NCBI RefSeq assembly: GCF_900091415.1
Contig: NZ_FMHU01000001.1
Coordinates: 1,302,001-1,366,000, forward strand
Origin: Micromonospora inyonensis
GTDB taxonomy: Bacteria; Actinomycetota; Actinomycetes; Mycobacteriales; Micromonosporaceae
Reading direction: 5' to 3'
DNA: 64,000 nucleotides
The notes beneath the pieces were generated by a model. The model made no database searches and was not told the origin of the DNA. It saw only the letters and a program-made list of their open reading frames with translations. Position 1 is the first letter of the stretch. Each line of letters begins with the position of its first letter. Position numbers and translations under genes: made by a program. This document shows, piece by piece, positions 1 to 64,000 of this stretch.

Positions 1-728
1 GTGGCGTGGTGGTTCCAGAACCCGGCCATCCGGTCGGCGAGTTCGTGCCCGGTGACGATGGCCAGGTCGGCACCGAAGAACTCGATGAAGTGCCCGCGGA
101 GCCGGTGGTGAAGCTCCCAGCCGAGGGCGATCTTGTCCGGGTTGCGGAACACCGCGGCCGGGCAGGTGCTGGCCATCTCGGCCGCGGCCCGGCACATCTC
201 GCGGCGAGCTTCGAGCGGTGCGGCGTTGAGCGCCCCGGACAGCAGCCAGTCCTCGCCGAGCGGCACCAATCTGGCCCACAGGATCGTTTCGGGGGTGAGC
301 TGTTCGAGTAACTGCGGACCCGCGTTGGAGCGAACCCGGTAGGTGAGTTCGTCGGCCAGGTTGACCATGACGGCGGCGTCGCCGTCATGACGTTCGACCT
401 CGAAGATGCCCTCCACGACCGTCACCCAGCAGCGAAGCATGGCGCGTTGGGCCTCCGGCAGGTCGGGCCGGGACGCGACGAACTGTTCCACGACCGTACG
501 GCCGTCGCTGGAACGGTGTTCCAGCACGAAGCGGTCCAGAAAGTTGATGTAGTCGACCTGGTTGCCGGGCTTGGCTGTGCCGAACCGGTTGGCGTAGGCC
601 GAACGGAACTCGCCGGTGAAGCGTTGGCTCTGCCCGAAGGCGACGAGTGCCGCCTTCAACGGCGCGCTGCGGTGGAGCAGATCGTCGTCGGCGGCGGTGA
701 CGGAGGAGCCCGGGATGCCCTGGTTCAC
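1..728 (-). CDS. Unrecognised protein, N-terminal part (runs off window)
   Basis: I do not recognise this protein. The minus strand is open from a GTG at 728 to the left edge of the window, giving about 242 residues, and the C-terminus lies outside. An in-frame TGA sits 15 bases upstream of the GTG, so the start is tightly bounded. The visible part looks like a soluble, mostly helical protein with many charged residues (segments such as GEFRSAYANRF and ALGWELHHRLRGHF). It shows no signal peptide, membrane segment or catalytic motif I can name. It lies back to back with the gene beginning near 805, so the 76-base gap may carry promoters for both. Base composition is like the host's. It is probably cargo of the mobile region that ends at tRNA-Arg near 11.2 kb. 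Confidence 0.6.
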   Translation of the reverse strand, partial: MNQGIPGSSVTAADDDLLHRSAPLKAALVAFGQSQRFTGEFRSAYANRFGTAKPGNQVDYINFLDRFVLEHRSSDGRTVVEQFVASRPDLPEAQRAMLRCWVTVVEGIFEVERHDGDAAVMVNLADELTYRVRSNAGPQLLEQLTPETILWARLVPLGEDWLLSGALNAAPLEARREMCRAAAEMASTCPAAVFRNPDKIALGWELHHRLRGHFIEFFGADLAIVTGHELADRMAGFWNHHA

Positions 729-804
729 CTGGCGATTCTGTCAGAGCGCTCGATGTGTCCTCGTGGCCGGTGGGCCGGCTGCCGGTCGCGGCGCGCCGCA
801 TGGC

Positions 805-2526
805 ATGCTCGCCCGGATGGGCGGACGAGAGGGCAGCCGCCGAGGGCTGCCGGCGCAGCGCCCCGGTCGGGGTGGCCCCGGCAGGCGGCTGCGCGTTCCC
901 GAGGCACGCGCGGCGTACGCCGCCGCGATTGCCGACAGCGCCGCGTTGCTGGCGGCTGCGGACGCGTTGGACGCCGAGGTCTGGGTGGCTTCCAACATCT
1001 CGGCGATGCGCAGCGATGTGCCGACCGACGAGGTGTTCACCGTGCTGCTGCTGGACCTCATCGACGAGGCCGAGCGAGACGGCCGTGCCGGCTGCGCGGT
1101 CCTGCTGACCGCGATCGCGGCGGTGGGTCCCCGCGAGGTCGCCGGGGCAGCTGGTGCGGCGGCCGGCCGGGTGACCGGCCGGGCCGGCAGGCGTCAGGGC
1201 GCCACCGCCGCGGCCGAGGCGCCGCTGCCGCCCTGGACCGGCCTGCTGGGCAAAGCCACGGTCGGGCAGTGCTGGCTGTGGACCGACGAGTTCGGCGAGT
1301 GCAGCCAGGTGTTCTGCGAGTTCGCGCACGCGGACGGCCACCGCAGGCACGGGCTCACCGTCACGATCGACCTGGCATTCCACGGCGTGGTGTCGGCGAT
1401 CGCCATGGTGTCCCAGCCGGCCAACCTCGATCGGACCATCGCGGATCTGCGACGCGGGAAGCCCGGCCGTGGCCGGGTCGAATCGATCGGCGCGCAGCGG
1501 GCCCGCAGCCTGGTCCTGGCGGCGATCGAGACATCGCGTGCCCGAGAACGCCCGACGCTGCGCAGCGGGCCGGAGCCGGACGAACTGTGCTACGCCTACC
1601 TGCCGCTGCTGACCTGCCGGATGCTCGGCATTTCCGCCGGCGAGCCGGCGTCCCAGGCACCGTCGGCGCAGGCGGCACCCGCCACGCTGGCCGAAGCGTG
1701 GCCGGCCAGCCGCCGTACCGAGCTGGTCGAGGCATTCCTCGCCGCGCACCCGCACGGGTGGAGCCACCCGGCGACCGACCGGATGTTCGTCGAACGCGTC
1801 GTGGACGCGAGCGTCGAGGTGCTCGGGTTTCCACCCGACCGGATCGGGCCGATCACCGCCACCAGGCTGTTCGGCGAGGTCCTACCGCGTACCTTGATCG
1901 CCCCGAAGGTGGTCCTGCGCAGCGCCCGGAGGGTGGCCAAGGCGTGGGTCGCCTGGGTTGCCGCGTCCGGGGAGCTGTCGTGGCGGGCCCGGCTGCGCCT
2001 GCGGCGGCGGATGGTCCTGGTTCAGGTGATGTTCGAGCGGATGAGCAGCGAACGGCGGGTCAACCCGCACTTCCCCTATGTGGCTGATCTACCGGCTCAC
2101 CGGGCGGGTGGCGACGACATCCAGACGACGCTGGACCGGCGCTGGTTCGCGGTACCAGAACCCGGGCACCGCGGTGGGATCACGTTCGAGCGCCCCGACC
2201 CCAGGCGACGCGGGTCGTCGACCACGATCGACGTCGACGACTACGACGCGGCCGACCCCTCGCACCGCAAGGCACTCACGACGATCGAACAGGCGTTGCA
2301 CGGCACCGGGCCGGACGTCATGCCAGCCTGCGTCACAGTCGTCGAGCAACTGTGGGCCGACGAGCCGGCTCAGGTCTGGCAGGTCGCCGGACGGTTGAGC
2401 GCGACCGGGGTACCCCGGCAGCAGGTGATCAGGCGGCTGGCGCAAGTGTGGCAACACTGCGACGCCGCAGACCCGGCAGCGTACGCCGCGGCCCTGGAAT
2501 CCGTCGGCCGGCCGGTCACCCGGTGA
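805..2526 (+). CDS. Unrecognised 573-residue protein
   Basis: The function is unknown to me. The frame is open further upstream, but clear protein-like composition starts only around residue 30 (AARAAYAAAIADSAALL). I therefore chose the ATG at 805, with another ATG at 817; neither has a convincing ribosome binding site. The protein looks soluble, with an Ala-rich helical N-terminus, a central part with several Trp and Cys (GQCWLWTDEFGECSQVFC), a segment DELCYAYLPLLTCRM, and an acidic Asp-rich patch near residue 485. No transmembrane segment or known motif is visible. It is followed 72 bases later by a small gene that a transposon has truncated. From its place in the integrase-flanked region, both genes are likely mobile-element cargo. 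Confidence 0.6.
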   Translation: MLARMGGREGSRRGLPAQRPGRGGPGRRLRVPEARAAYAAAIADSAALLAAADALDAEVWVASNISAMRSDVPTDEVFTVLLLDLIDEAERDGRAGCAVLLTAIAAVGPREVAGAAGAAAGRVTGRAGRRQGATAAAEAPLPPWTGLLGKATVGQCWLWTDEFGECSQVFCEFAHADGHRRHGLTVTIDLAFHGVVSAIAMVSQPANLDRTIADLRRGKPGRGRVESIGAQRARSLVLAAIETSRARERPTLRSGPEPDELCYAYLPLLTCRMLGISAGEPASQAPSAQAAPATLAEAWPASRRTELVEAFLAAHPHGWSHPATDRMFVERVVDASVEVLGFPPDRIGPITATRLFGEVLPRTLIAPKVVLRSARRVAKAWVAWVAASGELSWRARLRLRRRMVLVQVMFERMSSERRVNPHFPYVADLPAHRAGGDDIQTTLDRRWFAVPEPGHRGGITFERPDPRRRGSSTTIDVDDYDAADPSHRKALTTIEQALHGTGPDVMPACVTVVEQLWADEPAQVWQVAGRLSATGVPRQQVIRRLAQVWQHCDAADPAAYAAALESVGRPVTR

Positions 2527-2598
2527 CGCCACAGCGAACATCACCGCCTGCCCTTCCTGGACCGAAGCGGACGTACCCGTGAACTGTATGGGAGCCCG

Positions 2599-2904
2599 AT
2601 GTCCGACGACCTGACCCTGTTCGACCTGCCCGCGCCGCAGCCGCCGCCAGCCGCCAGCCGCTCCGATCGGGGCCGGGCCGGATACCGGTACGCCCGGAGC
2701 GTGACCGCCGAGGTGACGGTGCAGCACATCCCGCTCCTGCTCGACACCGCCGTCCAAGCGTTCGACGACGGCACGATGATCGACATCGGCGAAGTCGACG
2801 CCGACGACGAGGCGCCGGACACCCGGGAACAGATCGGCAGTGACCCGGCCGCGGCACTAGGCTGGCTCCTCGACTGTTGCCCGGCATTTTCGATGAGGAT
2901 GTAG
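2599..2904 (+). pseudogene. Small cargo gene truncated by transposon insertion
   Basis: A GGGAGC ribosome site precedes the ATG at 2599. The first roughly 92 codons look genuine: start MSDDLTLFDLP, an Arg-rich linker, then TVTAEV-like and acidic segments up to LGWLLD. After the GAC codon ending at 2874 the reading enters unrelated sequence (CCPAFSMRM) and stops. From memory, actinobacterial relatives continue for roughly another 100 residues after this point. The break coincides with the left end of the Mu-like element at about 2875. No matching C-terminal piece was seen at the other side of the element, around 5950-6000 or beyond 6970, so the remainder was lost or carried away. The original function is unknown. 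Confidence 0.55.
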
Positions 2905-2940
2905 CCGTCGTTCGTGGTGAGGACGGGTAGGCAGAAGAAT

Positions 2941-2966
2941 GCCCCGCCGGGGGTGCCGGGCGGGGC
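2941..2966 (-). terminator. GC hairpin downstream of the transposition ATPase gene
   Basis: GCCCCGCC and GGCGGGGC form an 8-bp perfect stem 64 bases beyond the stop of the minus-strand ATPase gene. No clear U-tract follows on that strand. It may end the element's transcript or shield the element from outside transcription. Confidence 0.4.
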
Positions 2967-2970
2967 AGTT

Positions 2971-3030
2971 GGTCACCATGGTGACGGGCTGGTCGTCATG
3001 GTGACGTCGTGGTCCTCATTGTGATGCGTC
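2971..3030. repeat. Three 20-base direct repeats, likely transposase-binding sites
   Basis: Copies start at 2971, 2991 and 3011, exactly 20 bases apart. They read GGTCACCATGGTGACGGGCT, GGTCGTCATGGTGACGTCGT and GGTCCTCATTGTGATGCGTC. The first contains a perfect 14-base palindrome, GTCACCATGGTGAC. A fourth related copy is at 5957-5974 at the opposite end. Regularly spaced sites at element ends fit binding of several Mu/TnsB-like transposase protomers. The third copy abuts the stop codon of the ATPase gene. Confidence 0.55.
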
Positions 3031-3842
3031 TATTCGGCCGTGACCTCGCTGATCGCGGCGCGGGTGGAGGATTCGTCGACGATGGCTTTGTCGTCGGCGA
3101 ACGCGGCGATGAGGGCTTGGATGGCGAGGTTGTTGATGGCTCGGGGGTAGCCGCGGCTGGCTTGGTGGATGGCGGTGGCGGCGTCGTCGGAGAACAGGGG
3201 GTCGTCGCGGCCGGCCAGGCGTAGGTGGTGGCGCAGGTAGGCGGTGGTCTCGTCGCCGGTCATGCCGGACATCGTGTAGCGCAGGCCGATGCGTTGGTCG
3301 AGGGCGGCCAGGACGCCGAGTTTGATCCTGCGGCGCAGGGTGGGTTGGCCGACGAGTAGGCAGGCGAAGGGTGACCAGCGGTCGAGGTCGTGGTTGGTGA
3401 GCATGCGGATGCCTTCGAGTTGGTTGTGGGTGAGCAGGTGGGCTTCGTCGATGACGAGGACGGGGGTGCGGCCGCGTTCGGCGTGTTCGGTTGCGAGGGC
3501 TTCGGCGGCTTGGGGGACGAGGATGGCCATGTGGGGGTGGGGGACGCCGCCGAGGGCGGTGACGATGGCGTGGTGGATGCCGCGGGCGCCGGTGGTGGGG
3601 TTGCCGAGGCAGATGATGGTGTGCCGGACCTGGTCGAGGGCTGCGAGGGCGGCGCGGACGGCGACGGTTTTTCCGGCGCCGACTTCGCCGGTGACCACGC
3701 CGAGGACGCGTTGTTCGACGCACCAGCTGATGCGGGCGACGGCTTCGGCGTGGGAGCCGTGCCGGTGCAGCATGCCGGGGGCGAGGTCGCGGCCGAACGG
3801 CATGCGGGTGAAGCCGTAGTGTGCCTGGAGGCGGTCGATCAT
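3030..3842 (-). CDS. ExeA/TniB-type AAA ATPase of the Mu-like element
   Basis: A 270-residue P-loop ATPase that should act as target-selection or activator partner of the DDE transposase encoded just upstream. Walker A is GEVGAGKT near residue 52, Walker B is PVLVIDEAH near residue 125, and a sensor-like motif LVGQP is near residue 163. The C-terminal part carries the arginine/lid region typical of ExeA/TniB proteins (RGYPRAINNLA). The ATG at 3842 overlaps the stop of the transposase gene (3839-3842, ATGA type), indicating translational coupling. No membrane segment is present, unlike true ExeA secretion ATPases. The gene appears intact. Confidence 0.85.
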   Translation of the reverse strand: MIDRLQAHYGFTRMPFGRDLAPGMLHRHGSHAEAVARISWCVEQRVLGVVTGEVGAGKTVAVRAALAALDQVRHTIICLGNPTTGARGIHHAIVTALGGVPHPHMAILVPQAAEALATEHAERGRTPVLVIDEAHLLTHNQLEGIRMLTNHDLDRWSPFACLLVGQPTLRRRIKLGVLAALDQRIGLRYTMSGMTGDETTAYLRHHLRLAGRDDPLFSDDAATAIHQASRGYPRAINNLAIQALIAAFADDKAIVDESSTRAAISEVTAE

Positions 3843-5212
3843 CGGTGGGTGTCCTCTCCGGGGGTGCTGGTGACGGTCAGGGCGGTGTAGTTGACGCGGT
3901 TGGCGAGTTCGGCCTGGTGCGCGGCGTCGATGAGCTTCAGGTAGCCGATCCCTGACGGCGGTGGTGCCTGGTCAGCCGTTTCGGGTTTGGCCTTGGGGTG
4001 GGCGTGGCGGCCGATGTGGTGCGGGATCGCCAGGCCCATGGGTTTGCCGGCCAGCCGGACCTCGATGTTGGTCAGGTCGAAGGGGTCGAACACGAGCTCG
4101 ACCCGCCGCCCGACCAGGCCGGCGTCGACCTGGTAGGTGTTGCCGTGCAGGGAGACGGTGGCTGTCTTGGTGACGGTGCGGGCGGCTTCCCAGAGGAACG
4201 CCTCCCGCAGCGCGGCCGGGCTGGGCAGCCGGGGCGGATCGGCGGTCTGCCAGCGGTGAAGGGGTGTCTGCCCGGTCTCTGAATGTGTGGTGCGGTGGTA
4301 TCCGGTCTCGGTCCAGGCGGTGAACAACCTGTTGAGACTGGCCAGATCCGGCGCCAGCAGACCACTGTCGGGTGTGGATAGCTCGACGAGGAACTGGTCA
4401 CGGACCGTCCGGAAGAAGCGTTCGATCTTCCCGCGGCCCTGCGGGCGGCCCGGGGTGGAGTGCACGAGCTTGACGCCCAGCTTGGCGCAGGCCCGCAGCA
4501 GCCACGCGTCGACGAACGCGCTGCCGTTGTCCACGTAGATCGACTCTGGGACACCACGCGAGGCCAGGGCCGGGCGCAGTGCGGCCGCCAGACGGACGGT
4601 GTCTTCGGCATATCCGAACCGGTGCCCGACCAGCAGCCGGCTGTGATCGTCGAGGAACGCGAACAGGTAGGTCTTGCGCCCGCCGACGTGCGGGCCGTGC
4701 AGGGCGTCGCCGACCCACAACTCGTTGGGGCGGGCAGCCTCGAACCGGCCGAACACGGTCACCGCCGTGGCGGGCGGGCCCATCAGTTCCAGGCGGTTCA
4801 AGTGCCGCAGCACCGTCGACTCCGACGGTGCCCACCCGAGGTGCTTGTGCAGGATCCGGGCCACCTGCGCGGCGGTCCGGTCAGGGTTCTCCCGCTTCAA
4901 CGCCGCGGCCATGTCCAGGATCTCGGCCGGGGTGCGCGGGGTGGCCTGCCGAGGGCTGGGCACCAGGGCGTCGAACCCACCGCGGCGCCACGCGGTGATC
5001 CACCGGTCCAAGGTCGCCCGGGCCACCCGCACCGGCGTCCCGAACGGCCCCGGATGCTCCCGCTCGGCCAGGTCACGCACCATCCGCCCGCGCTGGCGGC
5101 TGGAATACGCCGGATCAGCCGCCTCCCGGATCAGCTGATACCGCCACAACGCGATCTTTCGGGCGCGGTCGGCCCGCACCCGGACCTCATCATCCGCGGT
5201 AGTCAACAACAA
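3839..5212 (-). CDS. Mu/TnsB-type DDE transposase
   Basis: A 457-residue integrase-fold transposase. The N-terminal 130 residues contain helix-turn-helix segments for end recognition (VARATLDRWITAWRRGGFDAL and AAQVARILHKHLG). The rve catalytic core follows, with Asp in WVGDALHGP (about residue 170), Asp in SIYVDNGSAF (about 230) and Glu in GRGKIERFFRTVR (about 266). The C-terminal 110 residues resemble the Mu-transposase beta-barrel (VSLHGNTYQVDAGLVGRRVEL). Its length and layout fit the Mu/TnsB branch rather than simple IS481. It overlaps the following ATPase gene by four bases. No frameshift is visible, so together with the ATPase it could still be active if the ends are intact. Confidence 0.87.
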   Translation of the reverse strand: MLLTTADDEVRVRADRARKIALWRYQLIREAADPAYSSRQRGRMVRDLAEREHPGPFGTPVRVARATLDRWITAWRRGGFDALVPSPRQATPRTPAEILDMAAALKRENPDRTAAQVARILHKHLGWAPSESTVLRHLNRLELMGPPATAVTVFGRFEAARPNELWVGDALHGPHVGGRKTYLFAFLDDHSRLLVGHRFGYAEDTVRLAAALRPALASRGVPESIYVDNGSAFVDAWLLRACAKLGVKLVHSTPGRPQGRGKIERFFRTVRDQFLVELSTPDSGLLAPDLASLNRLFTAWTETGYHRTTHSETGQTPLHRWQTADPPRLPSPAALREAFLWEAARTVTKTATVSLHGNTYQVDAGLVGRRVELVFDPFDLTNIEVRLAGKPMGLAIPHHIGRHAHPKAKPETADQAPPPSGIGYLKLIDAAHQAELANRVNYTALTVTSTPGEDTHR

Positions 5213-5261
5213 ACCTCCTCAACACTCGCCGTGAAGATCGACAAGTGCTGACGCTGCCCCC

Positions 5262-5876
5262 TCACATGGCTACTGACCAGGGCGAACTCGTGTTGATCCA
5301 CTCCGGTGGCCAGTCCGGGGACAACAGACGCCCGCCTGAAACCGCGCCGGCCACCTGCCACGCCGTCACCTCGCGCAGCACGAACCGGCCCGCCACCGCC
5401 CGCCCCGCGGCGGTGATCGCGGCCACCGCGTCAGCAAACAGCGAACCGGTCGGGTCGGGAATCTGCGGATCGACCGCCACCGCGACCAGCAGCCGGGTAA
5501 ATCACGCCCGGACCCGCTCGGCCCGCCCGCCGAACCGCCGCAACCAGCCCCTCACCGTCCCCAGCGGCCGGTCCACCAGCACCGCGACCGGGCGGGCACT
5601 CAACCCGGCCGCCTTGGCCTGCACCGCGCGGCCGACCACACCGACAGCATCCGCCCGCCGCACCAGCACGCCGACCGGCAGCAGCACGTGCGTCGCCGCG
5701 CACCTCGTGCAGCAGGCACGCCGAGGCCGCACCAGCCAGCGGCCGCCCGACTCAACCCGGATCAGACGCGGCCGCGCCCATCCCCACCCCGCCAACCGGC
5801 CCGCGCAACCCGGACAGCGCAGCTCACCCACCACCAACTGCCGTTCGACCCCAACCGGATCGTCGTTTACCGTCAT
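5262..5876 (-). pseudogene. DUF6431-like zinc-ribbon protein with in-frame TGA
   Basis: The product has a zinc-ribbon-like N-terminus (LRCPGCAGRLAGWGWARPR, then CTRCAATH) followed by a short helix-turn-helix-like segment (LSARPVAVLVDRPLGTVRGWLRRF). This matches, from memory, the actinobacterial DUF6431 family that accompanies transposases and probably binds DNA. A TGA at 5502-5504 interrupts the frame after RVRA. The same frame continues without shift as FTRLLVAVAVDPQ through to a stop at 5262, so a single base change (most simply TGG to TGA) explains the break. I prefer the ATG at 5876 because the upstream ATG-like start at 5924 lies inside a hairpin. It is first in the element's minus-strand gene order. 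Confidence 0.65.
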
Positions 5877-5898
5877 CACCCGGTGCCTCCGCACCTCA

Positions 5899-5944
5899 AG
5901 CGGCCCTCCCGAGCGCCTGGCCAAGGAACACCGGGAGGGCCGCT
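5899..5944. terminator. 13-bp perfect hairpin near right end of Mu-like element
   Basis: AGCGGCCCTCCCG (5899-5911) pairs perfectly with CGGGAGGGCCGCT (5932-5944). It lies just upstream of the preferred start of the DUF6431-like gene. A strong hairpin at an element end can stop transcription entering from outside; there is no U-tract to confirm this. Confidence 0.4.
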
Positions 5945-6000
5945 ACCCGCATCAACGTCCTCACGGTGATGACGCGCACGAACAAGCGCAACCCCACTAG

Positions 6001-6969
6001 GAGGTCGCGCGGAATGGTTGTTGATCATCGGCGGCGGGCGGGTCGGTTGTTCCACCGGTAGAGGGTCCATGCACGCCGGATGAGGCTGCGGACGGTGATG
6101 ATCGCGTCGGCGAGGTCGAAGAAGGCGTCGATGACCTTCTCTGTTCGTTCGTAGCAGCGTTGCAGCCGGTTGAACGCGTTGTGCCAGCTGTTCGTCCGTT
6201 CGACGTGCCACCGTTGGCTCGCCTGGATGGGCGCCTTGTCGCCCTTGTGGGCGATCTCACCGGTCAGGCCGCGCTCGGCCAGCAGGGCGCGGGTGACCTG
6301 GGAGTCGTATCCGGCGTCGAGGTGCACCGTGATGGCCTGGGGTAGTGGGCCGAGGTCGTCGAGGTGGTCGAGGGTGGGGCCGAGCAGGGGTGAGTCGTGT
6401 CGGTTCGCGCCGGCCAGGACCCGGCCGAGGGGGATGCCGTAGCCGTCGACCATCAACGAGCGTTTCATGCCCTGCTTGCCCCGGTCGACCGGTGAGCGTC
6501 CGGCGGCCTCGCCGCCGCCGGGAGCCTTGGTGATGCAGCCGTCCACGGCGATGTCGTCGAGGACCAGGCCGACGAGCCGGTCGTAGGCGTCCAGGGCGAT
6601 CTGTTTGAGCTGGGCGAACACCCCAAGCTCTATCCACTCGTCACGGCGGCCGCGGATCGTGGTGGCCGAACAGGTGGCATCGGCGATCGCCTCGTAGGCG
6701 CAGCCGAACCGCAACACCTGGACCAGCTTGTCGAACACGATGCGGTCATCGATCCGCTTGCGGTGACAGCCCAGCGGATGTGTCGGTTGGTAGGTCGGCC
6801 GATCGGGGAGCAGCGCGGCGAACTGGACCCACAACGGCTCGATCAGCCATGCTGGAATGGCAGGCACAGAACCTCCCGTGATCACGGAGCGTCAGCAACT
6901 TCATGATCACCAGTTCTGTGCCTGCATCCGTTCAGGCGCGCCGATCAACCCACCATTCCGCGCGACCTC
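6001..6969 (-). mobile_element. IS5-type insertion sequence, copy 1 (969 bp)
   Basis: The element is bounded by 18-base perfect inverted repeats GAGGTCGCGCGGAATGGT, one at 6001 and its complement ending at 6969. It contains one transposase gene. It is identical to the copy at 49511-50479 except for A/G at 6856 versus 50366, a synonymous change. Flanks are TAG on the left and TAA on the right, so no exact target duplication remains here, unlike copy 2 (TTA on both sides). It sits directly on the truncated right end of the Mu-like element and before an ISL3 fragment, which suggests loss or rearrangement next to this copy. Confidence 0.88.
6025..6885 (-). CDS. IS5-family transposase (copy 1)
   Basis: A 286-residue DDE transposase with an N-terminal domain of the DUF4096 type (WVQFAALLPDRP, then RIVFDKLVQVLRFGCAYEAIA). 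The catalytic core carries Asp in AVDGCITKAP (about residue 115), Asp in HLDAGYDS (about 190) and Glu in HVERTNSWHNAFNRL (about 231). The gene fills almost the whole element and reads through to within 24 bases of its left inverted repeat. The protein is identical to that of the second copy at 49535-50395, so both copies are recent and potentially active. The single ORF means no programmed frameshift is needed. Confidence 0.9.
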   Translation of the reverse strand: MITGGSVPAIPAWLIEPLWVQFAALLPDRPTYQPTHPLGCHRKRIDDRIVFDKLVQVLRFGCAYEAIADATCSATTIRGRRDEWIELGVFAQLKQIALDAYDRLVGLVLDDIAVDGCITKAPGGGEAAGRSPVDRGKQGMKRSLMVDGYGIPLGRVLAGANRHDSPLLGPTLDHLDDLGPLPQAITVHLDAGYDSQVTRALLAERGLTGEIAHKGDKAPIQASQRWHVERTNSWHNAFNRLQRCYERTEKVIDAFFDLADAIITVRSLIRRAWTLYRWNNRPARRR

Positions 6970-6984
6970 TAAGGCCAGTTAATC

Positions 6985-7293
6985 TAGCCCGCAGCTTCAC
7001 CGACCTGGTCCGCACCCGGGGTGGCGCCCGCCTCGATGCATGGGTCAACAGGCAGAACAAGGATCCACTCCCGAGATCCGCTCGTTCGCCAACGGGCTAC
7101 GCAAGGACTGGACCGCTGTCACCGCTGGTCTGACCATGACCTGGAGCTCCGGCGCGGTCGAAGGCGCCGTGAACCGCATCAGAATGATCAAAAGGGCGAT
7201 GTATGGCCGGGCCAACCCCGACCTCCTCCGCCGCCGAATCCTCCTCAACGACTGACATCAACGGATAACGATCACCAAGTTCGTGTCAGAGCC
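6985..7293 (+). pseudogene. 3' remnant of an ISL3-family transposase
   Basis: Two adjacent frames encode the C-terminus of an ISL3-type transposase. The first gives FTDLVRTRGGARLDAWV; after a one-base shift near 7040 the second gives QAEQGSTPEIRSFANGLRK and then WSSGAVEGAVNRIRMIKR, ending at 7255. These match the conserved ISL3 C-terminal block with its catalytic Glu in SSGAVEG. The stretch GATCACCAAGTTCGTGTCAG to 7293 looks like the element's right inverted repeat. The N-terminal two thirds are missing, probably replaced when the IS5-type element arrived on the left. Confidence 0.7.
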
Positions 7294-7298
7294 ATTTT

Positions 7299-7410
7299 TC
7301 AGTGTCCGCTAGCAATCATGCGGTAGGACGGGTCACCTGCCGTGATCGCCTTGGCGCAGGCCAACTCCAGCCGCTCGGGGCCGTGCTTGTCGGCCAGGCC
7401 GAGCACGCCC
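7299..7410 (-). pseudogene. C-terminal remnant of an IS21 IstA-type transposase
   Basis: The minus strand encodes GVLGLADKHGPERLELACAK followed by AITAGDPSYRMIASGH and a TGA at 7299-7301. This is the characteristic end of IS21-family IstA proteins (pattern LGLADKYG.ERLE.ACARAL..GD.SYR). Only about 37 codons survive. They are wedged between the ISL3 end and the IS4 left inverted repeat. Confidence 0.6.
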
Positions 7411-7416
7411 TAGGCG

Positions 7417-9147
7417 CAATGCCACGTAGCCTAATTTGATCATGTTGTTGTGCTGGGTCTTTGTGGATGGTCGGCGTGGTGGCGTGACCGGCAGGTCGGG
7501 TGCTGGTGTGCTTGCCGGTCATGTCCGAGACGGTGGCGGTGACGGCGGATCAGGTGTCGTTGGGGGTGCTGGTGTCCGCGGTGCCGCGGGATGCGGTGGA
7601 CGCGGCGGTGGCCCGGTTTGGGGTTGGGGCCAGGCGGTCGGATGGGAAGCTTCCGCCGCATGTGGTGGCCTATCTGACGATGGCGTTGTGCCTGTTCGGT
7701 GAGGATGACTACGAAGAGGTCGCCACGAAGGTCACCGGGGCGTTGACCCGGTTCGGCTGCTGGGACGCCGCTTGGTCGGTGCCGACCGCGTCGGGGATCA
7801 GTCAGGCGCGGCAGCGGCTGGGCGCGCCGGTCATGGAGGAGATTTTCGAGTCGGTGGTGCAGCCGGTGGGCACGACTGATACGCGGGGGGCGTGGCTGCG
7901 GCGGTGGCGAGTCCTTGCTATTGACGGCTTCGATGTGGACCTGCCGGACACGCCGGGTAACGCCGCCGAGTTCGGCTACGCCGGCTCGGGGGGCAACCGG
8001 TCGGCGTATCCGAAGGCGCGGGTGGTGGCGTTGGCCGAGTGCGGCACGCACGCGTTCCTGGCCGGGGAGGTGTCCGGCTATGGCACCGGGGAGCAGACAT
8101 TGGCGATGCGGCTGTACCCGCGGCTGCGCCGCGATGAGCTGCTGACCGCCGACCGGGGGTTCTACTCCTTCGACGCCTGGTCTGCTGCGGCGGGCACCGG
8201 GGCGGCGTTGCTGTGGCGGGCGCCGACCGGGCTGCGGCTGCCGGTCGTGCGGGTGCTGGCCGACGGCACGTATGTGTCCGTGGTGATCAACCCGAAGATC
8301 CGCGGCGCCCGCCGGGACCGCGTCGTCGCCGCTGCCCGCGCTGGGCAGGATCTGGCCCCTGAGCTGGCGTATCTGGTACGAGTGGTCGAGTACGACGTGC
8401 CCGACCGCGACGGCGACGGCACCGGCGAGCTGATCGTGCTGCTGACCACCGTCCTCGACCCGGCCGAGGCCCACGCGGACGAGCTGGCCGAGGCCTACCA
8501 CCTGCGCTGGGAAGAAGAGACCAGCAACGACCAGCTCAAGACGCACCTACGCGGCCCGGGCCGTCTGCTGCGCTCAAGGCTGCCGGAGCTGGCCTACCAG
8601 GAAATCTGGGCCTGGCTGATCGTCCACCACGCCCTCGCCGCGTTGATCACCCGCGCGGCCGAAGCCGCCGACCTCGACCCCGACCGGATCAGCTTCACCC
8701 GCGCGCTGCGAATCGCCCGCCGTACCGCCACCGGGACGGCGGGCATTCCCCCCTGGAGACTGGACTGACCACCTACCCCACGCACTCGCCGAGCTGGGCC
8801 GCAAGCCGCTACCGCCCCGCCGGCACCGCAGCTGCCCCCGGGCGGTCAAACGAGCCCGCCACAACAGCTACCGCGTCAAGAAACACCACGAACCGGCCAG
8901 CATCCGCCACGACGGCCCAGCGACCATCCGGTTCTGGGGCCTCAAACCCCCACCACCGGCGGACCCGCCCGCCGCCACCAGCCAGAAAGGACTACCAGAA
9001 ACACCCGGCCAGACCCGCCCAGCCAGCCGGCGTCAACACCACAGCCCGGACACGCTGACCCGCCCGCCGCACCACACCCGCCGGAAGCCCGTCCGGGCAC
9101 AAACGACCAGCACAACAACATGATCAAATTTAGGCTACGTGGCATTG
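7417..9147 (+). mobile_element. IS4-family insertion sequence with ~40-bp inverted repeats
   Basis: The left end CAATGCCACGTAGCCTAA continues to about 7457 and is repeated in inverse at about 9107-9147, differing only by one extra A. Between them lies one transposase gene. No clear target duplication is seen directly outside the repeats. On the right, integrase coding sequence (LLVDRAGLPPIRLHDLRH) resumes within five bases, so the element interrupts or has replaced the front of an integrase gene. On the left is the IS21 remnant, so the two flanks do not belong together. Confidence 0.75.
7521..9123 (+). pseudogene. IS4-family transposase, frameshifted in a C-run near its C-terminus
   Basis: The protein has an N-terminal DUF4372-like domain and a DDE core: Asp in LAIDGFDVDLPD (about residue 134), Asp in LLTADRGFYSF (about 208) and Glu in YHLRWEEETSNDQLK, a perfect IS4 Y-(2)-R-(3)-E-(6)-K signature. 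The main frame ends at a TGA at 8766-8768 after IPPWRLD. Removing one C from the six-C run at about 8747-8752 restores DHLPHALAELGRKPLPPRRH and the Arg-rich tail (RARHNSYRVKKHH) to a stop at 9121-9123, inside the right inverted repeat. The full span is three times 534 plus one base, consistent with one inserted base. The core may still fold, so activity is uncertain. Confidence 0.72.
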
Positions 9148-9151
9148 GCTC

Positions 9152-9547
9152 CTGGTCGACCGGGCCGGGCTGCCGCCGATCCGGCTGCACGACCTTCGCC
9201 ACGGTGCTGCCACCCTCGCCCACACCGCCGGTGCCGACCTCAAGACCATTCAACATCAGCTCGGCCACGCCACGATCCGGATCACCGCCGACACCTACAC
9301 CACCAGCCTCCCCGCCACCCAACACAAGGCCGCCGAAGCAACCGCCCGCCTCGTCCTCAACGCCGGCACACCCGGCGCCGAGACGCGACCGCCCGCCAAG
9401 CGTCGCGACAGCGGGAAGCGACGCCCGGCCAAAACCGCGAAGACGGAGTCCATCTCAAAACGGGACCAGCAGATGCCGCCAAGAGCCGAGGACAACACCG
9501 ACATGCAGCCGAAGTCCTCGGGCCGCCGCACCCGCAGAGCTCGCTGA
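9152..9547 (+). pseudogene. C-terminal remnant of a tyrosine integrase
   Basis: The frame beginning immediately after the IS4 right end encodes LVDRAGLPPIRLHDLRHG, then LGHATIRITADTYTT, then a basic tail to a TGA at 9545-9547. HDLRH supplies the His/Arg pair, LGH the second His and TADTYTT the nucleophilic Tyr of phage-type tyrosine recombinases. About 131 codons remain and no start codon is available. The rest of the gene (arm-binding and core-binding domains) is absent. It runs head-on toward the intact integrase gene, so this region has received at least two integrating elements. Confidence 0.75.
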
Positions 9548-9642
9548 CCAACCCTCGCCCACCGGGCGGCCTGCCCGGGAAACAGGAACGCTTCTCCTGC
9601 TCCCAGGCAGGCCATCAACCCGGAGCGACCCGCCTTCGAAGA

Positions 9643-10989
9643 TCAGGCCTGGTAGGCCCCCGCCAGCGACGCCCTGACCCGTACATGCTGTAGAAGAAGC
9701 TCCGCCGACGCCCGTACCGCCTGCTTGGCTATCTGCTTGAACACGCAGATGTAGGTCTCGATCGTGGTCAACGGGGTGTGATGGCCCATGTCCTCCTGGA
9801 TCTGCTTCAGGCCCACCCCGGCGGCCGAGGCGATCCCGGCGGCGCCGTGCCGCAGGTCATGCAGACGGACCGGCGGCAGATCCACGTTCTTGACCAGCTT
9901 CGCGAAGCGGCGGGTAAGCCAGTCCGGACGTACCGGCCGCCCATCCTCGTGCAGGAACACCCGCTGCTTCGGGTCGACCCAACCGAACCTCCGGCGTTGC
10001 CGATGCCACAGATCCGTCAGCAACCGCACACTGAACTCGTCCAAAGCCAAGGTCCGCACCCCGGCCGCCGACTTCGGCGGACCCAACCGCTCCACCCCAC
10101 GCACGACAACCACCTGCTCCCGGATGGTCAACTCGCCATCCACCAGGTTGATGTCCTCCCAGCGCAACCCGGCGATCTCACCCCGGCGCGGCCCTCGCAA
10201 CGCCACCAGCCACCACAACGCGAACAGCGGATCGCTCTGCACGGCCTCCAGGAACCGGCCGACCTGATGCAGCCCCCACACCGCCACCCGAGGCCGCACT
10301 CCCGTGTCGTTCCAGGCCTTCTCCCGCTCCGCGTCCCACACCACCGCCCGTGGACGCGCCCCGTTCGGCAGCCGCAGCCCTCGACCGGGATTCCGGTCGA
10401 TCACCCCCTGCCGCCGCGCCGCGGACAACGCGCTTCGCAGCACCGCACGGATACCGTTCAGCGTGCCCGCAGAAATCAGCCGCCCACCTCGGACGTGGCG
10501 GTGCGAGATCCGGTCCATCGCCCGCTGCGCATCCCGGGTACGCAACTTCCGCATCCGCACGTGACCCAACTGCGGAATGAGGTAGTCGTTCACCAGGCCG
10601 CGGTAGTTGACCATGGTCGAGGGACGCAGCCGCCCCTCGTTCTCCGACAACCAGAACTCCAGCCAGCGCCTCAGCGTCCACATCCCCGCCGCCTCGTGCC
10701 CCGGCACCTGCCGCAGCACCCAGCAGGCCCGCTCGGCCTCCGCCCGGCTGGCGAAACCACCGCGACGCACCCGGACACGCCGCTCATCAATACCAGTCAA
10801 CTGCACGGCGAAGTACCAACGGCCGTGGTCGACCTCGGCCAGACGCTCGCACCGCACACCCAACTGGCGACCGGTCTGCCCGCACCGACAGCCGCACCGC
10901 CGGTACACCAGGCCCGCCTCGTTGGCCCTAGCCACCCATCCCCCAAGACACCCGGACAGGCTAGACAGCAGGCAAACCATGATCATCAA
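9643..10989 (-). CDS. Site-specific tyrosine integrase facing tRNA-Arg
   Basis: Up to 448 residues; a start at GTG 10935 (VARANEAGLVYRRCGC) is also likely because the preceding 18 residues look non-coding. A Cys-rich N-terminal segment (YRRCGCRCGQTGRQLGVRC) is followed by an arm-binding region, a SAM-like core-binding domain (RPSTMVNYRGLVNDYLIPQL) and the catalytic domain. The catalytic residues are Arg in LRGPRRGEIAGLRW, HDLRH, GHHTPLTT and the Tyr in ETYICVF. The gene lies between the mobile region and tRNA-Arg(ACG), whose 3' end faces it 194 bases away. That is the classic arrangement of an island integrated in a tRNA 3' end. It looks intact, although the element it serves is heavily decayed. 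Confidence 0.9.
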   Translation of the reverse strand: MMIMVCLLSSLSGCLGGWVARANEAGLVYRRCGCRCGQTGRQLGVRCERLAEVDHGRWYFAVQLTGIDERRVRVRRGGFASRAEAERACWVLRQVPGHEAAGMWTLRRWLEFWLSENEGRLRPSTMVNYRGLVNDYLIPQLGHVRMRKLRTRDAQRAMDRISHRHVRGGRLISAGTLNGIRAVLRSALSAARRQGVIDRNPGRGLRLPNGARPRAVVWDAEREKAWNDTGVRPRVAVWGLHQVGRFLEAVQSDPLFALWWLVALRGPRRGEIAGLRWEDINLVDGELTIREQVVVVRGVERLGPPKSAAGVRTLALDEFSVRLLTDLWHRQRRRFGWVDPKQRVFLHEDGRPVRPDWLTRRFAKLVKNVDLPPVRLHDLRHGAAGIASAAGVGLKQIQEDMGHHTPLTTIETYICVFKQIAKQAVRASAELLLQHVRVRASLAGAYQA

Positions 10990-11183
10990 CCGGGTGGATC
11001 ATGAGCTCAGACAAAGAGGCGGATCCGCATCATCCGTCCGCGAATCCGCTGCGCATCAACCCCGAAAGCCCAGGTCAACATGGCCCCACCAGGCCCGACA
11101 TGTGGGTCACAGACGTGACCCACATGCGACCCACACCGACCCGAAGGTCAGCGGCAATCATAAATATTGCCTGGTCAAACTTG

Positions 11184-11256
11184 CGCGCCCGAAGGGACTC
11201 GAACCCCTAACCTTCTGATCCGTAGTCAGATGCTCTATCCGTTGAGCTACGGGCGC
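11184..11256 (-). tRNA. tRNA-Arg (ACG)
   Basis: The minus strand folds into a complete cloverleaf with acceptor stem GCGCCCG/CGGGCGC and anticodon stem TCTGA/TCAGA. The seven-base loop CTACGGA has anticodon ACG. The T-arm contains GGTTCGAGTCC and the discriminator base is G. CCA is not encoded. Its 3' end faces the integrase gene and is the probable attachment site of the mobile region. Confidence 0.95.
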
Positions 11257-11291
11257 TGGTGCTCGGCCAGTCTACACACCCGGCCTTCGCG

Positions 11292-11382
11292 CGGAGACTC
11301 CGGGATTCGAACCCGGGAGGGGCTTTAAGACCCCAACCGCATTAGCAGTGCGGCGCCATAGACCAGACTAGGCGAAGTCTCC
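11292..11382 (-). tRNA. tRNA-Ser (GCT)
   Basis: A 91-base class II tRNA on the minus strand. The acceptor stem is GGAGACT/AGTCTCC, the anticodon stem CCGCA/TGCGG with loop CTGCTAA (anticodon GCT). A long variable arm (GGGGTCTTAAAGCCCC) and T-loop GGTTCGAATCC follow, with G as discriminator. It is 35 bases upstream of tRNA-Arg on the same strand and may be co-transcribed with it. Confidence 0.95.
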
Positions 11383-11540
11383 CCGGTGGCCCAGCAGACC
11401 ACCGCCGCCCGAGAATACAGCCCCGCCCCGGCAGGGAGCAAAGCGACTTCCCCCTCCCGCCGCGTCGACCTTCCGTCCCTCGCCGCTGACCAGCGTTTTC
11501 ACGCTGCGCGCCGCTGCCATCGGGACTACGCTTCGTCGAT

Positions 11541-12785
11541 ATGCAGGAGCAGCCGCCGAGCGACCCGCCTCGCCGCGAGCCACGTGCAGCGACACGTCGC
11601 GGCCGTTCTCCCCAACCGACCTTCACCGCGCCGCCCAGCCCGACCGACCCCGTCCCGGGGGCGGACCAGCCGGAGGAGCCACCCCGGGGGCGGTCACGGC
11701 GGAAGGCGGCAGCTCCCACGGTGCTGTTCCAGCCTCCGGACACGGGCGGTCCAGCCGTCGACCAGGAGCCGACCACGCCTCCCCGCCGGGCGCCACGCCA
11801 GAAGGTCGTCGGGACTGGCCGGCGCGCGGGCGCGGTGCCGGAGCAGCCGGCACCCGCTCCCCCGGCCGGGCCCACCGAAGGTGACGTGAAACACACCGCA
11901 GGCGCTGCGGAGCAAGCCGTTGGCACTGCGCGAAAGACCGCTCCGAAGAAGGTCGCTGCCAGGAAGGCACCCGCACAGCAGACCGTCAGCCCGCGGCGGA
12001 ACACGAAAAAGGCGGAGGCCGCCGAGGAGACGGCACCGGAGCCGGCGGACCGGGCCGCGACGGCAGAGGCGAAGCCGGAGCCACCGGCTTCCGACGTGTC
12101 CGGCAGGCCGTCGACCGGCCGTACCGTCGATCTGGAGCGGATTCTGGCGCAGCCGGCCTTCGCGCCGGAGTTGCTGGCGCTGGCGGCGGTGGAGCGGATC
12201 GGGCCGCAGGCCGCCGCCTGGACGGCCGCGCTGCGTGAGACGTACCCGAAGATCGGTTCTGCGGGCCTGGCCCGGCTCGCCACCCGGCGGTTCGTCCGCA
12301 CGGCGGCGTGGGGTGGGGCGACCGCCGCGGTGGCCGGTCTCTTCGCTCCCCTGGCCGAGCTGGCGGCGGTGCTCTGGACGCAGTCCGGGCTGGTGCTGCA
12401 CCTGGCGGCGGCGCACGGCCGCGATCCGGTCGACCCGGAACGGGCAGTCGAACTGCTGGTGCTGACCCGGGTCCACCCGGACGCGGGGAGCGCCCGGACG
12501 GCTCTCGCCGCCGCTCGCGCAGAGACCGGCGACGGCGAGCCGCCGTGGGGTCGGGTGGCCGAAGCCGCGTGGCGGCTGGCCGCTCCGCTCACCGCGCAGG
12601 CAGCCGGCTGGTTGGCGCTGCGGCTGGCGTCGCGGCTGCTGCCCGGCGCGGCGGTGCTCGCCACGGCGGCCGGGAACTCGGCTGCCGTCGAGCGGCTGGC
12701 CGCCCGGGCGGTCGCGGCCTACCGCCAGCCGAAGCTCCGCTGGCCTCAGAGCCAGTCGAACCACTCCCGGGGCAGCAGGGAGTAG
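11541..12785 (+). CDS. EcsC-like protein with long disordered Lys/Pro-rich N-terminus
   Basis: 414 residues. Residues 1 to about 190 are low-complexity, rich in Pro, Ala, Lys and Arg (RKTAPKKVAARKAPAQQ) and surely disordered. The C-terminal half is Ala-rich and helical, with hydrophobic stretches (WGGATAAVAGLFAPLAELAAVL and APLTAQAAGWLALRLASRLL). Together with ERIGPQAAAW and RDPVDPERAVELLVL these resemble EcsC-family membrane-associated proteins. The role is unknown. The first segment after the tRNAs contains the ATG at 11541. The 3' end overlaps the convergent CPBP protease gene by 40 bases, which may cause antisense interference. Homology is from memory. Confidence 0.7.
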   Translation: MQEQPPSDPPRREPRAATRRGRSPQPTFTAPPSPTDPVPGADQPEEPPRGRSRRKAAAPTVLFQPPDTGGPAVDQEPTTPPRRAPRQKVVGTGRRAGAVPEQPAPAPPAGPTEGDVKHTAGAAEQAVGTARKTAPKKVAARKAPAQQTVSPRRNTKKAEAAEETAPEPADRAATAEAKPEPPASDVSGRPSTGRTVDLERILAQPAFAPELLALAAVERIGPQAAAWTAALRETYPKIGSAGLARLATRRFVRTAAWGGATAAVAGLFAPLAELAAVLWTQSGLVLHLAAAHGRDPVDPERAVELLVLTRVHPDAGSARTALAAARAETGDGEPPWGRVAEAAWRLAAPLTAQAAGWLALRLASRLLPGAAVLATAAGNSAAVERLAARAVAAYRQPKLRWPQSQSNHSRGSRE

Positions 12786-13552
12786 CCGACGAACGCCACG
12801 ACGTCGAGCAGCGTGTGCGCGACGACCAGCGGCATCACGCGGCGGGTCCGCAGGAAGAAGAGGCTGAAGATCACGCCCATCACCGCGTTCCCGACGAACG
12901 CGCCGAAGCCCTGGTAGAGGTGGTAGGAACCGCGGATCAGCGCACTGGTGGCGATCACCGCGCCGAGCCGCCACTGGAGCTGCCGTAACCGGGTGGTCAG
13001 GTAGCCGACCACGATCACCTCCTCCAGCACGGCGTTCTGCACGGCGGCGAGGATCAGCACCGGCACCGTCCACCACAGCTCGGGCAGCGCGGCCGGCACG
13101 AGCGTGGCGTTGAGCCCGAGCTGCGCGGCGGCCCAGAACAGCGCCAGGCCGGGCAGGCCGATCAGCGCCGCCAGGCCGGCGCCTCGGGCCAGGTCAAGGC
13201 CGGGTTGTCGGGCGTCGAGACCGAGGGTCCGTCCGGCGTCGCCCGGCTCCCGGTTGAGCAGGTGTACGGCGAGCAGCACCGGCACCAGCGCGAAGGCGAT
13301 GCCGAGCACCTGGTACGTCAGGTCCAGGTACGGCCGGGGTGACGCGGAGGTGTTCAGCGCGGCGGTCTGCCGGGACAGTCCCCCCTCGGCGGTCAGCTTG
13401 GCGGTCAGGGAGACCATCGCGTAGACCGCGGACTGCCCGAGCGACAGCCCGAGCACCAGCAGCGTCTCGGTGCCGAGGACCCGGTGGGACACCGGGCGGG
13501 TGAGCTCAACCGTCACCGCACCACTGTGCCCGATCGCCGTCCCGGACGGCAC
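12746..13552 (-). CDS. CPBP-family intramembrane glutamic protease
   Basis: A polytopic membrane protein of 268 residues, or 256 if translation starts at the GTG at 13516. It carries the Abi/CPBP signature: EE in LEEVIVVGYLTTRLR (about residue 170), a central motif GSYHLYQG (about 208) and a late His in VVAHTLLDVVAF. These residues form the active site of Rce1-like glutamic proteases. About seven or eight hydrophobic segments are visible. Such proteins process peptides or prenylated substrates in the membrane, but the substrate here is unknown. It is transcribed toward the EcsC-like gene and overlaps its end. No ribosome site decides between the two GTG starts. Confidence 0.82.
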   Translation of the reverse strand: MPSGTAIGHSGAVTVELTRPVSHRVLGTETLLVLGLSLGQSAVYAMVSLTAKLTAEGGLSRQTAALNTSASPRPYLDLTYQVLGIAFALVPVLLAVHLLNREPGDAGRTLGLDARQPGLDLARGAGLAALIGLPGLALFWAAAQLGLNATLVPAALPELWWTVPVLILAAVQNAVLEEVIVVGYLTTRLRQLQWRLGAVIATSALIRGSYHLYQGFGAFVGNAVMGVIFSLFFLRTRRVMPLVVAHTLLDVVAFVGYSLLPREWFDWL

Positions 13553-13671
13553 CGCCGCCGCAGGTCGTACCGACCAGCGCGAATCGATCGCACATTCTGT
13601 GCGACCACCCTCGACGCTCCGTGGTCATGCTGGGTCCTGCCCGATCCACCGTCTCGCCGAGGGGAGCGCCG

Positions 13672-14786
13672 ATGGAGAACTTCGCGCGGCTGTTGAAGGA
13701 GAGCTGGGCCCTGGTCGAGGGGGACCGGGAGCGGCTCAGCGACTACTTCTACGCCCGCCTGTTCCTCCTCGACCCCGACCTGCGGAAGCTCTTCCCGGTG
13801 CAGATGCGCGGCCAGGGTGACCGCATCCTCGACGCGATCGTCGCCGCCATCCAGGCCGTCGGTGACCCGGAGAGCTTCGACGAGTACCTGCGGGCCCTCG
13901 GCCGGGACCACCGGAAGTACCACGTCACCGCCGACAACTACGCCACCATGGGGGTCGCCCTGCTGGACGCGCTGCGCACCGCCGGGGGGACGGCTGGAAC
14001 CTGGAGTACGACCAGGCATGGCGGGACGCGTACGCGGCGATCACGGAGAAGATGCAGGCCGGCGCGGCGGCCGACGAGAATCCTCCGTTCTGGCACGCCG
14101 AGGTGCTGACCCACCAACGGTACGGCCCGGACACCGCCGTGCTGACCGTCCGGGCCCTGCAACATCCACTGCCGTACCGGGCGGGTCAGTACGTCAGCAT
14201 CGAGGCCCCCCGGTACCACCCCCGGGTGTGGCGGACGTACTCCGTCGCGAACGCCCCGAACGACGACAACGTCCTGGAGTTCCACGTCCGGACGCCCGGC
14301 GCCGGCTGGGTCTCCGGTGCCCTGGTCCGCCGGGTCAGGCCGGGCGACCTGCTGCGGATCGCCGCGCCGATGGGCGGCATGACCCTGGACCGCTCCTCGG
14401 AGCGGGACGTCCTCTGCGTGGCCGGCGGGGTCGGGCTGGCCCCGGTGAAGGCGCTGGTCGAGGAGTTGACCACCTACAACCGGACCCGTTGGGTGCACGT
14501 CTTCTACGGCGCCCGGCACGCTGACAACCTGTACGCCCTGGCCGGGTTGCAGGAGCTGGTCGCCGTGCACCCGTGGTTGTCGGTGACACCGGCGTGCAGC
14601 GCGGACCCGGACTTCGACGGCGAGCAGGGCGACATCTCCGACGTGGTCACCCGCTACGGGCCGTGGACGTCGCACGACTGCTTCGTCTCCGGGTCGGCCG
14701 GAATGGTCCGGGCCACTTTGCGGGCGCTCGCTGCCGACCAGGTGCCGCCGCAGCACGTCCGGTACGACACCTTCGGCAACCTCTAG
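13672..14786 (+). pseudogene. Flavohemoprotein (globin plus FAD/NAD reductase), broken by one missing G
   Basis: The gene encodes an N-terminal globin domain (MENFARLLKESWALVEGD, DPDLRKLFPVQ, RDHRKYHVTADNY) and a C-terminal reductase. The reductase has FAD-binding PYRAGQYVSIEAP and RTYSVANAP and NAD-binding CVAGGVGLAPVKALVEEL. The full enzyme would use NAD(P)H to oxidise NO or reduce oxygen, like Hmp. The frame breaks at the six-G run 13984-13989. Adding one G gives AGGDGWNLEYDQAWRDAYAA, bridging to MQAGAAADENPPFWHAEVL at 14052. The full span is one base short of 372 codons. As it stands, a globin-only product with a foreign tail would be made. The ATG has a good GGGGAG ribosome site. Phase variation, inactivation and sequencing error are all possible. 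Confidence 0.82.
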
Positions 14787-14802
14787 ACATTCCTCCCCCC
14801 AC

Positions 14803-14844
14803 GCCGGGTCGCGTGCCCCCGCCCCCTGGGGCACGCGACCCGGC
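14803..14844. terminator. Bidirectional hairpin terminator
   Basis: A perfect 17-bp stem, GCCGGGTCGCGTGCCCC against its complement, encloses an eight-base loop. It lies between the convergent flavohemoprotein and HTH-deformylase genes. No T-tract is present, as is common in very GC-rich genomes. Confidence 0.7.
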
Positions 14845-14863
14845 ACCCCGTCGGGCGGCCGGG

Positions 14864-16396
14864 TCAGTAGCGCCAGGCGTGGCTGGTCTCGCGGTACTTC
14901 TCGACCGGCACCAGCGGCACGCCCGGTGCCATCCGGTCGACGTAGAGCCGCCCCTTCAGGTGGTCGATCTCGTGGGCGACCAGCCGGGCCATGCCGAACT
15001 CGAAGGACGTGATCAGCCGGGTTCCGTCGACGCGGGCGTGTTCCACGTCGAGCCGCAGCGACCGGGGGACGAGACCCCGGTGGTCGAAGAAGGAGAGGCA
15101 GCCCTCGTACTGTTCGTCGGTGTCCGGGGAGGAGTCGACCACCCGGGGGTTGAGCAGCACCACCGGCTCGGCGCTGCGGTCCGGCGGGCGTACCACGGCC
15201 GCCGCGCAGCTGAGCCCGAGCTGGGGCGCGGCCAGTCCGATGCCCCGGTTGAACCGGTGCAGTTCGTCGAGTTCGGTGAGGGCGGCGATCAGCCGTTCCA
15301 CCACGTCCCGGGCGACCGGCCCCTCCTCGGGCAGGTCGAACTGCCGGACGGGTTGGCGGAGCAGGTCGGCACCGCGCTGGACGATGCCGGCGGCCCGCAT
15401 CCGATCGCTCGGCCGGGGACGGGCCGGGTCGGCCGTCACCCCGCTCGGCGTGGCCGGGGCGGGCGGGTTGCGGAACCGCCACTGGAGCCGGTAACGGGCG
15501 TTGAGCGGCGGGTTCTCCGTCGCCCAGTCGAAGATCGCCCGGCCGTCCTCGTCGTGGCGCTGCACCGGGGTGCGCAGCGGCCCCTCCTCCGCCGAGAGCG
15601 AGGTCTCCAAGCCCCAGACCTGCGGTTCGAGCACGGCGGGCAGGTCCAGCCGCACGTCGAGCGCCCGGGTCGGCACCCGGACGGCGCGCTGGAACCAGCG
15701 CCCCCACTTCTCCTGCCCGACGCAGTACTCGTACTCGATGGTGGCCCGGTCGCCGGGGTAGAGCGGGAAGCGCCCGTCGGCGTTCTCGAAGAGGAGCCAG
15801 AATTCCTTGAACGCGTCCCGGTCGTGCTTGGCCCGCCAGTGCATCGGCTCCCGTTCGCCCCCGTCGTCCCGGTATGCCCGCAGCTGCAGCTCGGCGAAGG
15901 TGAGGGGGTGGTCCCGGTGGTGCCGGTTGGAGCGGCCGGGATCGTTCGGGTAGCGGTCGACGGCCACCCGGGCCAGGTAGCGGGTGACCGGCTCGGTGCC
16001 GGCGTTGTAGAGGGCGCGCCGGACGACGCAGTGGTAGACGCCGTCGCGGTAGGTCAGGTTGGCGAACTCGTGCTCGACGATCAGGCCCGTGCCGGGTGGC
16101 ATCCACTGGCCCGGGACGGGCGGGTCGCGGTGCGGTGGGGCGGTGCGGGCGTGCCGCAGGTCGTCGTACTCACGGAAGCGCTGCCAGATCGCTCCGCCGG
16201 CCTCCAGGACGGCCTCGGCGCGCCGGGCGAAGTCCTCGGTGGGGCGGTGCCGGCGGCTCTCGACGTGGCTGACGTACGACGGGTCGAACCCCATCAGGGT
16301 GGCGAGCTGCTTCTTGGACAGCCCTCGCTCATTCCGGTGCCGACCGAGCTCGGCTGCGAACGAGTCGACGGCCCGTTCGAGGGGCGAGGTCGTCAT
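14864..16396 (-). CDS. Fusion of Cro/CI-type HTH regulator and peptide deformylase
   Basis: 510 residues in three parts. Residues about 5-70 form a Cro/CI helix-turn-helix (LSKKQLATLMGFDPSYVSHVESRR). Residues about 90-330 are a beta-rich region with many Trp and Tyr and no family I can name. The C-terminal 180 residues hold all three peptide-deformylase motifs: GIGLAAPQLG (about 384), EGCLSF (about 429) and HEIDH (about 474). These provide the Gln, Cys and two His of the metal site, so catalysis is plausible. I chose the ATG at 16396 because AGGAAG lies just before it; the ATG at 16408 is an alternative. A DNA-binding deformylase could couple N-formyl-peptide processing or sensing to gene control, which is inference. 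It is a single cistron. Confidence 0.85.
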   Translation of the reverse strand: MTTSPLERAVDSFAAELGRHRNERGLSKKQLATLMGFDPSYVSHVESRRHRPTEDFARRAEAVLEAGGAIWQRFREYDDLRHARTAPPHRDPPVPGQWMPPGTGLIVEHEFANLTYRDGVYHCVVRRALYNAGTEPVTRYLARVAVDRYPNDPGRSNRHHRDHPLTFAELQLRAYRDDGGEREPMHWRAKHDRDAFKEFWLLFENADGRFPLYPGDRATIEYEYCVGQEKWGRWFQRAVRVPTRALDVRLDLPAVLEPQVWGLETSLSAEEGPLRTPVQRHDEDGRAIFDWATENPPLNARYRLQWRFRNPPAPATPSGVTADPARPRPSDRMRAAGIVQRGADLLRQPVRQFDLPEEGPVARDVVERLIAALTELDELHRFNRGIGLAAPQLGLSCAAAVVRPPDRSAEPVVLLNPRVVDSSPDTDEQYEGCLSFFDHRGLVPRSLRLDVEHARVDGTRLITSFEFGMARLVAHEIDHLKGRLYVDRMAPGVPLVPVEKYRETSHAWRY

Positions 16397-16620
16397 CAGC
16401 TTCCTCATGGCCGGGAGTATCAGTTTCACGTTTGGCGGGCGGGTTTCGCACAGAAGTGGCACGTTGCCGACTCTGACCTTGACAACACCCGCCGAGCCGT
16501 TCTCAGCGCGCCCGGTATGCCCTCCTTGTCGCAGGGGTTTCCGGCTGGCACCCCCGGGTATCAGCCGGGCACCACCGATGGCACACGACAGTGCGTCCAC
16601 CACTCCCCCTACGGCGAGAG

Positions 16621-16639
16621 TTAGGTTAGCCTTAGCTCA
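16621..16639 (+). promoter_or_regulatory. Iron box (IdeR/DmdR-type operator) before the FhuF-like gene
   Basis: TTAGGTTAGCCTTAGCTCA closely matches the actinobacterial iron-box palindrome TTAGGTTAGSCTAACCTAA, best in its left half. It lies 32 bases before the GTG of the siderophore-iron reductase gene. It predicts repression by an Fe2+-loaded DtxR-family regulator and expression under iron starvation. Confidence 0.8.
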
Positions 16640-16670
16640 TACGGCAGGCCAGGGCGAGGGAGGCGCGACA

Positions 16671-17459
16671 GTGACTGCGGTGATCCCACCCCGTGCCGTC
16701 GTCGCGCCGCTCGCGCCGGTCACCACGACGCTGCGGGCGATGTTCGGCACCGACGACCTCCCCGGGCTCGCTCCCGGCCTGCTGGTGGACGACGAGTACG
16801 GCTGGTCCCCGGCCACCACCCTGGTGGACGGCACCCACCTGCCCGCCCTCCTGACCGCAGCCGCCCACCGTTGGGGCGGCACGCCGCACGCCTGCGCTGC
16901 CCTGGCCTGGAAGTCGTACAGCTACTGGGCGGCGCTGCCGGCGGTGCTCGGCTGGGCGTCCGCGCGCCGGGTGCCCCTGCTCGACCCGGCCGACGTGCTG
17001 CTCCACTTCGAGGACCACCGCCCCCTGGTCACGCTCGGGCTGCGCCGGTCGACGACCGTCGCGGTGCTGCCGACCGACCCGCTGGCCCTGGCCGCCCCGC
17101 CCGAGGTGCGGGTGGTCGCCGACGAGGCCGAACTCCTCAAGCTGCTCCGGGCGTCGCTGCTCGACGCCCACCTCGACCCGCTGATCAGGGCGATCCAGGC
17201 CGAGGTCCGCATCGGTGCCCGTACGCTGCTCGGCTCGGTCGCCTCCGGCGTCGCCCACGGGATCCTGCGCGCCGCCGACGCGCTGCCCGGCTCGGCGGTG
17301 GAGTCGGTCGACACCGTGCTCGGCGCGCTCGGCGTCCGGGACCTGGTCGACCTGGTGCCCGGCGCGTCGGGTCAGCCCACCGTCCAGCGCCGCACCTGCT
17401 GCCTGGCGTTCACCCTGCCGAAGCCGAAGTACTGCCAGGGCTGCTGCGTCCGCCCCTGA
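16671..17459 (+). CDS. FhuF-like (2Fe-2S) siderophore-iron reductase
   Basis: 262 residues. The C-terminus carries the FhuF iron-sulfur motif: a CC pair in RRTCCLAFTLP, then CQGC, followed by CVRP just before the stop. This motif ligates a 2Fe-2S cluster used to reduce ferric siderophores in the cytoplasm. The N-terminal 200 residues contain HACAALAWKSYSYWAALPAVL, typical of FhuF proteins. The GTG at 16671 is preceded by a GGGAGG ribosome site and an iron box at 16621, so it should be induced when iron is short. No siderophore biosynthesis or uptake genes are next to it in this window. Confidence 0.88.
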   Translation: MTAVIPPRAVVAPLAPVTTTLRAMFGTDDLPGLAPGLLVDDEYGWSPATTLVDGTHLPALLTAAAHRWGGTPHACAALAWKSYSYWAALPAVLGWASARRVPLLDPADVLLHFEDHRPLVTLGLRRSTTVAVLPTDPLALAAPPEVRVVADEAELLKLLRASLLDAHLDPLIRAIQAEVRIGARTLLGSVASGVAHGILRAADALPGSAVESVDTVLGALGVRDLVDLVPGASGQPTVQRRTCCLAFTLPKPKYCQGCCVRP

Positions 17460-17488
17460 CCGGCCCGACCGCTCTCCGACCGGGCCGG
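17460..17488. terminator. Hairpin between fhuF-like gene and membrane protein gene
   Basis: CCGGCCCG and CGGGCCGG pair across a 13-base loop in the 40-base gap between two convergent stop codons. It is probably a shared terminator. Confidence 0.5.
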
Positions 17489-17499
17489 CCGCCGGTCGG

Positions 17500-19350
17500 T
17501 CAGTCGACCAGGGGGCGGACGTCCCAGAGCCACACCCCGCCGGTGCGGACCGGCTCGACGCCGCTGAGTTCGGTCATCCCGCGCCGGAGGGCGTCCTCGT
17601 GCCGGTGGGAGGCGAGCACCACCGCGCCGGCCCGCCAGTACCGCAGGTCGTCGACGGCCGCCACCCGGTCCTGCGGGGTGATCGGCGGCACCGCACCGGT
17701 GCGTCGGACGGTGGCGAAGAAGCTGCTGGTCGGGCGGGGCGTGGCCCCGAACAGGGCGATCCGCCCCTCGGGTGCGTCCGGCCGCCGGTCCGGGCCGAGG
17801 AAGTAGCCCCGGGCGATCGGCATCTCCAGGCCGGTCACCGCGGACCAGCGCAGCGGGTCGGCGTAGTCGGTGTCGGGCAGCGGCAGGGTGACCAGGCTCC
17901 GCCCGCCGGCCAGGTACGGGCGCCACGCGCCGGAGGTGACGAACTCGGGCACCGGATCCAGCCGGGCCGTCGGCAGCGGGGTGGGCAGCAACGGCAGCAG
18001 CGCCATCGCCAGCACGGTGACCGCGCCGAACCGGATCTGCCGCCGGGCGGTGGGATGACGACGGACCAGCTCGTGGACACGGGCGACGCCGTACGCCAGG
18101 AGCAGGCCGACGACCGGGGTCAGCCCGAGTGCCCACCGGGTGGGCACCACCGAGTGCAGGATCGGCAGGTTCTCCAGCGCTCCCCAGGGCGCGGGGACAC
18201 CGGTGTCCCGGCCGTTGTAGCGGATCTCACGTCCGAGGGAGAGCAGCGCGAACAGCAGGCCGACGGCGGCGAGACCGAGCACCTCGGCGCGGTCCCGCAT
18301 CCACCAGACCAGGGCGGGCACCAGCACCGCCAACGGCCAACCGAAGAAGGCGTTCTCCTCGGTCGGGTTCTTCGCCAGCCGCTCGGTGTCACGGGGATCC
18401 CCGGCCAGCGACTCGCCGGGCCACGCGAAGAAGGAGGCGACGTCGCTGCGGTAGCCCCGGATCAGCCGGGAGAGGCCCTCGTACGCGCCGGGACCGAAGA
18501 GCTGGACGTAGAGCGGGTACGCCAGCACGACGAGCGCGAGCCCGGCGGCGACACCGAGTCCGGCGAGGAAGGGCCGCGCGTACCGCCGCAGGTCGGGCCG
18601 GCGGACGACCAGCACGGCGACCACCACCCCGAGCCCCACCGCGGTCATCAGCAGGATCTCCAGGTTGAGGAACGCCTGCCAGATGATCAGGAGCCCGAGG
18701 AACAGGCCGTTGCGCGTCCACCGGCCCGGTTCGCGCAGCGCCAGCGTCCGCCACACGATCAGCGGGACCACGTACTGGGCGACGATGTTCGGGTGGGCGT
18801 TGGCGTGCGAGACCATCGCGGGGGAGAAGGCGCAGAACGTCGCCCCCACCCAGGCCGCGAGGCGGGACCGGATCAGCACCCGGGAGATGACGAGGTACCA
18901 GGCCGTGCCGGTGGCGATCATCGCGCCGGTGAGAAAGAGCAGAAAGGCGGCTCGCGGCCCGAGCAGCACGGTGACCGGGGTCATTGGCAATGAAACGGAT
19001 AATACGGACGTATTTGCCATGAGGTTGACGCCCTCCGGCACATTCATCCGGTCCGAACCGAACGGGTAGGCGAAATCGGTCACCACTCGTGCGCCGTGCG
19101 CCATCATCCACTCGAACTGGGCCTGATCGGTGGGATTCACCCGGCTCTCGTGATCGGGGTGTGTCCAGAATCGCACGGTCACCCAGAAGGCCAACAGCAC
19201 GAAGCTCGCCACCGCGACGGCGTCCGGCAGCCGGCGGCCTGCCAGGCGCACACCCTCAGCCGGCCCACCCGGGTCGTCCCGCCGTGCCGCACTGGAGGAC
19301 ACCGGGCGGAGGAACCACTCCCGACCGACCTCCGACTCCGGAGTAGTCAT
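17500..19350 (-). CDS. Large polytopic membrane protein, GT-C glycosyltransferase-like
   Basis: 616 residues. After about 40 polar residues there are roughly eleven hydrophobic segments (for example DAVAVASFVLLAFWVTV, then PLAVLVPALVWW), and a soluble C-terminal domain of about 170 residues faces outside. The extracytoplasmic loop after the first helix contains DQAQFEWMMAHG and FAYPFGSDRMN, recalling the Asp-bearing first loop of lipid-linked sugar transferases of fold GT-C or related YfhO-like proteins. The donor and acceptor are unknown. It is transcribed away from a methyltransferase at 19565, which has the same flavour of envelope or polyketide-lipid metabolism. A GT-C role is an inference from topology. 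Confidence 0.65.
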   Translation of the reverse strand: MTTPESEVGREWFLRPVSSSAARRDDPGGPAEGVRLAGRRLPDAVAVASFVLLAFWVTVRFWTHPDHESRVNPTDQAQFEWMMAHGARVVTDFAYPFGSDRMNVPEGVNLMANTSVLSVSLPMTPVTVLLGPRAAFLLFLTGAMIATGTAWYLVISRVLIRSRLAAWVGATFCAFSPAMVSHANAHPNIVAQYVVPLIVWRTLALREPGRWTRNGLFLGLLIIWQAFLNLEILLMTAVGLGVVVAVLVVRRPDLRRYARPFLAGLGVAAGLALVVLAYPLYVQLFGPGAYEGLSRLIRGYRSDVASFFAWPGESLAGDPRDTERLAKNPTEENAFFGWPLAVLVPALVWWMRDRAEVLGLAAVGLLFALLSLGREIRYNGRDTGVPAPWGALENLPILHSVVPTRWALGLTPVVGLLLAYGVARVHELVRRHPTARRQIRFGAVTVLAMALLPLLPTPLPTARLDPVPEFVTSGAWRPYLAGGRSLVTLPLPDTDYADPLRWSAVTGLEMPIARGYFLGPDRRPDAPEGRIALFGATPRPTSSFFATVRRTGAVPPITPQDRVAAVDDLRYWRAGAVVLASHRHEDALRRGMTELSGVEPVRTGGVWLWDVRPLVD

Positions 19351-19564
19351 GACAATTCAGAGCGTAGCCAGCGCAGGGCGGCAAGGTGTGCGTTTCGGAG
19401 TTCCGGCGTAGTATGTGCCCGGTTCGCCCGGTAGCAGATCCCGCACCCCCGATCGAAACCGTATTCGGTCACCGCCGGTGGCCTGATTTCCCCACCGACG
19501 ACGCAGGTGGTTGACTCTGTCGGGTCCGGGTGCAGGTCGAGTCATATGGTGAGGGAATCGACGC

Positions 19565-20278
19565 ATGGCAGAAATCCTTGGGGACCAGCGCGTGCAGTCC
19601 GAGGTGCTGGAGGGCCTGGCCACAGCCGTCAACCACCGCCGCTGGTTCGTCGAGCTCGCCCTGCCGTACCTCGGCGACAACCCCATCGAGATCGGCAGCG
19701 GGCTCGGGGACTACGCCCTGGAGTGGGCACCACACCTGCCCCGCTTCACCGCCACCGAGGCGGATCCCGACCGGCTCGTCGCGCTGAAGGAGCGCCTGGC
19801 CGACCACCCCACCATCGAGGTACGGCAGATGCTCCTGCCGCACGACGAGATCGGCGGCGAGTACAGCGCGGCGGTCTCGTACAACGTCCTCGAGCACATC
19901 GAGGAGGATGTCGACGCGCTCCGCAGCATGCGGGACCTGGTCCGGCCGGGCGGCGCCGTGATCATCATCGTGCCGGCGTTCCAGTTCGCGATGAGCCCGG
20001 CCGACATCGCCACCGGCCACGTCCGCCGGTACACCAAGCGGACCCTCGGAGCGGCGATGACCGGCGCCGGCCTGCGGGTGGAGCGGATCCACTACGCCAA
20101 CGCGCTCGGCCTGATCGGTTACTTCATGGCCACCAAGGTCTTCCGGTTGATGCCGAAGGAGGGTCCGATGGTCAAGGTCTACGACACCACCGTCCTGCCG
20201 GTGACCAAGGCCGCCGAGCAGCTCGTCCGGCCGCCGTTCGGCCAGTCGGTGTTCGCCGTCGCCCGCGTCCCCGGCTGA
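19565..20278 (+). CDS. SAM-dependent class I methyltransferase
   Basis: 237 residues with a Rossmann methyltransferase core. Motif I is PIEIGSGLGDYALEW (about residue 40) with the acidic motif II TATEADPDR. Motif IV is SAAVSYNVLEHIEED (about 100) and motif VI VRPGGAVIIIVPAF. An HVRRYTKRTL element follows, as in ubiquinone/polyprenyl or glycosyl-associated methyltransferases. The C-terminal helices (ALGLIGYFMATKVFRLMPKE) suggest membrane contact. The substrate is unknown. A 214-base divergent gap separates it from the membrane protein at 17500-19350, and co-function in envelope glycolipid modification is possible. The ATG at 19565 follows GAGGG, about 20 bases upstream, which is a weak ribosome site. 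Confidence 0.78.
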   Translation: MAEILGDQRVQSEVLEGLATAVNHRRWFVELALPYLGDNPIEIGSGLGDYALEWAPHLPRFTATEADPDRLVALKERLADHPTIEVRQMLLPHDEIGGEYSAAVSYNVLEHIEEDVDALRSMRDLVRPGGAVIIIVPAFQFAMSPADIATGHVRRYTKRTLGAAMTGAGLRVERIHYANALGLIGYFMATKVFRLMPKEGPMVKVYDTTVLPVTKAAEQLVRPPFGQSVFAVARVPG

Positions 20279-20319
20279 CCGCCGGTTCGCCCGGGGGCGG
20301 ATCCGCCTGGCTCCACCAC

Positions 20320-20355
20320 GAAGGGCCGCGCCCGTTGTCGGGTACGCGGCCCTTC
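20320..20355. terminator. Bidirectional hairpin terminator
   Basis: GAAGGGCCGCG and CGCGGCCCTTC form a perfect 11-bp stem in the 90-base gap between the convergent methyltransferase and PEBP genes. Confidence 0.65.
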
Positions 20356-20368
20356 CGCTCGCCGGTGG

Positions 20369-20902
20369 CTACACCCTGACCTGGTACGTCGGGCGGATCA
20401 CCGCCCGGGCCAGGGTGTGGAAGGCCAGGTTGAACCCGACGTACGCGGGCGTGGCGTCCGGCGTGACGTCCAGGTTCTCCACGTCCAGCGCGTGCACCGC
20501 GAAGACGTACCGGTGCGGGCGGTCCCCGGCGGGCGGAGCGGCCCCGCCGTACCCGTGCTGACCGTAGTCGTTGCGGACGCTGAACGCCCCGCCGAGGTCG
20601 CTCTCGACCACACCCCGGGGCAGCTCGGTCACCGAGGCCGGCAGGTTGACCAGCACCCAGTGCCAGAAACCGCTGCCGGTGGGGGCGTCCGGGTCGAAGC
20701 AGGTGACCACGAAGCTCTTCGTCCCGGCCGGGAAGTCGGCCCAGGCGAGCTGCGGCGACAGGTTGCCACCACCGACGCTGTCGTGCGCGTACGCGACGTC
20801 CATCGGTTCGCCGTTGGGCACGTCGTCACTGGTCAGGGTGAACGACCCCACGGTCGGCAGCAGCTCGTACGGGTCCGGGGCGATCGGTCGTTCCAGGGTC
20901 AT
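20369..20902 (-). CDS. YbhB/YbcL (PEBP-like) protein
   Basis: 177 residues of the phosphatidylethanolamine-binding-protein fold found in bacterial YbhB/YbcL. Signature segments are [41 protein letters not shown] and the GPAPP-like loop [17 protein letters not shown]. These form the anion-binding pocket (Asp-Pro-Asp, His-Trp, His-Arg). No signal peptide is seen, so it should be cytoplasmic. The cellular role of the family is poorly defined (binding of phospho-ligands or kinase modulation). It is transcribed as a single gene toward the terminator at 20320. Confidence 0.9.
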
Positions 20903-21001
20903 CGGTGATCCCTCTCACTGAAGGTGCCTTTCCGTCATCTTCCTACCCCGCTGCGGCCCGCGCCCCGACGGCTGGCCCCGCCCTTGCCACGGACGGCCGG
21001 T

Positions 21002-23263
21002 TCAGGCCACCGAGGCGGGGAACCGGTCCCACACCCGGTGCGCGGCTGCCAACTGCCCGACGGCGGCGAAGACCTCGGGCCCGGAGTCGCCGGTCACCAC
21101 GCCGGGGGTGCCGCTGACCCGCGCCTGTCGCAGCACGGTGATCCCGTCGCCCCACGCGCCGATCGCCTTGGCGTGCCGCCAGGTCTCCTCGACCAGGAGC
21201 AGCACCCGTGGATCCACGGTCACCGAGTCGGCCGCGCCCGCCTTGTCGTCGCGCGCCGGGATCGCGTCCGGTGCCGGCGTCGGTGCCCCGGCCAGCAGGA
21301 GGACGTCGAACTCGACGGAACGCCCGGTGGCGAAGGTCCGCTGCACGGGCAGGTCGCCCACCGTGCCGCCGTGCGGGGCGATGAGCAGCGGCACCATGCC
21401 GGCACCGAGGGCCGCCCGGCGTACCTCGGCGACACCGTCGAGGTCGCTGGCGGCGTCGACGACGATGCCGACCGTCCGGCCGTCGGCCGGCCACTCCCGG
21501 CCGACCTGGGAGAGCACCGGGCTGGGCGCGACGTCGGCGAGCGGCACGCCCGGCTGCGGCGCGGGAAGGCCGAGACCGGTGGCGACCTCCACGCAGAGCA
21601 CCGGGTCGATGTTGGCCAGGCTCTGCAGCTGCCGTTCCCGGATCGCCTGGTGGTAGCACTTGCCCAGTTCGAAGGTGTAGGCGCGGATGATGTGCTCCTT
21701 CTCCACCGGCGACATGCTCAGCCAGAACAGCCGGGCCTGGCTGAAGTGGTCGTCGAAGGAAATCGGGTTCGCACGTACCTTGGGCGCCTCCGCGACGGTC
21801 ACCGGGACGTCCACGAACACCCCCTGCTCGACACCCGCGGGGAAGGGGTTGCCGCCGTCGAGCGAGTTCGGCCGGTACGGCGCCACCCCGGCGTGGACGG
21901 CCTGCTGGTGGAAGCCGTCGCGCAGCATGTCGTTGACCGGCGCGTGCGGGCGGTTGATCGGGATCTGCGGGAAGTTCGGCCCGCCCAGCCGGGTCAGCTG
22001 CGTGTCGATGTACGAGAAGAGCCGGCCCTGCAACAGCGGGTCGTTGGTGACGTCGATGCCCGGCGGCAGGTGTCCGGGGTGGAAGGCGACCTGCTCGACC
22101 TCGGCGAAGAAGTTGGTCGGGGTCCGGTTGAGGACCAGCCGGCCGATCGCCTGCACCGGCGCGAGTTCCTCCGGCACGATCTTCGTCGGGTCGAGCAGGT
22201 CGATGCCGGCGAAGGTCTCCTCCGGGGTGTCCGGGAAGACCTGGATGCCGAGTTCCCACTCGGGGAACGCGCCGGCCTCGATCGCGTCGTACAGGTCCCG
22301 GCGGTGGAAGTCCGGGTCGATCCCGGCGAGCAGCTGTGCCTCCTCCCAGGTCAGGGAGTGCACGCCCAGCTTGGGCTTCCAGTGGAACTTGACCAGCGCG
22401 GTCTCCCCGGCGGCATTGACCAGGCGGAACGTGTGGACCCCGAAACCCTCCATCATCCGGTACGAGCGCGGGATGCCCCGGTCGGACATGTTCCAGATCG
22501 TGTGGTGCTGCGCCTCGGTGTGCAGGGAGACGAAGTCCCAGAAGGTGTCGTGCGCGCTCTGCGCCTGCGGGATCTCCCGGTCCGGGTGCGGCTTGCCGGC
22601 GTGGATGACGTCGGGGAACTTGATGGCGTCCTGGATGAAGAAGACCGGGATGTTGTTGGCGACCAGGTCGAAGGTGCCCTCGTCGGTGTAGAACTTCGTC
22701 GCGAAGCCCCGGGTGTCGCGGACCGTGTCGGCCGATCCACGCGAGCCGAGGACGGTGGAGAACCGGACGAAGACGGGAGTCTCCTTCCCCTTGGCGAGGA
22801 AGCCGGCCTTCGTGACTCCCTCGGCGCTGCCGTAGCCGGTGAACACGCCGTGCGCCCCGGCCCCCCGCGCGTGCACGACGCGCTCAGGGATGCGCTCGTG
22901 GTCGAAGTGGGTGATCTTCTCGCGCAGGTGGTGGTCCTGGAGCAGGACCGGACCACGCGGACCGGCCTTGAGCGAATGGTCCGTGTCGCGCAGCCGTGCG
23001 CCCTGAGCGGTGGTGAGGTGGGCGCCCTGTTGGCCCTTCGCGACCGGGGGCACGCCGGTCGCCGCCCCGGTCGGCGTACGGGTGTCCGGCGTGCCCTGCT
23101 CCGGTTTCGGCGGCAGCGGGTCGCGGGGCGTCGTCGGTTCCTCGACGGTCGGCGGGGCGCTACCCGGCGCGCCGGGAATGTCGGGAGTCAGGGCGTCGGT
23201 CACCTTCCCGGCGGCGGCCTCGACGACATGCTTGACGGCCTTGGCAGGCTTGCGGGGATCCAT
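21002..23263 (-). CDS. katE: Large-subunit heme catalase (KatE/HPII type)
   Basis: 753 residues, the size of clade-2 HPII catalases. An N-terminal Pro/Lys-rich extension of about 70 residues is followed by the catalase barrel: catalytic His in RVVHARGAGAHG, Asn in DLVANNIPVFFIQD and heme-ligand Tyr in RLFSYIDTQLTRLGG. The last 150 residues form the DJ-1/PfpI-like domain typical of large catalases (RTVGIVVDAASDLDGVAEV). It breaks down hydrogen peroxide in the cytoplasm, usually in stationary phase or spores. The ATG at 23263 follows a GGAGG on the minus strand. It is monocistronic. The opposite strand is also open for 811 codons, which is a compositional shadow. Confidence 0.95.
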   Translation of the reverse strand: MDPRKPAKAVKHVVEAAAGKVTDALTPDIPGAPGSAPPTVEEPTTPRDPLPPKPEQGTPDTRTPTGAATGVPPVAKGQQGAHLTTAQGARLRDTDHSLKAGPRGPVLLQDHHLREKITHFDHERIPERVVHARGAGAHGVFTGYGSAEGVTKAGFLAKGKETPVFVRFSTVLGSRGSADTVRDTRGFATKFYTDEGTFDLVANNIPVFFIQDAIKFPDVIHAGKPHPDREIPQAQSAHDTFWDFVSLHTEAQHHTIWNMSDRGIPRSYRMMEGFGVHTFRLVNAAGETALVKFHWKPKLGVHSLTWEEAQLLAGIDPDFHRRDLYDAIEAGAFPEWELGIQVFPDTPEETFAGIDLLDPTKIVPEELAPVQAIGRLVLNRTPTNFFAEVEQVAFHPGHLPPGIDVTNDPLLQGRLFSYIDTQLTRLGGPNFPQIPINRPHAPVNDMLRDGFHQQAVHAGVAPYRPNSLDGGNPFPAGVEQGVFVDVPVTVAEAPKVRANPISFDDHFSQARLFWLSMSPVEKEHIIRAYTFELGKCYHQAIRERQLQSLANIDPVLCVEVATGLGLPAPQPGVPLADVAPSPVLSQVGREWPADGRTVGIVVDAASDLDGVAEVRRAALGAGMVPLLIAPHGGTVGDLPVQRTFATGRSVEFDVLLLAGAPTPAPDAIPARDDKAGAADSVTVDPRVLLLVEETWRHAKAIGAWGDGITVLRQARVSGTPGVVTGDSGPEVFAAVGQLAAAHRVWDRFPASVA

Positions 23264-23348
23264 CTACAAGTTCCTCCGTGGAGCGCGGTGGGCAGGCCCC
23301 TTCGCCCTACCCCCGGAGAACCCGGCGAAACGATCGGGTTTGTCCAGG

Positions 23349-23775
23349 TCAACGCATGACTCCTGGCGGACGCACGCGGTCCTCCGAACCGACGGGTGCG
23401 TCACCTGGTGGCGAACCGTGGCGCCGGGGCCTTCGGACCGCCGATCCACACACGAGAACCACCAGCAGGCCCAGCCCGAAGAAGAGACCGTCGAGCGGTA
23501 TCGCGTCACCGATCAGCCCTGCGGCACCCGCGCCGATGATCGAGGCGATCCCCACGCCGAGCCGCAGGACGCTGCTCACGCGGCCGAGATGGGACCGGTC
23601 GCCCACGCGTTGGCGATAGGTCGCCGCCACGACGGCGGTCCAGACCGCCGCAGCGAGGTTGACCGCGAGTAACGCGCCGATCCCCGGCACCCCGTGGGCG
23701 AGGGGCATGGCCATGAAGCTCGCGCCGAAGACGATGTTCGCCACCCGGGTGCTCCACCGAATAATGGGAAGAAAT
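23349..23775 (-). pseudogene. C-terminal remnant of an MFS exporter
   Basis: The minus strand encodes RVANIVFGASFMAMPLAHG, a helix GIGALLAVNLAAAVWTAVVAA, then TYRQRVGDRSHLGRVSSVLR and two more hydrophobic helices before a basic tail. YRQRV...HLGRVSSV is the conserved loop of EntS-like major facilitator exporters. Only the last four helices or so are present. Upstream of about 23775 the frame continues without protein-like character into tRNA-Ser, so the first eight helices are missing. It lies between catalase and tRNA-Ser(TGA) and may be debris from an old integration at the tRNA. Confidence 0.6.
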
Positions 23776-23989
23776 TGTCGGTCGCTTTCTCCCCCCGGGC
23801 GGTGATCCACGATTCCGCAGCGGCCGTCGCTCGCACCGCCCCGGACGCCGGAGAAGATGCCTGACCAGGATCGGCTCAGCCCCGCACCGGCCAGGAGGAG
23901 GGTGGGATGACGGGAGACGGATTCGCTGGCAGACCCGCCTCCCGACCGGTGTCGGTGCCGGCCCAGGGGCATTTGTGCTGCTCGGGAGG

Positions 23990-24076
23990 CGGAGGGTGTG
24001 GGATTCGAACCCACGAGGACATCGCTGCCCTACCGGTTTTCAAGACCAGCGCCATCGGCCACTAGGCGAACCCTCC
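23990..24076 (-). tRNA. tRNA-Ser (TGA)
   Basis: An 87-base class II tRNA with acceptor stem GGAGGGT/ACCCTCC. The anticodon stem is CTGGT/ACCGG with loop CTTGAAA, anticodon TGA. There is a long variable arm, T-loop GGTTCGAATCC and discriminator G. CCA is not encoded. Confidence 0.95.
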
Positions 24077-24171
24077 CGACGCGTCCCCGAGGGGTACGCG
24101 ACCCGCCTAGTCTGCCATGACCGGGCGGCGTCGCGAGTCGGCGTCCCGCCCGAACGTGGGATCATCGCGGC

Positions 24172-24711
24172 ATGTGGGACACCCCGTCCGTGGTACTGGT
24201 CACCGGGATCATGGCGGTCGGCAAGTCCACAGTGTCCGAGCTGCTGGCCCGCCGGCTGCCGCGCGCGGTGCACCTGCGCGGCGACGTCTTCCGCCGGATG
24301 GTGGTCAGGGGCCGGGAGGAGATGACCGCCACACCGTCGGAGGAGGCGTGGCGGCAGCTCCGGCTCCGGTACGACCTCGCCGCCTCGGCCGCCGACACGT
24401 ACGCTGCCGCCGGCTTCACCGTGGTCTGCCAGGACGTGATCCTCGGCCCGGAACTGGCGGCGATGGTCGACCGGATCCGGCACCGACCGCTGGCGGTCGT
24501 GGTGCTCGCACCCCGCCCGGAGGTGGTCGCCGTCCGCGAGCGGGACCGGCCCAAGAAGGGGTACGGCGACTGGCCGGTCGCCGACCTGGACGCCGGGTTC
24601 CGGGCCGACACGCCCCGGATCGGGCTCTGGCTGGATACCTCCGACCAGACCCCGGAACAGACCGTGACGGAGATCCTCACCCGGGCGTGGGTCGAGGGAC
24701 GGATCGGGTAA
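24172..24711 (+). CDS. P-loop small-molecule kinase-like protein
   Basis: 179 residues. The N-terminus has a Walker A motif, VTGIMAVGKSTVSELLARRL, followed by HLRGDVFRRM, where the Asp is in the base position of chloramphenicol- or shikimate-kinase-like folds. The lid region RDRPKKGYGDW and the strands VVCQDVILG and LAVVVLAPRP fit the same family. It probably phosphorylates a small hydroxyl compound; a resistance phosphotransferase role is one option among several. It is followed nine bases later by the quinone oxidoreductase gene, so the two likely form an operon starting just after tRNA-Ser. Confidence 0.75.
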   Translation: MWDTPSVVLVTGIMAVGKSTVSELLARRLPRAVHLRGDVFRRMVVRGREEMTATPSEEAWRQLRLRYDLAASAADTYAAAGFTVVCQDVILGPELAAMVDRIRHRPLAVVVLAPRPEVVAVRERDRPKKGYGDWPVADLDAGFRADTPRIGLWLDTSDQTPEQTVTEILTRAWVEGRIG

Positions 24712-24720
24712 GACAGGTTC

Positions 24721-25698
24721 ATGCACGCGATCACGATCCCGGTACCCGGTGGACCCGAAGCCCTGCGCTGGACCGAGGTGCCCGACCCGGAGCCCGGCCC
24801 CGGTGAGGTGATCGTCGACGTGCGGGCCAGCGCGGTCAACCGGGCCGACCTGCTGCAACGGCAGGGGCATTACCCGCCCCCGCCGGGAGCGTCGGCGTAC
24901 CCGGGTCTGGAGTGCGCCGGGGTCGTCGCCGCGACCGCCCCCGACGTGACCGGCTGGCGGGCCGGTCAGGAGGTCTGCGCGCTGCTGACCGGCGGCGGGT
25001 ACGCCGAGCGGGTCGCCGTACCGGCCGGGCAGTTGCTCCCGGTGCCGGCCGGGGTCGACCCGGTCGACGCCGCCGCGCTGCCCGAGGTGGCCTGCACGGT
25101 GTGGTCGAACGTCGTGCAGATCGCCCGGCTGGCGGCGGGCGAGACGCTGCTGGTGCACGGCGGTGGCAGTGGCATCGGCACGTTCGCCATCCAGCTCGGC
25201 GCGGCGCTCGGCGCGACCGTGGTGGTGACCGCCCGCGCCGCCAAGCACGCCCGGCTGCGCGAGCTGGGTGCGGCGCACACCGTCGACTACCGGGAGCAGG
25301 ACTTCGTCGAGGAGGTCCGCCGGGTGACCGACGGTCGGGGCGCGGACGTGATCCTCGACATCATGGGCGCGGCCTACCTCGGCCGGAACGTGGCGGCGCT
25401 GGCGACCGGCGGCCGTTTGGTGGTGATCGGCATGCAGGGCGGGCGGAAGGCCGAACTCGACCTCGGCACGCTGCTGGTCAAGCGGGCTTCGGTGACCGCG
25501 ACGGCACTGCGGTCCCGTCCGCTCGCCGAGAAGGCGGCCGTCGTCCAGGGCGTACGGGAGCAGGTCTGGCCGCTGGTGGAGTCGGGCCGGATCCGCCCGG
25601 TGGTGGACCGGCGGATGCCGATGTCCGACGCGGCCGGGGCGCACCGGCTGGTGGAGTCCAGCGACCACCTGGGCAAGGTGCTGCTGGTCACCGGCTGA
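24721..25698 (+). CDS. NAD(P)H:quinone oxidoreductase, zinc-free MDR family
   Basis: 325 residues of the medium-chain dehydrogenase/reductase superfamily, PIG3/QOR branch. Its features are NRADLLQRQGHYPPPPGAS, the glycine-rich nucleotide site LVHGGGSGIGTFAIQL (about residue 142) and VDRRMPMSDAAGAHRLVESS near the C-terminus. Catalytic and structural zinc ligands of alcohol dehydrogenases are missing, as expected for quinone reductases. It reduces quinones with NADPH and limits redox cycling. It sits downstream of the small kinase gene. It is convergent with soxR, whose targets in actinomycetes often include quinone or flavin reductases, but I see no SoxR-like site before this gene. Confidence 0.88.
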   Translation: MHAITIPVPGGPEALRWTEVPDPEPGPGEVIVDVRASAVNRADLLQRQGHYPPPPGASAYPGLECAGVVAATAPDVTGWRAGQEVCALLTGGGYAERVAVPAGQLLPVPAGVDPVDAAALPEVACTVWSNVVQIARLAAGETLLVHGGGSGIGTFAIQLGAALGATVVVTARAAKHARLRELGAAHTVDYREQDFVEEVRRVTDGRGADVILDIMGAAYLGRNVAALATGGRLVVIGMQGGRKAELDLGTLLVKRASVTATALRSRPLAEKAAVVQGVREQVWPLVESGRIRPVVDRRMPMSDAAGAHRLVESSDHLGKVLLVTG

Positions 25699-25709
25699 CG
25701 GTCACGGGG

Positions 25710-25775
25710 TGAGGTGGTAGCAGGGGTCCCCTGTTACCGCATTTTGATGAGGAGGGGGCCCCTGCAACCACCTCA
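25710..25775. repeat. Intergenic cruciform repeat, copy A
   Basis: Outer arms TGAGGTGGTAGCAGGGG and CCCCTGCAACCACCTCA pair over 17 bases with one mismatch. Each arm overlaps a smaller inner palindrome (CAGGGGTCCCCTG on the left). A second member of the same family is at 33654-33713. Both lie between convergent genes, here the quinone oxidoreductase and soxR, and may act as transcription terminators or as REP-like mobile palindromes. Confidence 0.75.
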
Positions 25776-25824
25776 GCGACGCGGCAACCACCTGAACTAC
25801 ACGGCAACCACTTCAGGGGCGGGG
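25765..25824. repeat. Three 20-base tandem repeats
   Basis: Units begin at 25765, 25785 and 25805, each starting CAACCACYTSA and ending in a GG-rich stretch. The array starts inside the right arm of the cruciform repeat and runs into the last codons of soxR, so repeat growth probably shaped the C-terminal tail of SoxR. Confidence 0.55.
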
Positions 25825-26256
25825 TTGGAGCAGGCGTGCGCCCGGTCCCTCACCGGCGAGCTTGTCGGACGGGTTGTTGAGGGTGCAGCGCTGCAACGAC
25901 AGGCAGCCACACCCGATGCAGCCGGTCAGGTCGTCCCGCAGCCTGCTGATCAGTCGGATCTTCTCGTCCAACCGGCTGCGCCAGGCGGCGGAGATCCGGG
26001 CCCAGTCCTGTGCGCTGGGGGTACGACCGTCGGGCAATGAGTCCAGTGCGTCCCGGATCTCGTCCAGGGACACGCCGACCTGCTGGGCGATCCGGATGAA
26101 CGCCACCCGACGCAGTTCGGCGCGGGCGTACCGGCGTTGGTTTCCGCCGGTGCGTTCGGCGTGGATGAGGCCGAGCCGCTCGTAGTAGCGCAGGGCCGAG
26201 GGGGCCACGCCGCTACGGGCGGAGAGCTGACCGATGGTGAGTGACTCCTGCATCAC
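25813..26256 (-). CDS. soxR: SoxR, redox-sensing MerR-family regulator
   Basis: 147 residues. The MerR winged helix is LTIGQLSARSGVAPSALRYY, followed by a dimerisation helix and the SoxR 2Fe-2S motif CIGCGCLSLQRC near residues 117-128. Cluster oxidation by redox-active compounds activates target promoters. In actinomycetes SoxR responds to secreted redox-active metabolites more than to superoxide. Start is GTG 26256 or ATG 26253, close after a weak ribosome site. It is divergent from the split transketolase genes with a 20-base palindrome between them. The C-terminal tail GEGPGARLLQPRP reads through a 20-base tandem repeat and is probably unstructured. Confidence 0.93.
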   Translation of the reverse strand: MMQESLTIGQLSARSGVAPSALRYYERLGLIHAERTGGNQRRYARAELRRVAFIRIAQQVGVSLDEIRDALDSLPDGRTPSAQDWARISAAWRSRLDEKIRLISRLRDDLTGCIGCGCLSLQRCTLNNPSDKLAGEGPGARLLQPRP

Positions 26257-26266
26257 ATCGCCCTTG

Positions 26267-26286
26267 AGTTGAAGTGAGCTTCAACT
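26267..26286. promoter_or_regulatory. Palindrome in the soxR/transketolase divergent promoter, likely SoxR box
   Basis: AGTTGAAGTGAGCTTCAACT is an inverted repeat with eight-base arms. It contains TTGAAG as a possible -35 element in both directions, in the manner of MerR-type operators. It is only 10 bases from soxR and 14 bases from the transketolase ATG. It differs from the enterobacterial SoxR box but has the same architecture. Confidence 0.6.
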
Positions 26287-26300
26287 TGCAGGCTAACGGT

Positions 26301-27008
26301 ATGACCGTCACCATCGCCAGCGCCCCCGTCGTCCCGGGGCCGGTCGCGCCGCTGCTGCGTCGGGCCGCCGCAGCCCAGGAGGACGACTTCGGGCCGAACG
26401 TGTACTCCACCATCGATGTCCTCTGGGTGCTCTACGACCGGATCCTACGGATCTCCCCCGACCGGCCGGACGACCCGGACCGGGACCGGTTCCTCCTGTC
26501 GAAGGGGCATGCCGTCGCGGGCTACTACGCCGTCCTGGCCGCGAAGGGGTTCATCCCGCCGGAGTGGCTGGACGACGCCTACGGCCCGGCGAGCCGCCTC
26601 GGCGGCCATCCGGACCGGGTCCTGGTGCCCGGTGTCGAGATCGGGGCCGGGTCGCTCGGGCACGGGCTCGGCCTGGGCGTGGGCACCGTACTCGGCCTGC
26701 GGGCCCAGGGACTGCTCACCCCGAGGGTGTACGTCCTGCTCGGCGACGCCGAACTCGACGAGGGCTCGAACCACGAGGCGATCGCGTACGCGGGCGCGAC
26801 CGGGCTGGCCGGGCTGACCGGGATCGTGGTGGACAACCGGTCCGCCACGCACGGCTGGCCCGGCGGGATCGCGACCCGGTTCACCGTCAACGGCTGGCGG
26901 GCGTCGACTGTCGACGGGAACGACCACGACGCCCTGTACGCCGCCCTGACCGGGCACGACCACCACCGGCCGCACGTCGTCGTCGCGGTCGTCGGCGAGA
27001 AGGAGTGA
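26301..27008 (+). CDS. Transketolase, N-terminal (TPP-pyrophosphate) subunit
   Basis: 235 residues covering the first transketolase domain only. The substrate/TPP His is in LLSKGHAVAGYYA, and the TPP-metal motif GDAELDEGSNHEA (about residue 148) is followed by Asn in VVDNRS. The partner domain is encoded by the next gene four bases after its stop, so the two must assemble into one active enzyme. The ATG at 26301 follows the soxR palindrome very closely, and a slightly later start cannot be excluded. Split transketolases occur in specialised pathways such as aminosugar or C7-cyclitol routes and in some primary metabolism. Control by SoxR is inferred from position. Confidence 0.9.
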   Translation: MTVTIASAPVVPGPVAPLLRRAAAAQEDDFGPNVYSTIDVLWVLYDRILRISPDRPDDPDRDRFLLSKGHAVAGYYAVLAAKGFIPPEWLDDAYGPASRLGGHPDRVLVPGVEIGAGSLGHGLGLGVGTVLGLRAQGLLTPRVYVLLGDAELDEGSNHEAIAYAGATGLAGLTGIVVDNRSATHGWPGGIATRFTVNGWRASTVDGNDHDALYAALTGHDHHRPHVVVAVVGEKE

Positions 27009-27012
27009 AGCT

Positions 27013-27951
27013 GTGACGACAGTGGCCGAGCAGACCGTGGTCGAGGCGACCATGACTGAGGCGGAGACCGTGATGCGGGACCGCTTCGTCGACACCGCGT
27101 ACGAGCTGCTGGCCGAGGATCCGCGGACCGCCGTGGTGCTCGCCGACATCTCGGCGGACAGCTTCTCCGAGGCGTCCCGACGACACCCGGACCGGGTGGT
27201 CAACGTGGGCATCCGGGAGCAGTTGATGGTGGGCGTGGCCGGCGGGCTGGCCCTGGCCGGGCTCCGCCCGGTGGTGCACACCTACGCCCCGTTCCTCGTC
27301 GAGCGGGCGTACGAGCAGATCAAGCTGGACCTCGACCACCAGGACGTGACCGCGGTGCTGGTCAGCGTCGGGGCCTCCTACGACCGGCCGGAGGCCGGGC
27401 GGACCCATCTCTCCCCGGCGGACGTGGCGCTGATCGACACGCTGCACGGCTGGACCGTGCACGTGCCGGGGCACCCCGACGAGGTGCCGCCGCTGCTGCG
27501 CGCCGCAGTGGCCGGTGACGGGGCGGTGTACCTGCGCCTGTCGACGATGGCGAACAGCCGGCCGTACGGCGGCGACGGTTCGCTGCGGGTGGTCCGGGAC
27601 GCGGGACCGGGCGCGCCGCTGCTGGTGGCGGTCGGGCCGTTGCTGGACGAGAGCCTGGCAGCGGTGGCCGGGCGGGACGTGACGGTGGCGTACACCCACC
27701 GGCCGCGCCCCTTCGACACCGCGGGGTTGCGGGCACTCGCCGGCACCGAGGTGATCCTGGTGGAGCCCTACCTGGCCGGCACGTCGAGCCGGATGGTCAG
27801 CGAGGCCCTCGCCGACCGGCCGCACCGGCTGCTGGCGCTCGGGGTCGGCCGGCAGGACCTTCGCCGCTACGGCACGGCGGACGACCACAGCCGCTGGCAC
27901 GGGCTGGACGCGGCCGGGCTGCGCCGTTCGGTCGACGCGTTCCTGGGCTGA
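27013..27951 (+). CDS. Transketolase, C-terminal (pyrimidine-binding) subunit
   Basis: 312 residues containing the pyrimidine-binding domain and the C-terminal transketolase domain. The catalytic Glu is in VVNVGIREQLMVGVAGGLAL (about residue 68), and AGRTHLSPADVALI carries conserved His. An extra 25 residues precede the domain (QTVVEATMTEAETVMRDRF). The start GTG at 27013 lies four bases after the stop of the N-terminal subunit with a GAAGGAG-like ribosome site inside that gene's end, so the pair is co-translated. It donates or accepts two-carbon ketol groups in the pentose-phosphate network. The natural substrate in this strain is unknown. Confidence 0.9.
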   Translation: MTTVAEQTVVEATMTEAETVMRDRFVDTAYELLAEDPRTAVVLADISADSFSEASRRHPDRVVNVGIREQLMVGVAGGLALAGLRPVVHTYAPFLVERAYEQIKLDLDHQDVTAVLVSVGASYDRPEAGRTHLSPADVALIDTLHGWTVHVPGHPDEVPPLLRAAVAGDGAVYLRLSTMANSRPYGGDGSLRVVRDAGPGAPLLVAVGPLLDESLAAVAGRDVTVAYTHRPRPFDTAGLRALAGTEVILVEPYLAGTSSRMVSEALADRPHRLLALGVGRQDLRRYGTADDHSRWHGLDAAGLRRSVDAFLG

Positions 27952-27955
27952 GGCC

Positions 27956-28017
27956 GGCGGCGTGGTGTCGCGGTCAGGGCCGGGGGCGGCGTGGTGTCGC
28001 GGTCAGGGCCGGGGGCG
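27956..28017. repeat. 29-base tandem duplication at the end of the GT2 gene
   Basis: A 29-base unit containing CGTGGTGTCGCGGTCAGGGC occurs twice, with CGTGGTG at 27961 and again at 27990. The second unit contains the stop codon of the minus-strand glycosyltransferase gene (28003-28005). It is probably a recent slippage duplication. Confidence 0.7.
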
Positions 28018-28710
28018 GCGGCGGGTACGCTCCCGGCCCAGGATCCAGAGCGCCTCGACGCCGTCCTTCCAGGTGATCTTCTTGCCCTCCTCGCGCCCCC
28101 GGGCCCGGTAGCTGATCGGCACCTCGTACGGGCGGATCCGGCGGCGTAGCAACTTGCCGGTCACCTCCGCCTCCATGCCGAACCCCCGGGACCGCACGTC
28201 GAGCGAGCGGTACAGCTCGACGGGCATGAGCTTGAAGCAGGTTTCCAGATCCCCGATGTACGAGTTGAAGAGCACGTTCGCGGCCGTGGTGACGCCCTTG
28301 TTGCCCATCACGTACCAGAAGCTGTAGGCGCTGTGGCTGCCGAAGGTGCGATTGCCGTAGACCACCTCGGCGCGACCGTCGAGCACCGGGGCGAGCAGCC
28401 TCGGGATGTCCTGCGGGTCGTACTCCAGGTCCGCGTCGAGGATGACCATGTAGTCGCCCTCGGCGTGGGCCACCGCCGTCCGGATGGCCGCGCCCTTGCC
28501 CGCGTTGCGGGGATGGGTGATCACCCGCAGCCGGGCGTCGTCGACCCGGCTGAGGACCTCGGCTGTCCCGTCCCGGCTGCCGTCGTCGACCACGAGCAGC
28601 TCGATGTCGCACGGGTACTCGACCGCCAACGCCTGTTTGAGGGCGTCCGCGATGCGTTCCTCCTCGTTGAAGACCGGCATGAGGATCGACAGCTTCACGG
28701 GCTTCTCCAC
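28003..28710 (-). CDS. Family 2 glycosyltransferase (dolichol-phosphate-mannose-synthase-like)
   Basis: 235 residues with the GT-A fold of family 2. The N-terminus is KLSILMPVFNEEERIADALK and the nucleotide-binding Asp is in LLVVDDGSRDGT. The metal motif is MVILDADLEYDPQD, followed by EVVYGNRTFGS and a basic C-terminus (RTRRRPRP). No membrane anchor is present. Close relatives transfer mannose or glucose to polyprenyl phosphate or act in lipid-linked glycan assembly. The start is placed at GTG 28710, where the family's conserved N-terminus begins; the frame is open further upstream but without protein character. It is divergent from a methyltransferase gene. Confidence 0.85.
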   Translation of the reverse strand: MEKPVKLSILMPVFNEEERIADALKQALAVEYPCDIELLVVDDGSRDGTAEVLSRVDDARLRVITHPRNAGKGAAIRTAVAHAEGDYMVILDADLEYDPQDIPRLLAPVLDGRAEVVYGNRTFGSHSAYSFWYVMGNKGVTTAANVLFNSYIGDLETCFKLMPVELYRSLDVRSRGFGMEAEVTGKLLRRRIRPYEVPISYRARGREEGKKITWKDGVEALWILGRERTRRRPRP

Positions 28711-29026
28711 GGGGGCGACTGTACGTCGGGGACAGCGTAGCGTGTCGACCCGGCCGGCCAGCATCGGCGCGGCGTCAAGCGCCCGGCACCCTCCGTCACC
28801 CCGACCCGGCGGAAATTGCTCGGCATGGATGCGACAGTGGTGGGTACTGCGTGACCGAGGCGTCACGCAGCGCTGACGCGGGATCGACGCGGACGCGGTA
28901 TCGACGGCGGCGCGACTCCGTTGCGTGAGGGTAATGTCACAGATCTGGTATCCCGCAGCGCATCATGCGTAGCATATCGACGCACTTCACTGTCAGTTGT
29001 CACGTCGGCGGAGAGGGGTACGACCG
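28711..29026. other. 316-base divergent intergenic region
   Basis: It lies between the start codons of the GT2 gene (minus) and the methyltransferase gene (plus). I see no coding potential. The stretch around 28930-29000 is relatively AT-rich (for example GGTAATGTCACAGATCTGG and GCGTAGCATATCG) and probably carries the promoters of both genes. Confidence 0.4.
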
Positions 29027-29767
29027 ATGCGGTGGTACGAGAACGACGGACTCTGGTCAGGTTTCGGGGAGCTGATGTTCTCCGAGCGCCGGGCCGTCGA
29101 GGCCGAGGCCAATGTCGCCGACTCACCGCTGCTCAAGTTCACCCCGGGCACCCGGGTGCTCGACCTGTGCTGCGGCCCCGGCCTGTACGTGGTGCCCCTG
29201 GCCCGGCGCGGGCACGCCGTCACCGGTGTCGACCTGAACCAGGAGATGCTCGACAGGGCGGCCTCGGTCTGCGCCGAAGCCGGAGTCGAGGCCCGGCTGG
29301 AACAGGGCGACATGGGCGACTACGTCCGTCCGGGCGAGTTCGACGTCGTGATCAACATGTACACGTCCTTCGGGTACTTCGCGGAACCGGAGCGGAACCT
29401 CCAGGTCCTCCGCAACGCCCACGAGAGTCTGGTGCCGGGCGGGCAGATCCTGATGGACCTGCTCGGCAAGGAGGTGCTCGCGAGTTGGGTCGGCCGCCCG
29501 CAGGCGGTGGACCTCCCCGACGGGGTGGCGTTCATGCGGGACACCGTCCTCGACGACTGGACCCGGCTGCGGACCGACTGGACCCTGGTCCGGGACGGTG
29601 CCGTGCACCAGGCCTCGATCGTCTCGTTCGTCTACAGTGCCGCCGAGATGCGCGCGATGCTCGAACAGGCCGGCTTCGTCGACATCGAGTGCTTCGGCGG
29701 GTTCGACGGCAGCACCTACGACAACCACGCGAAGCGGCTGATCGTACGGGGAACGCGTCCCCGCTGA
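29027..29767 (+). CDS. SAM-dependent class I methyltransferase
   Basis: 246 residues. Motif I is VLDLCCGPGLYVVPLARRG (about residue 45), with the acidic residue in VTGVDLNQEML. Motif IV is DVVINMYTSFGYF and a post-motif is LVPGGQILMDLLG. The C-terminal part (WTLVRDGAVHQASIVSFVYSA) forms the extra beta-strand lid seen in methyltransferases of the SCO-type 'methyltransferase 25' group. The target is unknown. The ATG at 29027 has the ribosome site GAGAGGGG. The next gene, the PLP enzyme at 30058, is 290 bases away and so may belong to a separate transcript, though a shared pathway cannot be excluded. Confidence 0.8.
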   Translation: MRWYENDGLWSGFGELMFSERRAVEAEANVADSPLLKFTPGTRVLDLCCGPGLYVVPLARRGHAVTGVDLNQEMLDRAASVCAEAGVEARLEQGDMGDYVRPGEFDVVINMYTSFGYFAEPERNLQVLRNAHESLVPGGQILMDLLGKEVLASWVGRPQAVDLPDGVAFMRDTVLDDWTRLRTDWTLVRDGAVHQASIVSFVYSAAEMRAMLEQAGFVDIECFGGFDGSTYDNHAKRLIVRGTRPR

Positions 29768-30057
29768 GGCTTCCCGCCGCCGGGCCGGTGCGACGACGTC
29801 GACCGTCGACCTGATCGAGAACCCGGCCGGACATACCGTGCCCTCCGGCGGATCCCACCGGCCCGCCGCCACGACTGCGGGACCGGTCGCCACTCGTGAC
29901 CGCCCCCGGTCCGCCACCCACCGCGCCACTGGTCCGGGACATGGATTCGCCGGTCGCGGTAACCGCTCGGCCGCTTTCGCAAACCCTCCACGACCTCGCC
30001 GTACCCGCCACCGAGCCGGTGCCGGCCGGCCCCCACCACCATCGAAGGGTTGTGACG

Positions 30058-31110
30058 ATGCTCCGCACCCGCACCCGAACCCCGCTGGTGATCCACGACC
30101 ACGTCACCGACGCACTGAAGACGCCGGCCCTGATCCGGCTCGCCGACAACGTCATCCTCGCCCGGTTCGAGACGATGAAGGTGTACGCCGCACTCGGTGC
30201 CGTACGCGCCCTGCTGGACGCCGGCACCATCCGGCCCGGACAGACCCTCGTCGACTCTTCCAGCGGCATCTACGCCCTGGCCCTGGCCCTGGCCTGTCAC
30301 CGCTACGGGCTGCGCTGCCACATCGTCGCGTCGACCACCGTGGACGCCACGATGCGGGCCCAACTGGAGATCCTCGGCGCCACCGTCGACCAGATGCCCC
30401 CCTCCGCGAACCTGGGTCTCGACCAGCAACGACGGGTCGCCCGGGTACGCCAGCTGCTGGCCGAGAACCCGGATCTGCACTGGATGCGTCAGTACCACGA
30501 CCCGGTGCACTACCTCGGCTACCACGAGCTGGCCGGCCTGATCGCCGACGCGCTGCCCGACGCCGACCTGACCGTGGTGGGCTCGGTCGGCACCGGTTCC
30601 TCCACGGGCGGGATGACCGAGGCGCTGCGCGGGCTCGGCCGTGGGGTCCGGCTGGTCGGCATCCAGCCCTTCGGCAGCGTGACCTTCGGCGCCGACCGGT
30701 TCGCCGACCCCGAGGCGATCATCGCCGGCATCGGCAGCTCGGTCTGGTTCGACAACGTGCACCACGAGCTGTACGACACGATCCACTGGATCGACTTCCG
30801 GCACGCCATGGGCGGCGCGGTCCACCTGCTGCGCGGGCATGCCGTGTTCGCCGGCCTCTCGACCGGAGCGACATATCTCGCCGCCGGGTGGGAGGCCCGG
30901 CGGCACCCGGACCGGATGCATCTGGTGATCGGCGCGGACACCGGTCACCGCTACGTCGAGCGGGTCTTCGCCCGGCACGCCGAGGCGATCGACCCCACCC
31001 GCACCCGACCGCTGGAGATCACCTCGCTGGCCGAGCTCGCGCTGCCCTGGTCGGTACTCGAATGGCGACGCCAACCCTGGCGCAAGACCGGAACGGAGAG
31101 CAACCGATGA
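30058..31110 (+). CDS. Cysteine-synthase-like PLP enzyme (SbnA-like), first gene of a coupled trio
   Basis: 350 residues of the tryptophan-synthase-beta/cysteine-synthase fold. The PLP Lys is Lys41 in ILARFETMKVYAALGA and the substrate loop is VDSSSGIYALALA (about 67). The phosphate loop is GSVGTGSSTGG (178-185) and the pyrimidine-side Ser/Thr is in GLSTGATYLA (266). The usual NPxGSxKDR context of O-acetylserine sulfhydrylase is replaced by RFETMK, so the nucleophile may be other than sulfide, as in SbnA-type diaminopropionate enzymes. Start is ATG 30058 with GAAGGGT before it. Its stop overlaps the ATP-grasp start (ATGA), tying it to the ligase and exporter that follow. Product amino acid is unknown. 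Confidence 0.82.
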   Translation: MLRTRTRTPLVIHDHVTDALKTPALIRLADNVILARFETMKVYAALGAVRALLDAGTIRPGQTLVDSSSGIYALALALACHRYGLRCHIVASTTVDATMRAQLEILGATVDQMPPSANLGLDQQRRVARVRQLLAENPDLHWMRQYHDPVHYLGYHELAGLIADALPDADLTVVGSVGTGSSTGGMTEALRGLGRGVRLVGIQPFGSVTFGADRFADPEAIIAGIGSSVWFDNVHHELYDTIHWIDFRHAMGGAVHLLRGHAVFAGLSTGATYLAAGWEARRHPDRMHLVIGADTGHRYVERVFARHAEAIDPTRTRPLEITSLAELALPWSVLEWRRQPWRKTGTESNR

Positions 31111-32336
31111 CCATCGTCCTGCTGGAGGCCCTCACCTTCGGGCTGGGCCGGCTCGTCGACGCCGCCGACCGTGCCGGCGAACGCCTCTGCCTGCTCACCC
31201 ACGACCGGGGCTGGTACCGCTACGAGTTGTCCCGGCTGCGGCCCGACGCGCTCGACGTCGTCGACGTCGACACCTACGACGCCGCCGCCTGCGCCACCGC
31301 CCTCAGCAAGATCCCCGACCTGCACGGGATGATCAACTCCACCGACACGTGGGGCGTCACCGGAGCCGGCCTGCTGGCCGAGTTCGGCCTGCCCGGCACC
31401 CCGGTCGACACCTGGCGTCTGCTGCGGGACAAGCAGCGGGTGCGGGCACTGTTGCACCAGCGGGGCCTCAGCCGGACCACCGCGGTCGACGTACCCGGCG
31501 GGTCGGACCGCGAGCGGATCGTCGACGCGCTGCGGGAACAGGTCGGGCTGCCGCTGGTGGTGAAGGACTCGGCCGGCACCTCGTCCCGGAACGTGTGGAT
31601 CGCCCGTACCCGCGCGGACCTTAGCGCCGCGCTCGCCGCCGCCGGGACCCGACAGCTCACCGGCCGGCTCGTCGTCGAGCCCTTCTTCGCCGGCCCGCTC
31701 TACAGCGCCGAGACCCTCACCTGGGCTGGCCGGACCCGCCTGCTCGGCGTCCTCAGCCGGCAGGTCTCCCGCGAACCCCTCGTCCGGGAAGAGGCCTCCG
31801 CGTACCCGGTCGCCCTCCCGGAACCCGACCTGGCCGCCCTCGCCGAGTGGGTGGCGAGCGTCCTGGCCGCCGTCGGCTACGAGCAGGGCTTCGCCCACGT
31901 GGAGTTCGTGCTCACCAGCGACGGGCCGGAGCTGATCGAGATCAACGGCCGGATCGGCGGGGCGCTGGTCGGCGAGGCACTGTGCCGCCGGCTCGACGCC
32001 AACGTGTACGAAGGGCTGGTCCGGATGGCGCTCGGGCAGCCGCCCGCGCTCCCCGAACACGCCCCGGACTCCGCACCGGCGGTCGCGTTCGCCCCGGTCT
32101 ACGCCGACCGGGCCGGTGCGCTGACCGACGTACGGGGCCTGGACGCGCTGACCGACTTCCCGGGCACGCCCCGGTGGTACCCGACAGCGCGCTCCGGCCA
32201 GCGCATCGAGCACCTCACCGACCAGCGCGCCTGCATCGGTTTCGTGCTCGCCGAGGGTCCCACCGCCGAACTCGCCCTGCACCGGGTGCTGAGCGCCGCC
32301 GGGGCGGTACGCCCGATGATCAGCGACGGCCCGTGA
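31107..32336 (+). CDS. ATP-grasp carboxylate-amine ligase
   Basis: 409 residues with three-part ATP-grasp architecture: an N-terminal Rossmann-like domain (MTIVLLEALTFGLGRLVDAA), an ATP-binding lid (LPLVVKDSAGTSSRNVWIA, about residue 150) and a C-terminal domain. The metal ligands are in HVEFVLTSDGPELIEINGRIGG (Glu and Asn, about 270-283). Relatives join amino acids into dipeptides or amidate carboxylates (BacD/L-amino-acid-ligase type). Four-base overlaps with the genes on both sides (ATGA at 31107, GTGA at 32333) show translational coupling. It probably couples the amino acid made by the PLP enzyme to a second molecule, which is inference from context. Confidence 0.85.
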   Translation: MTIVLLEALTFGLGRLVDAADRAGERLCLLTHDRGWYRYELSRLRPDALDVVDVDTYDAAACATALSKIPDLHGMINSTDTWGVTGAGLLAEFGLPGTPVDTWRLLRDKQRVRALLHQRGLSRTTAVDVPGGSDRERIVDALREQVGLPLVVKDSAGTSSRNVWIARTRADLSAALAAAGTRQLTGRLVVEPFFAGPLYSAETLTWAGRTRLLGVLSRQVSREPLVREEASAYPVALPEPDLAALAEWVASVLAAVGYEQGFAHVEFVLTSDGPELIEINGRIGGALVGEALCRRLDANVYEGLVRMALGQPPALPEHAPDSAPAVAFAPVYADRAGALTDVRGLDALTDFPGTPRWYPTARSGQRIEHLTDQRACIGFVLAEGPTAELALHRVLSAAGAVRPMISDGP

Positions 32337-33652
32337 GCCGCCTTCCCGGCCTCGGGGCGTTCACCGTGCCACAGCGGTTCCTGCTGGCCAGCTCCTTCCT
32401 CATCCCGCTGGCCAGCTTCGCCGTCCTGCCGTTCATGTCCGTCCTGCTGCACCAACGCCTCGGCCTCGGACTACCGCTCGTCGGCGTGGTGCTCGCGGTC
32501 GCCTCGCTGATCCAGTTCGCCGGCGGCATCGTCGGCGCCGCCGTCGCCGAGCGGGTCGGGCTACGCCGCACCATGCTGCTCGCGCTGGTCGTTCGCACCG
32601 TCGGGTTCGCCGGCTTCGTTCCCGGCCTGCGCTGGCCGGCCGTGGCCGTCGTCGCCCTCGGGCTGACCAGCTGCGGTGCCGCGCTCTACCTGCCGGCGAA
32701 CAAGGCGTACCTGATCCACCGGGCCGACCCGCAACGCCGGCCCATGCTGCTCGCCGCCAGCGGGTCGGCGTTCAACGCCGGCATCGCGCTCGGCCCGCTC
32801 GCCGCCGGACCGTTCGTCATGACCGCCTCCACAACGCTGTTCGCCCTGGTAACCGGCCTGTTCGTGGTGGTTGCCGCCGGCCATTTCCGGCTGCCGCCCG
32901 AACCGCCCGGCGGGGATGCCGGGGACGTGCCGGACGGAGGCGACGCCGAACCCGCCGACGGGACCACACGGGCGGGCGCGCGGGTCGAACGGCCTCGTCG
33001 GGTGCTGGACGGCCTACCGGTGCTGCCGTTCGCCATCACCGCGCTCAGCCTCTACCTGTTCATGTTCTTCCAGCACTTCCTCGCCGTGTACGCGGTGCCC
33101 CGAACCTCGGCCACCTGGTACGGCGTCGTGCTGATGGCGTACTCGGCGGCAGTCGTCGTACTCCAGCCGGCGCTGTCGAACTGGATCGGCCGGCTGCGCT
33201 ACCCCCAGGCGATGCGCGTCGGCTTCGCCACCATCGGCACCGGCATGGCCGTGCTCGCCGTCGCCCACCCGGCGGCGCTCCTGGCCGGCGCGTTGCTCAT
33301 CTGCCTCGGCGAGATCGTGCTGTTCCTCAAGAACGACCTCGTGGCGCTGGAGATGTCCGACCGGTCACCCGCCGTGGTCTTCGGCCAGCAACGGCTCGCC
33401 GCCGGCATCGGCGCACTGGTCAGTGGCGTCGTCGGGGGTATCGGCTACCAGTACCTCGACCGGCTCGGCAACGCCGGGTGGTTCTGGTTGGCCGTGGCCG
33501 CCCAGTGCCTGCTGCTCCCGCCGCTGGTGATCGTCCTGGCGCGGTGGTTGCAGGGCACCCGACCACCGCCGGGGCCACCCGCCCGGTCGCCGGGCCACGG
33601 GGCGCCCCGGGCCACGGCGTCGGTGGGCGGCGGGCCGCCGCAGTCCGGCTGA
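32333..33652 (+). CDS. MFS exporter, last gene of the PLP/ATP-grasp trio
   Basis: 439 residues with about twelve hydrophobic segments. The conserved loop between helices 2 and 3 is represented by AVAERVGLRRTMLL. A central polar loop (PPEPPGGDAGDVPDGGDAEP) separates the two halves, and a Pro/Gly-rich tail ends the protein. Start is the GTG at 32333 overlapping the ligase stop. The arrangement resembles bacilysin-type systems in which a dipeptide ligase is followed by an MFS pump (BacE), so export of, and self-protection from, the product is the likely role. A 21-bp cruciform repeat follows two bases after the stop. Confidence 0.85.
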   Translation: MSRLPGLGAFTVPQRFLLASSFLIPLASFAVLPFMSVLLHQRLGLGLPLVGVVLAVASLIQFAGGIVGAAVAERVGLRRTMLLALVVRTVGFAGFVPGLRWPAVAVVALGLTSCGAALYLPANKAYLIHRADPQRRPMLLAASGSAFNAGIALGPLAAGPFVMTASTTLFALVTGLFVVVAAGHFRLPPEPPGGDAGDVPDGGDAEPADGTTRAGARVERPRRVLDGLPVLPFAITALSLYLFMFFQHFLAVYAVPRTSATWYGVVLMAYSAAVVVLQPALSNWIGRLRYPQAMRVGFATIGTGMAVLAVAHPAALLAGALLICLGEIVLFLKNDLVALEMSDRSPAVVFGQQRLAAGIGALVSGVVGGIGYQYLDRLGNAGWFWLAVAAQCLLLPPLVIVLARWLQGTRPPPGPPARSPGHGAPRATASVGGGPPQSG

Positions 33653-33653
33653 G

Positions 33654-33713
33654 GGTGGTAGCAGGGGACCCCTGTTACCGCCTGGTGGTGAGCAGGGGTC
33701 CCCTGCTACCACC
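33654..33713. repeat. Intergenic cruciform repeat, copy B (perfect 21-bp arms)
   Basis: The outer arms are perfect complements over 21 bases, beginning GGTGGTAGCAGGGG on the left and ending CCCCTGCTACCACC on the right. Each arm contains its own CAGGGGWCCCCTG palindrome. It is the same family as 25710-25775 and also lies between convergent stop codons (MFS gene and sensor kinase gene). Confidence 0.8.
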
Positions 33714-33726
33714 CCACCAGACGGGG

Positions 33727-35193
33727 TCACACCGATGGCCGGGTCCGGTGCGGCACTCCGGGCAGCCTGACGGTGAACGTCGCGCCGCCCTCCGGGGCGT
33801 GCCCGGCGGTGATCGTGCCGCCGAGCCGCCGCACCAGCCCGGCGGCCAACGCCAGTCCCAGCCCGCTGCCGACCTTCCGGATCCCCCGGTACCGCCGGTG
33901 CAGGGCGCCCCGCTCGAACACCACCGCCAGGTCGTCGTCGGTGAAGCCCGGCCCGCCGTCCCGGACCTCGACCACCCCGCCCGTCACCGGGTCCACACCC
34001 GCCGGCCGGGCCGCGAGCACCACCGGCGCCCCCGGGGGTACGACCCGCAGCGCGTTCTCCAGCAACCCGTCGACCACCTGCCGGATCCGCCCCGGATCGG
34101 TGTACACCGGAACCGGCCCGGCGGGCACCTCGACCCGGAACGGCAGGCCGACCGCCGCGCACCGGGCCGACCAGGTGTCCGCCGCCGCGGCGACGAGCTG
34201 GACGAGGTCCACCGGGACCGGGTCGAGTGGAAAGTCGGCCGCCTCCAGCCGGGCCAACGCGAGCAGGTCGCTGACCAGGCGGTCCAGGTGCTCCGCCTCG
34301 GCCAGCATGGTCCGCCCGGTCTGCGCCGCCTGGTCGGGGCCGAGCACACCGTCGGCGAGTGCCTCGGCGTACCCCCGGACGGCGGTCAACGGGGTACGCA
34401 GCTCGTGCGAGACGGAGAGCAGGAACTCCCGTTGCCGTCCCTCACTGGTGGCGAGCGCCTCGGCCAGCCCGTTGAGCGCGTGCGCCAGCTCGGCGACCTC
34501 GTCAGGCGGTTCGACCGGTAGCCGTACCGCGCGGTCCCCGGCGCTGAGCCAGGCGGCGGCGGTGGCCGCCTGCCGGATCGGGCGGGCCAGGCGGCGGGCC
34601 AGCAGCCAGCCGGCGACCAGCCCGGCGGCCAGCCCGGCGAGCAGCGGAACCCAGATGCTCAGGAGCACCTGCCGCCAGAGCCCGGTGACCCGGGACCGGG
34701 TGAGCACCACCCCGTTGCCGTCGCCGAGCGCGCGCCCCTCGACCAGGGCCGGCCGGCCGTCGACGAACCGCCGGACGGAGACGTCCCGGCCGGCGGCGAC
34801 CCGCTCGACCACCTGCGGGGGCAGGCCGGGCCGGTCGACCCGCCCGTCCCGGATCAGGTACGCCTCGACGTCCTGGTTGGCCAACAGGCGCAGCAGCCGT
34901 TCGTCGTCGGTCGGACGGCCCCGGTTCAGCCGGAACCGGAGCACCTCGACGGTCATCTGCGCCTGCGCGGCCAGCGTGTGCTGCGCCTGCCGCTGGGCGT
35001 TGCGGACCGCCAGCGGCACCGCCACCACTGCGGTGACCAGCACCGACACCAGTGCCACCGCGCAGGTGACCAGCACCGCGCGGGCGGTCAGGGTACGACC
35101 GGGCCGGAATCGGCGCGGCCCGGTCGCGGTCACCGTCGGCAGCGCCCCGGTCGGCTGGTCCACGCCGGGCGGGCCGGCGGGGCGGTCAGCCAT
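33727..35193 (-). CDS. Sensor histidine kinase with HAMP domain
   Basis: 488 residues. An N-terminal membrane helix is followed by an external sensor region of about 120 residues, a second helix (LSIWVPLLAGLAAGLVAGWLL) and a HAMP segment (ARRLARPIRQAATAAAWLSAGD). The phospho-acceptor His is in SVSHELRTPLTAVRGYAEAL. The N, G1 and G2 boxes follow (LLENALRVVPPG, VEVRDGGPGFTDDD, GSGLGLALAAGLV). It is an EnvZ-type kinase; the signal is unknown. Its ATG lies inside the end of the response-regulator gene (eight-base overlap), so regulator and kinase are one operon. It ends facing the MFS operon. Confidence 0.93.
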   Translation of the reverse strand: MADRPAGPPGVDQPTGALPTVTATGPRRFRPGRTLTARAVLVTCAVALVSVLVTAVVAVPLAVRNAQRQAQHTLAAQAQMTVEVLRFRLNRGRPTDDERLLRLLANQDVEAYLIRDGRVDRPGLPPQVVERVAAGRDVSVRRFVDGRPALVEGRALGDGNGVVLTRSRVTGLWRQVLLSIWVPLLAGLAAGLVAGWLLARRLARPIRQAATAAAWLSAGDRAVRLPVEPPDEVAELAHALNGLAEALATSEGRQREFLLSVSHELRTPLTAVRGYAEALADGVLGPDQAAQTGRTMLAEAEHLDRLVSDLLALARLEAADFPLDPVPVDLVQLVAAAADTWSARCAAVGLPFRVEVPAGPVPVYTDPGRIRQVVDGLLENALRVVPPGAPVVLAARPAGVDPVTGGVVEVRDGGPGFTDDDLAVVFERGALHRRYRGIRKVGSGLGLALAAGLVRRLGGTITAGHAPEGGATFTVRLPGVPHRTRPSV

Positions 35194-35881
35194 CGGCGGC
35201 GTATCCCACGCCCCGGTGGGTACGGATCACGCGGACGTCGCCGAGCTTGGCCCGGACCTGCGCCACGTGCACGTCGACGGTCCGGGTGCCGGCGTGCGCC
35301 GCGTAACCCCAGACCCCGGCGAGCAGTTCCTCACGGGTGAAGACCCGTCCGGGGCGGGCCATCAGGTGGGCGAGCAGGTCGAACTCGATCGAGGTGAGCT
35401 GGACGGGCGTGCCGGAGACGGTGACCGTGCGCCGGGCCGGGTCGAGGGTGACCGTGCCCACCTGCCGGGGCCGCTCCGCCCCGTCCGGCACCCCGGCCGC
35501 GCGCCGCAGCACCGCCCGGACCCGGGCGACCAGCTCACGCGGACTGAACGGCTTGGTCACATAGTCGTCGGCCCCGAGTTCCAGGCCGAGAATCCGGTCC
35601 ACCTCGTCGTCCCGGGCGGTGAGGAAGATGACCGGTGTCCAGTCGCCGGCCTCCCGCAGCCGGCGGCAGACCTCGGTCCCGGCCAGGCCGGGCAGGGCGA
35701 TGTCCAGCACGCAGGCGACCGGTCGGAGGCGGCGGGCGGCGGCCAGCCCGGTCGGGCCGTCCCGTTCGACGTGGACGCCGAACCCGTCCCGGGCCAGATA
35801 GAGCCGGACCAGGTCGGCGATGGCGGGTTCGTCCTCGACCACGAGGACGAGTCCACGGTGGTGCGGTGCGTCGACGCTCAC
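35186..35881 (-). CDS. OmpR/PhoB-type response regulator
   Basis: 231 residues. The receiver domain has acidic pair DEPAI, phospho-acceptor Asp in ACVLDIALPG (about residue 60) and the conserved Lys in DDYVTKPFSPREL. A winged-helix DNA-binding domain fills the C-terminus (LTSIEFDLLAHLMARPGRVF and RTVDVHVAQVRAKLG). It is first in the operon with the sensor kinase. The GTG at 35881 is not far from a neighbouring gene on the same strand at 35963, whose stop is 81 bases upstream, so the promoter probably lies in that short gap. The targets are unknown. Confidence 0.94.
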   Translation of the reverse strand: MSVDAPHHRGLVLVVEDEPAIADLVRLYLARDGFGVHVERDGPTGLAAARRLRPVACVLDIALPGLAGTEVCRRLREAGDWTPVIFLTARDDEVDRILGLELGADDYVTKPFSPRELVARVRAVLRRAAGVPDGAERPRQVGTVTLDPARRTVTVSGTPVQLTSIEFDLLAHLMARPGRVFTREELLAGVWGYAAHAGTRTVDVHVAQVRAKLGDVRVIRTHRGVGYAADG

Positions 35882-35962
35882 CGGGCCATGATTCCTGACC
35901 GTCCGGCGTGGATCGCCACAGGTTGTGTTCGGGTTCGGTAAGGACCCGCGCCCGGCGGTGGG

Positions 35963-36502
35963 TCAGCCCCGTCCGGCGGGACGTCGGCCGGTGACGGGCC
36001 GGCCCGGGGTGGGTCTGCCGTTGGCGGGTTGGTGGCCGGCGACGGGCGCCCCGGCGGCGGTGACCGCCCGGGGCAGCCGCAACCGGGACCGGAAGGCGTG
36101 GTCGAGCAGAGTGTCGATCTGCCACACCTGCTTCGGGTGGTCCGTCCGGATCAGGAACCGCTCCCGCGCCCCGTCGATCGCGGTGGCGGAGAGTTCCACC
36201 CGCTGGAGCCGGGGATCCGGGTTCCAGGTGACGTTGCTCAGGTGCCGCAGCTCGGTGTTCAGGTGCAGGTGGAGCCGGTGCAGCAGCGGGCTCTGCCGGG
36301 TGACGACCAGTCGCTGGTAGGTCATCAGCAGCAGGTACTCCCCGGACACCGGACGGTCCGGGCGGGTGCAGCGGGCGACCAGGATCGTCGCGTCGTCCGC
36401 CCGGACGCAGCGACGGAAGACGGGCATGTGCCGGCTGACCGTCTGCACGGCGAGCCCGGTCTCGGCGGCGGCGGGCAGGAACGTTCGATCGAAGACGTCC
36501 AT
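35963..36502 (-). CDS. Unrecognised 179-residue basic protein
   Basis: I do not recognise a named family. The ATG at 36502 begins MDVFDRTFLPAAAETGLAVQ. The protein alternates short beta-like stretches (EYLLLMTYQRLVVTRQ, LRHLSNVTWNPDPRLQRVEL, RFLIRTDHPKQVWQIDTLL) in a pattern like a PH-like or GRAM-type domain. It ends in a disordered Pro/Gly/Arg tail of about 35 residues. No signal peptide or membrane helix is seen. It is on the same strand as the response-regulator operon just downstream and may be co-regulated. Confidence 0.65.
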   Translation of the reverse strand: MDVFDRTFLPAAAETGLAVQTVSRHMPVFRRCVRADDATILVARCTRPDRPVSGEYLLLMTYQRLVVTRQSPLLHRLHLHLNTELRHLSNVTWNPDPRLQRVELSATAIDGARERFLIRTDHPKQVWQIDTLLDHAFRSRLRLPRAVTAAGAPVAGHQPANGRPTPGRPVTGRRPAGRG

Positions 36503-36556
36503 GCGCTGACCAACGACGCACCGGGTGGTCCGGAAATTCCACGCGACGGTGCGGCA

Positions 36557-36596
36557 CACCGGCTGTCCGACACCGGGCGGGATCGGACAGCCGGTG
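36557..36596 (-). terminator. Hairpin terminator after the thiolase gene
   Basis: CACCGGCTGTCCGA and TCGGACAGCCGGTG form a perfect 14-bp stem with a 12-base loop. It starts 52 bases past the thiolase stop on the minus strand and before the next gene. Confidence 0.65.
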
Positions 36597-36648
36597 CGAC
36601 GCCGCGGCGGACGTGACGGTGGTGTGCGTGGACGTGCCGCGGAGCCGG

Positions 36649-37821
36649 CTAGAGCAGTTCGACGATCGTGGCGTTGGCCATGCCGCCGCCCTCGCACATG
36701 GTCTGCAGGCCGTAGCGGATGCCGTTGTCCCGCATGTGCTGGAGCATCGTGGTCATGATCCGGGCACCGGACGCGCCGAGCGGGTGGCCGAGGGCGATCG
36801 CCCCGCCGCGCGGGTTCAGCCGCTCCGGGTCGGCCTCGGTCTCCGCCAGCCAGGCCAGGGGCACCGGGGCGAACGCCTCGTTCGCCTCGTACACCCCGAT
36901 CTCCTCGATGCCCAGCCCCGCGCGGCGCAGCGCCTTCGCGGTGGCCGGGATGGGCGCGGTGAGCATGGTGACCGGGTCGTCGGCGGCGACGACGGCGGTG
37001 TGGACGCGGGCCAGCGGACGCAGGCCGTGCCGGCTGGCCCACTCGGAGGTGGTGACGGCGAGCGCCGCCGCGCCGTCGGAGATCTGCGAGGCGGACCCGG
37101 CGGTGACCACGCCGTCGGCGCGGAACGGGGTCTTCAGCTCGCCGAGCTTCTCCAGCGACGTGTCCCGGCGGATGCCCTCGTCGGCGGTGAACTTGCCCCC
37201 GTCGGCCAGCGCCACCGGGGCCAGTTCCGCGTCGAACGCCCCGGCGTCCTGGGCGGCGGCGGCCTTCTCGTGGCTGGCCAGGGCGAACTCGTCGAGCTGA
37301 CTGCGGGAGAAGCGCCAGCGCGCGGCGATCAGCTCCGCGCCGACGCCCTGGTTGAACGGCAGCGGCTCGTCGTCGGCGAAGCCCTCGACACCCCGGTAGC
37401 GCTCACGGAGCTGGTCGCTGAAGGGCATGCCCCCGGCCACACTGGCCCCCATCGGCACCCGGGTCATCGACTCGACTCCCCCGGCGACGACCAGGTCGGC
37501 CTGACCGGAGAGAACGGTGGCGGCGGCGAAGTGCAGCGCCTGCTGGCTCGACCCGCACTGCCGGTCGAGGGTGGTGCCGGGGACCGACTCGGGCCAGCCG
37601 GCGGCGAGGACGGCGTTGCGGGCGACGTTCCAGGACTGCTCGCCCACCTGGGACACGCACCCCCAGACCACGTCGTCGACGTCGGCCGGGGCGATGCCCG
37701 TCCGCTCGGCGAGGGCACGGAGCACGTGCGCCGAGAGGTCCACCGGGTGGACACCGGCCAGGCTGCCCTTGCGCCGCCCGACGGGGGTGCGTACCGCGCC
37801 GACGATAACCGCGTCACTCAT
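36649..37821 (-). CDS. Acetyl-CoA C-acyltransferase (thiolase)
   Basis: 390 residues, normal for the family. The nucleophilic Cys is in LDRQCGSSQQALHF (about residue 87). The His of the active site is in GGAIALGHPLGASGARI and the second Cys in CEGGGMANATIVELL at the C-terminus. It cleaves 3-ketoacyl-CoA or condenses acetyl-CoA. Which direction applies here is not shown by context, as no other beta-oxidation gene is adjacent. The ATG at 37821 (MSDAVIVGAVRTPVG) is standard for the family. It is transcribed alone and ends at the hairpin 36557-36596. Confidence 0.95.
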   Translation of the reverse strand: MSDAVIVGAVRTPVGRRKGSLAGVHPVDLSAHVLRALAERTGIAPADVDDVVWGCVSQVGEQSWNVARNAVLAAGWPESVPGTTLDRQCGSSQQALHFAAATVLSGQADLVVAGGVESMTRVPMGASVAGGMPFSDQLRERYRGVEGFADDEPLPFNQGVGAELIAARWRFSRSQLDEFALASHEKAAAAQDAGAFDAELAPVALADGGKFTADEGIRRDTSLEKLGELKTPFRADGVVTAGSASQISDGAAALAVTTSEWASRHGLRPLARVHTAVVAADDPVTMLTAPIPATAKALRRAGLGIEEIGVYEANEAFAPVPLAWLAETEADPERLNPRGGAIALGHPLGASGARIMTTMLQHMRDNGIRYGLQTMCEGGGMANATIVELL

Positions 37822-37991
37822 GTCTACTCCCCGGTAACCTCAGATTCCTCGATCCTACGTCGCGCGACGACCCACCGTCCGCCCCGGGTGACCGGTCGCC
37901 TCCGGGCTTGGTCGTACGGGTCCGGCGGTCGGTTCGTCGTACGGGGCCCGGTGGCGTCGCGACGTCCACCCCGCTCGGGCATGCTGGACGG

Positions 37992-38195
37992 ATGCACCCA
38001 GGGTCCTTCCACCGGCAGTGGCGCGTACCGGTGAAACTACCGCTGGTCAAGCTGGCCGGGGCCGGGACACTGGTGGCGCTCGGGCTGCTCAGCCGGCACG
38101 ACCTCGACGCGGACCCGGCCGAGGTCGCCACGCTCCTGGCCCCGTTCCTGGACGCGCACCGCCCCGGCCCCGCCGGTACGGGCGGTCAGCCCTAG
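37992..38195 (+). CDS. Small protein of unknown function
   Basis: 67 residues starting MHPGSFHRQWRVPVKLPLVK. One moderately hydrophobic stretch (VKLAGAGTLVALGLLSR) could be a short membrane-associated helix, followed by DADPAEVATLLAPFLDAHRP. I know no function. Its last four bases overlap the end of the convergent rhomboid gene. Coding is supported by composition only; the start ATG has GGAC-like upstream sequence but no strong ribosome site. Confidence 0.5.
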   Translation: MHPGSFHRQWRVPVKLPLVKLAGAGTLVALGLLSRHDLDADPAEVATLLAPFLDAHRPGPAGTGGQP

Positions 38196-39103
38196 GGAAG
38201 CAGGTCAGCGGTGCGCACGAGGACGAGGGCGAGCAGGGCCACCATGATGACCACGCCGCCGGCGGCCTGGAAGGTCGAGCGGCGCATCCGGGGGGCGTAG
38301 GCCAGGACCAGAGCCATCAGCGCCCCGGCGACCAGGCCGCCCAGGTGCCCGGCGATGGAGATGCCCGGCACGGCGAAGGTGAACACCAGGTTGACCACCA
38401 GGATGGGCACCACGGCCGAGGTGTCCCGGCCGAGCCGGCGCATGATCACGAAGAGCGCGGCGAAGAGGCCGAAGACGGCGGTGGAGGCACCGGCCGTGGC
38501 GGCGTTGGGCGCGCTGAAGAAGTAGGCCGCGACGTTGCCGCCCAACCCGGCGATCAGGTAGAGCGCCAGGAAGCGCAACGGCCCGAGGGCCGCCTCCAGA
38601 GAGCGGCCGAGCACCCACAGGGCCCACATGTTGAGCAGCAGGTGCACCACGCCGTAGTGCAGGAACATCGCGGTGAGCAGGCGGTACCACTCGCCCTCGG
38701 CGACCCCCTGGATGGTGCCGTCCGGGAAGAGCGCCCGGCCGAGCACCGCGCCCCACTCGGTCAGCGGGGTGCTGCCACCCATCAACCCGCCGAAGCCGGA
38801 ACCGCCGGCAGCGGAGTCACCGCCCCGGTCGGAGGCGATGGAGAGCAGCATCATCAGCACGTTCAGCGAGATCAGGGCCTTGGTCACGTAGCCCTGGCGA
38901 CCGGCGGCACCGCCGCCGAAGGCGGTGCGCGCCGGTCGCACCGAACGTCGGCCCTCGCTCACACACTCCGGGCACTGGTGGCCCACGGAGGCGTCCCGCA
39001 TGCACTCGGGACAGATCGGACGGTCGCAGCGGGTGCACCGGACGTACGTCTCCCGACCGGGGTGCCGGTAGCAGACGGGGGTGGTCGGCGGTGACTCGCT
39101 CAC
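38192..39103 (-). CDS. Rhomboid intramembrane serine protease with B-box zinc finger
   Basis: 303 residues. The N-terminal 50 residues carry paired Cys/His ligands (CYRHPGRETYVRCTRC, CPECMRDASVGHQCPEC), a B-box-like zinc finger common in actinobacterial rhomboids. The membrane core has six or so helices, with WYRLLTAMFLHYGVVHLLLN, the catalytic Ser in GASTAVFGLF and catalytic His in GISIAGHLGG. It cleaves membrane-spanning substrates; the target is unknown. GTG 39103 (VSESPPTTPVC) is preferred to the upstream start at 39127. It lies downstream of the cyclophilin gene's strand neighbour with a 68-base gap. Confidence 0.92.
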   Translation of the reverse strand: MSESPPTTPVCYRHPGRETYVRCTRCDRPICPECMRDASVGHQCPECVSEGRRSVRPARTAFGGGAAGRQGYVTKALISLNVLMMLLSIASDRGGDSAAGGSGFGGLMGGSTPLTEWGAVLGRALFPDGTIQGVAEGEWYRLLTAMFLHYGVVHLLLNMWALWVLGRSLEAALGPLRFLALYLIAGLGGNVAAYFFSAPNAATAGASTAVFGLFAALFVIMRRLGRDTSAVVPILVVNLVFTFAVPGISIAGHLGGLVAGALMALVLAYAPRMRRSTFQAAGGVVIMVALLALVLVRTADLLP

Positions 39104-39171
39104 GGTCTCGCCCTCCCGTCCGCGCACCTGCCACGCTCAGTCATGCGAGCAAAGGTACCTCGTACGGGAGA

Positions 39172-39702
39172 TCAGGCCGGGGAGCGCTCGATCTGGACCC
39201 GCTCGATCACGACGTCGGAGAGGGGCCGGTCGCTCGGGCCGGTGGGCGTGGTGGCGATCGAGTCGACGACCTTCGCGGAGTCCTCGTCCGCCACCTGGCC
39301 GAAGATGGTGTGCCGGTTGTTCAGGTGCGGCGTCGGGCCCACGGTGATGAAGAACTGCGAGCCGTTGGTGCCCGGTCCGGCGTTCGCCATGGCCAGCAGA
39401 TACGGGCGGTCGAAGCGCAGCTCGGGGTGGAACTCGTCGGCGAACTTGTAGCCCGGCCCGCCGCGACCGGTGCCGGTCGGGTCACCCATCTGGATCATGA
39501 AGCCGCTGATCACGCGGTGCGAGATGGTGCCGTCGTAGTACGGCCCGCTGCCCGGCTGGCCGGTGCGCGGGTCGGTGTACTCCCGGGTGCCCTCGGCCAG
39601 CTCCACGAAGTTGCGGACGGTCTTCGGGGCGTGGTTGGAGAAGAGCTCCAGCCGGATCGGGCCATGGTTGGTGTGCAAGGTGGCGTAGACAGCCTCGGCC
39701 AC
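39172..39702 (-). CDS. Cyclophilin-type peptidyl-prolyl isomerase
   Basis: 176 residues without signal peptide, so cytoplasmic. Conserved cyclophilin segments are YDGTISHRVISGFMIQMGDP, NGSQFFITVGPTPHLNNRHT and FGQVADEDSAKVVDSI. They supply the catalytic Arg and the Phe/Gln/His pocket. It speeds isomerisation of X-Pro bonds and assists folding. It is followed on the same strand by the rhomboid gene. The start at 39702 (MAEAVYATLHTNHGPIRLEL) follows GAGGAGT. Confidence 0.95.
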   Translation of the reverse strand: MAEAVYATLHTNHGPIRLELFSNHAPKTVRNFVELAEGTREYTDPRTGQPGSGPYYDGTISHRVISGFMIQMGDPTGTGRGGPGYKFADEFHPELRFDRPYLLAMANAGPGTNGSQFFITVGPTPHLNNRHTIFGQVADEDSAKVVDSIATTPTGPSDRPLSDVVIERVQIERSPA

Positions 39703-39819
39703 GGGTACTCCTCACTCGTCGGTCAGTTCCATGCGGATCCTCCCATGTGCCCGATCTGGCAGTGCGGAGGCATCCGAAGGTGGAGGATGACGAAGGAACA
39801 ACTCCCAGGAGGTGGGACC

Positions 39820-40539
39820 GTGTTTGGAATCGGGCGGCGTAAGTCCCAGGGGCAGCTGGCCAGGGCCGAGCTCAACCGGGGCGTCGGTCACCTGATGCAG
39901 GCGGCCACGTACGCGTCCCGGGGTGTCGGCCACTCCGTCGGCCCCCGGGTGCAGGCGGCCCGGGGTGCGATGGCACCCCGGGTGGTGGTGGTCCGCGACT
40001 CCGCCCTCCGGGGCTGGGGTTCGACGGTCGGCACCCTCGCTCCGCTGGCCGTGGCCGCCCGTGGCGGCGCGTCGCAGGCCGGCACGATGGCCCGGAAGGC
40101 TAAGGCGAAGAACATGCGGATGATGAAGCTGCAGAAGAAGCAGAAGGCCCGTCGGCGCGGCGGCCTGATGACCGGTCTGCTCGCGGCCGGGGCGGTGGCC
40201 GGGGTGGCCGGCGCGATGGCGATGCGTCGTCGTCGGGACCAGCAGGAGTGGTCCGAGTACGACCCGAACCGCACCCTGGAGCCGATGCGCGACGAGGTGG
40301 AGACCATCGAGGTGCGGACCCCGACCACGGCCACCGGCCCGGCGTCCGCCGGCGGACCGACCGGGGCCGGCAGCTCGGCGGTGGCCGGTGCGGGCAACGC
40401 CGCCACCACGAAGCCGGTCACCCCGAACAACAAGGTGCCGTCGGTCGCCGAGGGGGCCCGGGACGTCTCGGGTCGTCCGGCCGACGACATCAGCACGGCG
40501 ATGGGGGGCACCAACAGCTCCAGCGGCGGTCGTCACTGA
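39820..40539 (+). CDS. Basic protein with a single membrane helix, function unknown
   Basis: 239 residues. The GTG at 39820 is chosen over the ATG at 39787 because a perfect AGGAGG (39807-39812) sits seven bases before it. The protein has an Ala/Arg-rich N-terminal half (HLMQAATYASRGVGHSVGPR), a very basic patch (KKQKARRRGGLM) and one hydrophobic helix (TGLLAAGAVAGVAGAMA). A Thr/Gly/Ala-rich disordered tail ends in HH. It may be a membrane-tethered nucleoid or envelope protein of a type common in Micromonosporaceae. No function is known to me. A terminator hairpin follows at 40581. Confidence 0.75.
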   Translation: MFGIGRRKSQGQLARAELNRGVGHLMQAATYASRGVGHSVGPRVQAARGAMAPRVVVVRDSALRGWGSTVGTLAPLAVAARGGASQAGTMARKAKAKNMRMMKLQKKQKARRRGGLMTGLLAAGAVAGVAGAMAMRRRRDQQEWSEYDPNRTLEPMRDEVETIEVRTPTTATGPASAGGPTGAGSSAVAGAGNAATTKPVTPNNKVPSVAEGARDVSGRPADDISTAMGGTNSSSGGRH

Positions 40540-40580
40540 CGCCCGAGCGGACGGCGCGTGGCCGCGGCCGTCGGGAAGCG

Positions 40581-40621
40581 GCGCCGGCGAGGCGGGGGGT
40601 AGCACCCCGCACCGCCGGCGC
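40581..40621. terminator. Bidirectional hairpin terminator
   Basis: GCGCCGGCGAGGCGGGG pairs with CCCCGCACCGCCGGCGC across a short loop, with two imperfect positions. It lies between the convergent basic-protein and CorA genes. Confidence 0.6.
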
Positions 40622-40639
40622 TCCCCGTCGCGGTACGGG

Positions 40640-41788
40640 TCAGAGCCAGCCGTTGCGGCGGAACCAGCGGTAGAGGGCCATCGAGATGCCCAGCATCAGG
40701 GCCAGGACGACCGGATAGCCGTACGTCATCTTCAGCTCGGGCATGTTCTCGAAGTTCATGCCGTAGATGCCCGCGATGGCGGTCCACACGGCGGCGATCG
40801 CGGCCCAGGCGGCGATCTTGCGCATGTCGTTGTTCTGGTCGACGGTGACCTGGGCCAGTCGCGCCTGGAGGATCGAGTTCAGCAGGTCGTCGTAGGAGTT
40901 GACCTGCTCGACGGTGCGGCTGAGATGGTCCTGCACGTCCCGGAAGTAGCGCCGGATCTCCTTCGGCACCTCCCGGTTGACCTGGGCGGTGAGCGTCATC
41001 AGCGGTCGCTGCAACGGCACCACCGCCCGCTTGAACTCGACCAGTTCCCGCTTCATCTGGTAGATCCGCTGGATCCGACCGTGGCTCTGCCGGTCGAAGA
41101 CCTCCGCCTCCAGCACGTCCAGGTCGTCCTCGACCTGGTCGGCGACCTCCAGGTAGAGGTCCACCACCCGGTCGGTGACCGCGTACGCCACCGCCCACGG
41201 GCCGTGCAGCAGCAGGTCGCGGGTGCTCTCCAGGTCGGCCCGGACGGGCGCGAGACGGCAGGCGTCCCCGTGCCGGACGCTGATCACGAAGTCGGGCCCG
41301 ATGAAGAGCATCACCTGGCCGGTCTCGACCACCTCGGAGGTCTCGGTCAGCTCGGTGTGCTCGCAGTACCGGGCGGTACGCAGCACCAGGAAGCTGACCT
41401 CGCCGAACTGCTCCAGCTTCGGCCGCTGCTGGGCCTTGACCGCGTCCTCGACGGCGAGTTCGTGCAACCCGTACGTGGCCGCGATGCCGGTCATCTCCCG
41501 CAGGCCCGGCTCGTGCAGTCCCAGCCAGACGAAGGCGTGCGGCTGGCGGCGGGCCGCGGTGAGCGCGTCGGTGTAGTTCCAGTCGCCCGGCTGCCGGATC
41601 CCCTCGACGTAGAGGGCGCAGTCGACCACGGCGTTGCGGTCCGGGCCGGTGTCCCGGGGCGGACGGGGAGCGTCCTCCGTGTTCAGGATCCGGCTCATCG
41701 CCCGGACGGGGGCCGCCCACGCCCGGGGGCGGAGGACCCGGCCGGCGCCGAGTGGTGTGTTCCGGGCCCGATCGGTCCGGTCAGACAT
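40640..41788 (-). CDS. corA: CorA-type magnesium/cobalt channel
   Basis: 382 residues. A large soluble N-terminal domain ends in two C-terminal membrane helices, the first finishing with the signature GMN in AGIYGMNFENMPEL and the second MTYGYPVVLALMLGISMALYRW-like, ending in a basic tail. The long helix preceding them (QVTVDQNNDMRKIAAWAAIAA) is the pore-lining stalk. It forms a pentameric Mg2+ channel in the cytoplasmic membrane. The ATG at 41788 has a GGAGG ribosome site. An unusually long gap (365 bases) lies upstream and could hold a leader regulating it. Confidence 0.95.
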   Translation of the reverse strand: MSDRTDRARNTPLGAGRVLRPRAWAAPVRAMSRILNTEDAPRPPRDTGPDRNAVVDCALYVEGIRQPGDWNYTDALTAARRQPHAFVWLGLHEPGLREMTGIAATYGLHELAVEDAVKAQQRPKLEQFGEVSFLVLRTARYCEHTELTETSEVVETGQVMLFIGPDFVISVRHGDACRLAPVRADLESTRDLLLHGPWAVAYAVTDRVVDLYLEVADQVEDDLDVLEAEVFDRQSHGRIQRIYQMKRELVEFKRAVVPLQRPLMTLTAQVNREVPKEIRRYFRDVQDHLSRTVEQVNSYDDLLNSILQARLAQVTVDQNNDMRKIAAWAAIAAVWTAIAGIYGMNFENMPELKMTYGYPVVLALMLGISMALYRWFRRNGWL

Positions 41789-42153
41789 GACGGTGCCTCC
41801 TCCCACCCACGGCCGCTGCGCGCTCGAGGGTACGCCGCCGGCACGTGCCGGGCCGGTCACGCGGAACCGGAGCGGGCACCGACCGGGTACGGGGGCGGCG
41901 TCGGGCGGGCCGGCCGCCTCGAAGGGGGTGAGGTGCGACACGGCCCACCCGACGCCTGCGGGGGCGGGGGATGGTGCTCACGAGGCCCGTCACGCCGGGG
42001 GTGCGGACGACCGCACCGGGGCCTACCAGGCCGTTCGACGTGAAGGACGCTCGCAGCATTGTGGGCTGCGGGCCGGCGGAGGGGGAGACCCGAGCCGGCC
42101 CAAGGTTAGCTATTGTCAAATATCTGACAGAGACCTGGCGTAGCAGGCAGCCA
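41789..42153. other. 365-base region without a gene
   Basis: Neither strand shows convincing coding. The part near CorA is very GC-rich. The distal part (42105-42135) is notably AT-rich and contains the palindrome at 42114. It may hold a long CorA leader and promoter; I did not recognise a known Mg2+ riboswitch fold. Confidence 0.4.
42114..42129. promoter_or_regulatory. Palindromic putative operator
   Basis: TGTCAAATATCTGACA is an inverted repeat with TGTCA/TGACA arms around an AT-rich centre. It stands out in very GC-rich DNA 25 bases beyond the aminotransferase stop and about 330 bases before corA. Its regulator is unknown. Confidence 0.35.
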
Positions 42154-43248
42154 TCAGCCCCGGACGGCGGCCATGGCCTCCGCCAGCCGCCGGACACCCT
42201 CGTCGATCCGGTCCGCGGTCACCGCCGAGAAGGCCAGCCGGAGCGCGTGCCGGCCGCCACCGAGGACGAAGTCGCTTCCCTTCACCACCGCGACGCCGCG
42301 CTCCGCCGCCGCCGGGGCGAGCCGGTCCACCTCGACGTCCTCCGGCAGCTCGACCCAGAGGAAGTAGCCCCCGTCCGGCTCGACGAAGCGCGCCTCGGGG
42401 ATGTGCCGGCGCAGCGACTCGGCCAGCACCCGGGCCCGCTCGCCGAGCGCGGTGCTGACCGTCCGGATCGAACGCTCGATGTCACCGGAGACGCAGAACT
42501 GGTGCACGATCGCCTCGGAGACCATGCCGGGGGAGATGTAGAGGTTGGTCGCCTTCTTCGCGATGTCGGCGATCAGGTCGGCCGGCCCCACCAGGTAGCC
42601 GACCCGCACCCCCGGGCAGACCGTCTTGGTGAAGCTGGAGGCGTGCACCACGACACCCCGGGTGTCCATCGAGAGCATCGACGGCAGCGGTTCGCCCCGG
42701 AACCGGATGTCGGCGTACGGGTCGTCCTCGAAGATCGTGAACCCGTACTCGGCGGCCAGGTCGAGCAGCTCACGACGCTTCTCGAGGGAGAGCGTGACAC
42801 CGGCCGGGTTCTGGTAGTTCGGGATGACGTGGGCCAGCCGGGGGCGCACCCCGGACTCCAGCAGCTTGCGCAGCTCGGCGGTGTCCAGGCCGTCCGGCTG
42901 GATGGTCACCGCGTGCAACTCGCTGCCCTGACGCTGGAGGTTCAGCAGCGTCCGGTCGTACGTCGGCCGCTCCACCACGACGGCGTCACCGGGGCGGACC
43001 AGGTGGTCGAAGAGGAACGCGTCGGCCTGGAGCGAGCCGTTGGTGACCAGGACCTGTTCCGGTGCCACGCCGTGCTTGTCGGCGATCCACTTCCGCAGGG
43101 GCGGGTAACCGACGGAGGTGCCGTACGCCGTCACCCCGGCGGGGTCGACGTCGAAGGCGCGGACGGCGGCGGCCTTGAGCCCCTCGACATCGACGATGTC
43201 CAGCGAGGGAGCGCCACGGGCGAAGGAGATCAGCTGCTCGGCGGTCAT
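42154..43248 (-). CDS. PLP-dependent aminotransferase (MocR-type catalytic domain)
   Basis: 364 residues of fold-type I aminotransferase: NYQNPAGVTLSLEKRRELL, the Asp and Tyr pair in FEDDPYADIRFRG, and the PLP Lys in HASSFTKTVCPGVRVGYLVG (about residue 210). It most resembles 2-aminoadipate or aromatic aminotransferases related to the MocR regulators, but it lacks the GntR DNA-binding domain. The ATG at 43248 (MTAEQLISFARGAPSLD) is preferred; a GTG at 43317 would add 23 residues, and no ribosome site decides. The substrate is not known. The gene stands alone. Confidence 0.88.
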   Translation of the reverse strand: MTAEQLISFARGAPSLDIVDVEGLKAAAVRAFDVDPAGVTAYGTSVGYPPLRKWIADKHGVAPEQVLVTNGSLQADAFLFDHLVRPGDAVVVERPTYDRTLLNLQRQGSELHAVTIQPDGLDTAELRKLLESGVRPRLAHVIPNYQNPAGVTLSLEKRRELLDLAAEYGFTIFEDDPYADIRFRGEPLPSMLSMDTRGVVVHASSFTKTVCPGVRVGYLVGPADLIADIAKKATNLYISPGMVSEAIVHQFCVSGDIERSIRTVSTALGERARVLAESLRRHIPEARFVEPDGGYFLWVELPEDVEVDRLAPAAAERGVAVVKGSDFVLGGGRHALRLAFSAVTADRIDEGVRRLAEAMAAVRG

Positions 43249-43345
43249 GGCTACTGAGCGTACGGGCGGCCGGTGGCCGATCGCGGACGGCACGACGATG
43301 TCCGCATCCTGAGCCACCGGGACGGGTGATCTGCCCCCGACCAGC

Positions 43346-43786
43346 TCAGGCGGCGAGCGTGGCGTCGGCGGCCGGTTCGGGCCGCCAGCCCAGGTCGGTC
43401 AGGAGCAGGCCCTGGTCGAAGTAGGAGCGCCAGGAGGCGATCAGGCCGTGCCGGGCCCGGACCACGTCGACCACGTCCCAGCTCACCGCGCGGCCGGTCG
43501 GCGCGACCGCCCCGAGGGCGGTGTGCAGCGCGCCGGTGTGCGTACCGGTCATCCGCTGTTCGACCACCACCCCACCGGCCGTCTCGACCAGCCCGGTCAA
43601 CTCGGAACGCAGGTCGGGGAAGGCCCCCGACCAGGCCCGCAGCAATGCCGGCAGTTCGATCGGGCGCACCGTCAACCCCGGCATCGAGTAGAAGGCGTCG
43701 TCCGCGTACAGCTCGGGCAGCCGGGCGAGGTCCCGCTGCCGGAGCATCGCGTACTGCGACTCGACGAGTTCCCTGGCGCTACGCAT
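43346..43786 (-). CDS. SnoaL/NTF2-like protein
   Basis: 146 residues of the NTF2-like alpha+beta barrel. The N-terminal helix is ELVESQYAMLRQRDLARLPE, then LYADDAFYSMPGLTVRP, AFPDLRSELTGLVETAGGVV and a final strand HGLIASWRSYFDQ. The conical fold binds small ligands; some members are polyketide cyclases or ketosteroid isomerases, but most are uncharacterised. The catalytic residues of SnoaL cannot be assigned with certainty. The ATG at 43786 has a GGGAGG site. It is divergent from the Nudix gene across 141 bases. Confidence 0.8.
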   Translation of the reverse strand: MRSARELVESQYAMLRQRDLARLPELYADDAFYSMPGLTVRPIELPALLRAWSGAFPDLRSELTGLVETAGGVVVEQRMTGTHTGALHTALGAVAPTGRAVSWDVVDVVRARHGLIASWRSYFDQGLLLTDLGWRPEPAADATLAA

Positions 43787-43927
43787 GGCGACCTCCCGGC
43801 GGCGCGGTACCGGTTTGTCCCCGCACCCACCAGCTATCTCTACCCCTCGATTTCCGGCCCACACCCCGGACTCCGGCCGAGCCGTCCGGGCGTCGCCGGA
43901 ACGCTGATCCCTCGCTAGGGTCAAGGC

Positions 43928-44377
43928 GTGTCCACCGAGCCTCTACGCTGCGCAGGCGCACTGATCGTCGACGACCAGGGCCGCCTCTTCATCCAGCGCC
44001 GGTCCCCGGAACGACGGCTTTTCCCGAACACCTGGGACATTGCGGGCGGTCATCTGGAGCCGGGCGAGGAGGTCGAGGACGCGCTACGCCGGGAGGTCTT
44101 CGAGGAGACCGGCTGGACCGTCTCGCACGTGCTCGGTCTCGTCGGCGAGTACCGCTACACGGGCAACGACGGCATCGAGCGGGTGGAGACCGACTTCCTG
44201 GTCCGGGTCGACGGTGACCTCGACCGCCCCCGACTGGAGGCGGGAAAGCACACCGAGTTCCGGTGGATCACCGAGCAGGAGATGGCGGTGCTGGACGAGC
44301 ACCGTGACGTCAACGACGGGCTGATCCGGCAGATCGCGGAGAACGCGTTCGCCGCCCTACGTTCGATCGGGCTGTGA
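43928..44377 (+). CDS. Nudix hydrolase
   Basis: 149 residues. The Nudix box GGHLEPGEEVEDALRREVFE continues with ETG and matches GX5EX7REUXEEXGU exactly (about residues 40-62). It would bind Mg2+ and cleave a nucleoside diphosphate linked to another moiety. The N-terminus CAGALIVDDQGRLFIQRRSP is typical of MutT/IPP-isomerase-like members. The GTG at 43928 starts the protein. Its stop overlaps the GTG of the next gene by four bases (GTGA), so the pair is translationally coupled. The physiological substrate is unknown. Confidence 0.92.
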   Translation: MSTEPLRCAGALIVDDQGRLFIQRRSPERRLFPNTWDIAGGHLEPGEEVEDALRREVFEETGWTVSHVLGLVGEYRYTGNDGIERVETDFLVRVDGDLDRPRLEAGKHTEFRWITEQEMAVLDEHRDVNDGLIRQIAENAFAALRSIGL

Positions 44378-45147
44378 GCGACGGGGTAGAGCTCCCGCCG
44401 CACCGGTTCGCGGGGCTGGTCGCCCCGGCGATGGACCGGGTCTTCGTCGCCGGCATGCTCGCCGGCCGTGAGGGCGGCGGCGCCGAGCTGAGCCAGCGGT
44501 ACGGCGGGCCGGCTGCCACCGGTTTCCTGGTGGAGTTCCGCACCCGGCTCGCCGCGCCCGGGGGCACCGTCACGGCGGCCGGGTTCACCGCGGTGACCCG
44601 GTACCGGGATCCGGCCACCTGCCAGCGCGCCCTGGACAAGCAGGTGGCGCACGGCATGATCCACCGGCGACCCGACGGCGCCTTCTCGGCCACCGACCGG
44701 GGTGGCGCCTTCCTCGCCGAGATCTACCAGGTGCACGGCGAGGTCACCGAGGAGCTGTGGGCCGGGCACGACGAGCGGGTGCTCCGGCTGGTGGAGACGC
44801 TCGGCCGGCTGCTGGCGTACGCGCTGGTGGTGGTCGAGGAGAACGACGACACCGCGCCCAGCGAGGCGTTCCGCGCGATGGCCCCGCCGTACGAGCCGGA
44901 CGGCACCCCGCCGGGCGTGCTGCTGCTCAACCGGCTGGGCACGTTGCGCTACCACCGGTCCGACGCGCACGCCGCGGCGTGGACCGCGGCCGGGCACACC
45001 GCCGCCAGCGTGAGCACCCTGCCGGACGGGCCGGAGCGGCTGGCGATCGAGCAGGAGACCGACCGCCGGGCCGCCGGCCCGTACACCGTGCTGGCCCCCG
45101 ACGAGCGGCTGGCCGTGCTCGCCGACCTGGCCGCGCTGCCCGGCTGA
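44374..45147 (+). CDS. Winged-helix protein of SCO6745-like family
   Basis: 257 residues. An N-terminal section (HRFAGLVAPAMDRVFVAGML) precedes a winged-helix-like stretch (RDPATCQRALDKQVAHGMIH, then RPDGAFSATDRG) and a helical C-terminal domain. From memory this corresponds to actinobacterial SCO6745-type HTH proteins of unknown function. Coupling to the Nudix gene by a four-base overlap suggests a joint role, perhaps sensing a nucleotide-derived product. No membrane or signal sequences are present. The following gene begins 59 bases after the stop with its own ribosome site. Confidence 0.72.
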   Translation: MSDGVELPPHRFAGLVAPAMDRVFVAGMLAGREGGGAELSQRYGGPAATGFLVEFRTRLAAPGGTVTAAGFTAVTRYRDPATCQRALDKQVAHGMIHRRPDGAFSATDRGGAFLAEIYQVHGEVTEELWAGHDERVLRLVETLGRLLAYALVVVEENDDTAPSEAFRAMAPPYEPDGTPPGVLLLNRLGTLRYHRSDAHAAAWTAAGHTAASVSTLPDGPERLAIEQETDRRAAGPYTVLAPDERLAVLADLAALPG

Positions 45148-45206
45148 CCGTCCGCCCCGACTATCCTCCAGCGGGGACGCCAGTCGTAACAGGGAGGATG
45201 TCGCCG

Positions 45207-45938
45207 ATGATCGGGATGGTGCTCGCGGCCGGAGCGGGGCGCCGGCTGCGCCCGTACACCGACACCCTGCCGAAGGCGTTGGTGCCGGTGGACGGGGAGA
45301 CGACCATCCTCGACATCGCGCTGCGCAACCTGGCCGAGGTGGGGCTGACCGAGATCGTGATCGTGGTCGGCTACGCCGCCGACGCGGTCGTCACCCGGCA
45401 GCGGGCCCTGGAGGAGAAGTACGGCGTCACGATCACCCTCGTGCACAACGACAGGGCCGAGGAGTGGAACAACGCGTACTCGCTCTGGCTGGCCCGGGAG
45501 CACTTCGCCCGCGGCGTCCTGCTGGTCAACGGGGACACCGTGCACCCGGTCGACGTGGAGCGGACCCTGCTCGCCCAGCGCGGTCCGGGCATCCTGCTCG
45601 CCGTCGACACGGTCAAGAAGCTCGCCGACGAGGAGATGAAGACCACCTTCGACGCCACCGGCCAGCTCACCCGGATCACCAAGCTGATGGACCCGACCGA
45701 GGCGTACGGGGAGTACATCGGCGCGACCCTGATCGAGCCGCAGGTGGCCGACGCGCTCGCCGACGCCCTGGAGACGACCTGGCGGCGCGACCCGAACCTC
45801 TACTACGAGGACGGCTACCAGGAGTTCGCCGAGCGTGGGGGCGAGGTCCGGGCCGCCTCGATCGGCGACGTCGCCTGGGTGGAGGTCGACAACCACGACG
45901 ACCTGGCCCGCGCGCGGGAGATCGCGTGCCACTACTAG
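45207..45938 (+). CDS. Sugar/alcohol-phosphate nucleotidyltransferase
   Basis: 243 residues with the nucleotidyltransferase GT-A-like fold. The signature is GMVLAAGAGRRLRPYTDTLP followed by KALVPV at residues 3-29, the Asp of the metal site is in LLVNGDTVHP (about 110), and KLMDPTEAYGEYIGATL supplies later ligands. It is close to phosphocholine cytidylyltransferase and glucose-1-phosphate nucleotidyltransferases, so it should activate an alcohol phosphate as a CDP- or NDP-derivative. ATG 45207 lies nine bases after AGGGAGG and is preferred to ATG 45198. The next gene begins inside its last codons (12-base overlap), giving a coupled trio with a G1P-dehydrogenase-like enzyme and a CDP-alcohol transferase. 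Confidence 0.85.
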   Translation: MIGMVLAAGAGRRLRPYTDTLPKALVPVDGETTILDIALRNLAEVGLTEIVIVVGYAADAVVTRQRALEEKYGVTITLVHNDRAEEWNNAYSLWLAREHFARGVLLVNGDTVHPVDVERTLLAQRGPGILLAVDTVKKLADEEMKTTFDATGQLTRITKLMDPTEAYGEYIGATLIEPQVADALADALETTWRRDPNLYYEDGYQEFAERGGEVRAASIGDVAWVEVDNHDDLARAREIACHY

Positions 45939-46993
45939 CCCGTACGGTCAACACGCCCCTGGTGATCGAGGTCCGGCGGGGCGCGGTGGCCGACCTGGGC
46001 CCGCTGCTGGCGGACCGGCGGATCTCCGCCGGGGGTGACGTGGCGGTGGTGGTCGGCCCCGGCCAGGGCGAGAAGATCGCCAACCTGTGCCAACCCAGCC
46101 TGGGCTCCGCCGACATGTTCACGGTCACCGGGGGCACCATCGACGCCGCGAACGAGCTGGGCGACCGGCTCCGCTCGCGCCACTACGACGCGGTGGTCGG
46201 CATCGGCGGCGGCAAGACCATCGACACCGCCAAGTACGCCGCCACCCGGTACGGCATGCCGATGGTGACCGTGGCGACCAGCCTCGCCAACGACGGCATC
46301 GCCTCACCGACCGCTTCCCTGGACCACGAGGGCGGCAAGGGCTCGTACGGGGTGCACATGCCGATCGCGGTCATCGTCGACCTGGACTTCGTGGAGAACG
46401 GGCCGGACCGGCAGACCCAGGCCGGCATCGGGGACGCGGTGAGCAACATCAGCGCCTGCGCCGACTGGGAACTGGCCCACCGGGTACGCGACGAGCCGGT
46501 CGACGGGCTGGCGGTGACCCTGGCCCGCACCGGGGCGGAGGCGCTGGTCAACCACCCCGGAACGATCACCGACGACGGTTTCCTCACCACCCTCGCCGAG
46601 GCGCTGATCCTGGGTGGCATCGCCAGCTCGGTGGCCGGTTCGACCCGTCCGGCGAGCGGCGGGGACCACGAGATCTCGCACGCCATCGACCGGCTCTTTC
46701 CGGGCACCGCCTCGCACGGCGAGCAGGTCGGCCTCGGCGCGCTGTTCTGCACCTTCCTGCGCGACGAGCCGGAGCGCTTCGCCCAGCTCGCCGGCTGCCT
46801 GCACCGGCACGGCCTGGCCGTCGACCCGGCCGGGCTGGGCCTGACCGACGAGCAGTTCGTCGAGGCGGTGCAGTACGCGCCCCGCACCCGGCCGGACCGC
46901 TACACCATCCTCGAACACCTGGCGATGTCGCCTACCGAGACGCGGGAGCGGCTGGCAGACTACGCCGGTGCACTCCGCGACCACCTTGACTGA
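45926..46993 (+). CDS. sn-glycerol-1-phosphate dehydrogenase-like enzyme (EgsA/AraM family)
   Basis: 355 residues of the iron/zinc alcohol dehydrogenase fold, G1P-dehydrogenase branch. The NAD(P)-binding motif is VVGIGGGKTIDTAKYAA (about residue 94). The metal ligands are Asp in LANDGIASPTASL (122), His in DHEISHAIDRL (252) and His in GTASHGEQVGLGALF (263). This pattern is that of archaeal G1PDH and bacterial AraM, which reduce dihydroxyacetone phosphate to sn-glycerol-1-phosphate. GTG 45926 overlaps the upstream stop. Its end overlaps the CDP-alcohol transferase start by 26 bases. A related ketose-phosphate substrate is possible. Confidence 0.82.
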   Translation: MPLLARTVNTPLVIEVRRGAVADLGPLLADRRISAGGDVAVVVGPGQGEKIANLCQPSLGSADMFTVTGGTIDAANELGDRLRSRHYDAVVGIGGGKTIDTAKYAATRYGMPMVTVATSLANDGIASPTASLDHEGGKGSYGVHMPIAVIVDLDFVENGPDRQTQAGIGDAVSNISACADWELAHRVRDEPVDGLAVTLARTGAEALVNHPGTITDDGFLTTLAEALILGGIASSVAGSTRPASGGDHEISHAIDRLFPGTASHGEQVGLGALFCTFLRDEPERFAQLAGCLHRHGLAVDPAGLGLTDEQFVEAVQYAPRTRPDRYTILEHLAMSPTETRERLADYAGALRDHLD

Positions 46994-47693
46994 ATCGTCC
47001 CGTCCCACCGTCGCCGACTTCCACCGGGTCAACCGGGGCGGCGGACTGTTCAGCGAGTCGGTCAGCCAGTGGCTGGGCGCGGTGTTCGCGCTGGTCGCCC
47101 AGCGACTGGGCCTGCGCCCCACCGCGCTGACCATCATGAACCTGGTGCTCGGCCTGGCCGCCTCGGTGACCGTGGTGGCGCTCGCCGACCGGGTCGCCGC
47201 CGGGTCCGTACCGGCCTGGGTGGTCGGGCTGGTCGCGCTGGTCGGCTGGCAGGTGGCGTACGCCCTGGACTGTGCCGACGGTCAGCTCGCCCGGGTGACC
47301 GGTCAGGGCAGTGCGGCCGGCGCACGGGTGGACGTGCTCTGCGACGTGGCCGCCCAGATCGCCCTGGTGACCGCGCTGGGCACGGTGGCGGTGGCACAGC
47401 GCCCGGGAACGCCGGTCTGGCTGGTGGCCGCCTTCGCCGGCACCTGGATGGTCAACCTGGTCACCTCGGTGATGCAGACCGGGCCGAACGCCGCCAGCAT
47501 GGTCACCTCGACCTCGCTGCCGGTACGCCTGGTGAAGCTGGTCCGCGACTACGGCGCGGTGATCTTCCTGGCCGGCCTGGTCCTGACCTTCGCGCCAGCG
47601 CTGACGTTCTGGGTGGTAGTCGCGTTCACCGTGGTCAACGGCGGCTTCCTGCTGGCCAGCATCGCCTTCTCGGCCCATGCTTCGTTGCGCTGA
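46968..47693 (+). CDS. CDP-alcohol phosphatidyltransferase
   Basis: 241 residues with about six membrane helices. The CDP-alcohol signature D-x2-DG-x2-AR-x8-G-x3-D-x3-D is present as DCADGQLARVTGQGSAAGAR followed by VDVLCD (about residues 101-126). The four Asp residues bind the metal. The enzyme moves a phospho-alcohol from a CDP-activated donor onto an acceptor, making phospholipids or related compounds in the cytoplasmic membrane. Start is GTG 46968 inside the end of the dehydrogenase gene. As the last of three coupled genes it probably consumes the nucleotide-activated product made by the first. Confidence 0.9.
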   Translation: MHSATTLTESSRPTVADFHRVNRGGGLFSESVSQWLGAVFALVAQRLGLRPTALTIMNLVLGLAASVTVVALADRVAAGSVPAWVVGLVALVGWQVAYALDCADGQLARVTGQGSAAGARVDVLCDVAAQIALVTALGTVAVAQRPGTPVWLVAAFAGTWMVNLVTSVMQTGPNAASMVTSTSLPVRLVKLVRDYGAVIFLAGLVLTFAPALTFWVVVAFTVVNGGFLLASIAFSAHASLR

Positions 47694-47727
47694 TCAGGCG
47701 CACCACGTAGCAAAGGAGGGCCAGGTC

Positions 47728-47949
47728 GTGAGTGACCGAATGAACTGGTCGGTCATGCGTGACCGGCGCATGGCCGAGCCCGGGGCCGCAGAGGCGTACG
47801 ACGTCGAGCTGACGTACGCGTCACTGAAGGAGACGGCCTATCTGATGGCCAGCCCCGCCAACGCGCACCGCCTGAACGAAGCCGTAGAGGAGCTGCGCAA
47901 CGGGGGTGGGGAGACGCACGACCTGATCCACCCCGACGCCCGCAGGTGA
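47728..47949 (+). CDS. Antitoxin-like small protein, possibly chimeric
   Basis: 73 residues from GTG 47728, with AAAGGAGGG upstream. The first 25 residues (MNWSVMRDRRMAEPGAAEAY) resemble the leader of HigA/XRE-type antitoxins, but no helix-turn-helix follows. Instead YASLKETAYLMASPANAHRL and EAVEELRNGGGETHDLI match the C-terminal half of Phd/YefM antitoxins. The protein could therefore be a fusion of two antitoxin pieces caused by deletion, or an unusual Phd relative. No toxin gene directly follows on this strand; the next two genes are also toxin-antitoxin parts. Confidence 0.55.
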   Translation: MSDRMNWSVMRDRRMAEPGAAEAYDVELTYASLKETAYLMASPANAHRLNEAVEELRNGGGETHDLIHPDARR

Positions 47950-47965
47950 GACGTCGCAGGATGAA

Positions 47966-48157
47966 TCACCAGCGCTCCTCGGTCCGCCCGACCGCGAGCA
48001 TGGCGGCCACGTCCTCATTCTCGTCCCCGAGCTTGGGCGGGAGCGGAACTGGACCACCGTTGGTCGGGGCGACGGCGCGGCCCGCAGTCACCAGCTTGTC
48101 CAGCCTCAGCACTTGGCGCGTGTTCTGATCCAGCTCCCGGACACCGATGCGTTCCAT
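47966..48157 (-). CDS. Phd/YefM-type antitoxin, partner toxin missing
   Basis: 63 residues. The N-terminus MERIGVRELDQNTRQVLRLD matches the DNA-binding edge of Phd/YefM antitoxins (MERIGVRELNQNTSQVL...). The middle (AGRAVAPTNGGPVPLPPKL) is a degenerate version of the VTDRGRPVARLVP segment. The end DVAAMLAVGRTEERW resembles the toxin-binding tail. No PIN, Doc or RelE toxin gene follows on the minus strand; the space downstream is occupied by the opposite-strand antitoxin-like gene. It is probably an orphan or decaying antitoxin. Confidence 0.5.
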   Translation of the reverse strand: MERIGVRELDQNTRQVLRLDKLVTAGRAVAPTNGGPVPLPPKLGDENEDVAAMLAVGRTEERW

Positions 48158-48254
48158 ATGCAGAGTGTGGTCCACGTGGTGGGGGAAGTATCCGGGCAGG
48201 TCAGGTAGGCGAGGGAAGTTTGACGGGCCGGCCGGAGCGCACCACAATCGGTGT

Positions 48255-48674
48255 ATGACACCTGTACGACAAGAGTCGCCAGTCGGCACCAGCGGAAAGG
48301 AAGGCAAGTCGGCCAAGGACGCGGCCACGCCACGGCGCGCCGTGACCGGCGCCGGGGGAAAACGCAACAAGCAGGTTAAGGCCCGTCCGGCGCGATCAGA
48401 GACGAAGAACCCGACTTCCCGCACGAAGATCGCCCAGGTCCGCCTCCAGCCGGACGAGGTGGCCGACCTGGAGATGGTGGTACGGCACCTGAACCTGGGC
48501 TCCACCTCCGAAGCCCTGCGGGAAGGTCTCCGCCTCCTCGTTCGGGAAGCAGCGGAGGCACAGGCAGCGGACGAGATCCGTGCCTTCTACGAAGGTGAGC
48601 AGGCTCCCCTGCCCGCCGGCGTTGCCCCCGCCACCGAGGCCGAACTCCAGGCGGCGGACGACACCCAGTGGTAG
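48255..48674 (+). CDS. Ribbon-helix-helix antitoxin of a MazEF-like pair
   Basis: 139 residues. Residues 1-60 are basic and disordered (ATPRRAVTGAGGKRNKQVKA). The ribbon-helix-helix domain follows: TKIAQVRLQPDEVADLEMVV, LNLGSTSEALREGLRLLVRE. An acidic tail (EAELQAADDTQW) should wrap the toxin. The stop overlaps the GTG of the MazF-like gene by seven bases (48668-48674), the standard antitoxin-toxin coupling. It should autorepress its own promoter. It is the only clearly intact toxin-antitoxin pair in the island. Confidence 0.82.
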   Translation: MTPVRQESPVGTSGKEGKSAKDAATPRRAVTGAGGKRNKQVKARPARSETKNPTSRTKIAQVRLQPDEVADLEMVVRHLNLGSTSEALREGLRLLVREAAEAQAADEIRAFYEGEQAPLPAGVAPATEAELQAADDTQW

Positions 48675-49003
48675 GCGTCGCCACGGCCCTGCGAGGTGAG
48701 GTGTGGGTGTGCGCGATGCCTCAGCCGATCGGGCCGCATCCCGCAGTCGTACTGACCGTCAACCGCATCGCCCAACCGCTCTCGTCAGTCACGGTCGCGC
48801 TGGTCACCGGCACCGCCGGACCGTCCGTCACCCACGTTCCGATCGGGCCGGAGGCTGGCCTGACCAAATACGACCAGTCATACGTGAACTGCACGGACCT
48901 GCACACGGTCGACAAGCCCCGCCTACGTCGACGCCTCGGTCGGCTGGCACCCGCCGAGCTCCGCCGCGTCGAGGAGCGCGTCCGACAGATCCTCGGACTC
49001 TGA
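48668..49003 (+). CDS. MazF/PemK-family toxin
   Basis: 111 residues of the MazF barrel. LRGEVWVCAMPQPIGPHPAV contains the RGEVW start of the fold and the HPAVVLT strand. LVTGTAGPSVTHVPIGPEAG and KYDQSYVNCTDLHTVDKPRL carry the conserved substrate-loop and Cys/Thr region, and the final helix is ELRRVEERVRQILGL. MazF toxins cut mRNA at short motifs when the labile antitoxin is degraded. The GTG start is nested in the end of the antitoxin gene. The original family usually has P-hPAVVlo; here it is intact, so the pair is likely functional. Confidence 0.85.
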   Translation: MVGVATALRGEVWVCAMPQPIGPHPAVVLTVNRIAQPLSSVTVALVTGTAGPSVTHVPIGPEAGLTKYDQSYVNCTDLHTVDKPRLRRRLGRLAPAELRRVEERVRQILGL

Positions 49004-49011
49004 TCAAGGAC

Positions 49012-49100
49012 AGGCGGATCATACTGCTGACCGTGTTCCGCAAGACCTACACCACCTGCGCGGACGTGACCACGGTGGAGGGGCGCGGCGTGGCCGGATG
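49012..49100 (+). pseudogene. Possible HigB/Gp49-like toxin fragment
   Basis: The plus strand right after mazF encodes KDRRIILLTVFRKTYTTCAD, resembling the RRIVLLTVFRKT core strand of HigB (Gp49-type) toxins. The frame then loses resemblance. There is no start codon or upstream half. It is probably debris from a further toxin-antitoxin module. Confidence 0.35.
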
Positions 49101-49104
49101 CAGG

Positions 49105-49486
49105 TCAAGACCGGCTTACCGGGTACGCGGCCTGCAGTACTTCCCTGACGAGCTCACTCGGCCGGCGATTCGTCAGCATTGCCACCTTTTGGAGCATTTG
49201 ATACGTCTGGTCGTCGACGCGAATGCTGAGCCTGTGGGAGGTGCCGCCCTCCGAAGAGAGAGGGCCTACCCACCCGGCGAGGCATCAGCTTGCCGACGTC
49301 GTAACCCGCCTCCGCCTCCGCCGTCAGCTCTGCCTCCAACTGGGGAGTGAGGGTAACTCCGCTCCTGGTCAGCGCCCCGTTGTCGGGTGCTGCCGCACGC
49401 TTGGTCGCTCGACTCCGCGCCATCCCCTTCCCAGAAGCGGCAAGAGCCGCGCCGCCCTTGGCCGCTCGTGGCTTCATCTCCGCCAT
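49105..49486 (-). pseudogene. Ribbon-helix-helix antitoxin-like gene with a frameshift
   Basis: The start at 49486 gives MAEMKPRAAKGGAALAASGK and LEAELTAEAEAGYDVGKLMP, then RRVGRPSL. The frame then passes into nonsense. In another frame the protein continues as GGTSHRLSIRVDDQTYQMLQ, KVAMLTNRRPSELVREV and a TGA at 49105-49107. The switch falls in a short GA-repeat (about 49253-49263), where loss of two bases explains it. The span is one base over a multiple of three. RHRLSIRVDDQTY is a typical ribbon-helix-helix start. The IS5-type copy 2 is inserted 24 bases upstream of its start and has replaced its promoter. Confidence 0.6.
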
Positions 49487-49510
49487 GGCCTCGCCTCCCT
49501 GGTTGCGTTA

Positions 49511-50479
49511 GAGGTCGCGCGGAATGGTTGTTGATCATCGGCGGCGGGCGGGTCGGTTGTTCCACCGGTAGAGGGTCCATGCACGCCGGATGAGGCTGCG
49601 GACGGTGATGATCGCGTCGGCGAGGTCGAAGAAGGCGTCGATGACCTTCTCTGTTCGTTCGTAGCAGCGTTGCAGCCGGTTGAACGCGTTGTGCCAGCTG
49701 TTCGTCCGTTCGACGTGCCACCGTTGGCTCGCCTGGATGGGCGCCTTGTCGCCCTTGTGGGCGATCTCACCGGTCAGGCCGCGCTCGGCCAGCAGGGCGC
49801 GGGTGACCTGGGAGTCGTATCCGGCGTCGAGGTGCACCGTGATGGCCTGGGGTAGTGGGCCGAGGTCGTCGAGGTGGTCGAGGGTGGGGCCGAGCAGGGG
49901 TGAGTCGTGTCGGTTCGCGCCGGCCAGGACCCGGCCGAGGGGGATGCCGTAGCCGTCGACCATCAACGAGCGTTTCATGCCCTGCTTGCCCCGGTCGACC
50001 GGTGAGCGTCCGGCGGCCTCGCCGCCGCCGGGAGCCTTGGTGATGCAGCCGTCCACGGCGATGTCGTCGAGGACCAGGCCGACGAGCCGGTCGTAGGCGT
50101 CCAGGGCGATCTGTTTGAGCTGGGCGAACACCCCAAGCTCTATCCACTCGTCACGGCGGCCGCGGATCGTGGTGGCCGAACAGGTGGCATCGGCGATCGC
50201 CTCGTAGGCGCAGCCGAACCGCAACACCTGGACCAGCTTGTCGAACACGATGCGGTCATCGATCCGCTTGCGGTGACAGCCCAGCGGATGTGTCGGTTGG
50301 TAGGTCGGCCGATCGGGGAGCAGCGCGGCGAACTGGACCCACAACGGCTCGATCAGCCATGCTGGGATGGCAGGCACAGAACCTCCCGTGATCACGGAGC
50401 GTCAGCAACTTCATGATCACCAGTTCTGTGCCTGCATCCGTTCAGGCGCGCCGATCAACCCACCATTCCGCGCGACCTC
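49511..50479 (-). mobile_element. IS5-type insertion sequence, copy 2 (969 bp)
   Basis: Ends and length are the same as the element at 6001-6969: GAGGTCGCGCGGAATGGT inverted repeats, one transposase gene, and one base different (G at 50366). It is flanked by an intact 3-base target duplication, TTA at 49508-49510 and TTA at 50480-50482. The right-hand TTA is at the same time the stop codon (TAA on the minus strand) of the adjacent DUF397 gene. Both copies point the same way, 43.5 kb apart. Confidence 0.92.
49535..50395 (-). CDS. IS5-family transposase (copy 2)
   Basis: A 286-residue DDE transposase with the same protein sequence as the gene at 6025-6885: Asp in AVDGCITKAP, Asp in HLDAGYDS and Glu in HVERTNSWH. 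The intact frame, the perfect inverted repeats and the preserved TTA target duplication show a recent insertion. Read-through from its minus-strand promoter would run toward the broken antitoxin-like gene at 49486. The promoter is presumably within the 80 bases between the start and the right inverted repeat. Confidence 0.92.
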   Translation of the reverse strand: MITGGSVPAIPAWLIEPLWVQFAALLPDRPTYQPTHPLGCHRKRIDDRIVFDKLVQVLRFGCAYEAIADATCSATTIRGRRDEWIELGVFAQLKQIALDAYDRLVGLVLDDIAVDGCITKAPGGGEAAGRSPVDRGKQGMKRSLMVDGYGIPLGRVLAGANRHDSPLLGPTLDHLDDLGPLPQAITVHLDAGYDSQVTRALLAERGLTGEIAHKGDKAPIQASQRWHVERTNSWHNAFNRLQRCYERTEKVIDAFFDLADAIITVRSLIRRAWTLYRWNNRPARRR

Positions 50480-50674
50480 TTAGTGGTACTTCAGGAAGTC
50501 AACGAACCTGCGCCAGTCCTCAGCGCCGAAGGCCAGCACCGGGCCGCTCCTGTCCTTGCTGTCTCGGACGGCGACCGCACCGGGGATGTTGTCCGCGACG
50601 TCGACGCACTGGCCGTTGGCGCTGGAGCGGCTACTCTTCCGCCACTTTGCGTGGCTCAGGTCGCGAGGGGTCAT
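50480..50674 (-). CDS. DUF397 protein
   Basis: 64 residues: MTPRDLSHAKWRKSSRSSAN, then GQCVDVADNIPGAVAVRDSK and the end LAFGAEDWRRFVDFLKYH. The pattern W-KSSRS..NG.CVEVA and GPVL.F....W..F is the DUF397 signature. Such proteins normally follow an XRE regulator with a DUF5753 domain and may be its partner in development or mobile-element control. Here no complete XRE gene precedes it. The stop codon TAA is formed by the IS target duplication, so the IS abuts the last codon exactly. Confidence 0.9.
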   Translation of the reverse strand: MTPRDLSHAKWRKSSRSSANGQCVDVADNIPGAVAVRDSKDRSGPVLAFGAEDWRRFVDFLKYH

Positions 50675-50846
50675 CCCGTCTTGCCTACCTCTCGAAGTTC
50701 GTTGATCCGATCCTTGATCGTCCGGAGTGAACCGGCTGAGGCGGTGCTGCGCGACGGGCTCTGGGTGTGGCTGCCGGAGCGGCGGCGCGCTGCCAAAATG
50801 CGTTTTCGGCCCGCCCCTTGGCGCTGCCTCAGGAAGGGGCACAATC

Positions 50847-51074
50847 TCACCCCTGCCGTTCCGCTACCCACAGGCCCCGGCCTTGCAGCCCGACGACCAG
50901 GCCACGGTCCTGCAAGATGATCACCGCTCGCTGCACGGTCGTGACGCTGACCCGGTAAAGGTCGGAAAGCTCCCGGTACGTCGGTAGACGGTCACCGGGG
51001 GCATACTCGCCGCTCTTGATCCGCGCGGCGATGTCCTCGGCTACCTCGCGGTAGCCGCCAGTCGGTATGGGCAT
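50847..51074 (-). CDS. Short GntR-family regulator
   Basis: 75 residues made almost only of the GntR winged helix: REVAEDIAARIKSGEYAPGD, RLPTYRELSDLYRVSVTTVQ and RAVIILQDRGLVVGLQGRGL. There is no ligand-binding domain. ATG 51074 (MPIPTGGYREVA) with AAGGAA upstream is preferred. Very short GntR proteins of this type regulate transfer genes of actinomycete integrative elements (KorSA-like), which fits the small element-type genes that follow on the other strand. A 41-base palindrome lies in the 268-base divergent gap and may be its operator. Confidence 0.82.
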   Translation of the reverse strand: MPIPTGGYREVAEDIAARIKSGEYAPGDRLPTYRELSDLYRVSVTTVQRAVIILQDRGLVVGLQGRGLWVAERQG

Positions 51075-51216
51075 GTTGGAAGTTCCTTCGTTCGGCACCT
51101 CCATCGGACCACGCCACCTACCCCGCTTCAAGACCAACATTGCCTTGGGTACTAAAGGTCTCTAACATGAGTCAGGCAGCGGTCCTTCGTTCGGCAAACG
51201 CGGACCCAGCGCGTCT

Positions 51217-51257
51217 CTGCCCGTGGGAACAGGCGACTCGCCTGTTCCCACGGGCAG
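51217..51257. promoter_or_regulatory. 41-base perfect palindrome in GntR divergent promoter
   Basis: The arms beginning CTGCCCGTGGGAACAGGCGA are perfectly inverted around a single central C. It lies in the gap between the GntR gene (minus) and the small membrane protein gene (plus). It could be a regulator operator, a strong mRNA hairpin in the leader of the plus-strand genes, or a replication/transfer structure. No T-tract follows. Confidence 0.6.
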
Positions 51258-51342
51258 GTGACACCCGCATGACGGAAATCAGTTATGGCTGCGCCACTCA
51301 TCAACCGGACTTGACCTCCAGAGACCAGGAAGGCAGTGGAAA

Positions 51343-51837
51343 TTGATCTCATTTCTCGTTCTGGGCGTAGTGGCGCTACTCGGCTTCGCTGCCGGCCTGT
51401 TCTTGTTCAAGGTCAAGTCACGCTGGTGTCGCCAGTGCGGATCAGTGTTGAGCTGTCCCGGCTGCGGCGGTCGCGGGATGCGCCCACACCCGGACAGCAG
51501 CCGTCAGGCGAGTCGGCGACGAGCCGGCTTCAGGTTACCTCGCTGTGGGCGTAGCTGGCGGGGTGTGAACTACGGGCAAGCCGGTAGCGTCGTGCTGCAC
51601 CCTGACCTTCCGCCGATTGGCCGTCGGATTGCGAACTGGTGGGCGTGGCGGAAGATGCCCCAGCAGTTCTGGCCGCTCAGGAACCGCCAAGCCAGCCCAC
51701 TCGGCCGCTTGGGCGCGACGATCTATCGGAAGCGGGCAGGCGCGTACCGGGCGATCGGGGTCGCGCCCGTGACCTACCTGCCCGAGCGGCCGTTGCTGAC
51801 CCTCGCCGGGGAATACCGGGCGGGGTTGTGGTCATGA
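51343..51837 (+). CDS. Small membrane protein with zinc-ribbon-like cysteines (AICE-type)
   Basis: 164 residues from a TTG at 51343, with AAGGCAG upstream. One N-terminal membrane helix (ISFLVLGVVALLGFAAGLFL) is followed by WCRQCGSVLSCPGCGGRGMR, a C-x2-C-x6-C-x2-C zinc-ribbon-like cluster. The C-terminal region is basic and aromatic (RRIANWWAWRKMPQQFWPLR, GAYRAIGVAPVTYLPERPLL). From memory such proteins occur next to GntR regulators in actinomycete integrative elements and may be spread/transfer-associated. Its stop overlaps the next start (ATGA at 51834). The part between residues 45 and 80 looks less protein-like and could hide a frameshift joining two smaller genes. Confidence 0.6.
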   Translation: MISFLVLGVVALLGFAAGLFLFKVKSRWCRQCGSVLSCPGCGGRGMRPHPDSSRQASRRRAGFRLPRCGRSWRGVNYGQAGSVVLHPDLPPIGRRIANWWAWRKMPQQFWPLRNRQASPLGRLGATIYRKRAGAYRAIGVAPVTYLPERPLLTLAGEYRAGLWS

Positions 51838-51995
51838 CGGCGAGACGGACTCCGCTCCTGATTCAGACCGCCTGGTACGTGCTCGAATACCACCGGCATC
51901 ACCGCTGCCCGCACTGCACGGACAGCGGCTGGTGCCAGGACGTCCAGATCGCGCGAACGCGGATCACGGCGTGGTACCGGTTCCGCCAGCGGTAG
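51834..51995 (+). CDS. Small Cys/His-containing protein (AICE-type)
   Basis: 53 residues: MTARRTPLLIQTAWYVLEYH, then RHHRCPHCTDSGWCQDVQIA, and an aromatic/basic end. Two CxxC-like pairs (CPHC and C in GWCQ) with nearby His suggest a small zinc-binding protein. The ATG overlaps the previous stop, and the next gene starts inside its end, so three genes here are translationally coupled. The function is unknown. I recall similar short genes in Micromonospora integrative elements. Confidence 0.6.
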   Translation: MTARRTPLLIQTAWYVLEYHRHHRCPHCTDSGWCQDVQIARTRITAWYRFRQR

Positions 51996-52294
51996 CACAG
52001 CTCAAAGCTGGCGACCTGCTCCACCTCACTCGCGCCGCCAGCGTTCAGTTCGTGAAGCCGATCATGTTCCGCCTCATCCGCGTCCTCGACCGACCGACGT
52101 TCGACGGCTGGCTCTGGCTCGACGGGTACCAGTTGAACAAGAAGGGCGACGCCGTCACTCGACGAGAGCTCTTCGTCCAACAAGCCGGCCTGCGGAAGGT
52201 CTCCACTCCTGCCCCAGTTCCTCGGCGGGGTGGTCGTCAGGTCGGCTCACGTCCTTCCGGACAGCCTCCGCTGGTTCGCCGGGACAGGGGCTAG
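51971..52294 (+). CDS. Small protein upstream of the restriction operon (AICE-type)
   Basis: 107 residues from GTG 51971, which lies within the end of the preceding gene. The core LKAGDLLHLTRAASVQFVKP, IMFRLIRVLDRPTFDGWLWL and DGYQLNKKGDAVTRRELFVQ is well formed and recalls conserved element-borne proteins of Micromonosporaceae. The tail is Pro/Arg-rich. It ends 27 bases before hsdM. It may be the last gene of the mobile-element block or could be transcribed into the restriction operon. Confidence 0.62.
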   Translation: MVPVPPAVAQLKAGDLLHLTRAASVQFVKPIMFRLIRVLDRPTFDGWLWLDGYQLNKKGDAVTRRELFVQQAGLRKVSTPAPVPRRGGRQVGSRPSGQPPLVRRDRG

Positions 52295-52321
52295 CCTGTG
52301 GAGCCAAGCTGACGCGACGCC

Positions 52322-53854
52322 ATGGGGACGAGGCACGTGATAACCGGTGAACTGAAGAGCAAGATCGACCGCGTCTGGGATGCCTTCTGGTCGGGCGGCA
52401 TCTCGAACCCGCTGGAGGTGATCGAGCAGATCACCTACCTACTCTTCATCAAGCGGCTGGACGAGATCGAGACGCGGGAGAGGAAGAAGGCGGAGCGCTT
52501 CCCGAACGCACAGGTCACGTTCAGGTTCGGCCCGAATCAGGAAGAGCTCCGATGGTCCAGCTTCAAGGACCGCGACCCGGAGACGGTGTACAAGATCGTC
52601 GCTCACAAGGTGTTTCCGTACCTCCAGCAGCTCGGTAGCGACGGGTCGACCTACTCACAGCACATGCGGGACGCCCGGTTCACCATCCCCAGCGCGGCGC
52701 TACTCGCCCGCGTGGTCGACATGATCGATCAGATCCCAATGGCGGACCGGGACACCAAGGGCGATCTCTACGAGTACATGCTCAGCAAGATCGCCACGGC
52801 TGGTCACAATGGCCAGTTCCGCACGTCACGGCACATCATCCAACTGATGGTCGAGATGATGGCACCGACGCCCACCGACGAGATCTGCGACCCGGCCTGC
52901 GGCACCGCCGGCTTCCTCGTCGAGGCCGGCGAGTACGTCCGGCGCGTGCATCCGAACGCACTGCTCGATGTAAAGCAGCGGACGCACTTCCACGAGAGCA
53001 TGTTCCACGGCTTCGACTTCGACGGCATGATGCTGCGGATCGGCAGCATGAACATGCTGCTGCACGGCATCGAGAACCCGGTCATCCACTACCGCGACTC
53101 ACTCGCCGAGAACGTCAGCGACGAGTCGGATAAATATTCGCTAATCCTGGCCAATCCACCGTTCAAGGGCAGCCTCGACTACGAGAGCACATCCAAGGAC
53201 CTCCAGCAGATCGTCAAGACCAAGCAGACGGAGCTGCTCTTCCTCGCGCTCTTCCTCCGACTCCTCAAGCCCGGCGGCCGGGCAGCCGTGATCGTCCCAG
53301 ACGGCGTGCTCTCCGGGCCGAGTAGGGCACACAAAGAACTTCGGCGGATCTTGATTGAGGACCACAAGCTTGACGGGGTAGTCAAGCTGCCGAGCGGCAC
53401 CTTCAGGCCCTATTCGGGTGTCTCCACCGCTATCCTGCTTTTCACCAAAACCAATAGCGGCGGCACTGACAACGTGTGGTTCTACGAGGTAACCGCCGAC
53501 GGTTGGAGTCTCGACGACAAGCGAGTTCCGTTGCTGCCAGCAGAAAAGCTCGGGCCGCTACCTGACATGGCGCTGGCCGAGGAGGAGCATGCGAAGAACA
53601 ACCTCCCGGACGCTTTGGCACGCTGGTTCCAGCGGGACGGTGACGAGTTGCAACGGGCACGGACGAAACAAAGCTTCTGCGTGCCGAAGGCCGACATCGT
53701 GGAGAAGAGCTATAACCTCAGCCTTAGCCAGTACAAGGAGATTGTGCATGAGGAGGTCGAGTACCGGGCTCCGCTAGCTATCCTGATGGACCTAGAGCGC
53801 CTTGAGTCTGATATTGGGCAGGGCATCTCCAACTTGAAGGCAATGCTCGGATGA
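52322..53854 (+). CDS. hsdM: Type I restriction-modification methyltransferase subunit
   Basis: 510 residues. The N-terminal helical HsdM_N domain (LKSKIDRVWDAFWSGGISNP, EQITYLLFIKRLDEIETRER) is followed by the N6-adenine methyltransferase. SAM motif I is DPACGTAGFLVEAG (about residue 190) and catalytic motif IV is NPPF in LILANPPFKG (about 278). It methylates host DNA with HsdS and forms the core of the restriction complex with HsdR. Its stop overlaps the HsdS ATG by four bases (53851-53854). The ATG at 52322 gives an N-terminus MGTRHVITGELKSK. Codon use is slightly less GC-rich than that of chromosomal genes nearby, consistent with transfer. Confidence 0.95.
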   Translation: MGTRHVITGELKSKIDRVWDAFWSGGISNPLEVIEQITYLLFIKRLDEIETRERKKAERFPNAQVTFRFGPNQEELRWSSFKDRDPETVYKIVAHKVFPYLQQLGSDGSTYSQHMRDARFTIPSAALLARVVDMIDQIPMADRDTKGDLYEYMLSKIATAGHNGQFRTSRHIIQLMVEMMAPTPTDEICDPACGTAGFLVEAGEYVRRVHPNALLDVKQRTHFHESMFHGFDFDGMMLRIGSMNMLLHGIENPVIHYRDSLAENVSDESDKYSLILANPPFKGSLDYESTSKDLQQIVKTKQTELLFLALFLRLLKPGGRAAVIVPDGVLSGPSRAHKELRRILIEDHKLDGVVKLPSGTFRPYSGVSTAILLFTKTNSGGTDNVWFYEVTADGWSLDDKRVPLLPAEKLGPLPDMALAEEEHAKNNLPDALARWFQRDGDELQRARTKQSFCVPKADIVEKSYNLSLSQYKEIVHEEVEYRAPLAILMDLERLESDIGQGISNLKAMLG

Positions 53855-55053
53855 AGACATTGCAACTTTCCAAGCTCGCCGACGTCGCGGCTATCAACCC
53901 AAAGCCCGCCGCTCGTCCCGCAACCGATGAACCCATCTCCTTCATTCCAATGTCCGCAGTCAACGCACAGACCGGATCCACAGAGAGGGGCGAGGATCGG
54001 CTTTTCGGTGATGTGAGCAAAGGCTATACAATCTTCGCCAATGGGGACATCCTCGTCGCCAAGATTACGCCCTGCTTTGAGAACGGGAAGATTGCGCAGG
54101 CCACCATTCGTCAAGCGATCGGCGTTGGCTCAACCGAGTTCCACGTAATTAAACCCAACCGTTCGCAGATCGATTCGCGCTACCTCCTCCATTTCCTAAG
54201 AAGACCAATAGTTCGCATAGCCGGCGAGCAACGAATGACCGGCAGCGCAGGGCAACGGCGAGTGCCCGCAGCTTTTCTGGCCAGTCTCTCCATCCCCATG
54301 CCTGAGATATGCGAGCAGCAGAGGATCGGGGAGGTACTCGATCGAGCGGACGAACTGCGCGCCAAGCGCCGTGAGACCCTAGTCCACCTAAACAACCTTA
54401 CTCAATCAATATTTCTCGACATGTTTGCGGGCGAAGCATCGAACGAATGGCCGACAGTTGCGGTTGCTGATGTGGCCCAGCAGCGCAAGGGTTCGATACG
54501 TACCGGCCCGTTCGGCAGCCAATTGCTGCACAGCGAGTTTCTCAACCAAGGTGTTGCCGTTCTTGGAATCGACAACGCGGTTGATAATGAATTCCGCTGG
54601 GGCAAGAGGAGATTCATTAGCGAGGAGAAGTACGAGCAGCTTGCGCGGTTTACCGTACATCCCGGCGATGTCCTGATTACCATCATGGGAACTTGCGGCC
54701 GTTGCGCCGTGGTCCCAGATGACATCCCACGGGCCATCAACACCAAGCACCTATGCTGCATCACGCTGGACCCTGGCCGCTGTCTGCCCGAGTTTCTTCA
54801 TCAATATTTTCTGACGCACCCAACCGCTCAGCGTTACCTTCTGCAGTCAGCGAAGGGGGCGATCATGGCGGGGCTGAATATGGAAATCATCAAGGCCATG
54901 CCCATCGTGCTGCCGCCACTCGCTCTGCAGCAAGCTTTCGTCGAACGCCTTCGAGGCGTGGAACGCCTAAAGGCGGCACATCGGGCAAGCTTGGCGGAGT
55001 TGGACGCGCTGTTTGCGTCGTTGCAGGATCGGGCTTTCCGGGGGCTGCTCTGA
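53851..55053 (+). CDS. hsdS: Type I restriction-modification specificity subunit
   Basis: 400 residues with two target-recognition halves. The first (LSKLADVAAINPKPAARPAT) ends with the conserved helix region IPMPEICEQQRIGEVLDRAD followed by ELRAKRRETLVHLNNLTQSI. The second (VAVADVAQQRKGSIRTGPFG) ends with VLPPLALQQAFVERLRGVER. These repeats position two half-site domains and the spacer coiled coils, so the methylated sequence is bipartite. The middle of the gene is clearly richer in A and T (for example CTAAGAAGACCAATAGTTCG), as is usual for recombining hsdS genes. It is intact and coupled to hsdM. HsdR begins 41 bases downstream. Confidence 0.94.
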   Translation: MKTLQLSKLADVAAINPKPAARPATDEPISFIPMSAVNAQTGSTERGEDRLFGDVSKGYTIFANGDILVAKITPCFENGKIAQATIRQAIGVGSTEFHVIKPNRSQIDSRYLLHFLRRPIVRIAGEQRMTGSAGQRRVPAAFLASLSIPMPEICEQQRIGEVLDRADELRAKRRETLVHLNNLTQSIFLDMFAGEASNEWPTVAVADVAQQRKGSIRTGPFGSQLLHSEFLNQGVAVLGIDNAVDNEFRWGKRRFISEEKYEQLARFTVHPGDVLITIMGTCGRCAVVPDDIPRAINTKHLCCITLDPGRCLPEFLHQYFLTHPTAQRYLLQSAKGAIMAGLNMEIIKAMPIVLPPLALQQAFVERLRGVERLKAAHRASLAELDALFASLQDRAFRGLL

Positions 55054-55094
55054 TGTGAGATGCTCGGCGGCTGTCCACTGTAGGGGTTGACGTC

Positions 55095-58000
55095 GTGAGC
55101 AACTTCGCGTTCCTGCGGGCCGAGTGGCCCGACCTGCTTGACGAGGCCCTGCGGGCCGAGCGACTGGCCGTCGCCGACCCGCGGGGCTCGTGTTTCTACG
55201 CCCGGCGCACCCTCGAACTCGCGCTGGGCTGGCTCTTCGACGCCGACGCGACACTTCGGCGGCCGTACCGGAACGATCTATCGGCGAAGATCCACGAGCC
55301 GACGCTGCGCAACCTGGTGGGCAACACCATCCAGGCCAAGATGGACATCATCCGCAAGCAGGGCAATCGGGCCGTGCACGAGCGGACCCCGGTGACGAAG
55401 GACCACTCGTTGCCGGTCCTGCGGGAGCTGTTCCACGTCACGTACTGGATCGCCCGGCACTACACCCGCGACCAGGCGCAGGTCCCGCCGAACGCCCTCG
55501 CCTTCGACCCGAATCTGATCGCGCAGCAGGACTCCTCCCAGGTGCGGCAGCGGAGCCAGGCCGAACTGAAGGCGCTCGCCGACAAGCTCGCCGCCCAGGA
55601 CGCGGCGCTGGCTGCCGAGCGGGAGCGGTCCGCCACCCTCGACGCCGAGCTGGCGAAGCTGCGCGCCGAGGTCGCCGCCGCGAAGGCCGCCAACGAAACC
55701 CGCCCCGACGAGCACGACTACGACGAGGCGCAGACCCGCGATCTCTTCATCGACCTGCTGCTCGCCGAGGCCGGCTGGCGGCTCGACGGCCCGGAGGACC
55801 GCGAGTTCCCGGTGACCGGCATGCCCAACGCCACCGGCACCGGCTTCGTCGACTACGTGCTCTGGGGTGACGACGGCAAGCCGCTCGCGGTGATCGAGGC
55901 CAAGCGCGCCCGGCGGGACGCCACCGTCGGCCAGCAGCAGGCCAAGCTCTACGCCGACTGTCTGGAGCAGCGGTACGGCCAGCGGCCGGTCATCTTCTAC
56001 ACCAACGGCTACGACACCTGGCTCTGGGACGACACGACCTATCCGCCCCGCCCGGTGCAGGGCTTCTACACCAAGGACGAGCTCCAGCTACTGATCCAGC
56101 GGCGGACCACGCGGAAGCCGCTCGCGGGCGTAGAGATCAAGTCGGAGATCGTCGGGCGGCACTACCAGCAGCGGGCGATCCGGAAGATCGGCGAGGCGTT
56201 CGAGCGGGACCGGCAGCGGCAGGCACTCGTGGTGATGGCCACCGGGGCCGGCAAGACCCGGACCGTCATCGCCCTGGTCGACCTGCTGATGCGGGCCAAC
56301 TGGGTCAAGCGGGTGCTCTTCCTCGCCGACCGTAACGCGCTGGTCAACCAGGCGGTCAACGCGTTCAAGGCGCACCTGCCCAGCGCGGCCACGGTCAACC
56401 TGGTCACCGAGAAGGACGCCGAAGGCCGGGTGTACGTCTCGACGTACCCGACCATGATGGGCCTGATCAACCAGACGGTGAGTGGCGGACGGCGCTTCGG
56501 GCCTGGCTACTTCGACCTGGTCATCATCGACGAGGCGCACCGGTCGGTGTACCAGAAGTACCGGGCGATCTTCTCCTGGTTCGACAGCCTCCTGGTCGGG
56601 CTCACCGCGACCCCGCGCAACGAGATCGACCGCAACACCTACAGCCTGTTCCACCTTGAGGACGGCGTGCCCACGGACCACTACGACCTCGACGAGGCCG
56701 TCAAGGAGGGGTACCTCGTCCCGCCGCGCGCGTTCTCCGTCGAGACCGACTTCCAGTGGCGCGGCATCCGCTACGACGACCTCAGCGAGGAGGAGAAGGA
56801 GGAGTGGGACTCGCTCGACTGGGGTGACGACGGGCCGCCGGACACCGTCGACGCGGACGCGCTCAACAAGTGGATGTTCAACAAGGAGACCGTGGACAAC
56901 GTCCTGAAGACGCTGATGACCCACGGTCACCGGGTGGCGGGTGGGGACCGGATCGGCAAGACGATCATCTTCGCCCGGAACCAGTTCCACGCCGACTTCA
57001 TCCAGGAGCGGTTCGACCACGCGTACCCGAACCACGCCGGCCACCGCGCCCGGGTCATCACCTACAGGACCGAGTACGCGCAGAGCCTCATCGACGACTT
57101 CTCGCAGTCGGAGAAGGATCCGCACATCGCGATCTCGGTCGACATGCTGGACACCGGCATCGACGTGCCCGAGGTCGTCAACCTGGTCTTCTGCAAGCCC
57201 GTACGGTCGAAGTCGAAGTTCCTCCAGATGATCGGTCGGGGCACCCGGCTCTGCCCGGACCTCTACGGCCCCGGCCAGCACAAGAAGGACTTCCTCGTCT
57301 TCGACTTCTGCCGGAACTTCGAGTTCTTCAACCAGAACCCGGAGCAGGCGGAGCGGAGGCTGGGCCAGTCGCTGACCGAACGGCTGTTCAAGGCCCAGCT
57401 CGACCTCATCTGTCGCCTCGACCAACGGCTCCCCGCCGACGCCGGCCCGGAGACGGAGGCCGACGGGACGCAGAGCGAGGCGGGCCTGCGCTGGGACCTG
57501 GCCCGCGACCTGCACGGCCGGGTGGAGACCATCCACCTCGACAACTTCGCCGTACGCCCCAGGCGGAAGCTGGTGGAGCACTACCTCGACTTCACGCGCT
57601 GGCACCGGCTCACCCCCGAAGCGGTGGCGGAGATCGGCGGCAACCTCGCCGGCCTGCCCACCGCCAAGCTGGACGAGGACGAGGCGGCCAAGCGGTTCGA
57701 CCTGCTGGTGCTGCGCCTCCAGCTCGGCCAGTTCGAGGTCGTCGCCGACTACGACAAGCTGCGCCAGCAGGTGCAGCTGATCGCCTCGACGCTGCTGGAG
57801 CAGACCAGCATCCCGGCCGTCCGGGAGCAGCAGCGGCTCCTCGACGAGGTGGCCGGGGACGAGTGGTGGCGGGACGTGACCCTGCCGATGCTGGAGCTGA
57901 TGCGTCGCCGCCTGCGCGGGCTGGTGCGGCTGATCGAGCGGGCGAAGCGGGCCATCGTCTACACCGACTTCAGCGACGAGTTGGGGGAGATCTCGGTCGT

Positions 58001-58508
58001 CTCGCTGGACGACATCAGCATCGGTACGAACTTCGAGCGGTTCCAGGCCAAGGCCCGCATGTACCTGCGCGCCCACGAGGACCACCTGGCGTTGCAGAAG
58101 CTCCGCCGGAACAGGCCGCTCTCCCCCACCGACCTGGACGAGCTGGAACGGATGCTGGTGGCCAGCGGTGGCCGCGCCGAGGACATCGAACAGGCCCGCG
58201 ACTCGGCCAACGGGCTGGGGCTCTTCATCCGCTCGCTGGTCGGGCTCGACCGGGAGGCGGCCAACGAGGCGTTCAGCGAGTTCCTGACCGGCCGCACCCT
58301 CACCGGGAACCAGCTCCACTTCATCGAGCTGATCATCGCCCACCTGACCCAGAACGGCGTCATGGAGCCCCACCGGATCTACGAGTCCCCGTTCAGCGAC
58401 ATCGCGCCCGACCCAGAGTCGATCTTCCCGTCCGCCGACGTGGACCGCCTGATCGCGATCCTCGACTCCGTACGGGACACCGCCGCCCCCGCCCGGGAGG
58501 TGGCGTAG
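55095..58508 (+). CDS. hsdR: Type I restriction endonuclease subunit
   Basis: 1137 residues. An N-terminal DUF4145-like domain (FAFLRAEWPDLLDEALRAER, ending near 120) is followed by a coiled-coil stretch (about 150-205, QAELKALADKLAAQDAALAA). The HSDR_N nuclease comes next, with D in FVDYVLWG and ExK in LAVIEAKRAR (about 253-267). The SF2 motor has Walker A VVMATGAGKTRT (about 381), DEAH in LVIIDEAHRS (about 478) and LTATPRN, then the helicase C domain with QMIGRGTRLCPD. The EcoEI-type C-terminal domain completes it. It translocates DNA and cuts foreign, unmethylated DNA. All catalytic motifs are present. The GTG at 55095 starts MSNFAFLR. Confidence 0.95.
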   Translation: MSNFAFLRAEWPDLLDEALRAERLAVADPRGSCFYARRTLELALGWLFDADATLRRPYRNDLSAKIHEPTLRNLVGNTIQAKMDIIRKQGNRAVHERTPVTKDHSLPVLRELFHVTYWIARHYTRDQAQVPPNALAFDPNLIAQQDSSQVRQRSQAELKALADKLAAQDAALAAERERSATLDAELAKLRAEVAAAKAANETRPDEHDYDEAQTRDLFIDLLLAEAGWRLDGPEDREFPVTGMPNATGTGFVDYVLWGDDGKPLAVIEAKRARRDATVGQQQAKLYADCLEQRYGQRPVIFYTNGYDTWLWDDTTYPPRPVQGFYTKDELQLLIQRRTTRKPLAGVEIKSEIVGRHYQQRAIRKIGEAFERDRQRQALVVMATGAGKTRTVIALVDLLMRANWVKRVLFLADRNALVNQAVNAFKAHLPSAATVNLVTEKDAEGRVYVSTYPTMMGLINQTVSGGRRFGPGYFDLVIIDEAHRSVYQKYRAIFSWFDSLLVGLTATPRNEIDRNTYSLFHLEDGVPTDHYDLDEAVKEGYLVPPRAFSVETDFQWRGIRYDDLSEEEKEEWDSLDWGDDGPPDTVDADALNKWMFNKETVDNVLKTLMTHGHRVAGGDRIGKTIIFARNQFHADFIQERFDHAYPNHAGHRARVITYRTEYAQSLIDDFSQSEKDPHIAISVDMLDTGIDVPEVVNLVFCKPVRSKSKFLQMIGRGTRLCPDLYGPGQHKKDFLVFDFCRNFEFFNQNPEQAERRLGQSLTERLFKAQLDLICRLDQRLPADAGPETEADGTQSEAGLRWDLARDLHGRVETIHLDNFAVRPRRKLVEHYLDFTRWHRLTPEAVAEIGGNLAGLPTAKLDEDEAAKRFDLLVLRLQLGQFEVVADYDKLRQQVQLIASTLLEQTSIPAVREQQRLLDEVAGDEWWRDVTLPMLELMRRRLRGLVRLIERAKRAIVYTDFSDELGEISVVSLDDISIGTNFERFQAKARMYLRAHEDHLALQKLRRNRPLSPTDLDELERMLVASGGRAEDIEQARDSANGLGLFIRSLVGLDREAANEAFSEFLTGRTLTGNQLHFIELIIAHLTQNGVMEPHRIYESPFSDIAPDPESIFPSADVDRLIAILDSVRDTAAPAREVA

Positions 58509-58556
58509 CGCGACAGCCTCCGGATCGGCCGGTAGGGCGTCCGTTCGGCGCGAAGT

Positions 58557-58602
58557 GCGGCATCCTGGCGCATCCGAGTAGCAGGAGGGCCCAGGATGCC
58601 GC
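58557..58602. terminator. Hairpin between hsdR and the NYN gene
   Basis: GCGGCATCCTGG and CCAGGATGCCGC form a perfect 12-bp stem with a 22-base loop in the 159-base gap between the two convergent genes. Confidence 0.6.
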
Positions 58603-58667
58603 CTCGTGAGTTCACTCTGCCGTGCCTGTCCTCTGGCGCCCTGCAACGTTGGATCGTGGCCGCTTTT

Positions 58668-59321
58668 TCAAGACCACTTGGCGGGGCGGGTGTAGGACCG
58701 TCCAGTTGTCGAGTGGGCCACGATAGCGGGCAGTTGGGCGCGCCGTAGTGCAGTCTCCGCGATGGGGAAGGCCACAAGGCCGCCAATGGCTGCCTGGTAA
58801 CGCGAGGCCCTGGTGTTACCAGGCGGCATGGCCAGGTAGATCCGTTGCTGGGGACTGACGTGCCGGACGGCGACCAGCGCCGGGATGAGGTCCGTGTCCG
58901 CGCTGATGAGGAGAGTGGTGTCGGCGACACCGAGAGCAGCGTCGGCGACCATCATTGCGCCCAGGGCGACATCAGTTCCCTTCTCCTCGAAGCTCGTGAA
59001 GGTCCGACCGCAGCGACAGGTGTAGGGCTGGCCGCAACGGCGGCAGTCACGGATTGTGCGGTCCTTGAACCGGCCCAGATGAACGTCGAGGAGCACGCCG
59101 TTACGCGTCTTGAGCGCCTCGATGTAGTCGAGTTGGTTCTGAGCCGCCGCCGGTTCGCCCTTCACGATCGCGGAGAAGTAGCGAACGCGCTTGACGTCGT
59201 CCTTCGGACGGAGCTGGCGCACCAACTCGATGACGTCGAGCCACATGTGCTTGCGCCCGTACTTGTTCTTCATCCCGTAGTACAGGTTGAAGCCGTCGAT
59301 GTAGGCGGCGAGTGTGGTCAC
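58668..59321 (-). CDS. NYN-domain (PIN-like) protein with inserted zinc cluster
   Basis: 217 residues. The NYN/LabA-like fold begins TTLAAYIDGFNLYYGMKNKY, with the first Asp of the metal site, followed by KRVRYFSAIVKGEPAAAQNQ. An insertion RDCRRCGQPYTCRCGR contains four Cys (C-x2-C-x4-C-x-C) likely to bind zinc. The remaining acidic residues are in EEKGTDVALGAMMVADAALG and LISADTDLIPALVAVRH. NYN proteins are Mg2+-dependent RNases, so it may degrade RNA. GTG 59321 follows GAGGTG. It lies next to a type I restriction system, which suggests, but does not prove, a defence role. Confidence 0.83.
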   Translation of the reverse strand: MTTLAAYIDGFNLYYGMKNKYGRKHMWLDVIELVRQLRPKDDVKRVRYFSAIVKGEPAAAQNQLDYIEALKTRNGVLLDVHLGRFKDRTIRDCRRCGQPYTCRCGRTFTSFEEKGTDVALGAMMVADAALGVADTTLLISADTDLIPALVAVRHVSPQQRIYLAMPPGNTRASRYQAAIGGLVAFPIAETALRRAQLPAIVAHSTTGRSYTRPAKWS

Positions 59322-59344
59322 GTTCACCTCGTTGGTCTTCTTCT

Positions 59345-59415
59345 GCGTCGTGTATGGTGGTGCCATACGACGCCGAGAGATACGGCAGGAACGGCCCCTC
59401 CGGGGGCCGTTTTTT
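59345..59415 (+). ncRNA. Putative small RNA or leader with intrinsic terminator
   Basis: On the plus strand two hairpins follow each other. The first has arms GCGTCGT...ATGG and CCATACGACGC (59345-59373). The second, ACGGCCCC TCCG GGGGCCGT type stem at 59391-59410, is followed by six T, a textbook intrinsic terminator rare in this genome. No plus-strand gene ends nearby; hsdR stops 880 bases upstream. It could end a short RNA made opposite the 5' region of the NYN gene. On the minus strand the first hairpin lies in the NYN leader. Confidence 0.45.
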
Positions 59416-59568
59416 CTTGACCGGATCCCTGCTGGTGCTTGGGCTGCTACTGTAGCGAGCCATCGTGGCACAGTCAGGCCTGGGCGAACCTAACTATTGA
59501 GGGCGTTTCGCACATCTGTTAGTCGAGTGTGCAGAGGTACGGGTTGCTGGTGCTCGGTCCGCTGGGCG

Positions 59569-60750
59569 TCAACGAGGTGCCCCTCCTGGCAGTCCTGCAT
59601 ACACGTCGATCAGGCGCCTGGTGACCACGTCCGGGTGGAAGGTGCGCTCGTAGCGCAACCGGGCCGGAGCCGACAGCGCGGCGGCACCGGCTGCCGCGAC
59701 CGGCAGGGCGGCGGCCATCGCGGCCGGGTCGGCGGGCACCACCCAACCGACCGCGCCGGCCGGATCGTCCGCGCCGACCAGGTACGGGATGCCACCCAGG
59801 TCGGTGCCGAGCACCGGCCGGCCGCTCGCCATCGCCTCGATCACCACGGTCGGCAGCACGTCGTGCCAGAGCGAGGCGGCGATCACCACGGCGCTCTGCG
59901 CCATCACCGCCCGCACGCCGTCCCGGTCCAGTGAGCCGAGGTACGTCACGTCGGCGCGTTCGGCGGCAGCGGCCTCGGCGAGGTGGCGCAGCTCGCCGTC
60001 CCCGGCGATGCGCAGCGGGCCGAGTGCGCCGTCCGGGTGCCGCCGCCAGGCGTCGAGCAGCAGGCCGAGGCCCTTCTCCGGGGAGAGCCGGCCCAGGTAG
60101 AAGAAGCCCTCGCCGAGCGGGGCGGGCCGCCCCGGGTCGGGGATGCCGTTCGGCTTGACCACGATCCGGTCGGCGGGGATCCCGTACTCGCGCAGGTGTT
60201 CGGCGATCTGCGAGGTGAGCGCGATGAACCGGTCCACCGAACGCCAGGTGGGGCGGTGCACGGCCAGGGTGGTCGCCATCAGGGCGCTCTGCACGGTCGA
60301 GCCCCGGTAGCAGCGGTTCCGGATCGCCGGCACCCCGAGCGTGCGCCCCTTGCACTCCTGGCAGATCGCGCCGTCGCGGAAGTAGACCCCGGAGGAGCAG
60401 ACCTGCCGGTAGTTGTGCACCGTCTGCACCACCGGCACCCCGTGCCGGTGCGCGGTCCGCACCACCCAGGGCGACAGCAGCGGGTACGGGTTGTGCAGGT
60501 GCAGCACGTCCGGCTTGTGTTCGGTGAGCAGCCGGCTCAGGTCCTGCTGGGCGCGGGGGGCGTAGATCGGCGAGATCGGCAGCAGCGCCTTGGCCGTCTT
60601 CGGCATGGTGGGGATCTCGTCGGAGCTGCGGATGAACGGCAGCACCTCGACCCCGGCCGCCCTGAGCTGGGCGATCTCCGCGTCGACGATGGTGTTCTCG
60701 CCGGACGGCTGGGCCTGGCGGTACCGATTGTGCGCCACGACGATTTTCAC
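59569..60750 (-). CDS. Family 4 glycosyltransferase
   Basis: 393 residues with the GT-B fold of family 4. The N-terminal acceptor domain is KIVVAHNRYRQAQPSGENTI with DVLHLHNPYPLLSPWVV. A Cys cluster (GAICQECKGRTLGVPAIRNR) is typical of exopolysaccharide transferases. The C-terminal donor domain includes GRLSPEKGLGLLLDAW, then WHDVLPTVVIEAMASGRPVL with the nucleotide-sugar Glu, and GGIPYLV. It probably adds a sugar in capsule or O-chain assembly, in keeping with the polyprenyl glycosylphosphotransferase at 61885. GTG 60750 is preferred. It is divergent from the DNA glycosylase gene, with only 24 bases between the starts. Confidence 0.88.
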   Translation of the reverse strand: MKIVVAHNRYRQAQPSGENTIVDAEIAQLRAAGVEVLPFIRSSDEIPTMPKTAKALLPISPIYAPRAQQDLSRLLTEHKPDVLHLHNPYPLLSPWVVRTAHRHGVPVVQTVHNYRQVCSSGVYFRDGAICQECKGRTLGVPAIRNRCYRGSTVQSALMATTLAVHRPTWRSVDRFIALTSQIAEHLREYGIPADRIVVKPNGIPDPGRPAPLGEGFFYLGRLSPEKGLGLLLDAWRRHPDGALGPLRIAGDGELRHLAEAAAAERADVTYLGSLDRDGVRAVMAQSAVVIAASLWHDVLPTVVIEAMASGRPVLGTDLGGIPYLVGADDPAGAVGWVVPADPAAMAAALPVAAAGAAALSAPARLRYERTFHPDVVTRRLIDVYAGLPGGAPR

Positions 60751-60774
60751 GGGTGCCAAGGCTACCGTTGAAGG

Positions 60775-61635
60775 GTGCCGGAGCTACCCGAGGTGGAAGC
60801 GCTCGCCGATCACCTGCGCCGACGTGCGGTCGGGCACCAGGTGGGGCGGGTGGAGGTCGCGGCGATCAACGCGCTGAAGACGTACGACCCCGCACCGGAC
60901 GCGGTGGCCGGGCGGACGGTGACCGACGCCGGCCGGCACGGCAAGTTCCTCGACGTCCGGTTCGACGGGGACCTGCACCTGGTGGTGCACCTGGCCCGTG
61001 CCGGCTGGCTGCACTACCGGGAGTCGTTCCCGTCCACGGTGCCGCTGCGCCCCGGCAAGGGCCCGATCGCGCTGCGGGTACGCCTCGACGACGGCTCCGG
61101 CTTCGACCTGAGCGAGGCCGGCACCCAGAAGAGTCTCGCGGCGTACCTGGTGACCGACCCGGCGCAGGTGCCCGGGGTGGCCCGGCTCGGCCCGGACGCC
61201 CTCGACGCCGACCTGGCCACCTTCACCGAGCGGCTGCGCAGCCGCCGGGGCCAGGTGAAGGGAGTGCTGACCGACCAGCAGGTGCTGGCCGGGGTCGGCA
61301 ACGCGTACTCCGACGAGATCCTGCACGCGGCGCGGCTCTCGCCGTTCGCGCTGACCGACCGGCTGACCGAGGCGCAGCTCGCCACCCTGCACGAGGCGAC
61401 CCGGCGGGTCCTCGGCGACGCGGTGGCCCGCTCGGTCGGGCAGCGGACGGCGGAGCTGAAGGCCGAGAAGCGGTCCGGGTTGAGCGTGCACGCCCGGACC
61501 GGGCTGCCCTGTCCGGTCTGCGGGGACACCGTCCGGGAGGTCTCCTTCGCCGACTCCAGCCTGCAGTACTGCCCCCGGTGCCAGACCGGCGGCAAGCCGC
61601 TCGCTGACCGACGGTTGTCCCGTCTCGTACGGTGA
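60775..61635 (+). CDS. Fpg/Nei-family DNA glycosylase/AP lyase
   Basis: 286 residues. The N-terminus MPELPEVEALADHL is the signature catalytic Pro2/Glu3 helix. KFLDVRFDGDLHLVVHLARA contains the conserved Lys and the H2TH motif LAGVGNAYSDEILHAA follows at about residue 175. The zinc finger CPVCGDTVREVSFADSSLQY ends with CPRCQ. It removes oxidised bases and cleaves the AP site. Whether it is MutM- or Nei-like cannot be decided from motifs alone. The sequence around the start is GTG CCG GAG CTA, so the initiator is GTG. It begins 24 bases from the divergent GT4 gene. Confidence 0.93.
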   Translation: MPELPEVEALADHLRRRAVGHQVGRVEVAAINALKTYDPAPDAVAGRTVTDAGRHGKFLDVRFDGDLHLVVHLARAGWLHYRESFPSTVPLRPGKGPIALRVRLDDGSGFDLSEAGTQKSLAAYLVTDPAQVPGVARLGPDALDADLATFTERLRSRRGQVKGVLTDQQVLAGVGNAYSDEILHAARLSPFALTDRLTEAQLATLHEATRRVLGDAVARSVGQRTAELKAEKRSGLSVHARTGLPCPVCGDTVREVSFADSSLQYCPRCQTGGKPLADRRLSRLVR

Positions 61636-61884
61636 GTGACGTCGAACTCGGACACCGGCGCCAAGATCGCCCATCCGGTTCCCCACCGTCGGCTGCGTGG
61701 CTCTACCCCCACCCCGATCCATCGGTATAGTGGCTCGGTCCCCGGCTCCCGCTGATCGGAGCCGGCCGGATCCCGGTCCCGGCACCGACGTCATCTCCTC
61801 AGGGTCGACGACGGTGGCGGGGCTCGCGTGGGAGACTGGTAACGGTGGGCGACCGGGCCCCTCACTGTGTGGGCGGCGCGTGTC

Positions 61885-63468
61885 ATGCGGGAGGACACAG
61901 TTGAGGTGACGGCAAGCCTCCAGCGCCCGGTGACCAACGAAGGCCGGAGCAGAATCGTGCGGCACGTCGACAGCTTCGAGATCCAGCCGCCGACACCGCC
62001 ATCGCACAACGGCGTACCCCGGTCGGCGTGGGCGCGGGCCAGTCGCCGGGTCTCCCGGTGGCACCGTCCCTACACCTTCCTGCTGCTGCTGCTCGACTTC
62101 GGCGCGGCGGCGCTGGCCAGTTGGATCGCCATCCAGCTCTTCGACCAGGCGGCCTCCGGATTCACCCGCTCCGAGGAGGACCCCACCTGGTTCTACACCG
62201 TCTCGTACGTCCTGCTCCCGCTCGGTTGGGTGGTCACCCTCTGGAGCAACCGGGCGTACGACCGGCGCTACCTGGGTCTCGGCCCCGACGAGTTCAAGCG
62301 GGTGATCCGGGCGGCGGTCACCGTGGCGGCCAGCGTGTCGTTCCTGGCCTTCGCCACCAAGACCGACCTCTCCCGGTACACCGTGGGTACCGCGCTGCTC
62401 GGCGCCGCCTGCCTGATCCTGTTCGGTCGGATGGTGGGTCGGTTCACGCTGCACGGGGTGCGGCGGCGGACCGGGCACGCCGGGCACCGGATGGTGCTGG
62501 TGGGCACGCTGCCGGAGTGCCTGGAGGTGTACGCGGCGGTCACCCGCAACCCGGCCGCCGGCCTGGTGCCGGTCGCCATCCACATCACCGACGGGTACGC
62601 CGCCGCGCGGGGGATCGAGACCCCGGTGCCGGTGTACGCCGGCCGGGACGTGCTCGCCCTGGTGCGGGAGGTCGGCGGGGACACCATCGCGGTCTGCGGT
62701 TCGGCCAGCGCCGAGCCGGGCGAGTTGCGCCGGCTGGCCTGGCAGCTGGAGGGCTCCGGGGTCGACCTGGTGGTCGCGCCGCAGCTCACCGACATCGCCG
62801 GCCCCCGGGTGCACATCCGGCCGATCGAGGGCCTGCCGCTGCTGCACGTCGAGGAGCCCACCCTCTCCGGCCCGGCGCTGCTGACGAAGAGCCTGCTGGA
62901 CCGGGTGGCCGCCGGGCTGGGGCTGCTGGTGCTGGTCCCGGCGTTCCTGGCCATCGCGGTGGCGATCCGGGTCTCCGATCCCGGGCCGGTCTTCTTCCGG
63001 CAGCCCCGGGTGGGGCACGAGGGGCGGACCTTCCGGGTCTGGAAGTTCCGCACCATGTACGTCGACGCCGAGGACCGGCTCGCCGCCCTGGTGGACCGGA
63101 ACGAGACCGACGGCATGCTATTCAAGATCAAGGAGGATCCCCGGGTCTTCCCGGTCGGCCGCTTCCTGCGCGCCTCCTCGATGGACGAGCTGCCCCAGCT
63201 GATCAACGTGCTCCGGGGCGAGATGTCGCTGGTCGGGCCCCGTCCGCTCCCCGCCGACGACGGCGACTTCCTGGGCGACGTCCGCCGCCGACTGCTGGTC
63301 CGGCCCGGAATGACCGGTCTGTGGCAGGTCTCCGGGCGCTCCGACCTCTCCTGGGACGAGGCGGTCCGGCTCGACCTGTACTACGTCGACAACTGGTCGC
63401 TCGCGTACGACCTGAGCATTCTCTGGCGGACTGTCGGGGTCGTGCTCGCCCGCAAGGGCGCGTACTGA
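61885..63468 (+). CDS. Polyprenyl glycosylphosphotransferase (sugar transferase)
   Basis: 527 residues. After a polar N-terminus there are four or five membrane helices (PYTFLLLLLDFGAAALASWI to LLGAACLILFGRMVG) and a CoA-binding-like middle domain. A further helix (GLGLLVLVPAFLAIAVAIRV) precedes the bacterial sugar-transferase domain: GPVFFRQPRVGHEGRTFRVW, KFRTMYVDAEDR, LPQLINVLRGEMSLVGPRPL and LLVRPGMTGLWQVSGRSDLS. It transfers a sugar phosphate to undecaprenyl phosphate, the first step of exopolysaccharide repeat assembly. ATG 61885 and GTG 61906 are both possible starts, with GGGAGG upstream of the latter. The 231-base gap before it probably holds a promoter. Confidence 0.92.
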   Translation: MREDTVEVTASLQRPVTNEGRSRIVRHVDSFEIQPPTPPSHNGVPRSAWARASRRVSRWHRPYTFLLLLLDFGAAALASWIAIQLFDQAASGFTRSEEDPTWFYTVSYVLLPLGWVVTLWSNRAYDRRYLGLGPDEFKRVIRAAVTVAASVSFLAFATKTDLSRYTVGTALLGAACLILFGRMVGRFTLHGVRRRTGHAGHRMVLVGTLPECLEVYAAVTRNPAAGLVPVAIHITDGYAAARGIETPVPVYAGRDVLALVREVGGDTIAVCGSASAEPGELRRLAWQLEGSGVDLVVAPQLTDIAGPRVHIRPIEGLPLLHVEEPTLSGPALLTKSLLDRVAAGLGLLVLVPAFLAIAVAIRVSDPGPVFFRQPRVGHEGRTFRVWKFRTMYVDAEDRLAALVDRNETDGMLFKIKEDPRVFPVGRFLRASSMDELPQLINVLRGEMSLVGPRPLPADDGDFLGDVRRRLLVRPGMTGLWQVSGRSDLSWDEAVRLDLYYVDNWSLAYDLSILWRTVGVVLARKGAY

Positions 63469-63526
63469 CCGCTGCCGGCCGTACGGGGGCTTGGCGGACG
63501 GTGGCCCGACCGGACAGGATCGTCGG

Positions 63527-64000
63527 GTGAGCGGCAACGTCTCCGCAGGGCTCGCGGTCGTCGCACTGGTGACCGCGCTGGTGGCCGCCCTGTTCGGGGT
63601 GGGTCGGCTGCGCGCCCGGCGGGGCATCGCGACCGCCACCCAGCGGGCCACCTACGAGGTGCTGCACACCGCCGGGTTGGCCGCCGCACCGCTGCGTACC
63701 GGGCTGGACGAGACCGGCGCGGGCAAGGCCGTCCGTCACCTGCGGGCCCTGGTGGGCGCGGCCGGGCTGGCGCTGACCGACCGGGACGACCTGCTCGCCC
63801 TCGACGGGCGCGGCGCACACCACGCGGACCAGCTGCGCGCGGCGGCCCGGAAGGCGGTGGCCGCCGGCCGCTCGACCGTGCTGGGCGAGGCGGAGCTGCG
63901 CTGCGACCGGGTCGACTGCCCGGTACGCGGCGCGGTCGTCGCTCCGCTGCGCGGCCCGGACGGGCGGGTGGTCGGGGCGCTGGTGGCCGTCGCCGACGAG
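63527..64000 (+). CDS. Sensor histidine kinase, N-terminal part (runs off window)
   Basis: The first 158 residues are visible. One N-terminal membrane helix (SAGLAVVALVTALVAALFGV) is followed by RARRGIATATQRATYEVLHT and a GAF-like domain (HLRALVGAAGLALTDRDDLL, then CPVRGAVVAPLRGPDGRVVG). This matches, from memory, the start of LytS-type sensor kinases of Actinobacteria, whose kinase domain would lie beyond the window. GTG 63527 follows GGATCGTCG without a strong ribosome site. It may act with a LytR-type regulator further downstream. Confidence 0.7.
   Translation, partial: MSGNVSAGLAVVALVTALVAALFGVGRLRARRGIATATQRATYEVLHTAGLAAAPLRTGLDETGAGKAVRHLRALVGAAGLALTDRDDLLALDGRGAHHADQLRAAARKAVAAGRSTVLGEAELRCDRVDCPVRGAVVAPLRGPDGRVVGALVAVADE

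Follow-up and report, generated by a model that had tools for sequence, protein, structure and literature searches.

A cassette of four genes, encoding a methyltransferase (MT), a PLP enzyme, an ATP-grasp ligase and an MFS transporter, was found in Micromonospora inyonensis within the window (the whole 64-kb stretch of DNA analyzed here), and it probably supplies the biosynthesis and export functions of a small metallophore system that works without an NRPS. Both the metallophore product and its metal are what we infer for it. The cassette recurs in Streptomyces, Pseudonocardiaceae and Micromonosporaceae and, judged from the sequences, its conservation in other genomes is far beyond chance. 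Searches of an open-licence literature library gave no description of an MT–PLP–ATP-grasp–MFS cassette.

Composition of the cassette

All four genes lie on the plus strand. The first encodes a class I SAM methyltransferase of the Methyltransf_25 type (29027..29767); its ORF spans 28997–29767 and the start of its homologues corresponds to the ATG at 29027. It is followed by the genes for the PLP enzyme (30058..31110), a fold-II, SbnA/cysteine-synthase-like protein of its own clade that carries RFETMK and DSSSGIYALALA, for the ligase of the L-amino acid ligase type (31107..32336), and for the MFS transporter, a probable exporter with a GTG start (32333..33652). The PLP and ATP-grasp genes overlap by ATGA at 31107, and the ATP-grasp and MFS genes by GTGA at 32333. 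The first-pass annotation had described a three-gene operon; its three genes, their coordinates and both overlaps were confirmed, but the MT gene directly upstream had been overlooked. In public annotations the products are named "cysteine synthase" or "cysteine synthase A", "ATP-grasp domain-containing protein" and "MFS transporter".

MT matched PF13649 with 70.7 bits, and its best PDB sequence match was 9ri2 (E 7e-20). The PDB match list lent no support to MT as an azetidine-forming or aminobutyrate-transferring enzyme. The ligase exceeded the cut-offs of ATP-grasp_4 (PF13535; 45.5 bits, cut-off 27) and LAL_C2 (PF18603; 57.3 bits, cut-off 29.4), and reached 172 bits against the ATP-grasp part of PRK02186, under the cut-off of 625. 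It thus resembles L-amino acid ligases such as BL00235 (3vot), its best PDB sequence match (E 6e-18), with which it shares only remote similarity (68 bits). The metal ligands claimed for it earlier would lie in an ELIEING segment (residue 275), which is indeed there. The MFS pump matched PF07690 (MFS_1) with 80.5 bits and was about 40–70% identical to the products of cassette-linked MFS genes elsewhere. A crude hydrophobicity check gave 18 overlapping hydrophobic windows and did not confirm the approximately 12 helices noted before.

Family and predicted chemistry of the PLP enzyme

The PLP enzyme (PF00291, 110.6 bits) scored best among the curated families with the SbnA family TIGR03945, at 141 bits and far under the cut-off of 349.95, and reached 79.2 bits against O-acetylserine sulfhydrylase cysK (TIGR01139, cut-off 350.95). 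In the tree its family formed a separate clade with a support of 100/100 and a long stem; the placement of SbnA is not settled by this tree, in which the branches are long and SbnA is present as a fragment only. By sequence criteria the enzyme belongs to a clade of its own, neither SbnA nor cysteine synthase, and its separation from ordinary O-acetylserine sulfhydrylase, expected in the first-pass annotation, was borne out.

Lys41 within RFETMK, the SSSG substrate loop and the Gly loop, all pointed out earlier, are present, and Lys41, Ser67–Gly70 and Ile71 were invariant among 35 aligned homologues. The substrate loop reads SSSGI versus ..GN in SbnA and eight PALP paralogues of the own genome, the loop Asn of cysteine synthases being replaced by Ile in the compared family members. 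SbnA acts in staphyloferrin B biosynthesis, where it converts O-phosphoserine and Glu to ACEGA. Its equivalents of Lys, Arg132 and Tyr152 are conserved in the PLP enzyme (Arg126 and Tyr146 in the alignment), the latter two in 12/12 compared rows of the family, and the siderophore context is a further likeness. In contrast to SbnA, Ser185 is replaced by Gly (Gly178) and Asn77 by Ile; moreover, no SbnB-like gene was recognized in the cassette with a set of queries that did not include SbnB. Arg132, Tyr152 and Ser185 are the O-phosphoserine residues of SbnA according to excerpts of PMC12414870, and the first two of them are kept here, Ser185 not. Because of the changes at Ser185 and Asn77, the chemistry of the PLP enzyme may differ from that of SbnA.

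It is very improbable that the protein merely acts as an ordinary synthase of cysteine or S-sulfocysteine whose neighbours are there by accident. Such an assignment would agree with the public name "cysteine synthase A" and the like, and with the OASS fold of the AF2 model (pLDDT 79.4, pTM 0.81); this fold is common to OASS and SbnA, and the model does not discriminate between them. The low cysK score, the replacement of the loop Asn, the separate long-stemmed clade and the steady partnership with the ATP-grasp gene all speak against it.

In 11/80 loci of the relatives, the gene immediately 5' of the PLP gene encodes a GHMP kinase, which was counted toward O-phosphoserine use. A sister PLP family pairs with an argininosuccinate-lyase-like gene and an ATP-grasp gene. 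In this respect it is like the [S,S]-EDDS (aes) cluster of Amycolatopsis japonicum, compared by description only, in which SbnA-like and lyase genes reportedly lead to a zinc chelator; unlike the aes cluster, the cassette has no lyase.

Conservation and gene neighbourhood

The relatives considered were the best 80, i.e., the closest ones, many of them near kin of one another, so the counts are not independent. Neighbours were counted from tblastn matches. One protein of the C20 type (L103) was left aside, as its translation contained a stop. The ATP-grasp gene lies directly 3' of the PLP gene on the same strand in 63/80 loci. Among the 61 loci with at least 7 kb on both sides (full-flank loci), homologues of the ATP-grasp ligase were present in 60, of MT in 57 and of the MFS pump in 41. 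The set is therefore kept together in other actinomycetes, and this co-occurrence supports the earlier idea of a compact pathway for an exported amino-acid-derived, possibly dipeptide-like metabolite.

The further neighbours in the full-flank loci pointed to metal uptake. A FecCD-type importer and an SBP were each found in 35/61, a ferric-reductase-like protein (Ferric_reduct) in 31/61 and a SigC-like ECF sigma factor in 28/61; the sigma factor or the importer was present in 56/61, and any of the sigma factor, importer or reductase in 59/61. NikA/CntA-type SBP genes occurred in 9/14 fetched Micromonosporaceae loci, and dipeptide-epimerase-like genes near the PLP gene in 11/14. One epimerase-like protein was examined and scored 182 bits for DgcA and 97 bits for L-Ala-D/L-Glu epimerase, both under the cut-off; a dipeptide step would be in keeping with such neighbours. 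Two plasmid copies of the cassette have DUF364 proteins ("putative heavy-metal chelation") next to them.

The first-pass annotation had read the genes in the light of bacilysin, whose pathway comprises an ATP-grasp dipeptide ligase and an MFS exporter. A dipeptide-type antibiotic or antimetabolite with MFS self-resistance would be consistent with a ligase of the L-amino acid ligase family beside an MFS pump, with the patchy distribution and with the plasmid copies. However, no anticapsin-type genes were recognized, with queries other than the Bac proteins, among the conserved neighbours, which instead form a metal-uptake context, and the relatives share a promoter of the SigC type described below. 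Since importers, reductases and the sigma factor are linked to the cassette in the relatives, the bacilysin-like reading was set aside and is regarded as improbable.

A shared SigC-type promoter

A bipartite promoter, GGGAAC-N17-CGAC, was found upstream of MT in 50 of 64 non-redundant regions, with a spacing of 17 in 50/50 sites. Of the 161 spacer-17 matches, 66, in 47 loci, lay no more than 250 bp upstream of a cassette gene other than ATP-grasp or of a linked gene; the total includes matches inside the PLP coding sequence of the S. griseus group. Other spacers from 12 to 23 gave 0–4 upstream matches, except spacer 14 with 19. The weight matrix derived from the promoter, not trained on NikA-type importer operons, placed sites directly upstream of such operons in five of the six scanned loci that contain one (L130, L133, L138, L140 and L142), L132 being the one miss. 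Control DNA (99,480 bp) gave no match scoring at least 15. The SigC-like factor and the common promoter in the relatives point to a SigC-type ECF regulon.

Other metal regulators were sought in 61 MT-upstream regions. IdeR boxes were not in excess. Zur-like words (10/15 matches) occurred in 6/61 regions versus 1.2 expected from shuffles and 7/305 random stretches; the six words were scattered in position and unlike one another in letters. An earlier Zur/IdeR box scan, based on rough operon starts (the PLP gene as the start in 30/81 loci), had given no clear excess. A Zur regulon upstream of MT was rejected, the words being weak, scattered and dissimilar; some extra control is still conceivable.

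Proposed pathway and metal

In the proposed scheme, the PLP enzyme would turn O-phospho-L-serine, or a similar O-phospho amino acid, into an alpha-aminoacrylate and add an amino-acid nucleophile to it. Its family and conserved residues suggest this step, which SbnA and aspergillomarasmine synthase carry out and with which staphyloferrin B or aspergillomarasmine synthesis begins. Judging by its family, the ATP-grasp enzyme would join this unit to another amino acid, MT may methylate the conjugate and the MFS pump would export the product. In the relatives, the linked genes suggest that the metal complex would return via an ABC importer of the FecCD or NikA/CntA type, and linkage together with the promoter suggests that the genes would be turned on by the SigC-like ECF sigma factor.

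Aspergillomarasmine A synthase, a cysteine-synthase-like PLP enzyme, makes a metal chelator from O-phosphoserine and Asp, as outlined in sections of PMC12751119, and the marasmin pathway and the cassette enzyme may be likened to it, by description only, in their chelator-forming PLP chemistry. Unlike the cassette, the aspergillomarasmine and marasmin systems are fungal, and the available sections mention no ATP-grasp enzyme, methyltransferase or ECF control.

Copper is possibly the metal, an assignment resting on regulator homology. It is favoured because in Mycobacterium tuberculosis SigC responds to a lack of copper, as stated in excerpts of PMC7924339, PMC9147137 and PMC8999054 (a review places SigC in ECF36), and because a promoter of the same type in the own genome (score 19.5) precedes an SBP–FecCD–FepC–P450–ferredoxin operon running to a copper P-type ATPase. 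The genome also has a SigC-like ECF gene beside a zf-HC2 anti-sigma gene and CopC/CopD genes. The own-genome sites are only suggestive, because the bare pattern (spacers 15–18) gave 204 matches versus 47 for the reversed control and the matrix was applied to part of the genome. The SigC regulon of mycobacteria (ctpB and the nrp genes for an isonitrile chalkophore) is similar in that a SigC-like ECF factor is linked to metallophore-type genes here, which within this genome share their promoter type with the copper ATPase operon. The two differ in that the mycobacterial chalkophore is made by NRPS, whereas here a PLP enzyme and an ATP-grasp enzyme would do the work.

That the metallophore serves nickel, zinc, cobalt or iron, and that the SigC-like factor obeys another signal outside mycobacteria, is possible, if on the doubtful side. 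Nickel, zinc or cobalt would also be compatible with importers of the NikA/CntA type and with chemistry like that of aspergillomarasmine: passages of PMC11091072 give Zn, Ni and Co as the preferred metals of aspergillomarasmine and discuss the binding of aspergillomarasmine A complexes by NikA. The FecCD permeases in three plasmid records are annotated "iron ABC transporter permease", and the ferric-reductase-like genes and the number of Zur-like words point the same way. Against it stand the scatter and mutual difference of these words, the lack of an IdeR excess, the known role of SigC in copper and the own-genome SigC-type sites by CopC/CopD and before the copper P-type ATPase operon.

With copper as the metal, we tentatively propose a widespread, hitherto undescribed class of actinobacterial NRPS-independent chalkophores. 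These could be O-phosphoserine-derived amino-acid conjugates made by the distinct PLP enzyme together with the ATP-grasp ligase, secreted through the MFS pump, taken up again by FecCD or NikA-type systems and induced in a SigC-type manner in copper starvation, with a dipeptide epimerase, P450 or dedicated GHMP kinase added in some species. If true, a small metal-acquisition system hidden under generic annotation would be present in many actinomycetes, those of the Streptomyces griseus group among them, and a role for the SigC-like regulon outside mycobacteria would be explained. The product would be expected to represent a new class of chelators, aminopolycarboxylate-like or dipeptide in nature, and the search for it could start from a defined promoter and growth condition.

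The copy in the window

Unlike most relatives, the region upstream of MT (28716..29026, plus strand, left edge approximate) has no SigC-type ECF promoter. No GGGAAC-N17-CGAC match with at most one mismatch was found between 28003 and 33652, and the 16 such matches in the whole window compare with 12.2 expected by chance. The best plus-strand weight-matrix score from 28500 to 30100 was 4.2, inside the MT gene, versus a training minimum of 10.4. Of the families sought, the 64-kb window holds only MT, PLP, ATP-grasp and MFS genes, with no importer or sigma gene. This copy thus appears as an accessory module that has neither the promoter nor an importer in cis; to function here, it would need a different promoter and an importer encoded elsewhere.

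That the cassette of this strain is an incomplete, horizontally acquired remnant, silent or non-functional, is unlikely without being far-fetched. Besides the missing promoter and importer, the slot holds other genes in 6/6 fetched congeners (of eight matched), and the PLP gene of the closest relative, G048, is N-terminally truncated. On the other hand, the four ORFs are all open, the last three overlap and the invariant residues of the PLP family are intact. The PLP gene is present in 12 of 160 Micromonospora genomes, the own genome counted in, and because of this low number the cassette is not a core metal system.

SoxR, a split transketolase and a glycosyltransferase, encoded nearby, were considered as pathway members and rejected because they keep the same place in cassette-free congeners: SoxR and the glycosyltransferase do so in six of them, four of which also have the transketolase pair there.

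The four-gene cassette and its conservation

The first-pass annotation described an operon of three genes, encoding a cysteine-synthase-like PLP enzyme (30058–31110), an ATP-grasp ligase (31107–32336) and an MFS transporter (32333–33652). These genes and their junctions, the ATGA overlap of the PLP and ATP-grasp genes and the GTGA overlap of the ATP-grasp and MFS genes, were confirmed, but the set was not complete: a SAM methyltransferase (MT) gene directly upstream (29027–29767; the ORF opens at 28997, and the start matching that of homologues is the ATG at 29027) had been overlooked. Pfam and NCBIfam placed the cassette proteins concordantly. All four ORFs are open and the invariant residues of the PLP family are intact.

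Searching genome contigs with the PLP protein yielded 394 relatives among 435 stretches, of which the best 80 were kept; co-occurrence was counted in the 61 loci flanked on each side by 7 kb or more. In these closest relatives, many of them near kin so that the counts are not independent, the PLP gene was accompanied by the ATP-grasp gene in 60/61, the methyltransferase in 57/61 and the same-family MFS in 41/61, hence the proposed co-occurrence in other actinomycetes held. Further neighbors were the FecCD permease and FecCD binding protein (35/61 each), an ABC ATPase (36/61), a Ferric_reduct-type membrane protein (31/61), a SigC-like ECF sigma factor (28/61), a GHMP kinase and the small membrane protein C20 (11/61 each). 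A sigma factor or importer was present in 56/61 loci, and a sigma factor, importer or reductase in 59/61, the two exceptions being L051 and L112. Among all 80 loci, some of them short and with gene ends taken from tblastn, a same-strand ligase lay immediately downstream of the PLP gene in 63, and the exact window order MT–PLP–ATP-grasp–MFS was contiguous in 15. Gene order varies by group (sigma factor and reductase downstream in some, sigma factor upstream in others, the importer separating MT from PLP in still others), which argues for a functional link of the neighboring genes to the cassette.

A PLP member of at least 59% identity occurred in 12 of 300 genomes searched in the window's family; in the genus, with E ≤ 1e-90 as the threshold, 12 of 160 genomes had a member, the window's own genome counted in both. 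Of 72,556 plasmid records, 8 contained a relative at E ≤ 1e-40 (46–76% identical). No description of the cassette was found in the open-licence PMC literature, subscription literature lying mostly outside the search.

The contig of L042, titled Rhodococcus rhodnii, is probably mislabelled or contaminated, judging by its ATP-grasp protein, which falls within Kibdelosporangium in the tree, and by the identical gene order. An unnamed small membrane protein, usually adjoining the SigC-like gene, is encoded in L038–L039, L043, L048, L055, L065, L083, L087, L094 and L101; ten aligned members share three invariant His and a conserved RGPP near the C-terminus, and the two members scanned had no Pfam match.

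Importers and additional genes in Micromonosporaceae

Fourteen stretches of 15–20 kb around PLP-family members (L130–L143) were sampled in Micromonosporaceae. A NikA/CntA-type binding protein was encoded in 9/14 and an enolase-superfamily protein in 11/14. In L130, the binding protein scored 312 bits with nickel_nikA and 226 bits with CntA, and the enolase-type neighbor 182 bits with the N-acetyl-D-Glu racemase DgcA and 97 bits with L-Ala-D/L-Glu epimerase, all under cut-off. The FecCD permease was linked to cassette genes in L131, L137, L139 and L143; L131 and L143 carry divergent PLP members (59–60%), and searches there gave no ATP-grasp or MT match.

SigC-type promoter and a possible link to copper

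Of 64 non-redundant MT-upstream regions, the window's not among them, 50 contained a bipartite element, GGGAAC-N17-CGAC, its spacing being 17 in 50/50 with 15–19 permitted; in 7 of the 14 regions devoid of it, the MT gene is internal. In 1.47 Mb of the 80 loci, the spacer of 17 gave 161 matches, 66 of them upstream-placed (≤250 bp before a linked gene or a gene of the cassette other than ATP-grasp) and spread over 47 loci. Other spacers of 12–23 gave 0–4 such matches each, but spacer 14 gave 19, and the control word GAGGAC with spacer 17 gave 69 matches, only two upstream-placed. A weight matrix trained on MT-upstream sites only detected sites scoring 21–30 directly before the NikA-type operons of L130, L133, L138, L140 and L142, i.e., five of the six NikA loci scanned (L134, L136 and L141 were outside the scan); L132 had no site there. 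Neither the control DNA (99,480 bp) nor the window contained a site scoring 15 or more.

In the window's own genome, the best SigC-like ECF gene (49% identity, C1:3019345–3019902) has as neighbors a CopC-CopD gene and one for a zf-HC2 anti-sigma-like protein; promoter-like sites nearby score 19.4 (L144:10043) and, weakly, 13.1 (9313). Another site, scoring 19.5 (C2:330310), lies upstream of a binding-protein gene followed by those for the FecCD permease, ABC ATPase, P450, ferredoxin and, at the end, a copper P-type ATPase (526 bits with TIGR01511, over cut-off), which, from strand and spacing, would share the transcript. This tie of the promoter type to copper genes is suggestive only, since the bare pattern with spacers 15–18 gave 204 matches in this genome versus 47 for the reversed control, further matches of 13–15 occurred in the same stretches, and the matrix was run on selected stretches.

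In M. tuberculosis, SigC is described as countering copper starvation and driving the isonitrile-lipopeptide operon and ctpB (PMC7924339, PMC9147137, PMC8999054). The cassette family is probably a metallophore system, with copper as the favoured metal; a metallophore for a metal other than copper is the main rival.

Chemistry of the PLP enzyme and the putative product

The PLP family formed its own clade (100/100), and the tight grouping with ordinary O-acetylserine sulfhydrylase that would have spoken against the proposed pathway was not observed. The best profile was SbnA (141 bits, under cut-off), with cysteine synthase lower (79 bits). Equivalents of SbnA Arg132 and Tyr152 are kept in 12/12 family rows, as well as in 12/12 sister-family rows, whereas in the family rows Ser185 is replaced by Gly and loop Asn77, the residue contacting PLP O3′, by Ile. 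Arg132, Tyr152 and Ser185 are given as the SbnA residues for O-phosphoserine (PMC12414870). The GHMP kinase gene immediately before the PLP gene in 11/80 loci fits an O-phospho amino acid substrate.

The fungal aspergillomarasmine synthase is reported to convert O-phosphoserine and Asp into a metallophore (PMC12751119), and NikA binding of aspergillomarasmine metal complexes is discussed in PMC11091072. Gene families and their order, co-occurrence, residue conservation and the promoter's presence in relatives and absence from the window are observed in the sequences; substrate, product, transport direction and metal we infer. By analogy with the fungal enzyme, the PLP enzyme would form an amino-acid conjugate, which would be ligated by the ATP-grasp enzyme, methylated and act as a metal ligand. 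A minimal version occurs on the Tsukamurella plasmid (L157), where the stretch has genes for the importer, a DUF364 protein ('putative heavy-metal chelation'), the MFS, the GHMP kinase and the PLP enzyme. Neither ATP-grasp nor methyltransferase is annotated there, suggesting that the core is made by the PLP enzyme.

A sister PLP family (30–36% identical; L146–L149, L021–L033, L037), with argininosuccinate-lyase-like, ATP-grasp and GHMP-like genes at several loci, possibly represents another chelator pathway group.

The window's own copy and its slot

Six of eight matched congeners were fetched (L169–L174). All share the left genes (SoxR, glycosyltransferase) and the right genes (histidine kinase and, where covered, response regulator) with the window. 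The 3–5 kb slot between glycosyltransferase and histidine kinase (window 28866–33727) holds exactly the four-gene cassette in the window and other genes in the congeners: a membrane-protein-like ORF of 718–749 aa in 6/6 and, in some, secreted-protein-like and small lipoprotein-like ORFs.

The promoter pattern with at most one mismatch had 16 matches in the 64-kb window (12.2 expected), none between 28003 and 33652; around the cassette the matrix peaked at 4.2, within the MT gene, against a minimum of 10.4 in training. The 64 kb contain no importer or sigma gene of these families. In the ATP-grasp tree, the window groups with the copy of G048 (100/99), the cassette's closest relative and a genome in which the promoter is present and the cassette (L139, about 9190–13189) runs MT, FecCD, the C-terminal part only of an N-terminally truncated PLP gene, ATP-grasp and MFS. 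Because the slot holds other genes in congeners, promoter and importer are absent and the G048 copy has the promoter, the window's copy is, as read from gene content, a mobile, stripped-down version. Its function in this strain is less sure, as switch and importer are not in cis.

A split transketolase gene pair (26274–27951), divergent from SoxR, is present in four of the six congeners and missing from L169 and L171. Finally, the dispersed palindromic element GGTAGCAGGGGNCCCCTG had 103 matches in the genome (reversed control 0), including 25716–25733 and 33657–33711 in the window, one copy lying just right of the cassette.
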